From: Pseudoselenomonas ruminantium
GTDB lineage: Bacteria > Bacillota > Negativicutes > Selenomonadales > Selenomonadaceae
Length of the DNA stretch: 40,235 nucleotides
Assembly (NCBI GenBank): GCA_902781305.1
Contig: CACZIV010000010.1
Span: 1 to 40,235 of the forward strand
Reading direction: 5' to 3'
The position numbers and the translations under genes were made by a program. Under the pieces are notes generated by a model. It saw only the letters and a list, made by a program, of their open reading frames with translations, did not search any database and was not told the origin of the DNA. This document shows, in pieces, positions 1-40,235 of the stretch. The stretch's first letter is position 1. Every line of letters starts with the position of its first letter.

Positions 1-15
1 TTCTAATTAAACAAA

Positions 16-38
16 GGAGTGATGGAAAACATCACTCC
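16..38 (-). terminator. Intrinsic terminator after rpsA
   Basis: A perfect 9-bp inverted repeat (GGAGTGATG / CATCACTCC) with a 5-nt loop is followed on the minus strand by TTTGTTTAA. It lies about 30 bases past the rpsA stop and closes the ispH-rpsA unit. Confidence 0.8.
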
Positions 39-70
39 CCTGAGTTTATTCTGTTTATTTAGCGAAGCTA

Positions 71-1135
71 TTAGTTAGCTTTCGTGATGGACAGCGAAAT
101 GCGTTTACGCTTCGTGTCGATGCGCAGAACCTTAACCTTAACTTCATCGCCAACATGAACAGCTTCATCAGCGCGTTCAATGCGCTTTTCAGCCAGTTCA
201 CCCATCGGAATGAGGCCATCGAAGCCCGGTTCGATTTCCATGAAAGCACCGAAGTCCGTCAGTTTGATGATCTTGCCTTCGATGATGTCGCCTTCAGCAT
301 ACTTTTCAGCATTGTCGAGCCAGGGATCACGCATGGTGTCTTTTACAGACAGAGAAATGCGCTTTGCATCCTGGTCAATGCTCTTAACGTATACATCCAG
401 TTCCTGACCAACTTCGAGAACATCAGACGGATGCTTCACGCGGTTCCAAGCCAAGTCAGAGATATGAGCCAGACCATCTACGCCGCCGATGTCAATGAAT
501 GCACCGTAGTCAACGATACGCTTAACCGTACCGCGAACAATGGTATCAGCCTGCAACGTGGAGAATACTTCGTCTTCCTTCTCAGCGCGAACAGCTTCGA
601 GGAGCTTGCGGCGGGAAAGAACCAGACGCTGCTTGTGTACATCGATTTCAATGATTTCGCATTCAACCGTCTGACCAGCATATACGGACAGATCTTTTAC
701 GAAATGCAGTTCCATCTGGGAAGCCGGGATAAAGCCACGGAGACCATTTACGGAAGCTACGAGACCGCCCTTAACTACCTGATTGATGGTAGCCTGTACC
801 GTTTCACCACGTTCCATGATGGCTTCCATTTCCTTCCAAGCAACCATGCGGTCAGCCTTAACCTTGGAGAGGATGCCGCCGTTGTCACCGCCCAAGGAAA
901 CGATGTAAACATCGATCTTGTCGCCAACTTTTACTACGTCCTCAGCGGACTCCGGAGCCGGGTAAGCCAACTCGCGCTTCGGAATAGCAATTTCCTGCTT
1001 GTATCCGATATCAACATAAGCCTCGTCGCGGGAAACCTGGATAACTTCACCGGTTACAACGGTGCGTTCCTCGATATTCGGCATTGCGTTTTCGGCCTCT
1101 GCTAAGAGTTCTTCCATATTCATCTGTTCTGACAC
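71..1135 (-). CDS. rpsA: 30S ribosomal protein S1 (four S1 domains)
   Basis: This 354-aa protein is an array of four S1/OB-fold RNA-binding repeats, at about residues 22-90, 108-176, 194-262 and 279-350. Repeats 3 and 4 show the classic GxVxxxxDYGAFxxI / TDFGAFMEI pattern and end in RISLS. Bacterial S1 proteins of this type hold mRNA at the 30S subunit. In Firmicutes the protein is shorter than the six-repeat E. coli S1 and its role is less certain. The likely start is GTG at 1133-1135, with AAGGAGG about 10 bases upstream; an in-frame ATG lies four codons later. The start overlaps the end of ispH by 16 bases, so the two are probably translationally coupled. Confidence 0.93.
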   Translation of the reverse strand: MSEQMNMEELLAEAENAMPNIEERTVVTGEVIQVSRDEAYVDIGYKQEIAIPKRELAYPAPESAEDVVKVGDKIDVYIVSLGGDNGGILSKVKADRMVAWKEMEAIMERGETVQATINQVVKGGLVASVNGLRGFIPASQMELHFVKDLSVYAGQTVECEIIEIDVHKQRLVLSRRKLLEAVRAEKEDEVFSTLQADTIVRGTVKRIVDYGAFIDIGGVDGLAHISDLAWNRVKHPSDVLEVGQELDVYVKSIDQDAKRISLSVKDTMRDPWLDNAEKYAEGDIIEGKIIKLTDFGAFMEIEPGFDGLIPMGELAEKRIERADEAVHVGDEVKVKVLRIDTKRKRISLSITKAN

Positions 1136-1947
1136 TTTTTATATACCTCCTTGATAATCCAGTCAGGTGTTGAAGCACCCGCTGTAATACCAATTTTTTC
1201 AATTTTATCAAACCACTCGTCCTGCAGTTCCTCCGCAGTTTCGATATGGTAAGTTAAGCATTTTTCTGCACAAATTTGGGCAAGCCTTGTCGTATTTGCG
1301 CTGTTTCTGCCACCGATAACCAACATCATATCAACATTAGCTGCTAAATCAAGCGCCGCCTTCTGCCGTTGATCGGTAGCTGTACAAATGGTTCGCTGTA
1401 TGTGAACATCTCTAGATTTCTCCAGTAAGTGTGTTACAATACTTTTGAATTTGTCGCCGGAAAAAGTTGTCTGACAAACAATACCTAACTTTGCACAGGA
1501 ATCCAAGGCATCGGCCTCTTCCTCTGTCTCAACAACTATTGCCTGTCCTCCCGACCACTCAAAAATACTGTGCACCTCAGGATGTTTCTTCTCACCAATG
1601 ATAACGACTTTGCAACCACTCTCAGCCAATTTTTTTGCCGAAAGCTGGGCTTTTTTTACATGGGGACAAGTCGCATCCACCAATTTCAGGCCACGTCGCT
1701 CTGCTTCTTCATAAACTTTGGGACCCACACCATGAGAACGAATAATCACAGTTCCCTTATCCATCTCTGCTAACGCATCTACCGTGCCAACGCCTTGAGC
1801 TTTCAAGCGTTCCACCACTTGGGGATTATGGATAATCGGCCCTAATGTTGAAGAAGTACCATCCGCGGAAGCATTCTCCTGTGCAATGGTTACAGCCCGT
1901 TTTACGCCGTAACAAAAGCCAAGATAATCTGCTAAAATGACTTCCAT
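1120..1947 (-). CDS. ispH: 4-hydroxy-3-methylbut-2-enyl diphosphate reductase (IspH/LytB)
   Basis: IspH is the last enzyme of the MEP isoprenoid pathway. It reduces HMBPP to IPP and DMAPP with a [4Fe-4S] cluster. At 275 aa it is of normal length. The three cluster cysteines are visible: C12 in GFCYGVKRAV, C94 in DATCPHV and C188 in CTATDQRQ. The substrate-binding SHGVGP and HPEV segments are also present. The start ATG has only a weak GGTGG ribosome site. A promoter lies about 70 bases upstream, and rpsA overlaps its 3' end. In some Clostridia these two genes are fused into one protein; here they stay separate but overlapping. Confidence 0.96.
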   Translation of the reverse strand: MEVILADYLGFCYGVKRAVTIAQENASADGTSSTLGPIIHNPQVVERLKAQGVGTVDALAEMDKGTVIIRSHGVGPKVYEEAERRGLKLVDATCPHVKKAQLSAKKLAESGCKVVIIGEKKHPEVHSIFEWSGGQAIVVETEEEADALDSCAKLGIVCQTTFSGDKFKSIVTHLLEKSRDVHIQRTICTATDQRQKAALDLAANVDMMLVIGGRNSANTTRLAQICAEKCLTYHIETAEELQDEWFDKIEKIGITAGASTPDWIIKEVYKKCQNR

Positions 1948-2017
1948 ACATCAACCACCACGATTTTATTATGCAAAAACAGTTATACTTTCAGCCCGTT
2001 TTCACAATCTAACATAC

Positions 2018-2047
2018 ATAATAGCATAGCAAGCCATTGTTTGGCAA
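2018..2047 (-). promoter_or_regulatory. Sigma-A promoter for ispH-rpsA
   Basis: On the minus strand, TTGCCA (2042-2047) and TATTAT (2018-2023) are separated by 18 bp, about 70 bases before the ispH start. No clear terminator for radA is seen between 2047 and the radA stop at 2093, so some readthrough is possible. Confidence 0.6.
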
Positions 2048-2092
2048 GAAATTTTTTGACTAATTCTTTCAGAACAGGATTTTTTCTTGATT

Positions 2093-3481
2093 TTACCCCC
2101 TTGGCATAGCCAGTTTTAACGCATCACCGATGGTTTCTGCCCCGTAAAGCCTTATTCCTTTAACTTCCTTAGCCAGCTGGCGATAATTTTTCATCGGCAG
2201 GACAACGTGCTCAAAACCTAAGCGTTTGGCTTCGTTGATGCGCACATCGGCCTGACCTACCGCCCGAACCTCACCGGACAGCCCCACTTCGCCGAAAACA
2301 ATTGTCTTGGGACGGATTTGCCGATTGGCAAAACTCGATGCCATAGCCACACAAATACCTAAGTCCGCGGCAGGTTCATCAATTTTTATCCCACCGGCAA
2401 CCTTCACATATACATCACAGGCGCCCACCTGCAGGTGGACGCGCTTTTCGAGCACCGCGAGCAGCAGTTGAATCCGCTTGATATCCACCGAATCAGCTGT
2501 GCGGCGCGGCGGCACATAAGGAGTCGGCGCAACTAATGCCTGCAGTTCCACGAGCAACGGCCTTGTACCTTCTACCGTAGGGATAATCACCGTACCGCTG
2601 TCCCCTTCCCTGTCGGACAGAAACAGTTTGGACGCATCCGGCACATCCACCAGACCGATATCGCGCATTTCAAACAGTCCCAGTTCATTGGTACTGCCGA
2701 AACGATTCTTGACCGCCCGCAGTACACGGTACTCGGCGTTGCGCTCACCTTCAAAGTAGAGTACCGTGTCCACGATATGTTCCAGCACTCGCGGCCCGGC
2801 CAGATTGCCTTCCTTCGTCACATGCCCGATAACAAAGGCGGCAATGCCCTTGCCCTTGGCAATGCGCAGGATATCCACGGCACATTCCCGCACCTGGGAT
2901 ACACTGCCTGGCGCACTCTGCACCTCTGGCTTGAATACGGTCTGAATGGAGTCAATGACCAACAGCTCCGGTTTGGTGTTTTCAATATGGGCTTCAATCG
3001 TTTCCATATTGGTTTCGCTGACCACATAGAGCTTATCGGCAATGGCATTTAACCGATCGCCGCGCATACGCACCTGCCGCGTACTTTCCTCCCCCGTAAC
3101 ATAGAGTACGCTGCGGCCGGCACGCGCCACATCCGCGCAGACCCGCAGGGTCAAACTCGACTTACCCACACCAGGGTCGCCGACAATCAGCACCATCGAG
3201 CCGGGAATAACTCCACCGCCCAAGACTCTGTCGAGTTCCTCCGAACCGGTAGCAAAGCGCGGCAAATCCTCAATAGCCACCTCGCCAATGGGCTGGGGCT
3301 TTTGCGCATCGGAAAGTCCTAAGCGCAAACCGCCACCAGAAGAAGTGCCTCCCGCTTCCGGAGCGACCACTTCTTCCACCATCGTATTCCAGGCCCCGCA
3401 GCCCGGACATTTGCCCAGCCATTTAGGCACTTCATAGCCGCAATCCTGACAGACAAAGACCGTCTTTTTCTTTTTGGCCAA
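2093..3481 (-). CDS. radA: DNA repair protein RadA (Sms)
   Basis: RadA is a RecA-related helicase that drives branch migration in recombination and repair of stalled forks. The 462-aa protein has the family layout: a four-cysteine zinc finger (C11, C14, C25, C28), Walker A GDPGVGKSS at 101-109, the RadA-specific KNRFG motif in the middle, and a Lon-protease-like C-terminal domain from about residue 290. The start is TTG at 3479-3481, preceded by GGAGG with about 8 bases spacing. It is the last gene of the ctsR operon, a placement also known in Bacillus, and follows a 44-codon ORF. Confidence 0.96.
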   Translation of the reverse strand: MAKKKKTVFVCQDCGYEVPKWLGKCPGCGAWNTMVEEVVAPEAGGTSSGGGLRLGLSDAQKPQPIGEVAIEDLPRFATGSEELDRVLGGGVIPGSMVLIVGDPGVGKSSLTLRVCADVARAGRSVLYVTGEESTRQVRMRGDRLNAIADKLYVVSETNMETIEAHIENTKPELLVIDSIQTVFKPEVQSAPGSVSQVRECAVDILRIAKGKGIAAFVIGHVTKEGNLAGPRVLEHIVDTVLYFEGERNAEYRVLRAVKNRFGSTNELGLFEMRDIGLVDVPDASKLFLSDREGDSGTVIIPTVEGTRPLLVELQALVAPTPYVPPRRTADSVDIKRIQLLLAVLEKRVHLQVGACDVYVKVAGGIKIDEPAADLGICVAMASSFANRQIRPKTIVFGEVGLSGEVRAVGQADVRINEAKRLGFEHVVLPMKNYRQLAKEVKGIRLYGAETIGDALKLAMPRG

Positions 3482-3498
3482 AATAATTCCTCCGAATC

Positions 3499-3633
3499 CT
3501 ATCCTCTGCCGAGGATTTTTTTACAAAATCTGATGATATGACGGCCCAGCCAGACAATAGCCCAGAAAAAATTCGTGCCGAAGTTCAAAAGCCGGCTCCC
3601 CAAACCTGAAGGCTGCAGCTGATTTTTAGGCAT
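3499..3633 (-). CDS. Small 44-aa basic hydrophobic protein between clpC and radA
   Basis: The frame begins with ATG at 3631-3633, inside the end of clpC, and stops with TAG at 3499-3501, 17 bases before radA. A GGAG sequence 7 bases upstream, within the last clpC codons, is a good ribosome site, and the 8-base overlap with clpC suggests translational coupling. The peptide has a polar N-terminus ([13 protein letters not shown]), a hydrophobic aromatic stretch near residues 15-29 (FFWAIVWLG) and a basic tail (RHIIRFCKKILGRG). That could be a short membrane-bound or amphipathic helix. I do not recognise a family. It could also be a chance frame, but start signal and position favour a real gene. 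Confidence 0.5.
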   Translation of the reverse strand: MPKNQLQPSGLGSRLLNFGTNFFWAIVWLGRHIIRFCKKILGRG

Positions 3634-6130
3634 TGACCTTCTCCTTTACCGCTTTGGAGCGCACTGCTTTGCGCGGCAGCTTTTTGGTAAATTCCAACTC
3701 CTTGCCATTCTTGCGGATAGCAATAGTATCTCCCGCCTTGAACTTGCCGGCCAGCAGCATTTCCGCGATTTCATCCTCCACAAGCTTTTGAATGGCACGC
3801 TTTAAGGGACGGGCGCCAAATTTGAAATCCGTACCTTCGTCCACGAGTTTTCCACGGGCTGACGGACTGATTTCCAGTTGAATATCCTTTTCCTGCAAGC
3901 GCTTTTTGACATCCTGTAACAAAATATCCACGATTTTCGTCAGTTCCGAACGGCCTAACGGATGGAATACCAGTTGTTCATCCACACGGTTCAAGAACTC
4001 AGGTTTAAACACATGCTTTACTGCATCCAAAACCCGCTTTTCAGCGGCTTTTTCTGCCGCCTGCTGTTCGTCCTTCTCATTCACAGCAAAGCCCATAACC
4101 CCGGTGCTTTGCTTTAAGAGATTGGCTCCGGCATTGGACGTCATGATAATCACGCTGTTGCGGAAGTCCACGGTACGGCCCTGCCCATCGGTCAGGCGGC
4201 CATCATCGAGCACCTGCAGCAGAATATTGAACACATCGGGATGGGCTTTTTCGATTTCATCGAGCAGGATAATGGAATAGGGCTTGCGGCGTACCGCATC
4301 GGTGAGTTGGCCGCCCTCCTGATAGCCCACATAGCCCGGAGGCGCCCCCACCATACGGGAAACCGTATGCTTTTCCATATACTCGGACATATCAAAGCGG
4401 ATAATCGCGTCTTCGGAACCAAAGAGTGCACTCGCCAAGGTCCGGGCAAGTTCGGTCTTACCTACGCCGGTCGGCCCCAAAAACAGGAAGGAACCAATCG
4501 GACGTTTGGGGTCCTTTAAGCCCGAACGCGCCCGGCGGATGGCCTTGGCAATGGCTTTGACCGCTTCGCTTTGACCGATAACCCGCGCGCCCAATATCTT
4601 TTCCAGTTTTAGTAGTTTAGCCGATTCGGATGCGGCCAGCTGGCTTACAGGAATTCCCGTCCACTGGGCAGTTACCGCCGCAATATCCTCAGCCGTCACC
4701 GTAATGTGATTTTTGCCCTTCTTCTCCCAGACCTGCTGTTTATCCGCCAATTCTTCCTTTAGCTGCTGGGATTTATCCCGCAAGCTCGCCGCCCGCTCAT
4801 ATTCCTGGGCAGTGATGGCCGCGTCTTTTTCAATCAACGTCTGATTGAGTTCCTCACGCAGGTTCTGAATGGCTTCCGTAGGTGCCACCTGCCCCATGCG
4901 TACCTTGGAGGCCGCTTCGTCCATCAAATCAATGGCCTTATCCGGCAGGAAACGGTCGGTAATATAGCGGTGGGACAGGCGTACTGCCGCCTGAATGGCC
5001 TCATCTTCAATGGTTGCCCGATGAAATTCCTCGTATTTACTCCGCAGGCCAAACAGAATTTTCTCTGCATCTTCCTCCGTGGGTTCTTCCACCATAATCG
5101 GCTGGAATCTGCGGGACAGCGCTGCATCTTTTTCGAGATACTTCTTGTATTCATCCAGCGTGGTGGCACCGATAATCTGAATCTCGCCCCGTGAGAGTGC
5201 AGGCTTTAAGATATTGGCGGCATCCAAAGAGCCTTCACCGGCGCCCGCGCCAACTAAAGTATGCATTTCATCAATAAAAAGAATGATATTGCCTGCCCGC
5301 TGAATTTCTTCAATCACGCCTTTAAGACGTTCCTCAAATTCACCGCGGTACTTGGCCCCGGCTACCAACGATGCCATCGACAGGGACATAACCACTTTAT
5401 CCTGCAGCATATAGGGCACAGTACCCTCGACAATACGCTGGGCCAGGCCTTCGGCAATCGCCGTCTTGCCCACGCCCGGCTCACCTAAAAGCACCGGATT
5501 ATTCTTCGTGCGGCGGGAGAGAATCTGAATGACCCGCTGAATTTCCGTTTCTCTGCCCACCACGGGGTCCATCTGGGATTCCCGCGCCATTTTATTGAGG
5601 TCGCGGCCGTATTTTTTGAGGAGAGGCGTATTTTCACGCCCATGACGCCCCCGCTTTGGCCCTTCCTCCGGCATTTCGCCATCGGGATGCTGGGCATCAA
5701 TCCGGTCCATGACCTCGTCCTGCAGGGCATCGGGATTAACGCCCATAAGTTCCAATACCTCAACAGCCGCCCCCTCGGTTTCCTCCAGCAGGCTCAGCAG
5801 GATATGCTCCGTGCCGATATAGTTATGCCCCAGACTTTGGGCTTCTTCAAAGGCGCCCTCCATCACCCGCTTGGCGCGCGGGGTGTAATAGGGATTATCC
5901 GAAGGATATTCCGCCTCCTGCGAGGCAATGCGCTTCACCTGGGCTGCCGCCTGTTCAAAGCTCATGCCCAGTGCGCCCATTGCCTTGGCTGCCAGCCCTT
6001 CCCGCTCGTGGAGAAGGCCCAGCAATATATGTTCCGTGCCGATGTAATCCTGAGCCAAATCCCTTGCCATATACTGCGCAAATTCAATGGCCTTGATTGC
6101 ACGGCGCGTAAAGTGATTTCGATAATCCAT
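3626..6130 (-). CDS. clpC: ATP-dependent Clp protease ATP-binding subunit ClpC
   Basis: ClpC is a Hsp100 unfoldase that feeds proteins into ClpP. In Firmicutes it also degrades proteins carrying McsB-made phosphoarginine. The 834-aa protein has two N-terminal Clp repeats (residues 1-145), AAA+ module 1 with Walker A GEPGVGKT at 216-223, a middle domain with a UVR-type coiled segment (about 420-470), and AAA+ module 2 with GPTGVGKTE and a C-terminal D2-small domain. A VMGF sequence in the second module fits the ClpP-docking loop. The start is ATG at 6130 with GGAGG 6 bases upstream, just after the mcsB stop. No clpP gene is in the window. Confidence 0.97.
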
Positions 6131-6132
6131 GG

Positions 6133-7212
6133 TTATTCCTCCAGGCTCACCTGATGTTCCTCAATAATGCGCCGCATATGCTGGGCCCGCAATCTGTCGA
6201 TTTCCGCTTTCGAGAGATTTTCATTGGCGGCCAGGTTCTGCAAAAAGCTTGTGCGGCTGGCAAGAAGCATCTGCCCATAACATTCCGGCGCCACACCCCG
6301 GATAAGTTTCAAATCCATGCCCAGACGCAGGCGGGACAATAGTTCCAAAACTTCCTTTTCCGACAGCAGACGGGCATAGGAGAGCGTACCAAAGGCGCGC
6401 CAAACTTCGTCTTCGAGCCGTTCCTTCATGTAAAGGGCCAGCGCCTTCCGCGCCCGGCGTTCATGGGCCACGATTTCCGTAACCGCGCCCCGCAGATTGT
6501 CGATAAGCTCCTGCTCCGAATAGCCAAGCGTCAGCTGATTGGCAATCTGGAACAAACAGCCGGGCTGCTCCTTCTCATCACCAAACAACGGACGCACCGC
6601 GAGTCCCAGCTGCGGGGAAATATTGATGATGTTGCTGACATTGCGGGTAAAGACCAGTCCCGGCAGATGCAATAATACAGCCGCCCTAAGCCCTGTTCCC
6701 AAATTCGTCGGACTCGACGTCAGATAGCCCATCTTTTCATCAAAGGCAATATCCAGCTGTTCTTCCAAAATATCGTCGATGGCAAAGGCTTTCTTTAACG
6801 GTTTAGCCAAATCCAGCCCTGCCGTTATGCACTGAATGCGGATATGGTCGTCCTCGTTGACCATCAGGCTGATATCCTGTTTTTTCGTGAGATATACTGC
6901 CCGATGCTGCGGGCTGCGCATCAACCGATCACTGATTAACTGTTTTTCGCGCAAAACCTCCCGCTGCAGTGGCGAAAGTTTTTCCATCTCCATGACGAGC
7001 ATTGGTTCTTCGGTTACAGCCTGCAGCGCCGGAATTGCCCCTGCGAGCCGTTCTTCCACCTTGCCCAGTTCATGGAGGTCAGCCCGATTCGGGAAGGGAA
7101 TATCGCGCAGATTGCGCGACAGCAAAATCCTGCTGGCCAGTACCACATCATTATCCGCGCCCTCTGGCTGCAGCCAGCTCAGGCGGTTATCCTGCAATAT
7201 TGCTTCACGCAT
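6133..7212 (-). CDS. mcsB: Protein arginine kinase McsB
   Basis: McsB phosphorylates arginine residues of damaged proteins, marking them for ClpCP, and also inactivates CtsR. The 359-aa protein is related to ATP:guanido phosphotransferases. It shows the substrate-binding segment near the N-terminus (VLASRILLSRNLRD), the conserved TSSPTNLGTGLRA signature near residues 190-202, and a C-terminal non-catalytic region. Length is normal. The gene overlaps the end of mcsA by 8 bases and is followed by clpC after 2 bases, as in the classic ctsR-mcsA-mcsB-clpC operon. Confidence 0.96.
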   Translation of the reverse strand: MREAILQDNRLSWLQPEGADNDVVLASRILLSRNLRDIPFPNRADLHELGKVEERLAGAIPALQAVTEEPMLVMEMEKLSPLQREVLREKQLISDRLMRSPQHRAVYLTKKQDISLMVNEDDHIRIQCITAGLDLAKPLKKAFAIDDILEEQLDIAFDEKMGYLTSSPTNLGTGLRAAVLLHLPGLVFTRNVSNIINISPQLGLAVRPLFGDEKEQPGCLFQIANQLTLGYSEQELIDNLRGAVTEIVAHERRARKALALYMKERLEDEVWRAFGTLSYARLLSEKEVLELLSRLRLGMDLKLIRGVAPECYGQMLLASRTSFLQNLAANENLSKAEIDRLRAQHMRRIIEEHQVSLEE

Positions 7213-7762
7213 TTTCCCTGCCCCCTTCCTTGGCGGCCAGTTCCTGTTTCATGGCCCGTATCTTATCGCGCAGTTCAGCAGCCTTTTCGTATTCTTCCTG
7301 TTCCACACAGGCCTTTAACTGCTGCTGCAGCAAGCTGATATTCTGTTTCAGCTCCAAAGTGCCGCCGCTGCGATGCGGAATTTTGCCCCGATGCACGCTC
7401 GAACCATGAATTCTGCGCAAAATCGGCTCCAACTGCTGACGGAACGTCGCATAGCAGGCAGCACAGCCGATTTTACCCGTCTGGCTGAAATCCTGATAGC
7501 TCATACCACAACGCGGGCAGACCAATTCGCCTGCCACATTCGTGCCTCGATTTTCTTCTGTTGGTACATTGTTGGCACTATTGAAGATGCCCCGCAGAAA
7601 ATCATCTACCGAAACATGACGTTTATCCTGCTGCGGTACACCGGCAAATTCACTGTAACCTGCCGCACAGGACTCACATAAATTCTTTTCCACCCGGCCG
7701 TCAGGGCCAATCTGGGTAATATGGACTACCGCTTCATGGCGGCCGCAATCATCACATAACAT
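7205..7762 (-). CDS. mcsA: McsA, zinc-binding activator of McsB
   Basis: McsA binds and activates the arginine kinase McsB. The 185-aa protein has four CxxC motifs: CDDCG at the N-terminus, then CESC, CPRC and CAAC. A UVR (UvrB/C-like) coiled motif fills the last 45 residues, with the family pattern of paired Lys/Glu (EEYEKAAELRDKIR). These are the usual McsA features. It lies 16 bases after ctsR and overlaps mcsB, so the three are almost certainly co-transcribed. Confidence 0.94.
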   Translation of the reverse strand: MLCDDCGRHEAVVHITQIGPDGRVEKNLCESCAAGYSEFAGVPQQDKRHVSVDDFLRGIFNSANNVPTEENRGTNVAGELVCPRCGMSYQDFSQTGKIGCAACYATFRQQLEPILRRIHGSSVHRGKIPHRSGGTLELKQNISLLQQQLKACVEQEEYEKAAELRDKIRAMKQELAAKEGGRENA

Positions 7763-7778
7763 ACATATCCCTCTTTCC

Positions 7779-8231
7779 TTACGAGAAGTTTTCCAAGGTC
7801 AGCAGCATGGTCTTAAGCATCCGCACTCGTTCTTTGTCCGTAATGCTCTCCGACTGGAAGATGGACACGACAAACTGCATCATTAGGGACGCTTCCCGTC
7901 CCGTTATCATCTCATGCTGCAGGAGATATTTAATCATGGACTGCACAACCGGCAGTTCCGTATCCGTTTTAATCGCCGCGAGCATATCCTCATAGACCAT
8001 GTTCTTGACCGGCACCTGCACAATGCGGATAAAGCCGCCCAAGCCGCGCCGCGACTCCACCACAAACCCCTTGTCCTGGGTAAAGCGGGTGGACAGCACA
8101 TAACTAATCTGGGACGGCGCACAGGAAATCTCGTCGGCGATATCCGTACGTCTAAGCTCCACCTTGCCGTCCTGCTGCGTCGCCAGCTGCCGCAGGATAT
8201 AGGCTTCAATCAAATCGGCAATATTGCTCAT
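7779..8231 (-). CDS. ctsR: Transcriptional repressor CtsR
   Basis: CtsR represses the class III heat-shock genes by binding heptad repeats in their promoters, including its own. The N-terminal part (SNIADLIEAYILRQL) and the winged-helix segment with SQISYVLSTRFTQDKG and the glycine-rich wing ESRRGLGGFIRI match the family. The chosen ATG (8229-8231) gives 150 aa and has GAGG 8 bases upstream. A GTG eight codons earlier is possible, but the extra residues are not typical. It heads the operon, right behind a promoter that carries CtsR-like boxes. Confidence 0.95.
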   Translation of the reverse strand: MSNIADLIEAYILRQLATQQDGKVELRRTDIADEISCAPSQISYVLSTRFTQDKGFVVESRRGLGGFIRIVQVPVKNMVYEDMLAAIKTDTELPVVQSMIKYLLQHEMITGREASLMMQFVVSIFQSESITDKERVRMLKTMLLTLENFS

Positions 8232-8256
8232 TTCATCACCCTCTATATTAATCACA

Positions 8257-8308
8257 ATTGACCATTTGACTTTTATTCTATTATATTTGTTTTTTTGACT
8301 TTTGGCAA
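8257..8308 (-). promoter_or_regulatory. ctsR operon promoter with CtsR-like heptads
   Basis: A strong sigma-A promoter reads TTGCCA (8303-8308), 17 bp, TATAAT (8280-8285). Three heptads resembling the CtsR half-box (A/G)GTCAAA overlap it: AGTCAAA at 8294-8300 inside the spacer, AGTCAAA at 8265-8271 and GGTCAAT at 8257-8263. The last two are direct repeats one base apart, not the usual three. Autoregulation by CtsR is inferred. Confidence 0.75.
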
Positions 8309-8316
8309 GAAAAAAA

Positions 8317-8341
8317 CTGACCAGTCAATTTGACTGGTCAG
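8317..8341 (-). terminator. Intrinsic terminator after the zinc-binding lipoprotein gene
   Basis: A perfect 11-bp inverted repeat (CTGACCAGTCA / TGACTGGTCAG) with a 3-nt loop is followed on the minus strand by seven T, 18 bases past the stop of the upstream gene. Confidence 0.9.
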
Positions 8342-8359
8342 TCCACAGCGACGCTAAAA

Positions 8360-9259
8360 TCACTGCAAGGCTTCTTTGAGCACTGCCATATTCTTTTTCA
8401 TGGTGTCGATATAAGCATCAATAGCCCCTTCGTTGGCCTCGCCCGTTACCACCGGGTCAAGCTGGTAAATCTTTGCACCCGTCTCCCGCGCAATGGTTTC
8501 AGCTGCTGCCGGTGAATACTGCGGTTCCGTAAAGAGCACCTTGGCATCAAGGCCCTTCACCTGCTTAATCGTATCCTCCAGCTCCTGCGGAGTCGGTTCC
8601 GTGCCCGGCTCTCGCTCGATTACGCTGACAATATTAAGCTTAAACTCCTTGGCTAAGTAAGGGAACGCCTCATGGAAGGTCACGATATCCTTATGCGGCA
8701 GGTTATCCAGCTCGTTGTGCATTTCTTCTTTGAGCTTTTCGAGTTTCATGCAATAGTCCAGCGCATTCTTGCGATAGGCATCTTTGTGCTCAGGGTCAGC
8801 TTCGCAAAGCTCGGCGGTAATCGCCTTGACCTGGGCAATGGCATAAGTCACCGACAGCCATACATGCGGGTTTTCCTCATCGCCGTCTTTGAGCAGATTG
8901 ATGTCCTTGTAGTTAGACGCCTCAACGGTCTTCATCTTCGGATTCTGCTTGGCTGCTTTTTCCAAAAAGCTTTCCATGCCGGCACCATTGACGACAAATA
9001 CATCGGCGCTTTCCAAGGTCTTCATATCCTCAGTGGTCAGCTGATAATCATGCAGGCAGCCGGTCTGCGGCTTGGTCATATTGACCACCTTGACGCCTTC
9101 GACCCCTTTGGTGATGTTCAGCACATCAATATACATGGGATAGAAGGACGTGACGATGGTGAATTCCTTCTTGTCCTTATTGGCGGCATTTTCCCCGCCA
9201 CAGCCAACTGCTGCTATGCAGAATAGTGCAGCTAACAGTATACTCATTAACTTTTTCAA
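8360..9259 (-). CDS. Zinc/metal ABC transporter substrate-binding lipoprotein (ZnuA/AdcA-like)
   Basis: A cluster A-I solute-binding protein that should capture zinc (or another divalent metal) outside the cytoplasmic membrane. The N-terminus is a lipoprotein signal with lipobox AAVGC. Metal-ligand candidates fit the family: His in TGCLHDYQL, His in ENPHVWLS, His in TFHEAFPYL and an acidic residue near the C-terminal EPQYSPAA segment. I chose TTG at 9257-9259, which gives a 299-aa protein starting MKKLMSILL with GGAG 9 bases upstream; a longer frame reaches 9301 but adds an unlikely leader. No permease or ATPase gene is adjacent, so its transporter must be encoded elsewhere. Confidence 0.88.
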   Translation of the reverse strand: MKKLMSILLAALFCIAAVGCGGENAANKDKKEFTIVTSFYPMYIDVLNITKGVEGVKVVNMTKPQTGCLHDYQLTTEDMKTLESADVFVVNGAGMESFLEKAAKQNPKMKTVEASNYKDINLLKDGDEENPHVWLSVTYAIAQVKAITAELCEADPEHKDAYRKNALDYCMKLEKLKEEMHNELDNLPHKDIVTFHEAFPYLAKEFKLNIVSVIEREPGTEPTPQELEDTIKQVKGLDAKVLFTEPQYSPAAAETIARETGAKIYQLDPVVTGEANEGAIDAYIDTMKKNMAVLKEALQ

Positions 9260-9306
9260 GTTCAACAACTCCTCTCTTGGGGATATTCTAAATGAGAACA
9301 AAACCC

Positions 9307-9335
9307 ATTTTAACGGGCAACAACGGAGTTGTCAA
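9307..9335 (-). promoter_or_regulatory. Sigma-A promoter for the zinc-binding lipoprotein gene
   Basis: Near-consensus TTGACA (9330-9335), 17 bp and TAAAAT (9307-9312) lie about 48 bases before the chosen start. I see no clear Zur-type palindrome. Confidence 0.8.
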
Positions 9336-9353
9336 GTTAATTGAGTAATATTA

Positions 9354-10742
9354 TCAATCATTCATATGTGTATATAATTCATTCACAAAGGCTCTTGCCG
9401 CTGTTTCGGAAATCCGTGCGTCTTTGTCATGCGCCTTTACTTCTTCTAAAGCTTTAGTAAAATCAGCCTTTGGTTTCTCCCCTGCCAGTACCTGCAGCCC
9501 CAGCATATCTGCCCGCACAATGCGCTGTAACTGTTCTAACTGCGGCTGACATTCCTTCAGTATATTTTGGGGAAGTTTTGCCTGCAGTCTCACGATTGAC
9601 TGGTCAAGTTTTGACAAGTCAGCCAGCAGTTTTTTCCGGCTCTCGTCGTTGGGATTCTGCCAGTAAGCATTCATCTGCCGGCGCAGGGCTGCGCCGTCCT
9701 CCGGGCCGATAACTGCCCAGCTTACCACCATATGCTGACTCTGGTCGGCAAAGGCTTCCATATCCTCAGCCAGGCTGCCATACTGTGCCTTAATGGCTTT
9801 ATGCCATGCTTTCTGTGCATCGTATTTGCCGGGATTTAAGGCGTAATCTGCCCCCGTGGCCAGCGAAATCTTGGAAAGCTCCGCATGTTTCATGGGGTTA
9901 AAGAAAATCGCCGGAATTTCTGCCGCCATCGGCAATTTTTCCACAGGCCCCAACGCCAGTTTGGCTTCCAGATAATCACTGACGGGATAGTTCCACCAAA
10001 TGCCCAGCTGACGCCCATAGAGTTTATTGGCACGAGCATAGTCCACATCACGGAGTCCGTCCGGCACGACCTTTTCCCCCGTGTAGAGCACGAGAATATC
10101 CTTGTCCAACGTCGTGGAAAATTTCTTTGTGTATTCCTTTATCTGCCCTTCGCTTTCCATATCCTGCCGGAAGTATTCCGTCGGTACGGCGATTAAGGGA
10201 TTGATGTCCTTATGCTGGGCAATAAAGTTAGCGTTTACCCAGTTCAAAAATTCAGCCTGTCCCTTGCCGTCTTTATTTTTGATATCGTCAAAGAAAATCG
10301 CAAAGTCCCTTACGCCCATATCGTACATGGCAGTAAGTTTTTTGAGCATAGCCTGCTTGTCCTGTTCGGCTTCCTGCCCACTAAAGTGAATATCCAATCC
10401 TGGGGAAATCGCGAAGATAAATTTGACCTGCTGTTTTTTGGACTCGTCAATCAAGGCCTGCAAATCAGCCATCTTATCTGCCGGATACATCTCCCGCCAT
10501 TTTGCGCGGTGATAGGCATCGTCTTTTGGCGCATAGATATAGGCATTCAGCTTATGTTCATGGCAGAATTGCAGCATGGAAAGCCGGTCAGCCTGCGACC
10601 AGGGCGTACCATAAAAACCTTCCACCACGCCCCGCAGTGGAATTGCCGGAGCACTGAACGCCGGCATGCTGCCATAGACAGCCACGACCAGCATAGCCGC
10701 TAACCCCAGGACCCATTTCCATTTGACCGTCAAGAATTTCAT
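9354..10742 (-). CDS. Secreted GH84-type beta-N-acetylglucosaminidase
   Basis: The protein resembles GH84 hexosaminidases (NagJ / O-GlcNAcase type), which remove terminal beta-GlcNAc by substrate-assisted catalysis. Visible are an N-terminal signal or membrane anchor (residues 8-32), the family opening motif RGVVEGFYGTPWS (37-49), and the catalytic pair D152-D153 in IFFDDI. After the barrel (to about 320) comes a helical C-terminal region. The start is the third of three consecutive ATGs (10740-10742), which sits 8 bases from AGGAGG and gives 462 aa. It follows the membrane acetyltransferase gene by 15 bases, so the two likely form one unit. The true substrate is not known; periplasmic action is inferred. 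Confidence 0.87.
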   Translation of the reverse strand: MKFLTVKWKWVLGLAAMLVVAVYGSMPAFSAPAIPLRGVVEGFYGTPWSQADRLSMLQFCHEHKLNAYIYAPKDDAYHRAKWREMYPADKMADLQALIDESKKQQVKFIFAISPGLDIHFSGQEAEQDKQAMLKKLTAMYDMGVRDFAIFFDDIKNKDGKGQAEFLNWVNANFIAQHKDINPLIAVPTEYFRQDMESEGQIKEYTKKFSTTLDKDILVLYTGEKVVPDGLRDVDYARANKLYGRQLGIWWNYPVSDYLEAKLALGPVEKLPMAAEIPAIFFNPMKHAELSKISLATGADYALNPGKYDAQKAWHKAIKAQYGSLAEDMEAFADQSQHMVVSWAVIGPEDGAALRRQMNAYWQNPNDESRKKLLADLSKLDQSIVRLQAKLPQNILKECQPQLEQLQRIVRADMLGLQVLAGEKPKADFTKALEEVKAHDKDARISETAARAFVNELYTHMND

Positions 10743-10757
10743 CATCATAACCTCCTC

Positions 10758-11912
10758 TTACAACTTGAAAATAATCTGCCGTTTATAGAGAAAATTGGCT
10801 GCCGGGAGCCAGAGTATTACCCAAAGCGCGGCATAAACCAGTATACTGAGCGGTGCCCCCAATACCCCCAGCAGCGTATTTTGCCAAAGCCAGACATAAA
10901 CCGGCACACCCTGAACCGGCAGATACCAAAGGAACAACAATATTCTATCCGGAACGACAAACATAAACAGCGGATTATGCCCCAATAACCGGAACGGCGT
11001 AAACAGCCACTCCGTAAAATCAGGAAACAAACTGCACGACATCTGCAAAAGCCCCAACAGCAACATAAAGCCGCCACTGGTCAGCAGTACATAAGGCGCC
11101 GTCCACAGCTGTTTGCTGATAATGTCCAAATAGCTCCAGGCGCCGCCCATAATCAACAGAACCGTACCGCTAACCAGCAGCAACAGCACACGCTCAAACA
11201 CAGGCGCGCTTTCCAAGGTCAACTGCCGTCCGGCCAGCATTCCCCACAAAAAGGACGCCGTGGCCGCAATTGTCCCATATAGCCCCTCCGGGTCAAACGC
11301 CTTTCCCTGATAACAATGGGCAGCACCGGGGAACAAGCCATCAATCAGCATGCTGATGTTATTGTCCGGGCTGAACGGATTGGTGGTATCGTAAAGATGA
11401 AAACAGGTAGAGGACAAGAACAAAAGCAATAACGCCATAATGGCAATCAGCTTTTCACTGCGCAGCCACCAGGTAATAATCATACCAAAAAAATACACCA
11501 ACCCAAGGCGCTGAAGAACGCCCAGCAACCGTCCATGTTCGGCAATATCCGTCCATAGGGAAACACCGGCAGGCGGATAAAAAATATGCTGCAATAAGAG
11601 CGGCAGCTGGTTCAACACGATGCCCAACAAAATCAACAGCGCCGAGCGCCGAAAAATCGTATTGAACTTATCCCATGGATTGTCCCCTTTATGCTTAGGA
11701 AACCACAAAGCCCCTGCTGCGCCCATAATGAAGACAAACCCCGGAAATGCCAAATCCGCCAGCGTGAGCCCCGCCCAAGGTGCATGCAGAAGCAGCGGAT
11801 AAGCCTGTTCAAAATTTGGCAGGGAATTGACCAGCAGCATTATGGCAATAGCCAATCCCCGGAAGATGTCTACGGCGGGCAGCCGCCGTTTATTCTTAAA
11901 TTCGATTAACAT
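10758..11912 (-). CDS. Membrane N-acetyltransferase related to HGSNAT (DUF5009-type)
   Basis: A 384-aa polytopic membrane protein with about ten hydrophobic segments. The first 65 residues (AVDIFRGLAIAIMLLVN, then HAPWAGLTLADLAFPGFVFIMG) closely resemble heparan-alpha-glucosaminide N-acetyltransferase. His43 matches the position of the histidine reported as active-site residue in the human enzyme. Family members carry acetyl from cytoplasmic acetyl-CoA across the membrane to an amino sugar. The next gene is a secreted N-acetylglucosaminidase, which suggests acetylation of glucosamine residues before cleavage. GAGG 5 bases before the ATG supports the start. The exact acceptor is unknown. Confidence 0.8.
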   Translation of the reverse strand: MLIEFKNKRRLPAVDIFRGLAIAIMLLVNSLPNFEQAYPLLLHAPWAGLTLADLAFPGFVFIMGAAGALWFPKHKGDNPWDKFNTIFRRSALLILLGIVLNQLPLLLQHIFYPPAGVSLWTDIAEHGRLLGVLQRLGLVYFFGMIITWWLRSEKLIAIMALLLLFLSSTCFHLYDTTNPFSPDNNISMLIDGLFPGAAHCYQGKAFDPEGLYGTIAATASFLWGMLAGRQLTLESAPVFERVLLLLVSGTVLLIMGGAWSYLDIISKQLWTAPYVLLTSGGFMLLLGLLQMSCSLFPDFTEWLFTPFRLLGHNPLFMFVVPDRILLFLWYLPVQGVPVYVWLWQNTLLGVLGAPLSILVYAALWVILWLPAANFLYKRQIIFKL

Positions 11913-11948
11913 AACAACCTCTATTCTAAACCACTATTATCGCAGAAA

Positions 11949-11975
11949 AGCAGGGCGGCCTGCGCCATCCCTGCT
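11949..11975 (-). terminator. Terminator after the hflX-linked PLP-enzyme gene
   Basis: A 7-bp outer stem (AGCAGGG / CCCTGCT) and inner GGC/GCC pairs form a hairpin followed by TTTTCTG on the minus strand. It lies about 54 bases past the stop at 12029. The T-run is short, so termination may be partial. Confidence 0.6.
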
Positions 11976-11980
11976 CCTTT

Positions 11981-12010
11981 ATCATACCTTATTTTTATGC
12001 TTTTTGTAAA
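11981..12010 (-). promoter_or_regulatory. Possible promoter upstream of the acetyltransferase gene
   Basis: TTTACA (12005-12010), 18 bp and TATGAT (11981-11986) could start transcription of the acetyltransferase-GH84 pair. The hairpin at 11949-11975 would then lie in its leader, which weakens the call. Confidence 0.3.
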
Positions 12011-12028
12011 GAGTTGCTACATTTAGTT

Positions 12029-13273
12029 TTACTTGTCCAAATCCTCAATGGCCTGCGCGGCGCCCATAATGCCGATAACGGCATGTTCAAAAGTCAGGCC
12101 GCCCTGCAAATAGACGTTGTAAGGTGCGCGCATCGGGCCGTCGGCACTGAATTCAATGGATGCGCCCTGCACGAAAGTACCTGCCGCCATGATAATCTGG
12201 TCGGCATAGCCCGGCATATCCCAAGGCTCCGGTGCTGCATAGGAATCCACCGGGGAATACTTCTGAATGCCGCCGCAGAAGGCTACCATCTTTTCGGCCG
12301 TGCCGAGCTCGATGGCCTGAATGATATCGCCGCGCACATCCGTGGGCAGCGGCAGGGTCTTGTAGCCTAAGCGGGCAAACATGCCGGCGGCAAAGATGGC
12401 GCCCTTGATGGACTGCGCCACCACATGAGGAGCTAAGAACAGCCCCTGGAACAGCAGGCGGTTGTTGGCGAGGCTTGCGCCCAGTTCATCGCCCATGCCC
12501 GGTGCCGTCAGACGATAGGAAGCCAGTTCCACCAGCTTATCCTTGCCGACGATATAGCCACCCGTCGGCGCAATGCCGCCGCCGGGGTTCTTGATAAGAG
12601 AGCCGGCCATAATATCTGCGCCTACCTGCGTCGGTTCCAGCGTATCCACGAACTCGCCATAGCAGTTATCCACAAAGCAGATGCAGTCCGGCTTAAGGCG
12701 GTGCACTTCGTCACAGATGGCCTTGATGTCCTCGATGGACAGGGGATTCCGCATGCTGTAGCCGCGGGAGCGCTGAATCTCCACCATCTTGGTCTTGTCG
12801 GTGATGACGTTTTTGATACCGTCCATATCGACTTTGCCGTCAATCATGGACAGTTCGTTATAGAGCACGCCGAATTCCTTGAGGGAACCGGGGCTGGGAT
12901 TGTCATAGCCGATAACCGTCTGCATGGTATCATAGGGCTTGCCCGTCAACGATACGAGCTCATCACCGGGACGCAGGATGCCGAACAGCACCGTAGCGAG
13001 TGCATGGGTGCCGGACACGAACTGCGTGCGCACCAAAGCGCGTTCCGCGCCAAAGATATTCGCATAGAGTTCTTCAAGCTTGCTGCGGCCAATATCGTCA
13101 TAGGCATAGCCGGAAGTCGTGTTGAAATGCGCATCCGAAACCTTGCATTCACGCATGGCATCGAGCACCTTCAGCGTGTTTTCTTCGGCAATCGCGTCCA
13201 CATGTGCAAAGAGCTCCTGCGACTCTGCCAATACTTCCTTCTTTAAGTCAACGATTTTCTGTGAAAAAGCCAA
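12029..13273 (-). CDS. Aluminium-resistance / methionine gamma-lyase family PLP protein (YnbB-like)
   Basis: A 414-aa fold-type I PLP enzyme of the family called Met_gamma_lyase or 'aluminium resistance protein' (B. subtilis YnbB). The PLP lysine is probably in GSLIKNPGGGIAPTGGY, preceded by the aspartate in CFVDNCYGEF. The N-terminus HFNTTSGYAYDDIGR and the QFVSGTHALATVLFG segment also fit. The substrate is not established for this family. Translation probably starts at TTG (13271-13273), 10 bases after GGAG. It follows hflX by 7 bases, the same pairing as ynbA(hflX)-ynbB in Bacillus. Confidence 0.9.
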   Translation of the reverse strand: MAFSQKIVDLKKEVLAESQELFAHVDAIAEENTLKVLDAMRECKVSDAHFNTTSGYAYDDIGRSKLEELYANIFGAERALVRTQFVSGTHALATVLFGILRPGDELVSLTGKPYDTMQTVIGYDNPSPGSLKEFGVLYNELSMIDGKVDMDGIKNVITDKTKMVEIQRSRGYSMRNPLSIEDIKAICDEVHRLKPDCICFVDNCYGEFVDTLEPTQVGADIMAGSLIKNPGGGIAPTGGYIVGKDKLVELASYRLTAPGMGDELGASLANNRLLFQGLFLAPHVVAQSIKGAIFAAGMFARLGYKTLPLPTDVRGDIIQAIELGTAEKMVAFCGGIQKYSPVDSYAAPEPWDMPGYADQIIMAAGTFVQGASIEFSADGPMRAPYNVYLQGGLTFEHAVIGIMGAAQAIEDLDK

Positions 13274-13280
13274 TGTAAAC

Positions 13281-15080
13281 TTACTCCTTTAATTCATACT
13301 TTGTGAAACTATCTTTTTCCGATAAGGGCAGGCGCACTTCCACCTTCGTGCCTGTCTCCTCATACGCCGTTTCCACCACGGCGTTTAATTTATGCAGTTT
13401 CGTGACTGCTGCCCCTTCATCATAGGGAATTAAGAGCGTCATGCGCACCTGGCTTTCCTGAAAAAAGCCTTCGATACGGCGCTGCAGGCCATCGAGATTT
13501 TCTCCCGTCATGGCGGAGATAAAGACACCATCGCGCCCATGTAAGAGCTGTTCTCTTATATGGGGATTAGTGAGCTGGTCAGCCTTGTTAAAGACATAGA
13601 GCACTGGCTTGCCGTCTGCTTCTAATTCTTTGAGCACCGCCACCACGGCTTCAATCTGGGCTTCGAGGTTTTCATTACTGCAATCGACCACATGCAGGAG
13701 CAAATCGGCTTCCTGCACTTCCTCCAAGGTCGCCCGGAAAGCCTTGACCAAAGTATGGGGCAGTTTTTGGATAAAGCCTACAGTATCGGTCAGGAGTATC
13801 TCCTGTTTTTCCGGCAGCTGCAGATGGCGGGTTGTCGGGTCAAGGGTCGCAAAGAGCTTATCCTCGGCAAAGACCTCGGAACCTGTAAGCTTGTTTAAAA
13901 GTGTGGATTTGCCCGCATTGGTATAGCCCACCAAGGCCACAAGCGGAATCTGTGACTCCTTGCGGCGCTTGCGGTGCAGGCTGCGGCTTTTTTTCATGCC
14001 GTCAATCTGCTCTTCGATATCGTGAATCTTGCTGTAGATGCGCCGCCTGTCCACTTCGAGTTTGGTTTCACCGGGCCCGCGGGTACCGATGCCGCCGCCA
14101 AGACGGGATAGTGCTAACCCCTGCCCGCTAAGCCGAGGCAGATTGTAGCGGAGCTGCGCCAGTTCCACCTGCAGTTTGCCCTCACGGGAGCGTGCCCGCT
14201 GGGCAAAGATATCGAGAATCAAAGCTGTGCGGTCAATAACCTTGACGCCTAGCATCCGCTCCAGATTATGCTGTTGGGAAGGCGTCAGTTCATCATCGAG
14301 AATCAGGAGAGTCGCTTCTAAGTTCTGAATCTCCATCGCCAGCTCATTGACCTTCCCGCGCCCTAAGAAAAACGCCGCATCCGGCTTTTCCTTGCGCTGG
14401 GTAAAGGCAGCTACAACCTTGGCACCAGCCGTATCGGCCAAACGTTCGAGTTCAGCCATGGATTCTTCAATGGGCCAGCTGCTGCCGGGGCGTTCCACTC
14501 CCGCAAGAATGGCCCGCTCCACTTCATCATCGGTGCTCTTGGTGCTCTGCGCCGCCAGTTTCTTATTGACCACCGTGACCAACAGATTCAAATTGATTTG
14601 CGCGAGTATCTTGTCCTCTGCAGGGCCATACTGCGTCAACAGCTGCGTACCGTCCTCGCTCATTTCGCCCGCAAAGAACGCCAGGCAGCCGATAATCTTT
14701 TTGTCCTTGCGCCCAATAGCCGCCATGCAGTCAAAGCGCAGGCGGCGCAGGGAGGATAAATCCGGCGCACTCAGGCGCACATCCCCGCTCGGATGGGTAT
14801 GAATACAGCGAATCCCCGACAGGCGCAAATCCGAGCGGGTCTTTTGCTTGAACTCCGGCAAATCCACCGTCGCGGTATCGCCCAAGGATACCTGCACGAC
14901 CTTGCCCTGGCGGTTCAGGTATACCGCTACTTCCCTGTCCGTATCTTCGGTGATGGCGAGCATTTCCTCGTTGAGCTCCCGCGTGGAAATCTGCCCGATG
15001 GGCACCCGCATATCATAGAGGGCCTTGAGTTTTTCCAGAATATACGTTTTGATATTGGCTAAATCGCCATTTACTTGCAT
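13281..15080 (-). CDS. hflX: GTPase HflX with long N-terminal extension carrying a JAMM-type motif
   Basis: HflX is a ribosome-binding GTPase that splits stalled or hibernating ribosomes. The second part (about residue 190 on) is standard: glycine-rich linker [16 protein letters not shown]1 [10 protein letters not shown]3 DTVGF and G4 NKAD. The first ~190 residues are extra compared with the ~430-aa E. coli protein. They hold HTHP...S..D with exact JAMM spacing (H94, H96, S104, D107) and an upstream acidic residue in a predicted strand (E50). This suggests a JAB/MPN-like fold; catalysis is unproven. The chosen ATG (15078-15080) has GGAG 6 bases upstream and gives 599 aa; another ATG lies two codons earlier. 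It is followed by the ynbB-like gene. Confidence 0.93.
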
Positions 15081-15092
15081 AGCCATCTCCTA

Positions 15093-16094
15093 TCAGCCAC
15101 GATTTACAATATTGCCGATATGCTTGAGCATAATCGACAGCGTCCCATCTTCATTATTATGGAACTCCATGAACTCCGTGTTGTCAAAATACTCCGAGGG
15201 AATCGTGAGCTCAATGCCTGTATCAGTCTTGAGCTTATGCTTGCACATCTTCTTGATGGTAGCTTCCTGGTCCATCTTCACCGGCTCCGTAAAGCCTGCC
15301 TCCTTGATGGCATTGTCAAAATCTGCCTGCATGGAAGGATTTTCCTTGAAGATTTCCTTGCCGGCTTCCACCAAATCCAGCTCGTCAGTATTCTGCATGT
15401 TCTCCGTTACATAGCTCTTGACCGCCGCTTCGGTGGCCACCTTGTCCTGCCCATAAGCCTCAGCGACTTTCGCTGCCGTCTTGCTGAGGTTCTTGATAGC
15501 CTCCTTCGGCGAAGGAGTCAGGCTGCATTCCAAGAGGATTTCGGGGAATACCAGAATGCTGTTGCCGTCAATGGTGTATTTTTTCGCCGTGACCGAGATT
15601 TCCTTGCTCTCCGTGTCGATAAAGGCAAATTCCTCCATCTTCTGCGAGAGATTCGGCATAATCGAATAATGATTGATGATTTCGTTCTTGATGCCCGCTT
15701 CCGTCTGATTGACCTGATGGGTGTAGCCGATATGGCTGTTTGACTTGAAAATCACAATCTGCCGCCGGTCATCAATGCGTACATCGGCCACAATCACATC
15801 ACTGGAGGCCATTTCCTCGGCATGGACGAAAGCATCTTCGAGTTTCTTGGCAAGCTCCTTGGAAAACGGCACAAAGCTCATTCCCCCGCTCAGATATTCC
15901 TTAACGAGCTGGGCGCAATGGCTGTCATCATAAAACGTTCCTGGCTTGGCATCCTGGCTGCCCCAAGATTTTTCGATGTGTTTGAGCAGGAAGGTTTCTA
16001 TGCTGTCCTGCACCGTGAGTTCTTCATCCGAATACACCGTCATGCCGGAATTAAAGTCCAGGATATGTAAAATTGCCTTATCAATTATTACCAT
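15093..16094 (-). CDS. Nucleoid-associated protein (NdpA/YejK family)
   Basis: The 333-aa protein starts IDKAILHILDFNSGMTVYSDEEL, a typical opening of the 37-kDa nucleoid-associated protein family (YejK in E. coli). A middle segment with FPFS-like (SFVPFSKEL) and a run of DxRQIVIFKSNS strands also fits, and length is normal. Family members associate with the nucleoid; the molecular role is poorly known. It begins inside the last 14 bases of the upstream unknown gene and sits 6-12 bases before hflX, so all may be co-transcribed. Confidence 0.8.
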   Translation of the reverse strand: MVIIDKAILHILDFNSGMTVYSDEELTVQDSIETFLLKHIEKSWGSQDAKPGTFYDDSHCAQLVKEYLSGGMSFVPFSKELAKKLEDAFVHAEEMASSDVIVADVRIDDRRQIVIFKSNSHIGYTHQVNQTEAGIKNEIINHYSIMPNLSQKMEEFAFIDTESKEISVTAKKYTIDGNSILVFPEILLECSLTPSPKEAIKNLSKTAAKVAEAYGQDKVATEAAVKSYVTENMQNTDELDLVEAGKEIFKENPSMQADFDNAIKEAGFTEPVKMDQEATIKKMCKHKLKTDTGIELTIPSEYFDNTEFMEFHNNEDGTLSIMLKHIGNIVNRG

Positions 16095-16791
16095 AATGTA
16101 TCTGCTCCTTCTGTTCCTCTGCCCATTTTCTGACCTGCTGCAGGCGGGCGGGCATGCGGCTGCTCAGTTTTTCTTCCAGTTCCCGCAGGTCACTGGAGTC
16201 AAAGTCGTAATTTACATCGGGAATGTTCCAAATCCGCGCCTCGGAGAAGAATTCATCCCGGTAGATATTGTAGTAAACCGTAAAACTGCTCACCAGTGTA
16301 AAATCCACATAATCAATGACGATATAGGAACCATTGTTGATTTTGACGGGTTCTGCCGGGCGGATAAAGAGTTCAAAATCTTCATTCTCTGCCGGCAGGT
16401 CAAGACCATACTGCCATTCCGGCAGGTTGAGCCCCCTGACAATACTGCTGAGGGTTGCCGGATTAAACTGCGCCATATCCTTGAGTACCTGCTCAAACTG
16501 CGCGGTCAAAAGCTCCTCAAACACAGAAAGTTTCGCCGTGATAAACTCAATGCGGGCAAATTCAATCAACCCGATTTTCAGCCGCACCTTGTACTCATGG
16601 GTTTCCTCATGGAAGTAGACGATAGCACTCTTATGCCAATCTTCATTGACATAGGCATACAAATCATATTTATCCTTGCCGATGACCGGCTCCCGCTTTA
16701 AGGTAAAGCCATGCCACTCCTCCGGCAAGGCGGCCATATAGGCCCAGCCTTCTGTTTCCTCTTTGATTTTGGCGATGGTTTCATCCTTCAT
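16081..16791 (-). CDS. Hypothetical protein, 236 aa
   Basis: I do not recognise the family. The protein is soluble, acidic and without cysteines, signal peptide or membrane segment. It has alternating strand-like stretches (KYDLYAYVNEDWHKSAIVYF, YKVRLKIGLIEFARIEFI) and a charged helical C-terminus (LRELEEKLSSRMPARLQQVRKWAEEQKEQ). GAGGGA about 6 bases before the ATG is a good ribosome site. It overlaps the nucleoid-associated protein gene by 14 bases, which suggests coupled translation and perhaps a shared role. It lies just after the tRNA-Lys terminator. Confidence 0.8.
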   Translation of the reverse strand: MKDETIAKIKEETEGWAYMAALPEEWHGFTLKREPVIGKDKYDLYAYVNEDWHKSAIVYFHEETHEYKVRLKIGLIEFARIEFITAKLSVFEELLTAQFEQVLKDMAQFNPATLSSIVRGLNLPEWQYGLDLPAENEDFELFIRPAEPVKINNGSYIVIDYVDFTLVSSFTVYYNIYRDEFFSEARIWNIPDVNYDFDSSDLRELEEKLSSRMPARLQQVRKWAEEQKEQIHYGNN

Positions 16792-16822
16792 CTTTGTCCC
16801 TCATTGCCGATAATACAAGAAA

Positions 16823-16847
16823 AGCTCTCAGGCTATGCCTAAGAGCT
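16823..16847 (-). terminator. Intrinsic terminator after tRNA-Lys
   Basis: An 11-bp stem (AGCTCTTAGGC / GCCTGAGAGCT, one G-U pair) with a 3-nt loop is followed by TTTTCTTG on the minus strand, 14 bases beyond the tRNA 3' end. Confidence 0.88.
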
Positions 16848-16860
16848 TACAATTTTCAAA

Positions 16861-16936
<76 letters not shown>

Positions 16937-16964
16937 GTTAGCCCTGTTCTCAAGGACATGTAAT

Positions 16965-16993
16965 ATAATAACACTTAGCTTTACACTCGTCAA
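16965..16993 (-). promoter_or_regulatory. Sigma-A promoter for tRNA-Lys
   Basis: TTGACG (16988-16993), 17 bp and TATTAT (16965-16970) lie about 30 bases before the mature tRNA 5' end. Confidence 0.8.
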
Positions 16994-17012
16994 GGGCTTT
17001 TTCAAAAAAAAA

Positions 17013-17801
17013 TCAAATAAAACTTTGCACCGCTTTTTCCATCACACAGCAATGGAAAATCTCTGTGCGGTTGGATACATCCATTTTCTTGGCTATCGAA
17101 GTTATGTGCTTCTTCACCGTAGCCTCAGCACAGAACAGTTTATCCGCAATCTGCTGATTGGTCATACCGCGGCAAATAAGCCCCGTAATCTGTCGTTCCC
17201 TGTCCGTAAGACCGAAACGCTCTATCAAAATTTTCTTAGCCAGTTGTCCCTTGGCATTTTGGGGATGGAATTCATAAATACGACGGGTAATCAGGGGTTC
17301 GAGCAGGCGCATCCGGAACAGTTCCTTCTCATCAAAGTTGCCGCTTTCTTTACGACGCAGCAGCCAGAATTTGCCTAAGAGCAGACCATGATGTACCAAA
17401 AACAATTTGCAGGCATAACTCATGCCCCATTCATTGCTAATCAGTTGACCAATTTCCGTATGGGATAAAAATTCATTGCTGAACATATCCGAATCGCGGA
17501 ACACCAATGATTTTTTTTGCCACTCCAACGTGGTGTAAACGCTGGATTTATGTGCCAGGTCAGCCGCCTTAAAAATTTCTGCGACGGTGGGAACGAATTT
17601 GGCATGGGGATATGCCATCGGTTCCAGACAATGTTTTTTGTCTGGTTCGTTCTTTACCACATAAGAAATACCGCAGTCAAAAGGAGCAACCTCACTCAGC
17701 ACTTCGAACACTGTATGCCGGAATTCATCCACGGAGGCGGACATAATCCGCGTAAGTCCAGTAGACATCTGCCAGCATTCCTGTTCATTCAGTTGCAGCA
17801 T
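17013..17801 (-). CDS. LuxR-family transcriptional regulator without receiver domain
   Basis: The C-terminal ~65 residues are a LuxR/GerE helix-turn-helix: GLTDRERQITGLICRGMTN, then QQIADKLFCAEATVKKHI. The first ~185 residues are not a response-regulator receiver, as no phospho-Asp pattern is visible. They look like a GAF/PAS-like sensor fold of unknown ligand, with several cysteines and aromatics. It is monocistronic, between its own promoter and the tRNA gene, and no partner kinase or obvious target lies next to it. Its regulon cannot be told from sequence. Confidence 0.85.
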   Translation of the reverse strand: MLQLNEQECWQMSTGLTRIMSASVDEFRHTVFEVLSEVAPFDCGISYVVKNEPDKKHCLEPMAYPHAKFVPTVAEIFKAADLAHKSSVYTTLEWQKKSLVFRDSDMFSNEFLSHTEIGQLISNEWGMSYACKLFLVHHGLLLGKFWLLRRKESGNFDEKELFRMRLLEPLITRRIYEFHPQNAKGQLAKKILIERFGLTDRERQITGLICRGMTNQQIADKLFCAEATVKKHITSIAKKMDVSNRTEIFHCCVMEKAVQSFI

Positions 17802-17864
17802 ACATTCCTGCCTTTCTTGGGGAAATATGAAATTAACACATCACACACATAACACAACAGATTC

Positions 17865-17893
17865 ATTATACGCTAAAAGAGCGGGTCTTGCAA
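17865..17893 (-). promoter_or_regulatory. Promoter for the LuxR-type gene, with -35 inside the hslO terminator
   Basis: TTGCAA (17888-17893), 17 bp and TATAAT (17865-17870) give good spacing, 64 bases before the gene. The -35 is exactly the central six bases of the upstream terminator hairpin. Confidence 0.65.
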
Positions 17894-17904
17894 GACCCGC
17901 TCTT
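17877..17904 (-). terminator. Intrinsic terminator after hslO
   Basis: The 28 bases are one perfect palindrome (AAGAGCGGGTCTTG / CAAGACCCGCTCTT) followed by TTTTAG on the minus strand, 15 bases past the hslO stop. The plus-strand side (TCTTCTCTAA) is less T-rich. Confidence 0.9.
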
Positions 17905-17919
17905 CTCTAAAGTGGTATA

Positions 17920-18798
17920 TCAGCGCACTTTATCAGCAGCTGCCGCCAGTTCCTGCAGTTCTTCACCGGTAAATTCATACTTCTCATTGCAGAAATGACA
18001 GGAAACTTCCGCCTTGCCATCGGCAACCAGGCTGTCCAAGTCCTCTTTGCCCAGACTGATGAGCACGTTAAAGAGCATTTCCTTGGAACAGTGGCACTTG
18101 AAGGCCAAATCCGTTTCCGACATATAGTTGATGTCAAAGCCCTGCAGCATTTCGGCAATGATGTCTTGGGCTGAATAGCCATTTTCCACCATATGCGAAA
18201 CGGAATTCACCTTCTGCAGGTTGGCTTCAAGCTTCGAGATACATTCCTCTGTCGCATCCGGCAGCGGCTGGATAAAGAAACCGCCCGCCCCAATGCACTT
18301 GAAGTCCGGATTCACCAGAACGCCCAGACCGATACTGGACGGCGTCTGCTCGGAAACATAGAGGTACTTCGTCAAATCGTCGGCAATTTCGCCATCGGTG
18401 ATTTCGCAGCTGCCCGTAATGGGATTTCTAAGGCCCGTAAAGCGGGTCACGGACACGGTACCATTCGTGCCGACACCGCCGCCCACATCAATCTTGCCTT
18501 TGTCATTGAGCGGCAGGTTCACATGGGGATTGCCCACATAACCGCGCACATAGCCTTCCGGCGTAGCATCGGCAGTCACAATGCCCAAGGGGCCGCCACC
18601 ATTAAACTTCACCGTCAGCGCTTCCTTGTTCTTGAGGTTGGCCGCGAGCAAAAGCGCCCCGGTCATCGTGCGCCCCAGGGCTGCTGCCGCCACCGGATAA
18701 CAGTCATGGCGGCGAATCGCCTCATTTACTAAATCCGTAGTCACTGCCGCATAAATGCGTACACCATCGGCCGTGGCTTTTACTAAATGGTCTTTCAT
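17920..18798 (-). CDS. hslO: Redox-regulated chaperone Hsp33
   Basis: Hsp33 is a cytosolic holdase switched on by oxidation and unfolding. The zinc-binding redox switch is intact: C235xC237, 29 residues, C267xxC270. Conserved N-terminal motifs are present (RRHDCYPVAAAALGRTMTGALLLA, then FNGGGPLG). I chose the ATG at 18796-18798 (MKDHLVKATA), giving 292 aa with AGAGG upstream. The open frame extends to 18930 but runs through the upstream terminator and is not protein-like. The gene has terminators on both sides, and I see no clear promoter of its own. Confidence 0.95.
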   Translation of the reverse strand: MKDHLVKATADGVRIYAAVTTDLVNEAIRRHDCYPVAAAALGRTMTGALLLAANLKNKEALTVKFNGGGPLGIVTADATPEGYVRGYVGNPHVNLPLNDKGKIDVGGGVGTNGTVSVTRFTGLRNPITGSCEITDGEIADDLTKYLYVSEQTPSSIGLGVLVNPDFKCIGAGGFFIQPLPDATEECISKLEANLQKVNSVSHMVENGYSAQDIIAEMLQGFDINYMSETDLAFKCHCSKEMLFNVLISLGKEDLDSLVADGKAEVSCHFCNEKYEFTGEELQELAAAADKVR

Positions 18799-18821
18799 TA
18801 CATCTTTCCTCTCAAAAATAA

Positions 18822-18845
18822 AGGCCCTCCCCTGCGGGAAGGCCT
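18822..18845 (-). terminator. Intrinsic terminator after yfcE
   Basis: A 10-bp stem (AGGCCTTCCC / GGGAGGGCCT, one G-U pair) with a 4-nt loop is followed by TTATTTTTG on the minus strand, 6 bases past the yfcE stop and before hslO. Confidence 0.85.
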
Positions 18846-18850
18846 GCTTG

Positions 18851-19411
18851 TCAATCAAACGTATAAGTTGCCAGAACTTCGTCCGTATCAATATCATAAA
18901 TCGAAATCGTCTTTTTGTCCAGCACCGCAAAGGTATTGCGCTTGTCCTCCCGCTTGGAAAGAGCTGCTGAACCCGGATTCAAAAAGACGGTATTGCCCCG
19001 CTTTTCGAGCACCGTGGTATGGATATGACCGCTGATAAAGAGGTCGGCCTTTAAGTGTGCCGCCAGTTTATCCTTTTCGGCATCCGTCATCACGGCATCA
19101 CCGTGGGTCACGATAATGCGCAGCCCCTCAGCCACGACATAGGCATAAGGCGCTTCAATGGGCAGTTCCAGGCAGCTGGCATCTACGGAAGAATCGCAGT
19201 TGCCCTTGGCAATGATGACCGGCACCGGGCAGTTGTTGATTTTTTCCACGAGTCCGGCCGGATTATAGTCCGCCTTCATCGGATTGCGCGGCCCATGATA
19301 GAGCACATCCCCGGCATGAAGAATCATATCCGCATCATGGAACTGCTTGTCAAATGCTGTCTGCCATGCGCCCTCATGGCCGTGCGTATCGCTGATAATG
19401 CCTATTTTCAT
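18851..19411 (-). CDS. yfcE: YfcE/MJ0936-type metallophosphoesterase
   Basis: A 186-aa calcineurin-like phosphodiesterase of the YfcE family, which hydrolyses model phosphodiesters with Mn2+; the natural substrate is unknown. All metal-site motifs are present in order: SDTHG near the start, GDVLYHG, GNCDS, THGD, SGHIHT and the closing NPGSAA. It follows ribH by 24 bases with no terminator between, so it is probably the last gene of the FMN-controlled rib operon. A link to flavin metabolism is possible but only by position. Confidence 0.92.
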   Translation of the reverse strand: MKIGIISDTHGHEGAWQTAFDKQFHDADMILHAGDVLYHGPRNPMKADYNPAGLVEKINNCPVPVIIAKGNCDSSVDASCLELPIEAPYAYVVAEGLRIIVTHGDAVMTDAEKDKLAAHLKADLFISGHIHTTVLEKRGNTVFLNPGSAALSKREDKRNTFAVLDKKTISIYDIDTDEVLATYTFD

Positions 19412-19435
19412 TTGCTTTCAGCCTCCTAAATACAC

Positions 19436-19903
19436 TTAGCCGATTTTTTTCAGCAGGTTTGCCATTTCCATAGCGGCCATAGCAGCATCCGTACCCTTGT
19501 TGCCGGCCTTCGTGCCTGCGCGTTCCACAGCCTGCTCGATGTTTTCCGTGGTCACCACGCCGAAGATAGTCGGTACGCCCGTCTGCATGCCAACCTGGGC
19601 AACACCCTTGGAAACCTCGTTGCAGACATAGTCATAGTGGGTCGTCGAACCACGGATGACAGCGCCCAGCGCGATAACGGCATCATACTTGCCGGATTCA
19701 GCCATCTTCTTGGCTACCACGGGAATTTCAAATGCCCCCGGAACCCAGGCCACATCAATATCCTCGTCGTTGGCTTCGTGACGGTGCAGGGCATCCAAAG
19801 CGCCGCCCAAGAGCTTGCTCGTAATAAATTCGTTAAAGCGGGCTACTACGATACCCACTTTCATATCTTTTGCGGTAATAAAACCTTCAATAACATTAGC
19901 CAT
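19436..19903 (-). CDS. ribH: 6,7-dimethyl-8-ribityllumazine synthase
   Basis: RibH condenses the product of RibD (plus a phosphatase) with the DHBP made by RibBA, giving lumazine, the substrate of RibE. At 155 aa it is standard. The substrate motifs are clear: VARFNEFIT, the AFEIP segment, [14 protein letters not shown] with the catalytic His, and [12 protein letters not shown]. It lies 25 bases after ribBA in the riboflavin operon. Confidence 0.97.
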
Positions 19904-19928
19904 TGTCTATTCCTCCCAATACCATAAA

Positions 19929-21140
19929 TTATTTTAAGGTGTCATCATTTAAGAGATGGCCCATCTTCGTCTTTTTGATGGTCAGATACTTCTTGTCGAA
20001 CTTGTTGGCATGAATCATCAGCGGCACGCGTTCCGTGATGGTCAGGCCATAACCTTCAAGACCTGCACGTTTAGCCGGATTGTTGGTCATCAGGCGAATG
20101 CTCGTCAGGCCCAAATCGGCAAGAATCTGTGCGCCGATACCATAATCGCGCAGGTCGGGGGCAAAGCCCAGTTCCACATTGGCCTCTACCGTATCGCGGC
20201 CTTTATCCTGCAGGGCATAGGCGCGCATCTTGTTGGCCAGGCCAATGCCGCGGCCTTCCTGACGCATGTAAAGCACTACACCTTCGCCGGCTGCTTCAAT
20301 CTTCTGCAGAGCCGCCTGCAGCTGGTCGCCGCAGTCACAACGCAGGGAGCCCAGCGCATCGCCCGTCAGGCATTCGGAATGCACACGCACGAGCACGTCT
20401 TTCTTGCCTTCCACATCGCCCTTGACGATAGCCAAATGGCATTTGCCGTCGAGCTTGCTCTCGTAGGACTTAATGCGGAAATGGCCGAACTTGCTCGGGA
20501 AATCCACATCTGCCACCTTCTGCACGAAGGATTCCGTACGCTTGCGGTATTCAATCAGGGATTTTACCGTGATCATATGGAGATTGTGTTCCTTGGCGAA
20601 CTCAATGAGCTTCGGCGTACGCATCATGTGACCGTCATCATCCATGATTTCGCAGCAAAGGCCTGCAGGATAGAAACCGGCAAGGCGTGCCAAATCCGTG
20701 GTCGTTTCCGTATGACCGGCACGGCGCAGTACACCGCCCTCTACCGAACGCAGCGGGAACACATGGCCCGGACGGCGGAAGCTCGATGCCTTGGCCTTGG
20801 GGTCCAAGAGCAGGCGGATAGTCTGGCAGCGCTCGTAAGCGGAAATGCCCGTCTCCGTATCGTAAGCGTCAATCGACACCGTGAAAGCCGTCTCATGGTT
20901 ATCCGTATTGTTGACCACCATCTGACCAATATTGAGTTCATCCAAACGCTTGCCGTCAATCGGCGTGCAGATAAGGCCCTTGGCATAAGTAGCCATGAAG
21001 TTGATGTCTTCCGGCGTAACCGTAGCTGCAGCGACAATCAAATCGCCTTCGTTTTCGCGGTCTTCATCATCGACCACCACAACCATCTTACCATTTTTTA
21101 TATCTTCGATTGCCTGTTCAACCGTTGCAAAATCTGACAT
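19929..21140 (-). CDS. ribBA: Bifunctional DHBP synthase / GTP cyclohydrolase II
   Basis: This 403-aa protein makes both precursors of riboflavin. Residues 1-200 are 3,4-dihydroxy-2-butanone 4-phosphate synthase, with the [10 protein letters not shown] metal motif and GHVFPLR and [13 protein letters not shown]. Residues 205-400 are GTP cyclohydrolase II, with three zinc cysteines in [16 protein letters not shown] and the RQEGRGIGL loop. Both active sites look complete. It is 16 bases after ribE in the operon. Confidence 0.97.
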
Positions 21141-21155
21141 ATTCTATCTCCTTGC

Positions 21156-21794
21156 TTAAAATCCGTTTTCCCTCAAAAAATCAAGGGTCATATTGCTTTG
21201 TGCCTTGGCTGGAGCGTTGCTTCCTTTGAGCATCTTTTCCACATACTTGCCCAGCACATCCGTTTCAATATTGATGGGGCTGCCCACCTTTTTGCTACCC
21301 AGATTCGTGACCTCCCGCGTATGCGGAATCAGGCTGACGGTAAAATCACTGTCCGTCACCTTGGCCACCGTCAGGCTGATGCCGTCCAATGCCACAGAGC
21401 CTTTCTCCACGATATAGCGCAAAAGACTGCTGTCTGCGCTCACCGTCATCAAAATGGCATTGCCTTCATCGGCAAATTTGACAATCTCGCCGGTACCATC
21501 AATATGACCGCTGACGATATGACCGCCCAAACGGCTGGCGAGCGTCAACGCCCGTTCCAAATTCACAGGACTGCCCTTTTTGAGTTCCGCCAGCGACGTA
21601 CGGCGCACCGTTTCCGGCATTACATCAGCCGTGAAACCTGACCGGTCAAAATGTGTGACCGTCAGACATACACCGTTGACCGCAATGCTGTCGCCCAAAT
21701 GCACATCTTCGATTACCTTCGAGCAGTTAACGACGAGACTGCCACCGCCGATACGGGCGACCTGCCCTACTTCTTCAATTATGCCTGTAAACAA
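21156..21794 (-). CDS. ribE: Riboflavin synthase alpha chain
   Basis: The enzyme dismutates two lumazine molecules into riboflavin. The 212-aa chain shows the internal duplication of the family: barrel one opens with [10 protein letters not shown] and holds NGVCLTV, barrel two opens with [12 protein letters not shown] and holds DGISLTV. The MFTGI N-terminus and length are typical. It follows ribD by 4 bases. The same function is also called ribC in some species. Confidence 0.96.
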
Positions 21795-21798
21795 TCCC

Positions 21799-22899
21799 TC
21801 ACCGCCCTTTTACATAACCAGTCAGTAAAATATCCTGGCCAATGGTTTCTACCGTGGTGTGCTCCAGTTCCACCGCTTCGGTAAGTTCGGCAAAACCTTC
21901 GCCTTCCACCGGTGTCAACGCCTCACGCCCGCCAATCAGCTTGGGCGCGATAAAAGCATGAACCTTGTCCACGAGTCCGGCCTTAAGCAGGGAGAAATTC
22001 ACCTGTCCGCCGCCTTCGACAAACACTGAGCAAATCTCCATTTCGCCGAGCTTGCGCATAAGCAAGTCCATATCCACCTGTTCGCCGTCACCGGCAACCA
22101 TGATGGCTACGCCCTTATCTTTAAGCGCCTGCACACGCTCCTGCGGCGCCTTGGCTGTCACGGCAATAATGGTCAGTGCCGCGCCATCGGTTACTAAGTT
22201 AGCGTCTAGCGGCGTGCGGGCCTTGCTGTCCACGACAATGCGCACAGGATTTTTGCCCTGCCCGTCCGGCAGCCGCGCCGTAAGGCTCGGATTATCCGCC
22301 AGCACCGTACCAATACCCACCATGATGCCATCATAGGTGTCACGATATTCATGCACCCTGCGCCTTGCCGCTTCGCCGGTAATCCACTGGGATTTTCCGG
22401 TATGCGTGGCAATCTTGCCGTCAAGGCTCATGGCGGTTTTAAGCACCACAAAGGGCTTTTGCACAGCTATCCATTTCAGGAACACCTCATTGAGCGCGCG
22501 GGCTTCATCTTCCAATACGCCACAGCGCACTTCAATACCTGCCCGTTCCAGGATGGCTATGCCCTTGCCTGCTACCTTGGGATTGGGGTCGCCCATGCCG
22601 ATGACCACGCGCTTAATCCCGGCTTTGACCACGGCTTCGGCACAGGGGCCGGTGCGGCCATAATGAGAGCAAGGTTCCAGCGTCACATAGAGCGTGGCGC
22701 CTTTTGCCAAATCTCCTGCCATATTCAGCGCATGAATCTCCGCGTGCGGTGTGCCCGCCTTGCGATGCCAGCCGGCGCCGACAATGCGCCCTTCCCGCAC
22801 AATTACCGCGCCCACCAAGGGATTGGGCGACGTGCGGCCAATGGCGTTGCGGGCTAAGTTAAGTGCCACCCGCATAAAATCTTCATCTTGCAAATTCAT
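21799..22899 (-). CDS. ribD: Bifunctional pyrimidine deaminase/reductase RibD
   Basis: RibD carries out the second and third steps of riboflavin synthesis. The deaminase (residues 1-140) shows HAEIHAL and PCSHYGRTGPC, the zinc and catalytic motif. The reductase (from 145) shows KTAMSLDGKIATHTGKSQWIT and the FVEGGG NADPH-site segment. I placed the start at ATG 22897-22899 (MNLQDEDFMRVAL), giving 366 aa. The GAGG site lies only 2 bases before it, so TTG at 22891-22893 (spacing about 7) is a real alternative. A longer frame to 22950 enters the riboswitch terminator and is unlikely. It is the first gene of the rib operon. Confidence 0.94.
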   Translation of the reverse strand: MNLQDEDFMRVALNLARNAIGRTSPNPLVGAVIVREGRIVGAGWHRKAGTPHAEIHALNMAGDLAKGATLYVTLEPCSHYGRTGPCAEAVVKAGIKRVVIGMGDPNPKVAGKGIAILERAGIEVRCGVLEDEARALNEVFLKWIAVQKPFVVLKTAMSLDGKIATHTGKSQWITGEAARRRVHEYRDTYDGIMVGIGTVLADNPSLTARLPDGQGKNPVRIVVDSKARTPLDANLVTDGAALTIIAVTAKAPQERVQALKDKGVAIMVAGDGEQVDMDLLMRKLGEMEICSVFVEGGGQVNFSLLKAGLVDKVHAFIAPKLIGGREALTPVEGEGFAELTEAVELEHTTVETIGQDILLTGYVKGR

Positions 22900-22939
22900 C
22901 ACCTCAAATTCTCGGGAATTCAGGTTTGTGAATGAGACG

Positions 22940-22973
22940 AAAAAAGCCACCGGGAATTATCTTCGCGGTGGCT
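22940..22973 (-). terminator. Riboswitch-controlled terminator before ribD
   Basis: An 8-bp stem (AGCCACCG / CGGTGGCT) with a 13-nt loop is followed by a T-run on the minus strand. It lies between the FMN aptamer and ribD and is the likely expression platform for transcription attenuation. Confidence 0.85.
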
Positions 22974-22997
22974 AAAATTGCATGCAAACAAACATGC

Positions 22998-23107
22998 CTT
23001 TTCTCATCCCGACTATACGGTCGGCTTCGGAATTTCACCGAATCGTGCCTGAACACTCAGGCTTGCGGGCTATACCGCCGGTGGGGAACTGCCCCCCGCC
23101 TCAAAGA
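22998..23107 (-). ncRNA. FMN riboswitch (RFN element)
   Basis: The minus strand carries the conserved RFN core in order: CTTTGAGGCGGGG, GCAGTTCCCCACCGGCGGTA, AGCCCGC, then a variable stem (GCCTGAGTGTTCAGGC), GATTCGGTGAAATTCCGAAGCCGAC and GGATGAGA. This is the well-known FMN sensor. FMN binding should let the terminator at 22940-22973 form, stopping ribD-ribE-ribBA-ribH. Boundaries are approximate to a few bases. Confidence 0.96.
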
Positions 23108-23123
23108 CAAATCTCTGCCCATT

Positions 23124-23152
23124 ATATTAGCATAAATAGGGCAAAAAATCAA
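23124..23152 (-). promoter_or_regulatory. Promoter of the riboflavin operon
   Basis: TTGATT (23147-23152), 17 bp and TAATAT (23124-23129) lie 16 bases before the FMN aptamer. The -35 sits only a few bases from the stop codon of the upstream gene. Confidence 0.65.
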
Positions 23153-23153
23153 G

Positions 23154-24386
23154 TTAACCAAAAGTCAATTGTCCATCAGCGCCCACCGCACAGATATCCG
23201 TTTTGGACGGATTTCCAGCCGTAGCATTGCGGTCAATGCGGAAACCATTGGGATTCGTCAAAAACCGCCAAAACTCCTGCTCTGCCGGTGCTACAGAAAT
23301 CACATGCCTAAAGGTATACGGCAGGGTGCCAATATGCTGAACCTTGCCGTTTTTAATGCCAAAGACAACGGTCTGTCTGCTCCCGTCTTCGGTACGTCCA
23401 TCCACATACAGATAGTTCTTCTTATCCTTCATATGAATCAGCACCGGCTGCAAATCCTTTAGCGCTGTATCCCACTCTGTTTGCTGTCCATTCACTACCA
23501 CAGCCAGTTTTTCACCCAAATCACTGACTTCCAACATATCCCGTCTGCCGTTATCTCCCAGTGAGGTAATCAATGGATAGTCGGAAGGAAACGGCTGGGC
23601 ATATTCCTGCGGCACCTGCAAGTAGGATTCGTGGAAAAGCTGCGGTGCCTCCTGATAAAGTATCGTAACCGTCAGCAAACCTGCCGCATAGGGGGCTATA
23701 TCATAGGGATTAAAATAGAAGGTAATTCCCCGCGGGTCAAGTGTCCAATTGAGTTTTCCCTGCAGGGCATAGCTGCGCACATTCGTCGCCGTATCCTCAA
23801 AATACGCATGCGCATAATCCTTTTCCAACCGCTTAATGATGAGCTCGGTGAGTTTTCCGGTGTCCTTTACCACATGGGAAAGTGCTATCTCCTCCCCGCT
23901 CAGGGAATTGAGATTCACTCCATGCCAAGCATACATGCCATGTGCACCACCGCTATACGTACTTTCCATTTCCAAATAACTCACCACATATTCATCGGCC
24001 CGGCGCATCTGGACATCCATATCCTGATAATAGGAACGATAATAATCCGAGGAAACTTCCTGACGGAATTGCTTTGCCTCTTTTGTCATTTCCCGCCGAT
24101 TCTTTTGCACCCGTTCCCAATCGGCTTTGGTGCGCCGTTCAATCGCTGCCGCAAGCTCTGGATGGCTTTTACGCAAATCTTCATCTACGGCCAAGCCCGC
24201 CCACTTTTGATGCAGCAGTTCATACTCGCCCCGTTCATCTTTGCCCATATCATTTTGCTGACGAACCTGTTTGAAAAAACCATCCAAGGCACGAGGCGCA
24301 GCACCTTCTGTATGTCCTGCCGCCAAACTCCCCAGCGTCAACAATGACGCACAAAACAGGGCAAAAACTTTCTGTTTACCGAACAT
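23154..24386 (-). CDS. Secreted DUF3298/DUF4163-type protein
   Basis: The 410-aa protein starts MFGKQKVFALFCASLLTLGS, a signal peptide, so it is exported. The central region matches the DUF4163-DUF3298 layout: YVVSYLEMESTYSGGAHG with a following paired-domain helix (GKLTELIIKRLEKDY), then WTLDPRGITFYFNPYDIAPYAAG. In its relatives this module sits in cell-envelope proteins of unknown role. The last ~130 residues look like strands, possibly a small beta-propeller-like part. The ATG at 24384-24386 has AAGGAGGG upstream; a longer frame to 24509 lacks such a site. Confidence 0.75.
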   Translation of the reverse strand: MFGKQKVFALFCASLLTLGSLAAGHTEGAAPRALDGFFKQVRQQNDMGKDERGEYELLHQKWAGLAVDEDLRKSHPELAAAIERRTKADWERVQKNRREMTKEAKQFRQEVSSDYYRSYYQDMDVQMRRADEYVVSYLEMESTYSGGAHGMYAWHGVNLNSLSGEEIALSHVVKDTGKLTELIIKRLEKDYAHAYFEDTATNVRSYALQGKLNWTLDPRGITFYFNPYDIAPYAAGLLTVTILYQEAPQLFHESYLQVPQEYAQPFPSDYPLITSLGDNGRRDMLEVSDLGEKLAVVVNGQQTEWDTALKDLQPVLIHMKDKKNYLYVDGRTEDGSRQTVVFGIKNGKVQHIGTLPYTFRHVISVAPAEQEFWRFLTNPNGFRIDRNATAGNPSKTDICAVGADGQLTFG

Positions 24387-24486
24387 GATTTTTCCCTCCT
24401 TTTCATTATATATACCTGTTTGCATTATTCGCCATAATCGTAACAAACTCCTTGTGAAGTCAGCAATTTTCCTTATACACGACAAA

Positions 24487-24513
24487 GCGCCTGTCACCCA
24501 TAGTGACAAGCGC
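24487..24513 (-). terminator. Terminator after the EF-G-like gene
   Basis: An 11-bp stem (GCGCTTGTCAC / GTGACAGGCGC, one G-U) with a short loop starts 8 bases beyond the stop at 24522. The following TTTGTC is only moderately T-rich. Read on the plus strand it is followed by GTTTTCTTTATT, but no plus-strand gene is there. Confidence 0.65.
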
Positions 24514-24521
24514 CGTTTTCT

Positions 24522-26591
24522 TTATTCGTTTTTCTTGCTGCGTGCTTCAATAATCTTGACGGCTTCCCGTTCCGGTACCGGCTCATAGCGGGTAAATTCC
24601 AGACTGTAGGAGCCACGGCCCTGGGTAAGGCTGCGCAAATCCGTAGCGAAACGGTAGAGTTCTGCTTCGGGGATAAGGGCGGAAATTTCGCTCATATCCT
24701 TGCCCTTGCTGTCCACACCCAAAATATGTGCGCGTTTGCTATTGAGCTTGCCCATAACGTCGCCCATATAGTATTCCGGCGTTGTCACGCGGATGGTATC
24801 AATGGGTTCTAAGAGAATCGGTGAAGCATCCATTACACCTTTGCGGATGGCAATGCCTGCCGCCGTCTTAAATGCCGCTTCGGAGGAGTCAACGGAATGA
24901 TAGGAGCCGTCATAGAGGTTGACCTTGACATCCACCACCGGGTAGCCTGCCATTACACCTGCTGCCAGGGCTTCTTCCGTTCCCTTCTCGACAGCGGGGA
25001 TATACTGGCGCGGTACACTGCCGCCGAAGATGGTTTCCGTAAAGACATTGCCCTCGCCTGCCGGCTGCGGGCTGATTTCGAGCCATACATCGCCGAACTG
25101 TCCATGACCGCCGCTCTGTTTCTTATGACGGCCCTGCACCTGCACGCTCTTGCGGATGGTTTCCCGATAAGCCACTTTCGGTTGTGAGAGCACCATTTCC
25201 GCACCGAATTTCCGCTGCAGCTGTTCCGCCAAAATTTCCAGATGGACTTCGCCAATGCCTTTGACCAATGTTTCTCTGGTTTCCTGCTTCTTCTGCACCA
25301 CCAGCGTCGGGTCTTCGTCCTGCTGCTTGGCCAAGGCGCCGAAGACCTTGTCTTCCTCGCCCTTCTTCTTGGACGTTACCGCCATTTCCAGCATAGGCTC
25401 AGGATAGCTGATGCCTTCATACTGAATGGGATTATTCTTATCACAAAGGGTATCGCCGGTACGCACCTGCTGCAGCTTCGTCGTGACCACGATGTCGCCG
25501 GCAGCTGCCTGACTGAGATTTTCCTGACGCTTGCCCTGCATGGTAAAGAGTGTACCGATGCGTTCCTCGCCGTTCTTATTGACATGGAAGTAGTTGGCAT
25601 CGCCCTTCATTTCGCCGGACAGGACGCGGATAAAGCTCTGCCTGCCCACAAAGGGGTCAACGGTGGTCTTAAAGACCTGCGCAGAGAACGCATCTTCCGT
25701 GCGGCGTTCCTTGATTTCTCCGCTGACGGGGTCTGTACCGATGGACACCTTGAAATACGGCGTGGGCATATATTCCACCAGCCCATTCATCAGCTGACGG
25801 ATACCGATATTCTGTTTTGCCGAAGCACAGAACACGGGGAAAATCTTGCCGGCCTGAATGCCTTCAATCATGGCAGCTGCCACTTCTACTTCGGTGATTT
25901 CCTCACCCTCGATGTATTTTTCCAGCAGTTCATTGTTGAATTCTGCCACGGCTTCAATGAGTTTCTGGCGGGCGGCTTCCACATCGCCTTTGATGTATTC
26001 CGGCACCTCGTCCTTCACCACTTCATTGTCGTGGGTCACAATCTTCATATGCAGGGCCAGCAGGTCAACTACGCCCTGGAAAGCTGCTTCCTTGCCGATA
26101 GGAATCTGCACCGGCACAACGCCGTCGCCAAAACGAACCCGCAACTCCTCTACTACGCCGTCAAAGTCAGCATGTTCCCTGTCCATCTTATTGATGAGGA
26201 ATGCTCTGGGCAGCTCATTTTCCTCAGCAAAGGCAAATGCACTTTCCGTGCCGGATTTAATGCCTGAGGATGCAGATATGACAATCAGTGCGCTGTCAGC
26301 AGCCACCATCGCTCCTTTTACATCACCAACGAAATCAGGATAGCCGGGGGTGTCAATGAAGTTCAGTTTGAAATCACGCCACTCACATGCTACTAATTTT
26401 GCGCCAATCGTCATCTTGCGCTTGCTTTCTTCCGGGTCATAATCCAACGCACTGGTGCCGTCTTCCACACTGCCCAGCCGCTTTACCACGCCCGTATTGA
26501 ACAAACATGCATCCAAAAGACTGGTCTTGCCCGTTTTGCCATGTCCGGTTACTGCAATATTGCGGATATTGGTACTCTTGTAGTTCTTCAT
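24522..26591 (-). CDS. Elongation factor G-like translational GTPase
   Basis: A 689-aa paralogue of EF-G of the FusA2 type, with the complete five-domain layout. The G domain has P-loop GHGKTGKT (16-23; canonical EF-G reads GHVDAGKT), G3 DTPGYPDF and G4 NKMD. Domains III-V contain GEVHLEILAEQLQRKFG and the C-terminal VMGKLNSKRAHILGVDS segment. The main EF-G usually sits beside rpsL-rpsG-tuf, so this copy is probably accessory; its role is unresolved. The start ATG (26589-26591) is 7 bases after GGAGGG. It stands alone between two terminators. Confidence 0.9.
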   Translation of the reverse strand: MKNYKSTNIRNIAVTGHGKTGKTSLLDACLFNTGVVKRLGSVEDGTSALDYDPEESKRKMTIGAKLVACEWRDFKLNFIDTPGYPDFVGDVKGAMVAADSALIVISASSGIKSGTESAFAFAEENELPRAFLINKMDREHADFDGVVEELRVRFGDGVVPVQIPIGKEAAFQGVVDLLALHMKIVTHDNEVVKDEVPEYIKGDVEAARQKLIEAVAEFNNELLEKYIEGEEITEVEVAAAMIEGIQAGKIFPVFCASAKQNIGIRQLMNGLVEYMPTPYFKVSIGTDPVSGEIKERRTEDAFSAQVFKTTVDPFVGRQSFIRVLSGEMKGDANYFHVNKNGEERIGTLFTMQGKRQENLSQAAAGDIVVTTKLQQVRTGDTLCDKNNPIQYEGISYPEPMLEMAVTSKKKGEEDKVFGALAKQQDEDPTLVVQKKQETRETLVKGIGEVHLEILAEQLQRKFGAEMVLSQPKVAYRETIRKSVQVQGRHKKQSGGHGQFGDVWLEISPQPAGEGNVFTETIFGGSVPRQYIPAVEKGTEEALAAGVMAGYPVVDVKVNLYDGSYHSVDSSEAAFKTAAGIAIRKGVMDASPILLEPIDTIRVTTPEYYMGDVMGKLNSKRAHILGVDSKGKDMSEISALIPEAELYRFATDLRSLTQGRGSYSLEFTRYEPVPEREAVKIIEARSKKNE

Positions 26592-26680
26592 TGACAGTCC
26601 CTCCATTTCATATACTGTTTTCTATATTCTCTGAATTTCATTTTAATTCCTGCAAAAGCAGAAGATTTTATATAAAAAAA

Positions 26681-26706
26681 ACTGCCCTCACTTTCGTGAG
26701 GGCAGT
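26681..26706 (-). terminator. Intrinsic terminator after the HU gene
   Basis: A perfect 11-bp stem (ACTGCCCTCAC / GTGAGGGCAGT) with a GAAA tetraloop is followed by seven T on the minus strand, 12 bases past the stop. Confidence 0.95.
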
Positions 26707-26717
26707 CTGCCGTCAAA

Positions 26718-26990
26718 TTAGTATTTAACGCTGGATTTGAATGCGAGGCTGTCGCTGGCAGCGATTTCGATGGTCTCGCCCGTCTGCGGGTTGCGGCCGG
26801 AACGTGCATTGCGATGTGCCTTCTTGAAGGTGCCGAAGCCGATCAGGCGGATTTCTGCATCAGCCTTAACGCTTTCCTTTACCGTTTCGAGCAGTGCATC
26901 AACAACAGCCTTCGTGTCCTTCTTGGATACGCCAGCAGCTTCTGCAACTTTATCAACGAGAATAGTCTTGCTAATTACTTCTTTTGCCAT
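26718..26990 (-). CDS. hup: HU-family DNA-binding protein
   Basis: HU is a small histone-like dimer that bends and compacts DNA. The 90-aa chain has the helical dimerisation part (VAEAAGVSKKDTKAVVDALLETVKE) and the beta-arm signature GFGTFKKAHRNARSGRNPQTGE, with the Pro that intercalates DNA. Length is exactly typical. It is a single-gene unit with a near-consensus promoter and a strong terminator, as expected for an abundant protein. Confidence 0.96.
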   Translation of the reverse strand: MAKEVISKTILVDKVAEAAGVSKKDTKAVVDALLETVKESVKADAEIRLIGFGTFKKAHRNARSGRNPQTGETIEIAASDSLAFKSSVKY

Positions 26991-27025
26991 AGTAGTAATC
27001 CCCTTTCAATATACTAACAAGTCGT

Positions 27026-27054
27026 ATTATAGCCGATAAATAAAGGCGCGTCAA
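27026..27054 (-). promoter_or_regulatory. Sigma-A promoter for the HU gene
   Basis: TTGACG (27049-27054), 17 bp and perfect TATAAT (27026-27031) lie 36 bases before the HU start. Confidence 0.88.
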
Positions 27055-27107
27055 CAAAAAACAGAAATTTCTCTTGTTTCGTCCTAAATTTATTGTTTTA
27101 TATGCAA

Positions 27108-27136
27108 AAAGCGCAGCCATCTGCGGACTGCGCTTT
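27108..27136 (-). terminator. Intrinsic terminator after the RNase J gene
   Basis: A 9-bp stem (AAAGCGCAG / CTGCGCTTT) with an 11-nt loop is followed by TTGCAT on the minus strand, 7 bases past the stop. Confidence 0.75.
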
Positions 27137-27142
27137 ACAAAC

Positions 27143-28804
27143 TTATACTTCTTGAATGATCGGAAGAATCATCGGACGGCGGCGGGTCTTTTCAAAGAGG
27201 TACCGGCCCAAAGCGTCACGAACGTTGGCCTTGATGGCTGCCCATTCCTTGACGCCTTCATCCTGGCAGCGGTCCAAAGCCTGTTCGACTCTGGCGCGCG
27301 CTTCGTCCATCAGTGCTTCCGATTCACGCACATAGACGAAACCACGGGAAACGATATCCGGGCCGCCCACTACGGTGTTGGATGCTCTGTCCATTGCTAC
27401 GACGATAATCAGGATACCATCCTGCGACAGCTGGCGGCGGTCACGCAGGACGATGTTGCCGACATCACCGACACCCAGGCCATCTACCATGACCATACCA
27501 GCTGTAACTTTGCCGGCTACCTGACCTTTATCGCGGGTGAATTCAAACACATAGCCGTTTTCACCGAGGAAGATATGGTCTTTGGGCATCCCCAGCTCCT
27601 GCGCCAGTTTGGCATGCTGTACCAAATGATGATACTCACCATGTACAGGGATAAAGAACTTCGGACGCACGAGGTTATGCATGAGCTTCAGTTCTTCACG
27701 GCTGGCGTGACCGGATACATGAACTTCCTTATCCCGGCCATAAACCACATTTGCACCTAAGCGCATAAGGTTGTCAATGGTCTTGGAAACGAGTTTTTCA
27801 TTACCCGGAATCGGCGTAGCCGAGATGATAACGGTATCATCGGGGACAATGGTTACTTTGCGATGATCAGACATCGCCATGCGGGTCAGGGCCGACATCG
27901 GCTCACCCTGGCTGCCCGTGGTGACAATAACGATTTGTTCGGCGCGATAGTTATTGATTTCATCAATATCAATTATAGTTCCTTCCGGAGCGGTGATATA
28001 ACCAAGCTCCAAGGAAATCGTCACCACATTTACCATGCTGCGGCCTAAGATGGCCACCTTGCGCTTATAGCGCACAGCAGTGTCGATAACCTGCTGAATA
28101 CGGTGTACATTCGAGGAGAATGTTGCCACGATAATACGGCTGCGGGCACCGTGGAAAGCCTTGTCAAAGGACGCTCCGACCGTGCTTTCGCTCGGCGTAT
28201 GGCCAGCCCGTTCCGCATTGGTGGAATCGGCCATCATCAGAAGAACCCCTTTGTTCCCAAGCTCCGAGAAACGGCGGAAATCCGTCATCTTGCCGTCAAT
28301 CGGCGTGTAGTCGAGCTTGAAGTCACCCGTATGGACAATCATGCCCACCGGCGTCTTGATGGAAAGCCCCACTGCATCGGGAATGGAATGGTTCACACGG
28401 ATAAAGCCCACGCTGAAACAACCCACATTGATAATGTCCCCTTGCATTACCGAATGCAGATTGCTCGAATCCACACCATTTTCCTTGAGACGGCCTTCCA
28501 AAATCCCCAGCGTCAAACGCGTACCATAAACCGGCACATTGAGCTGTTTGAGGACATAGGGCAGGGCACCGATATGGTCTTCGTGCCCATGGGTCAGGAC
28601 AATCGCCTTAATCATATCGCGATTCTCCAAAAGATAGCTGATATCCGGAATAACGAGGTCCACGCCCAGCATATCTTCTTCGGGGAACATGAGCCCCGAA
28701 TCAATCACGAGAATTTCATCGCCAACACGGACGACCGTCATGTTCTTGCCGATTTCCCCCAGTCCGCCCAAGGGAATAATCTGTAGTTTTTGTGCTTTTG
28801 CCAA
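27143..28804 (-). CDS. rnj: Ribonuclease J
   Basis: RNase J is a beta-CASP metallo-beta-lactamase nuclease with 5'-3' exo- and endonuclease activity, central to mRNA turnover and rRNA maturation in Firmicutes. The 553-aa protein has the metal motif THGHEDHIGALPYV, the HTGDFK and ADSTNAER segments, the beta-CASP region with GSQGEPMSAL, and GHASREELKLM followed by the HGEYHHL motif. The C-terminal domain forms the dimer. Translation starts at TTG (28802-28804) 9 bases after GGAGG. Only one RNase J gene lies in the window, so J1 versus J2 cannot be decided. Confidence 0.96.
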   Translation of the reverse strand: MAKAQKLQIIPLGGLGEIGKNMTVVRVGDEILVIDSGLMFPEEDMLGVDLVIPDISYLLENRDMIKAIVLTHGHEDHIGALPYVLKQLNVPVYGTRLTLGILEGRLKENGVDSSNLHSVMQGDIINVGCFSVGFIRVNHSIPDAVGLSIKTPVGMIVHTGDFKLDYTPIDGKMTDFRRFSELGNKGVLLMMADSTNAERAGHTPSESTVGASFDKAFHGARSRIIVATFSSNVHRIQQVIDTAVRYKRKVAILGRSMVNVVTISLELGYITAPEGTIIDIDEINNYRAEQIVIVTTGSQGEPMSALTRMAMSDHRKVTIVPDDTVIISATPIPGNEKLVSKTIDNLMRLGANVVYGRDKEVHVSGHASREELKLMHNLVRPKFFIPVHGEYHHLVQHAKLAQELGMPKDHIFLGENGYVFEFTRDKGQVAGKVTAGMVMVDGLGVGDVGNIVLRDRRQLSQDGILIIVVAMDRASNTVVGGPDIVSRGFVYVRESEALMDEARARVEQALDRCQDEGVKEWAAIKANVRDALGRYLFEKTRRRPMILPIIQEV

Positions 28805-28850
28805 AAATTACACCTCCATAATTCAGTTGTCTTCTTGCTTATTTATAATT

Positions 28851-28879
28851 CTTATATTTCATTGCATCTGCGCAATCAA
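28851..28879 (-). promoter_or_regulatory. Promoter for the RNase J gene
   Basis: TTGATT (28874-28879), 17 bp and TATAAG (28851-28856) lie about 47 bases before the start. Confidence 0.55.
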
Positions 28880-28941
28880 AGTCCGAACAATTCATTCTTT
28901 ACTATTTTATCATTCCAGTTGCCATAATGCAACGAAAAAAA

Positions 28942-28975
28942 GGACATTTCCCTGCGATAAAGCAGAAAAATGTCC
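28942..28975 (-). terminator. Intrinsic terminator after hisIE
   Basis: A 13-14 bp, slightly imperfect stem (GGACATTTTTCTGC / GCAGGGAAATGTCC) with a 6-nt loop is followed by seven T on the minus strand, 30 bases past the hisIE stop. Confidence 0.9.
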
Positions 28976-29006
28976 CTTGTATACACTATTTTACCGAAAT
29001 TTTTTC

Positions 29007-29714
29007 TTACATATCCGGTCTTACCCCGGTCTTGCCCGTGAACTTATGATAGTTCCCCCCCTTGCGGCGGCTCATGAGTTCATCGAGCAGCTGGTCCGGT
29101 GTCAGCTTGTGATATGCCAAAAGCACCAGGCAGTGATACCAGAGGTCGCCCATTTCGTAGAGCACTTCTTCGCTCTTGTTGTTCTTGGACGCAATAACCG
29201 TTTCCACGGCCTCCTCGCCAACTTTCTTGAGGATTTTATCCTGTCCCTTCTCAAAGAGGTAATTGGTATAAGAGCCCTCTACCGGATTTAACTGACGCTC
29301 CTGAATGACATTATAAAGGTCATTGAGCACCGTAGCCAGTGAAGTCTCCTGCTCCGGCTCGACAACCACCAGACCTTTTTCCTTCTCCTCCACCAGCTTG
29401 CGGCCGCTGAAGCAGGTATATGTGCCTGTATGGCAGGCTACACCGGTCTGATGTACCTTAATGAGCAGGGTATCCCCGTCGCAGTCATAGGAAATCTCCT
29501 TGACCTTCTGCTTGTTGCCGGATTCTTCGCCCTTGTTCCAAAGGCGCTGACGGCTGCGGCTGTAGTACCAGGTATAGCCCGTCTCAATGGTCTTTTCCAA
29601 AGACTCCTTATTCATATAGGCCAGCATCAGCACCTGTCCGTTTTCCTCCTGCACCACGGCCGGTACAAGGCCCTTGTCGTCAAATTTAATCATCGAAATG
29701 TCTACTGCACTCAT
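29007..29714 (-). CDS. hisIE: Bifunctional PR-AMP cyclohydrolase / PR-ATP pyrophosphatase
   Basis: HisIE performs the second and third steps of histidine synthesis. Residues 1-115 are the cyclohydrolase, with [12 protein letters not shown], the [10 protein letters not shown] metal site and [12 protein letters not shown]. The rest is the pyrophosphatase, with the acidic [21 protein letters not shown] motif. The start ATG overlaps the hisF stop by one base (TGATG), so translation is coupled. The other his genes are not in this window. Confidence 0.96.
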
Positions 29715-30484
29715 CAGAATCTTACCTCCACGCCCCGTGATTTTAGATATTCCTTAACCTGCCGCACGGTAAACTCACCGTAATGGAATACAGACGCCGC
29801 CAACACGGCATCCGCCTTGCCTTCGGTCAGCACATCATAAAAATGTTCGAGCTTCCCCGCGCCGCCGGAAGCGATAACCGGGACATTTACCGCCTCCGAC
29901 ACCGCGCGGGTCAAAGCGATATCATAGCCGTCTTTGGTGCCGTCAGCATCCATACTGGTGAGCAAAATCTCACCGGCCCCCAAGGAAACGGCTTTTGTTA
30001 TCCATTCCAGACAGTCCAGCCCTGTAGGGGTACGGCCGCCATTGACATAGACTTCCCATTTATCCTCGCCGCTGCGGCGGGCATCCACCGCCAGCACAAT
30101 GCACTGCCGGCCAAATTTCTCCGCACCCTCGCGGATAAGTTCCGGATTTTTTATTGCAGCTGTATTGACCGAAACCTTGTCGGCTCCCGCCTTCAACATC
30201 CGGCTCATATCCTCCACGGTGCGGATGCCACCGCCCACGGTGAAGGGAATAAAGACCTGACTGGCACAATCCTGGGCCACCTGCACGATGATATCGCGCT
30301 TGTCGCTCGATGCGGTGATATCCAAAAACACCAGCTCATCGGCCCGCTCCTTGTCGTAACGGGCAGCCAGCTCCACCGGGTCGCCTGCATCCCGCAGCCC
30401 CACAAAATTCGTGCCTTTCACCACCCTGCCATCTTTGACGTCCAGACAGGGAATAATGCGCTTCGTATAGGTAGATGTACTCAT
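29714..30484 (-). CDS. hisF: Imidazole glycerol phosphate synthase subunit HisF
   Basis: HisF is the cyclase subunit that uses ammonia from HisH to make imidazole glycerol phosphate and AICAR. The 256-aa TIM barrel opens [19 protein letters not shown] with the catalytic Asp, and contains [11 protein letters not shown] and the second catalytic Asp in [16 protein letters not shown] chose ATG at 30482-30484 with GAGG 9 bases upstream; the frame could extend five codons further. It has its own promoter, separating this pair from any main his operon. HisH is not nearby. Confidence 0.96.
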
Positions 30485-30524
30485 ATAACATATCCTCATA
30501 CAATATTTACACTCAACATTACCT

Positions 30525-30553
30525 ATTTTACAATAATTAATTAAAGTTTACAA
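30525..30553 (-). promoter_or_regulatory. Promoter for hisF-hisIE
   Basis: TTGTAA (30548-30553), 17 bp and TAAAAT (30525-30530) lie about 40 bases before hisF. The leader is too short for a T-box or his attenuator. Confidence 0.7.
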
Positions 30554-30563
30554 GTTTTTGTGT

Positions 30564-30935
30564 TTATCCCCACTCCAGCGCAACATCCCAATCGACTTCG
30601 GGCAAAATGCCATCCCCATGCATCGGCAGGTTCAGCGGACGCAAATCCAGTTCGCGCGGCCGCCATTTATGTATGCCTTCATCTTCTTCCCCGGTCAGAT
30701 ATTGGGGAGCAGATATGCAGGACAACTGGCAGTAGCCCAGGTTGCGAATCCACTCGTCCAGCCTGCTTTCCACTACCAATGTCTGACTCTCCGACATCGC
30801 CTTATTTTTTTTGCGTATTCTGGTATTCCCCAACGGGTCGAGCAAAATTTCCCCAGTTACAGCATCCGGCGACAAACCAAAGCCAAACAACTCATCTGTC
30901 CCCACACGGCCCAAACGCTCAATCCAAACCAGCAT
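30564..30935 (-). CDS. Hypothetical protein, 123 aa
   Basis: I do not recognise this protein. It begins MLVWIERLGRVGTDELFGFGLSP and has a tryptophan-rich C-terminus (KWRPRELDLRPLNLP, then VDWDVALEW). There is no signal peptide or membrane helix and only one cysteine. The ATG at 30933-30935 has GGAG 9-10 bases upstream; a TTG three codons earlier is too close to that site. It sits alone between the metK terminator and the hisF promoter, so it may be its own transcription unit. Reading-frame length and ribosome site support a real gene. Confidence 0.6.
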   Translation of the reverse strand: MLVWIERLGRVGTDELFGFGLSPDAVTGEILLDPLGNTRIRKKNKAMSESQTLVVESRLDEWIRNLGYCQLSCISAPQYLTGEEDEGIHKWRPRELDLRPLNLPMHGDGILPEVDWDVALEWG

Positions 30936-30960
30936 AGCAATCAACTCCTCTCATAATTAG

Positions 30961-30977
30961 GAGATAAAACTTATCTC
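30961..30977. repeat. 17-bp palindrome upstream of the 123-aa gene
   Basis: GAGATAA-AAC-TTATCTC is a perfect 7-bp inverted repeat with a 3-bp centre, about 26 bases before the start of the unknown gene. It has no T-run, so it looks more like a protein-binding site than a terminator. Confidence 0.4.
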
Positions 30978-31030
30978 AATGTATTATGATTAGACATTTT
31001 TTGCCTTAATCCTTCCTTTACGGACGAAAA

Positions 31031-31062
31031 AAGTAAGCCCCTCCCGCAGGAAAGGCTTACTT
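31031..31062 (-). terminator. Intrinsic terminator after metK
   Basis: A 9-bp stem (AAGTAAGCC / GGCTTACTT), extended by imperfect inner pairs, is followed by TTTTCG on the minus strand, 15 bases past the metK stop. Confidence 0.88.
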
Positions 31063-31077
31063 GCAAAGCTTATGAAA

Positions 31078-32268
31078 TTACAGACCGGCTTCTTTTTTGA
31101 GCACATCTGCTTTGTCCGTGTGTTCCCAAGGCAGGTCCACATCGGTGCGGCCGAAATGACCATAAGCAGCCGTCTGCTTGTAGATAGGACGACGCAGGTC
31201 GAGCATCTTGATGATACCAGCCGGGCGCAGGTCAAAGTGCTTTTCAACCAGTTCTTCGATTTTTTCTTCAGCAACTTTGTTGGTGCCAAAGGTATCCACC
31301 ATGACGGAAACCGGGTATGCTACACCGATCGCGTAAGCCAGCTGAATTTCGCACTTGTCGGCCAGCCCTGCTGCCACGATGTTCTTAGCCACATAGCGGG
31401 CAGCATAAGCGGCACTGCGGTCAACCTTCGTGGGGTCCTTGCCGGAGAAAGCGCCGCCGCCATGACGAGCCCAGCCGCCATAGGTGTCAACGATGATTTT
31501 ACGGCCCGTAAGACCGGAGTCACCCTGCGGGCCGCCGATGACGAACTTGCCCGTCGGATTGACGAAGATGCGGGTTTCTTCCTTGAGCAGATCAGCAGGT
31601 ACAACCGGCTTGATTACATGCTCGATGAGGTCCTTGCGAATCTGTTCCAGCGTTACATCTTCATCATGCTGGGTGGAGATAACAATGGTATCCACAGCCA
31701 CCGGCTTACCATCTTCATAGACGATAGTAACCTGCGTCTTGCCGTCCGGACGAAGGTAGCCGAGCGTGCCATTCTTGCGGACTTCCGTCAGACGACGAGC
31801 CAGTCTCTGCGCCAAAGCTATGGGCAGCGGCATGAATTCCGGCGTCTCGTTGGTCGCATAGCCAAACATCATGCCCTGGTCACCAGCACCGACAGCATCT
31901 GCTTCGTCGAGCTTGCCTTCACGGGCTTCAAGAGCCTGATTTACACCCTGGGCGATATCCGGGGACTGTTCATCCAAAGATACCAGAATACCACAGGTCT
32001 TGCAGTCAAAACCGTAAGCGGCGTCGGTGTAGCCGATTTCTTCCACGGTGCTGCGAATGATTTTCGGAATATCCACATAGCAGGTCGTGGAGATTTCACC
32101 AACCACATGTACCTGACCGGTCGTTACCAGTGTTTCACATGCCACACGGCCCTGCGGGTCCTGAGCGATAATAGCATCTAAGATGCTGTCGGAAATCTGG
32201 TCAGCCATTTTATCCGGATGACCTTCCGTAACCGATTCCGACGTAAACAGCATACGTTTCTTGCTCAT
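31078..32268 (-). CDS. metK: S-adenosylmethionine synthetase
   Basis: MetK makes SAM from methionine and ATP. At 396 aa it is standard. The signatures are clear: [16 protein letters not shown] at the N-terminus, [12 protein letters not shown] in the middle, and [23 protein letters not shown] with the phosphate-binding lysines. It is a single-gene unit behind a SAM-I riboswitch, so the product represses its own synthesis. Confidence 0.98.
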
Positions 32269-32327
32269 AATTTTGCCTCCTTATGCATTGAGCTGCTGAA
32301 ATATCTCGTCTTCCATTGGGCAAAAGG

Positions 32328-32355
32328 AAAAGGCTCTCATAAATGAGAGCCTTTT
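32328..32355 (-). terminator. SAM-riboswitch terminator before metK
   Basis: A perfect 13-bp stem (AAAAGGCTCTCAT / ATGAGAGCCTTTT) with a 2-nt centre and a TTTTCCTTTT tail lies between the aptamer and metK. Its 5' arm CTCTCAT is complementary to ATGAGAG in the aptamer's 3' P1 strand, which gives the alternative antiterminator. Confidence 0.93.
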
Positions 32356-32361
32356 ATCTTC

Positions 32362-32464
32362 ACTCTCATCTTATAGGCTTCGCCTAAAGGAATTGGCACC
32401 GTTTCGCCATTGCGATGGTTGCCGCAGCTTCATTGGGCCTATCCCTCCACTGCTCTGGATGAGT
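32362..32464 (-). ncRNA. SAM-I riboswitch (S-box)
   Basis: The minus strand carries the S-box core: AGAGCAGTGGAGGGATAGGCCC, ATGAAGCTGCGGCAACC, then GGTGCCAATTCC, closed by P1 (ACTCATC with GATGAG). SAM binding should stabilise P1, free the terminator arm and stop transcription before metK. Confidence 0.96.
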
Positions 32465-32490
32465 TCATATTCAGCTTTATCGATAGAATG

Positions 32491-32519
32491 ATTTTATCCT
32501 ATTTTTCCCAAAATGTCAA
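32491..32519 (-). promoter_or_regulatory. Sigma-A promoter for metK
   Basis: Consensus TTGACA (32514-32519), 17 bp and TAAAAT (32491-32496) lie about 27 bases before the SAM aptamer. Confidence 0.88.
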
Positions 32520-32554
32520 GAAAAAAAGATGAATATGATTCATTTTTAATACTG

Positions 32555-33175
32555 TTATTCTGTTGGCTTAAATTTTTTGCGGATAATCATTTCAATATGA
32601 TTTCCCTCAACCGAAACCTGTATATCATCGGCAATGTTCGCCACGATGGACTTTTCCAATTCATCCAGGGCTTCTTCCATTTCCGTATCTTCATCGGCTT
32701 TCTTTTCCACATCATACCGATATTGCTGCAATGACCACATATAAGCATCCGCTGCCATCCCGACACCACCCATGCTCATGCAATGCATATCACCGGTCGA
32801 TACCATGGCGCCATCTTTTATGTTATAAAGGCTGTCTTCGATGAAATCCTTTATCTTGCCCATGATACCTACAGAGGCTTCATTTCTCTTTTTGGAGGAA
32901 GTATCGATAAGCTCCTGCTTTTTATCGTAATTCATCAAGGCATCAGCCAAAAGGTGCAATTCACAGTTGCCATCCGGCGAGCCTTCCATCCAAAAATCAG
33001 CGGAGAAATCCTCCACAATTGCCCGTACCATGCTCATGGTTTCTTCGGCCAAAAGCCGGGCACGGCGGGCGCTGCGCTCGCCAAAGCCCATTCCGGCGCT
33101 GAAGGACTCGACCTCATCTAAAGCAGCTTCCATGCCATAGCCGAGACTATTTACCTTAATTTTTGTGGTTCTCAT
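32555..33175 (-). CDS. RsbW-like (degenerate HATPase) anti-sigma or switch-kinase-type protein
   Basis: The 206-aa protein is placed directly after a STAS antagonist gene, like rsbV-rsbW. The segment GERSARRARLLAEETMSMVRAIV (about 32-54) looks like the N-box helix of GHKL ATPases, but the usual N-box Asn is not obvious. A glycine-rich GGVGMAADAYMW stretch (near 136) could be the ATP lid. A charged linker around residues 85-105 interrupts the domain. The C-terminus is strand-like (DDIQVSVEGNHIEMIIRKKF). Kinase activity is therefore doubtful; protein binding to the STAS partner is the better guess. GGGGA lies about 7 bases before the ATG. Confidence 0.6.
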   Translation of the reverse strand: MRTTKIKVNSLGYGMEAALDEVESFSAGMGFGERSARRARLLAEETMSMVRAIVEDFSADFWMEGSPDGNCELHLLADALMNYDKKQELIDTSSKKRNEASVGIMGKIKDFIEDSLYNIKDGAMVSTGDMHCMSMGGVGMAADAYMWSLQQYRYDVEKKADEDTEMEEALDELEKSIVANIADDIQVSVEGNHIEMIIRKKFKPTE

Positions 33176-33195
33176 GCAACCATCCCCAATCCCTG

Positions 33196-33495
33196 TTATT
33201 CTTCGATGGTAAGGAAGTCAATAAAGCCCGTCATTTCCAGTACATCTTTAACATCGCTGTTGACATGGGTAAGCTTCATCGACCCCTGTTTCTTCATCCG
33301 TTTCTGCGCCAGCAGCAGGACGCGCAGGCCGGCAGATGCTACATAGACCAGTTCACTGAAATCAAAGGTCAAATCCGTAACGCCAGCCAATTCATTCTGC
33401 ACAACTTTATCCAGTTCGGGAGCCGTAACTGCATCCAGACGGCCAACCAATGCAAGCTTCAACACCGAACCATTTTGTTCTTTTTTAATCTCCAT
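33196..33495 (-). CDS. STAS-domain anti-sigma factor antagonist (RsbV/SpoIIAA-like)
   Basis: A 99-aa single STAS domain. The strand-helix pattern (VLKLALVGRLDAVTAPELDKVV, then TFDFSELVYVASAGLRVLLLA) is typical, with Ser54 in YVASAGLR as the expected phosphorylation site. In known systems the unphosphorylated form binds an RsbW-type kinase and frees a partner. Here the next gene, 20 bases on, is RsbW-like, while the gene upstream is a condensation-like/cNMP-like protein. AGGGG 9 bases upstream supports the ATG. No sigma factor gene is close, so the output may not be a sigma factor. Confidence 0.88.
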   Translation of the reverse strand: MEIKKEQNGSVLKLALVGRLDAVTAPELDKVVQNELAGVTDLTFDFSELVYVASAGLRVLLLAQKRMKKQGSMKLTHVNSDVKDVLEMTGFIDFLTIEE

Positions 33496-33569
33496 AACAG
33501 GTAACCCCTTTCATTTATCGTCACATTATATTATTCGCTTTATTTTTCCATTTTCCTGCATTTTTTTGT

Positions 33570-35420
33570 TTATGACTGCATCCAAAGTTTCTGATAGCTC
33601 TCCAGCTGCCTTACTGTGTGCTGAATGATATTCTTTGCCAGCTGCGGTGAATTTTCGGTTAAACGCTGCAACGCCGACAGCGGAACCGTCAGCAGCACAG
33701 CCTGTTCAGTAAGCACTTCTGCCGACAGGCGACACTTCCGTTTGGGCAGCAGGGCCAGTTCATTAATCCAGCTGGTTTCCACCCGGATATCCAACGCATT
33801 GTACCAGCCATCACCGGTTTCCAGACAGCGTGCCACCTTGCCTTTGACCAAGAAGACTGCATTTTCCTCGATTTCTTTCTCGGCAATACGATCGCCTTCA
33901 AAACGCGTACTCAGCTTTGCATCCCGCATAAAGAGTTGAATCAGGCCTCTGTCACATTCCTGCAAGAGCGACAGGCGGGAAATATAATCCTGCAATATCT
34001 TGCGGGAATCCTCCGGCGGAATCTGCTGTATCTCCTGCTTCCAGCGATTTTGCAAGCGGGGCAAAAATTCTGCATAGGACAGATTCCAATCGGTCAGCAG
34101 CTGCTGCAGAACCAACAGATAATGATTGGCCAGCATACGGATATCGGCATCCGTAAAGAGTTTCTCACGATAAACAAACTTTAACCAAACCTGTCCCTCA
34201 TCGGCACTAAACCGCAAAGCCAAACGGACATTGCGCACATCCATTGAATTTTGCAGAACAACGCTGCCCTCCAGGCATCCCTTGACTTCCACATAGGTTT
34301 TCCCGGATTGGAAGAAATCAACAAAGTTCAAGAAATGGTCAAAATTATTTTCCCAGCTGCCGACCAATGAGGCAATATCCCTGCGGGCCAAAGCCGCATA
34401 AGGCTTGGAGATGACAAACTGCTGAAATGCCTTTGTGATGATTCCCTGTACAGTAGAACCATCCTCAATCTGCATACGCATCGGCACCAGACTAGGCTCA
34501 GCACCCTCCCCCTGGCTGCGCGGCACCAACAGGCAATACGCCAGATCCTGACATTCATTTTCCTGTTGCAGCAAAAAGCTCCATGCTGTATGCAAGATGG
34601 ACATCAGCATCATCTTATTGTCCTTGGCCTGCTTGCGCAAATCAGACTGAATGTCCAAGGGAATCCGGATGACATAACTGTTTTGGCGGGAATCCGAATT
34701 TTCTCCGCCTTTTCGCATATAGGGAACTTTCGGCAGCGGTGGAAGTCCGCTTAATACTTTTGACCAATAATTCATCACCGGTTCAGCCATCTTCTCGGTC
34801 ATGACCAGGCCGTTATCCCGGCTGGCATTCAGTTGTACATTCTCCCCCTGCGCCAAACGGAAAAGATTGTGGATATTCAGCCCATTCAAAACGGCTTGCA
34901 CAGCAGTTACAATAACGGCATACTCATCCGTCCCCGTATGGAGTATCACAAAACGGATCAACATGTCATGCTTCAGGTCAAATCCTTGACGCATTTCCGT
35001 TTCCATAATCTTCCGCAACGTTCCATCCAGTTCATCTTCTGGCACATCCTCCAAATTGCGGAATACAATCGTTGGGAGTTCCCGTCGTTCGGTAAAAACT
35101 ACCGCTACCGTCCGATTCTTTAAGGGACAGTAATTTAGCCGCCAAGCCTCTTCAGCTGCCATCATTTTATTAACGGCCATATTAAATTTCAGCGGAAGAA
35201 TCTTGCCCTTTATCTTATACAGGGTCTGCAATACGGCCCCTGACGTATTTACATTTGCCTTGGCGCCCAATAAACTTTCCTCGCGGTTATTTAATTCCCG
35301 TATATACTGAATGGTCTTGGCAGCCAGGCCGTGCATGCCTTTCTGCGCACCATAAATACACTCCAAAAAAATCTGTGTGGTGCTATCCAGTTCAGCAAAT
35401 GTCCGTCTTTCATCAGCCAT
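33570..35420 (-). CDS. Degenerate condensation-domain protein fused to a cyclic-nucleotide-binding-like domain
   Basis: The 616-aa protein joins two modules. Residues ~65-475 resemble NRPS condensation domains: YWSKVLSGLPPLPKVP, the linker ALARRDIAS and the closing FTDADIRMLANHYLLVLQQLL fit the fold. The catalytic HHxxxDG is replaced by VQAVLNG (174-180), losing both histidines and the aspartate, so condensation is unlikely. Residues ~485-616 look like a CRP-type cyclic-nucleotide-binding fold (FEGDRIAEKEIEENAVFLVKGKVA), with NELALL...RLSA where cAMP binders have GELAL...RxA. No DNA-binding domain follows. ATG at 35418-35420 has AGGGGG 9 bases upstream; a longer frame to 35453 is less likely. 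It precedes STAS and RsbW-like genes. Function unknown. Confidence 0.7.
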   Translation of the reverse strand: MADERRTFAELDSTTQIFLECIYGAQKGMHGLAAKTIQYIRELNNREESLLGAKANVNTSGAVLQTLYKIKGKILPLKFNMAVNKMMAAEEAWRLNYCPLKNRTVAVVFTERRELPTIVFRNLEDVPEDELDGTLRKIMETEMRQGFDLKHDMLIRFVILHTGTDEYAVIVTAVQAVLNGLNIHNLFRLAQGENVQLNASRDNGLVMTEKMAEPVMNYWSKVLSGLPPLPKVPYMRKGGENSDSRQNSYVIRIPLDIQSDLRKQAKDNKMMLMSILHTAWSFLLQQENECQDLAYCLLVPRSQGEGAEPSLVPMRMQIEDGSTVQGIITKAFQQFVISKPYAALARRDIASLVGSWENNFDHFLNFVDFFQSGKTYVEVKGCLEGSVVLQNSMDVRNVRLALRFSADEGQVWLKFVYREKLFTDADIRMLANHYLLVLQQLLTDWNLSYAEFLPRLQNRWKQEIQQIPPEDSRKILQDYISRLSLLQECDRGLIQLFMRDAKLSTRFEGDRIAEKEIEENAVFLVKGKVARCLETGDGWYNALDIRVETSWINELALLPKRKCRLSAEVLTEQAVLLTVPLSALQRLTENSPQLAKNIIQHTVRQLESYQKLWMQS

Positions 35421-35518
35421 AAGCAATATCCCCCTATTCATCTTAGAAATCAAGTCCTAAGTATCCCACTTTTATTTATTCGCCTATTCGATGAAATATT
35501 CCTTTTTTCTAGGAAAAA

Positions 35519-35544
35519 TGACCCGTCAAAAATTTGACAGGTCA
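35519..35544 (-). terminator. Intrinsic terminator after ribF
   Basis: A stem TGACCTGTCAAA / TTTGACGGGTCA (one mismatched or G-U position) with a 2-nt centre is followed by TTTTTCC on the minus strand, 6 bases past the ribF stop. It closes the infB-ribF operon. Confidence 0.88.
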
Positions 35545-35549
35545 AAAAC

Positions 35550-36473
35550 TTAATAGCGCCAAAACTGTTTGGCTTTTTCCTTATCCTTTTTTATCTGCTT
35601 GACCAGTTGGTCAACGCCGTCAAACTTCACTTCATCCCGCAGTTTTTCGATAAATTCTACGGCAATGAGCTTATCGTAGAGGTCACCCTTGAACTCGGCG
35701 ATATTGACTTCAATCCGGCGATTGCAGCCCTTGAAGGTGGGGTTATTGCCGATATTGGCTACGCCATTATAGCTGTGTCCCTGGAACTTCACCCCGACCG
35801 CATAGACGCCATTGGGCAGCATTACCCGCTGCTCGCTGATGGCTAAGTTCGCCGTAGGAAAGCCCAGGAGCCTGCCACGTTCGTCCCCATGAATCACCCG
35901 TTCCATCACGGTAAAGGGACAGCCTAAAAAGTCGCTGGCCGTATGCAAATCCCCCACCGCGAGCAAGCTGCGGACACGGGTAGAACTTACCGGCCGGCCA
36001 TCGCGCAGGACAGCCGGGCAGATTTCTGCCGTAAAGCCATACGCATTGCCTTCCCGCAGGAGCATGCGCTGCGTGCCCTTGCCCTTACAGCCAAAGGTAT
36101 AATTGGGGCCGGTCACCACATAGGAAGGCGCCAGATTCATGCGCAGGATTTCCAAAAATTCCTCGGGACGGCGGCTGGCAAATTCCTTGGTAAAAGGCAT
36201 GGCAATCAAAATGTCCACGCCGAGTTCCTCCAGCCGTTTTTCCCGCAGGATGTTGTTGCCAATCTGTGGCGGCATGGCCTGCGGAGCCAACACCGATAAG
36301 GGATGATTGCTAAAGGTAAAGACCACGGACTTGCCACCAATCTTTTGGGCCAGTTCTACTGCTCGGCGAATAATGCTCTGATGGCCGATATGCACGCCAT
36401 CAAACATGCCGAGCGCCACCGTCAGGCGGGGATATTTTTTTGTTAAATCAATCAGTTTGTTGTATACTTCCAT
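35550..36473 (-). CDS. ribF: Bifunctional riboflavin kinase / FAD synthetase
   Basis: RibF turns riboflavin into FMN and then FAD. The 307-aa protein has an N-terminal nucleotidyltransferase domain with LGMFDGVHIGHQSIIRRA and SSTRVRSLLAVGD, and a C-terminal flavokinase domain with GRLLGFPTANL. Length is normal. It is the last gene of the infB-rbfA-nrnA-truB operon, 7 bases after truB, the usual Firmicute place. It is not under the FMN riboswitch that controls the rib operon. Confidence 0.96.
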   Translation of the reverse strand: MEVYNKLIDLTKKYPRLTVALGMFDGVHIGHQSIIRRAVELAQKIGGKSVVFTFSNHPLSVLAPQAMPPQIGNNILREKRLEELGVDILIAMPFTKEFASRRPEEFLEILRMNLAPSYVVTGPNYTFGCKGKGTQRMLLREGNAYGFTAEICPAVLRDGRPVSSTRVRSLLAVGDLHTASDFLGCPFTVMERVIHGDERGRLLGFPTANLAISEQRVMLPNGVYAVGVKFQGHSYNGVANIGNNPTFKGCNRRIEVNIAEFKGDLYDKLIAVEFIEKLRDEVKFDGVDQLVKQIKKDKEKAKQFWRY

Positions 36474-36480
36474 GATTTTA

Positions 36481-37368
36481 TCACCGCCCTATTACCTTCA
36501 CCGGCAAAAGTTCTTCTCTTTCTTTATCGTAACGGCCTACGCCGATGAAATGACCATCCGCATAAACCCGCAGGCTTTCCGTCTGTGCCGTAAAGTTACG
36601 CACCGTGCTGGAAAGACCGTTACAGAAGGCCTTTTCCCGTTTGGGGTTCAAATCAAAGCGCTGCATACTGCTCAGATACTTATCCGCAGGCAACAGGGCA
36701 TTGGCACCTGCTGCGGCCAGTTCTTCCAAAGTCAGAGCCGCTTCGGCCGTAAAGTCACCGACTCTGCGCCGCAGCAAAAATGCCATGGTGGCGGGAACGC
36801 CCAAGGCTTCGCCGATATCCTGACAGAGGCTGCGAATATACGTTCCCTTGCTGCAATCGCAATCAATCAGCAGCATATCGTGGCTGTGTGCCAGTAAATC
36901 CAGCCGATAGATGGTGACTTCCCGAGACGGGACTTCGACAGCTTTACCCGCCCGCAGCAAATCACAGGCTTTCTGCCCATTAATTTTAATCGCCGAATGC
37001 GCCGGCGGCGTCTGCTGGATTTTACCGGTGAACTTTTGCAGCACCTTTTCCAGCGTTGACATGTCAAAATCTGACCAGTCAGCTTGACTCGTCAATACCT
37101 TGCCCGTATCGTCACCGCTGTCGGTGGCAATCCCCAGCTTGATTTCTGCCCGGTAGGTCTTATCCGTAATTTCGAGGTACTCGATAAGGCGGGTGGCTGT
37201 GCCCACGGCCACAGGCAGCACGCCTGCTGCCGCCGGGTCCAAGGTACCGGCATGTCCTACTTTTTTCGTATGGAGTACCCGCCGCACATAGCCCACCACA
37301 TCATGGGAGCTCATGCCGGGAGGTTTTAGGATATTGAGAAAGCCGCTTACGGGCTTTACCTCCGTCAC
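36481..37368 (-). CDS. truB: tRNA pseudouridine(55) synthase
   Basis: TruB makes pseudouridine 55 in the T loop of tRNAs. The 295-aa protein has GFLNILKPPGMSSHDVV, the catalytic Asp in HAGTLDPAAAGVLPVAVG, and the conserved Tyr segment DKTYRAEIKLG. A later CDCSKGTYIRSLCQDIG motif also fits. A small C-terminal PUA-like tail follows from about residue 240. The start overlaps the end of the DHH phosphoesterase gene by 4 bases (ATGA). Confidence 0.97.
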   Translation of the reverse strand: MTEVKPVSGFLNILKPPGMSSHDVVGYVRRVLHTKKVGHAGTLDPAAAGVLPVAVGTATRLIEYLEITDKTYRAEIKLGIATDSGDDTGKVLTSQADWSDFDMSTLEKVLQKFTGKIQQTPPAHSAIKINGQKACDLLRAGKAVEVPSREVTIYRLDLLAHSHDMLLIDCDCSKGTYIRSLCQDIGEALGVPATMAFLLRRRVGDFTAEAALTLEELAAAGANALLPADKYLSSMQRFDLNPKREKAFCNGLSSTVRNFTAQTESLRVYADGHFIGVGRYDKEREELLPVKVIGR

Positions 37369-38315
37369 GATTCAGCCTCCAATACCTGCGTAATGGCCTT
37401 GATAAGGTCATTTCTGGCTTCAGCACAGTTCTTTTCAATCGAACAGCCTGCCGCCCGCACATGACCGCCACCGCCAAACTGCAGGGCAATTTTCGTTACG
37501 TCAATGCCCTTGGAGCGCAGGCTCACGCGGCAAAGGCCCGGCTCCTTTTCCTTCAGGGTAAAAGCGATATCCACGCCTTCAATGACCCGCACCATGCCAA
37601 TAAGGCCTTCGGGGGCTTCATGTTCCTGCAGGGCGGCATGGTCCAGACAAATGCCGGCCACCTTACCATCTGCCAGGAGTTCAATCTTCTGCAGGGCAAA
37701 GGCCAGGCTCTGTACCTCCGAAAAAGGACGCTGTTCGAGCGCTTCGGAAATAACATTAGGCTGCGCACCACAGGCCAGCAAAGAAGCTGCTGTCTGCATG
37801 GTTCTCGGCGTGGTATTCGAGAAACGGAACCAGCCGGTATCCATCGCCAGGCCCGTATACAGGCACATCGCCATATCCTGCGTACAGGGTACGCCTAGTT
37901 CTTCGATTAATTGGTAAATGATTTCGGCAGTAGCGGCCGCCGTTCCATCGAGATAGAGCTTATCAGCTTGACCGTCATTGGTGATATGATGGTCAATATT
38001 GAGAGTCGGGGCGTTGACCGCCTCTTTTACCCGGCCAATGCGGTCAAGGCTCACATCCACCGCCACCAAAAGGTCTGCGGGGATGTTTTGCCCTTCTTCC
38101 ACTTTCCCTATAAGCTCATATCCCGGCAGCACAGAAAATGCTGCCGGGATATCATCATCGATGAAAACCTGCACCTCTTTGCCCAAAGCCTTGAGTGCAT
38201 GCATAAGGCCAAGGGAACTGCCGATGGCATCGCCATCGGGGTTCACATGGGCAGTAAGCACAATGCGTTCATGGGCTTTGAGTTCCGCTGCCGTTTCCGT
38301 CAATGAAATTTGCAT
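37365..38315 (-). CDS. nrnA: DHH-family phosphoesterase (NrnA-like nanoRNase/pAp phosphatase)
   Basis: NrnA-type enzymes degrade 2-5 nt RNAs and can dephosphorylate pAp. The 316-aa protein has all DHH motifs: HVNPDGDAIGSSLGL, VDVSLDRIG, the eponymous NIDHHITNDG and CLYTGLAMDTGWFRF. The DHHA1 domain ends in FGGGGHVRAAG. Its place between rbfA and truB is standard for Firmicutes. Substrate choice (nanoRNA, pAp or cyclic di-nucleotide products) is by family analogy. Confidence 0.92.
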   Translation of the reverse strand: MQISLTETAAELKAHERIVLTAHVNPDGDAIGSSLGLMHALKALGKEVQVFIDDDIPAAFSVLPGYELIGKVEEGQNIPADLLVAVDVSLDRIGRVKEAVNAPTLNIDHHITNDGQADKLYLDGTAAATAEIIYQLIEELGVPCTQDMAMCLYTGLAMDTGWFRFSNTTPRTMQTAASLLACGAQPNVISEALEQRPFSEVQSLAFALQKIELLADGKVAGICLDHAALQEHEAPEGLIGMVRVIEGVDIAFTLKEKEPGLCRVSLRSKGIDVTKIALQFGGGGHVRAAGCSIEKNCAEARNDLIKAITQVLEAES

Positions 38316-38320
38316 TTGTT

Positions 38321-38701
38321 TTACTCCTCAGGTGCCGAATCCTTTGCTTTCGCTTCATCTTCGGCCTTGATTTTTAAGAGCAGTTCCTGGATATGCGCAC
38401 TGTAATCCAGCGACTTATCCAGCGCAAAGCTCAGTTCCGGGGTTACCCGCAGGCGAATTCGCTTGCCGATTTCCCGGCGGATAAAGCCCAAGCTACTGTT
38501 AAGCCCCGACCAGCAGGCCTTCACCTGAGATTCGTTTCCCATCAGGCTCACATAGACCTTGGCCTCTCGCAAATCACCCGTGCATTCCACAGACGTTACG
38601 GTCACAAAGCCAATGCGGGGGTCTTTTAATTCCCGCAGGATAATCTGGCTGATTTCCTGCTTCATCAGTTCCTGAACTTTTTCCACGCGCAGCTGTCCCA
38701 C
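38321..38701 (-). CDS. rbfA: Ribosome-binding factor A
   Basis: RbfA is a KH-fold factor that helps mature the 30S subunit, near the 16S 5' end. The protein shows RVEKVQELMKQEISQIILRELKDPRIGFVTVTSVE and LRVTPELSFALDKSLDYSAHIQELL, both typical. I chose GTG at 38699-38701 because AGGAGG lies 9 bases upstream, giving 126 aa; a GTG two codons earlier is only 3 bases from that site. It lies between infB and the DHH gene. Confidence 0.95.
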   Translation of the reverse strand: MGQLRVEKVQELMKQEISQIILRELKDPRIGFVTVTSVECTGDLREAKVYVSLMGNESQVKACWSGLNSSLGFIRREIGKRIRLRVTPELSFALDKSLDYSAHIQELLLKIKAEDEAKAKDSAPEE

Positions 38702-38735
38702 AGTCACGCACCTCCTTCTACTTCTATGTCAGTCA

Positions 38736-40235
38736 TTATTCCTCATTTTCTTTGGCAGCCCGTGCTTCAGCTTCTGCCTGACGCTTTCTGGCGGCCTCTT
38801 TGTTGGCTTCGTTGATATCCGTGGCAATTTCTTCCATCGTGTAGGCTTCGATAATATCGCCTTCCTTGAAGTCACGATAGTCAATGATGGAAATACCGCA
38901 TTCGTAACCGGCAGCTACTTCCTTCACCTCATCCTTGAAGCGGCGCAGGGAGTCGATTTCACCGTCAAACACTTCGATGTTGTCACGGATAATACGAATC
39001 TTGGAGTTGTTGTGAATCTTGCCTTCGAGGACATAGGAACCAGCAACAAGCGCCTTGGAGAACTTCATGACCTGGCGAATTTCTACGCGGCCCTGTACAA
39101 CTTCCTTGTACTTGGGCTTGAGCATACCGCTCATAGCGTCCTTGACGTCGTTGAGGGCGTCATAGATGACGCGGTAAGTGCGGATATCCACATCTTCCGT
39201 ATCGGCTACGCGGCGTGCATTGGCATCCGGGCGCACGTTGAACGCGATGATGATGGCATTCGATGCCGAAGCCAGCATAACATCGGATTCGTTTACGGCA
39301 CCTACGCCGGAATGAACCACGCTGACGCGAACTTCGTCGTTCTTGTTGAGCTTGAGGAGCGAGCCGCAGAGTGCTTCGACAGACCCCTGTACGTCAGCCT
39401 TGACCACGATATTGAGGTCTTTGATTTCGCCTTCCTGAATCTGATGGAACAGGTCATCGAGGGATACCTTCTTGCTCTTGATGAGGTTGGTGCGCTGACG
39501 TTCTACGCGGGCTTCCGCAATGGAGCGGGCCTGTTTTTCTTCAAGCACGGCCAGAATATCACCGGCTGCCGGTACGTCGTTAAGACCGAGAATCTCAACC
39601 GGCACAGACGGGCCAGCCTTCTTGACGTTGTTACCACGGTCATCCACCATAGCGCGAACCTTACCATAGGTCGTACCGCAGACCACGGAGTCACCGATAC
39701 GCAGGGTACCGTTCTGTACGAGTACCGTTGCCACCGTACCACGGCCCTTGTCGAGCTTGGCTTCGATGATTACACCGCGAGCATCACGGTTCGGGTTAGC
39801 CTTGAGTTCTTCAACTTCGGCAACGAGCAGTACGTTTTCCAAGAGGTCATCAATACCGATCTGCTGCTTGGCCGATACGGGAACCATGATGGTGTCGCCG
39901 CCGTATTCTTCCGGAACGAGGTTGTGTTCCATGAGTTCCTGCTTCACGCGGTCCGGATTAGCGCCCGGCTTATCAATCTTGTTGACCGCCACGATAATGG
40001 GCACGTTAGCAGACTTGGCATGGTTGATGGCTTCGACGGTCTGAGGCATAACGCCGTCATCGGCAGCAACCACGAGGATCGCGATATCCGTAATCTGAGC
40101 ACCGCGGGCACGCATAGCCGTAAACGCTTCATGGCCCGGCGTATCGAGGAAGACAATCTTCTTGCCCTTGCAGTTTACCTGATAAGCACCGATGTGCTGG
40201 GTAATACCGCCGGCTTCGTGAGCGGATACATGGGT
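38736..40235 (-). CDS. infB: Translation initiation factor IF-2, 5'-truncated by the window edge
   Basis: IF-2 is the GTPase that brings initiator tRNA to the ribosome. The window holds the C-terminal 499 residues; the frame is open to 40235 and continues outside. Visible are the switch I part [11 protein letters not shown]3 [18 protein letters not shown]4 VNKIDKPG, then domains II-IV, with the closing part [24 protein letters not shown] charged tail rich in Ala, Glu, Arg and Lys ends the chain. The first internal Met (40115) is not the start. It is followed by rbfA after 34 bases. Confidence 0.98.

Follow-up and report, generated by a model that had tools for sequence, protein, structure and literature searches.

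A putative partner-switching module with a condensation-fold pseudo-enzyme as candidate effector in Pseudoselenomonas ruminantium

Partner switching is best known as a means of freeing sigma factors, as in the RsbU-RsbV-RsbW-SigB and SpoIIAA-SpoIIAB-SigF systems, and the sigB operon carries rsbU, rsbV and rsbW in this order ahead of its sigma gene. In a few systems the target is different; one of these is SiaABCD of Pseudomonas aeruginosa, which has a SpoIIE-type phosphatase and whose output is a diguanylate cyclase. SiaC, the switch protein of this system, binds and activates the enzyme SiaD (PMC8457831). Free-standing condensation domains with altered motifs have been described as active in gut bacteria, for instance OaaC of Coprococcus, and the fatty-acid-amide set to which OaaC belongs keeps the motif (D/H)HxxxDS, with the second His present in >99% (both PMC13142362). 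Among the open-licence PMC papers listed in our literature searches, judged by their entries and the openings of their abstracts, none concerns a partner-switching module that includes a protein of the kind described below.

The DNA analysed here (the window; 40,235 nucleotides of contig CACZIV010000010.1, assembly GCA_902781305.1) carries three adjacent genes on its minus strand, and an ORF check at their places showed that the preliminary description had read them correctly. They and the features around them are as follows.

33573..35420, minus strand: condensation-fold::CRP-like protein, 616 aa from ATG or 627 aa from an upstream TTG; stop codon at 33570-33572
34065..35330, minus strand: its condensation fold, residues about 31-452 (solved C domains match the profile at about positions 32-452)
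34881..34901, minus strand: its HHxxxDG site, residues 174-180, which reads VQAVLNG (alignments and family counts)
33597..33989, minus strand: its CRP/cNMP-like part, residues about 478-608, not followed by a DNA-binding domain (CRP-family chains match in the profile search; PF00027 stays under its cut-off at E=0.0016)
33199..33495, minus strand: STAS protein, 99 aa (PF01740 E=4.6e-14; TIGR00377 over cut-off)
33334..33336, minus strand: codon of Ser54, where phosphorylation is expected
32558..33175, minus strand: 206-aa protein (C3) with a probable GHKL/RsbW-like fold that has lost the N-box Asn (AF2, Foldseek, hhalign, motif table)
35519..35544, minus strand: terminator-like stem between a ribF-like gene and the trio (11-pair stem plus T tail; pattern match only)
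32363..32465, minus strand: SAM riboswitch upstream of metK (Rfam RF00162, 87.2 bits)

The SAM riboswitch marks the downstream boundary of the three-gene unit and is not part of it. As had been claimed, the genes around the trio include no sigma, adenylation or carrier gene between position 29000 and the window end, the range over which neighbouring genes were checked by translation; the rest of the window was covered by a list of open reading frames without translations.

The preliminary description had proposed that the 616-aa protein joins a condensation-like fold, its HHxxxDG altered, to a CRP-like fold devoid of a DNA-binding part, and both halves of this proposal held. Pfam Condensation (PF00668) matches over cut-off (E=1.1e-21), and the AlphaFold2 model (pLDDT 85.7, pTM 0.84) has the SrfA-C condensation domain as its top PDB match in Foldseek (E=9e-29); model, Foldseek and profile thus agree on the two-lobed CAT-like fold of NRPS condensation domains. 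Unlike SrfA-C, the protein has no HHxxxDG, whose first His is present in 0/52 rows of the family alignment, while the catalytic second His occurs in four and the second His together with the Asp in two. OaaC resembles it as a free-standing condensation fold from a gut anaerobe, but the window protein keeps neither His of the motif retained in that set. Arg156 and His362 are invariant in all 52 rows, and Asp179 is present in 20. In the C-terminal part, a profile that combines the window protein with 51 relatives matches CRP/PKG chains over positions 472-608 (best E=5.7e-5), which fits the beta-roll effector fold of the cNMP-binding/CRP family; the single protein stays under the Pfam cut-off for cNMP_binding. 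In contrast to CRP/FNR-type effector domains, no helix-turn-helix follows, and the family alignment shows no Arg that is conserved where the phosphate cassette is presumed to lie, a site that we placed by assuming the layout of CRP and not by alignment to it. Sensing of a cyclic nucleotide by this part is therefore doubtful. Two other candidate identities were dismissed: the family 2B encapsulin shell model NF041163 (19 bits, cut-off 400) and PycTIR (E=0.035) both match the CRP-like stretch only.

That the 99-aa protein is a STAS antagonist with a phosphorylatable Ser54 was likewise borne out. It scores over the cut-off of TIGR00377, the anti-sigma factor antagonist superfamily, and its Ser lies in the S-x-G-L-(R) motif of Rsb-type modules and is invariant in all 21 aligned STAS rows (the window protein plus 20 linked STAS genes out of the 27 at named loci). 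The 206-aa protein, described as RsbW-like with degenerate nucleotide motifs, matches no Pfam family over cut-off, and Talin and BOF were set aside as sub-cut-off matches. Its AF2 model is of low confidence (pLDDT 66.6); the first 16 Foldseek matches are SpoIIAB, RsbV/RsbW, UsfX/RsfB and SigF/anti-sigma entries (prob 0.82-1.00), with a best E of only 5.6e-3 and with the matched chain of the complex stated for some of them. Aligned by hhalign with the kinase family, the 206-aa family reaches a probability of 11.5% (E=0.0026, 46 columns). Given these weak values, the RsbW-like fold is supported but not proven, whereas the motif degeneracy stands: the N-box Asn, placed by the EE pair that this family shares with the kinases, is absent in 13/13 rows. 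The protein is probably a pseudokinase of the RsbW fold, as the low-confidence model suggests. Since all rows lack this Asn and there is a canonical kinase besides, the 206-aa protein is unlikely to be the kinase of the module. At 12 further loci, members of the 206-aa family occur apart from the condensation gene; a STAS gene adjoins in four of them (L285, L286, L287, L290) and not in the other eight, a point against the main reading given below.

An intact RsbW-type kinase is encoded on another contig of the same genome (C15; HATPase_c_2 E=2.4e-20; 61% identical to the kinase of L042). Its N- and G-boxes are intact, and it adjoins two dCache-HAMP-SpoIIE genes and a MATE::HATPase gene. Hence a kinase and SpoIIE/PP2C-type phosphatases, two of them beside the kinase, are present in the genome; none is listed in the window, so that neither activity lies next to the trio, which we count against the main reading given below. 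A second condensation::CRP copy of this genome (C25) is an orphan without switch genes, a further point against that reading. A hidden SigB/F/G client was rejected: the model for such sigma factors (TIGR02980) is over cut-off in 0/15 family genomes, as compared with 1/14 control genomes. Sigma-model matches below cut-off, about 250 and 380 aa long, are taken by length and score for FliA- and RpoD-type factors, and sigma factors of these other types may be switch clients.

Among relatives, we inspected the surroundings of 65 named condensation::CRP loci, of which 40 have flanks of 4 kb or more on either side and 25 have one flank of <4 kb. The 5 kb next to these genes (543 kb in all) contain 27 STAS, 17 SpoIIE and 14 kinase genes (MATE::HATPase matches left out), as opposed to 0, 0 and 1, respectively, at 5-10 kb (356 kb), and none lies on the other strand. 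This positional excess means that the link of the condensation::CRP protein to switch genes is not due to chance, and it is spread across the protein tree (alignment A2, which leaves out 14 of the 65 named loci, plus one own-genome paralogue). At least one of the three gene types occurs in 28 loci. All three are present in 11, which thus combine a SpoIIE-type sensor phosphatase, a STAS protein and an intact RsbW-type kinase with the condensation::CRP protein. L147, L148 and L150 have the order SpoIIE>STAS>kinase>Cond, i.e., that of rsbU-rsbV-rsbW with the condensation::CRP protein at the sigma position, which is one of several gene orders seen. The kinases retain EExxxN, DxG and GGxG in 13/13 aligned rows (12 of the 14 linked named kinases and the own-genome kinase); a canonical kinase lies in one operon with the 206-aa gene in L097 and L102, and a SpoIIE::HATPase fusion is found 5' of STAS in L285 and L287. 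The L037 phosphatase matches the SiaA model NF038263 with E=7.1e-36, at 124 bits where the cut-off is 700. For 37 of the 65 loci, none of the three gene types was found nearby (17 have flanks of 4 kb or more on either side, 20 have shorter ones), which again weighs against the main reading. The partner-switching context that had been inferred from the trio is supported, both beside relatives and in the own genome, but the exact trio occurs in only seven of the 65 loci.

The same family also holds STAS::condensation fusions (30 genes in 27/151 family genomes, 26 of which also hold a condensation::CRP protein), and their condensation domains retain the catalytic His. In the 28 fusion loci examined, the following gene encodes a MATE exporter in 20 and an A-PCP-part match in eight; fusions adjoining MATE exporters are present in the window's own genome as well. 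Some of these exporters have a kinase-like domain at their end: among four whose whole sequence was examined, those of L187 and L268 have HATPase_c_2 over cut-off, while L189 and L269 have no HATPase match. Of the 51 genomes with a STAS::condensation fusion or a STAS-free homologue, 49 hold condensation::CRP, compared with 76/151 overall (9/9 versus 14/30 by genus), both counts being uncorrected for relatedness. In a survey of 398 phylum genomes that scored up to three candidates in each, condensation::CRP proteins of full length occur only in the window's family (6 of the 11 family genomes drawn), as do STAS::condensation fusions (7 genes in 5/11); MATE::HATPase proteins were found in five genomes at E<=1e-30, two of them outside Selenomonadaceae and one of these full-length. 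A wider distribution of condensation::CRP was rejected, the matches outside the family being condensation domains of long NRPSs or CRP-like stretches, mostly in 220-335-aa frames and in a few longer ones. Among the open-licence PMC papers listed in our searches, none describes STAS::condensation or MATE::kinase fusions.

In our reading, the trio makes up the effector half of a partner switch that has an output other than a SigB/F/G factor and in which the condensation pseudo-enzyme serves as a non-sigma effector, and we put the probability of this reading at roughly 0.58. Since a catalytically degraded condensation protein stands beside switch parts, control of something other than transcription is suggested. 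A ligand from outside, bound by the Cache domain, would set the phosphatase, and the dephosphorylated STAS protein would swap partners between a kinase fold and the condensation::CRP protein, which would act by binding and not by catalysis, perhaps with an acyl or protein ligand as the preliminary description had proposed; the CRP-like part could provide a second input by binding a ligand or a protein, and the 206-aa protein may bind STAS or another switch part but transfer no phosphate to it. If the STAS::condensation fusions next to MATE exporters in this genome are taken as a model, the switch probably governs how a small synthase-exporter machine is assembled or how active it is. With the SigB and SigF systems such a module would share the three signalling folds, but a condensation::CRP protein takes the place of the sigma factor; with SiaABCD it would share the SpoIIE-type phosphatase and a switch protein that acts on a non-sigma target, but a condensation pseudo-enzyme with a CRP-like domain replaces the cyclase, and a probable pseudokinase is added.

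The condensation::CRP protein might instead be a stand-alone sensor or scaffold, with the switch genes acting elsewhere and the neighbourhood reflecting shared expression only. The 37 loci devoid of switch genes fit this idea, as do the orphan paralogue C25 and a nine-member clade without switch genes (L114, L116, L117, L118, L119, L122, L123, L139, L144; L118 is short-flanked), whereas the strong positional excess on a single strand, the variety of gene orders and the fusion of STAS to condensation domains in the same family speak against it, and we consider it rather unlikely. It is improbable that the 616-aa protein has kept catalytic activity as an acyl or amide synthase whose active site is altered and whose synthesis the switch turns on and off: activity of OaaC-like domains with altered motifs (PMC13142362), the invariant Arg156 and His362 and the partly kept Asp179 would agree with this, but the second His is retained far less often than in the fatty-acid-amide set, and no carrier or adenylation gene is seen near its gene in the window.

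The 206-aa protein might itself be the working kinase of this STAS, with unusual nucleotide contacts, so that the switch would need only phosphatase from C15. Anti-sigma kinases are the nearest folds of its model, and in the window, as in L285, L286 and L287, its gene lies 3' of STAS; the uniform loss of the N-box Asn, the canonical kinases of L097 and L102, the SpoIIE::HATPase fusions before STAS and the own-genome kinase make this proposal improbable.

The effector reading of the trio, if true, would extend partner switching to the control of how rumen bacteria make or export small molecules, with the sigma position held by a condensation pseudo-enzyme in genomes in which no SigB/F/G sigma factor was found, and it would offer a role for the STAS::condensation and MATE::kinase fusions. 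More tentatively, the Selenomonadaceae partner switch could have turned from a transcription switch into a docking code for biosynthesis, in which STAS::condensation and kinase-fold::MATE proteins dock as synthase and exporter at times set by SpoIIE; the condensation::CRP protein of the window would then be a dead synthase copy, either a competitor in this docking or a scaffold for it, with a CRP-like domain that might report the product or another ligand. The set of proteins is concrete enough for binding and phosphorylation assays, and Selenomonas ruminantium ATCC 12561 carries the trio (locus L094).

The condensation::CRP, STAS and 206-aa genes stand in a row between a ribF-like gene and metK (flank names read from the translations), with gaps of 74 and 20 bases between them; the 616-aa frame starts at an ATG preceded by a purine-rich stretch. 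The region contains:

32558-35420, minus strand: the trio
between the ribF-like gene and the first trio gene: terminator-like stem (pattern match)
32363-32465, minus strand: SAM riboswitch upstream of metK

Because the stem follows the ribF-like gene and the riboswitch precedes metK, the trio looks like a separate unit. Pattern scans returned six promoter-like and six terminator-like sites, against 5.9 and 3.5 (sd 1.8) in shuffled sequence; with counts so near the shuffle level, such matches are weak by themselves.

The preliminary description had read the 616-aa protein as a condensation fold with a degenerate HHxxxDG motif joined to a CRP-like part, and both readings were borne out. Pfam Condensation matches in two stretches (E = 1.1e-21), and cNMP_binding falls below the family cut-off (E = 0.0016). 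An AlphaFold2 model computed from 52 rows (the window protein and 51 relatives) reached a pLDDT of 85.7 and a pTM of 0.84. Its top Foldseek match is the SrfA-C condensation domain (E = 9e-29). Searched as a profile, the 52-row alignment matches condensation domains of solved structure over positions of about 32-452, and domains of the CRP/PKG type over 472-608. The motif reads VQAVLNG in the window protein; none of the 52 rows has the first His, four have the second and 20 the Asp, and second His and Asp coincide in two relatives only (L155, L156). Since the catalytic His is lost, the sequence suggests an effector that most likely works through binding. Arg156, His362, Gly527, Arg531 and Asn553 are invariant in all 52 rows, and the family alignment has no conserved Arg at the presumed phosphate cassette of the CRP-like part. 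Shorter proteins of 349-369 aa, with only the N-terminal condensation half and a cNMP domain, occur in four genomes of one genus (L081-L084); that of L083 matches PF00027 at E = 9.3e-9, with condensation below cut-off. In one MAG the condensation::CRP frame is broken into two overlapping pieces (L096:9968-11774), possibly an assembly error.

Matches to the condensation::CRP protein (E <= 1e-5) are present in 76 of 151 Selenomonadaceae genomes and 14 of 30 genera, and among 398 Bacillota genomes, where up to three candidates were scored in each, no full-length match fell outside this family. A named search gave 65 loci; their titles mention Selenomonas, Anaerovibrio, Schwartzia, Selenomonadaceae, Selenomonadales or Veillonellaceae, and the rumen appears in a large share of them. 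On the same strand and within 6 kb, these loci hold STAS in 27 cases, the SpoIIE phosphatase in 16, an intact RsbW-type kinase in 14 and the 206-aa gene in seven; any one of the first three is found in 28 loci and all three in 11. As an internal control, we compared 0-5 kb (543 kb) with 5-10 kb (356 kb): STAS matches numbered 27 versus 0, SpoIIE 17 versus 0 and kinase 14 versus 1, and the opposite strand of the 65 loci carried none of the three in this count. On a 53-row tree linkage appears in clades throughout, with seven changes needed and one clade of nine lacking it. The claim of conserved STAS/RsbW-like neighbours thus holds in part: STAS and kinase genes do cluster within 5 kb, but no switch gene turned up in the flanks of 37 of the 65 loci (full flanks in 17 of these, short in 20), and the 206-aa gene is linked in only seven.

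Gene orders at condensation::CRP (Cond) loci
Cond>STAS>206-aa: window, L092-L096
MATE::HATPase>SpoIIE>kinase>Cond>STAS>206-aa: L097
Cond>kinase>STAS>206-aa: L102
kinase>STAS>SpoIIE>Cond: L098, L101, L103, L104, L105
SpoIIE>STAS>kinase>Cond: L147, L148, L150
Cond>STAS>kinase: L110
Cond>STAS>SpoIIE: L140, L141

In L124:11870-15575 and L154:926-4842, the genes after condensation::CRP and STAS encode an ABC transporter like SbmA/BacA and a glycosyltransferase-41-like protein.

The second trio protein is a STAS protein (Pfam E = 4.6e-14); the 206-aa protein matches no Pfam family above cut-off. Its AlphaFold2 model is weaker (pLDDT 66.6, 8 rows). Foldseek ranks 1-16 are SpoIIAB, RsbV/RsbW, UsfX/RsfB and SigF/anti-sigma entry chains, none at E = 0.001 or better, and a SiaB-SiaC entry is rank 17. 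Of the proposed RsbW-like protein with degenerate nucleotide motifs, the degeneracy stood: EE is kept and the N-box Asn absent in 13/13 rows, against EExxxN, DxG and GGxG kept in 13/13 kinase rows. Aligned by hhalign to the kinase family, 13 more diverse 206-aa rows gave E = 0.0026 over 46 columns, the probability being only 11.5%. Members of the 206-aa family were found in 19 of the 151 genomes, 18 of which also encode condensation::CRP (uncorrected for relatedness). At 12 further 206-aa loci the fetched stretch holds no condensation gene; STAS adjoins in four (L285, L286, L287, L290) and not in eight. In L285:5997-8585 and L287:2025-4613 a SpoIIE::HATPase fusion (by Pfam and by profile match, respectively) precedes STAS and the 206-aa gene.

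The window's own genome encodes an intact kinase on contig C15, 61% identical to that of a relative (L042), behind two dCache-HAMP-SpoIIE genes, a CntK-like gene (histidine racemase; below cut-off at E = 4.6e-22) and a MATE::HATPase gene. The module therefore looks split over two loci here; L097 unites the genes corresponding to both, except the racemase-like one. All scanned phosphatases combine SpoIIE with HAMP and dCache domains (L037, L049, L169, L285, both of C15). The SigB/F/G model exceeded its cut-off in none of 15 family genomes and in one of 14 control genomes, which makes a sigma factor of that group an improbable client of the C15 kinase; a sigma of another type could still be the client. 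Located at L167:1660-2487 among the kinase and phosphatase genes, the CntK-like gene may point to a product that contains a D-amino acid.

STAS::condensation fusions (30 genes in 27 of the 151 genomes) accompany condensation::CRP in 26 of these 27 genomes (uncorrected for relatedness). Two lie in the own genome:

L187:2-9452 (contig C9): SpoIIE - STAS - [STAS::condensation, YHAIMDG] - [A-PCP-condensation] - [MATE::HATPase]
L189:5671-8987 (contig C101): [STAS::condensation] - MATE

The C9 run forms an NRPS-like cluster that carries its own partner switch. Six family fusions all read YHxxxDG, unlike the condensation::CRP protein, and the own-genome A-PCP-condensation protein reads MHPIIDG. The next gene, in the 28 of 30 loci examined, encodes MATE in 20 and an A-PCP part match in eight. 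Among four adjoining MATE proteins read full length, L187 and L268 end in HATPase_c_2 above cut-off; L189 and L269 have no HATPase match. We read the C-terminal end of the C101 MATE as a degenerate HATPase (Pfam, MatE and MurJ only). In another family of the phylum, L272:8096-13383 carries four consecutive genes, encoding STAS, a 436-aa protein, a MATE with a full-length match to the MATE::HATPase query, and a SpoIIE protein; the arrangement is hence not confined to Selenomonadaceae.

Collectively, the trio would supply the effector (616-aa), the switch protein (STAS) and a probable pseudokinase (206-aa) of a partner-switching module with no SigB-type output. The own-genome STAS::condensation fusions argue for direct contact between STAS and the condensation protein, by analogy with SiaC, which contacts and activates the enzyme SiaD (PMC8457831). 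Alternatively, gene position in L147, L148 and L150 suggests that the kinase may hold the condensation::CRP protein as it would a sigma factor. The output could be control of small-molecule synthesis or export, given the STAS::condensation fusions with their MATE neighbours and the MATE genes that some operons of condensation::CRP contain (L097, L098, L113).

The signalling parts are of a known kind. A review of STAS-only proteins mentions some acting on unknown targets (PMC8256260), and PMC13142362 describes free-standing condensation domains making fatty acid amides in gut Clostridia. Among the matches listed from open-licence full texts, none described an effector of the condensation type or either kind of fusion, STAS::condensation or MATE::kinase. 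On own-genome contig C3 (L169:5198-9404), STAS is followed by a Na+:dicarboxylate symporter, in which we read an RsbW-like N-terminal extension (Pfam, SDF only), and a dCache-HAMP-SpoIIE phosphatase.
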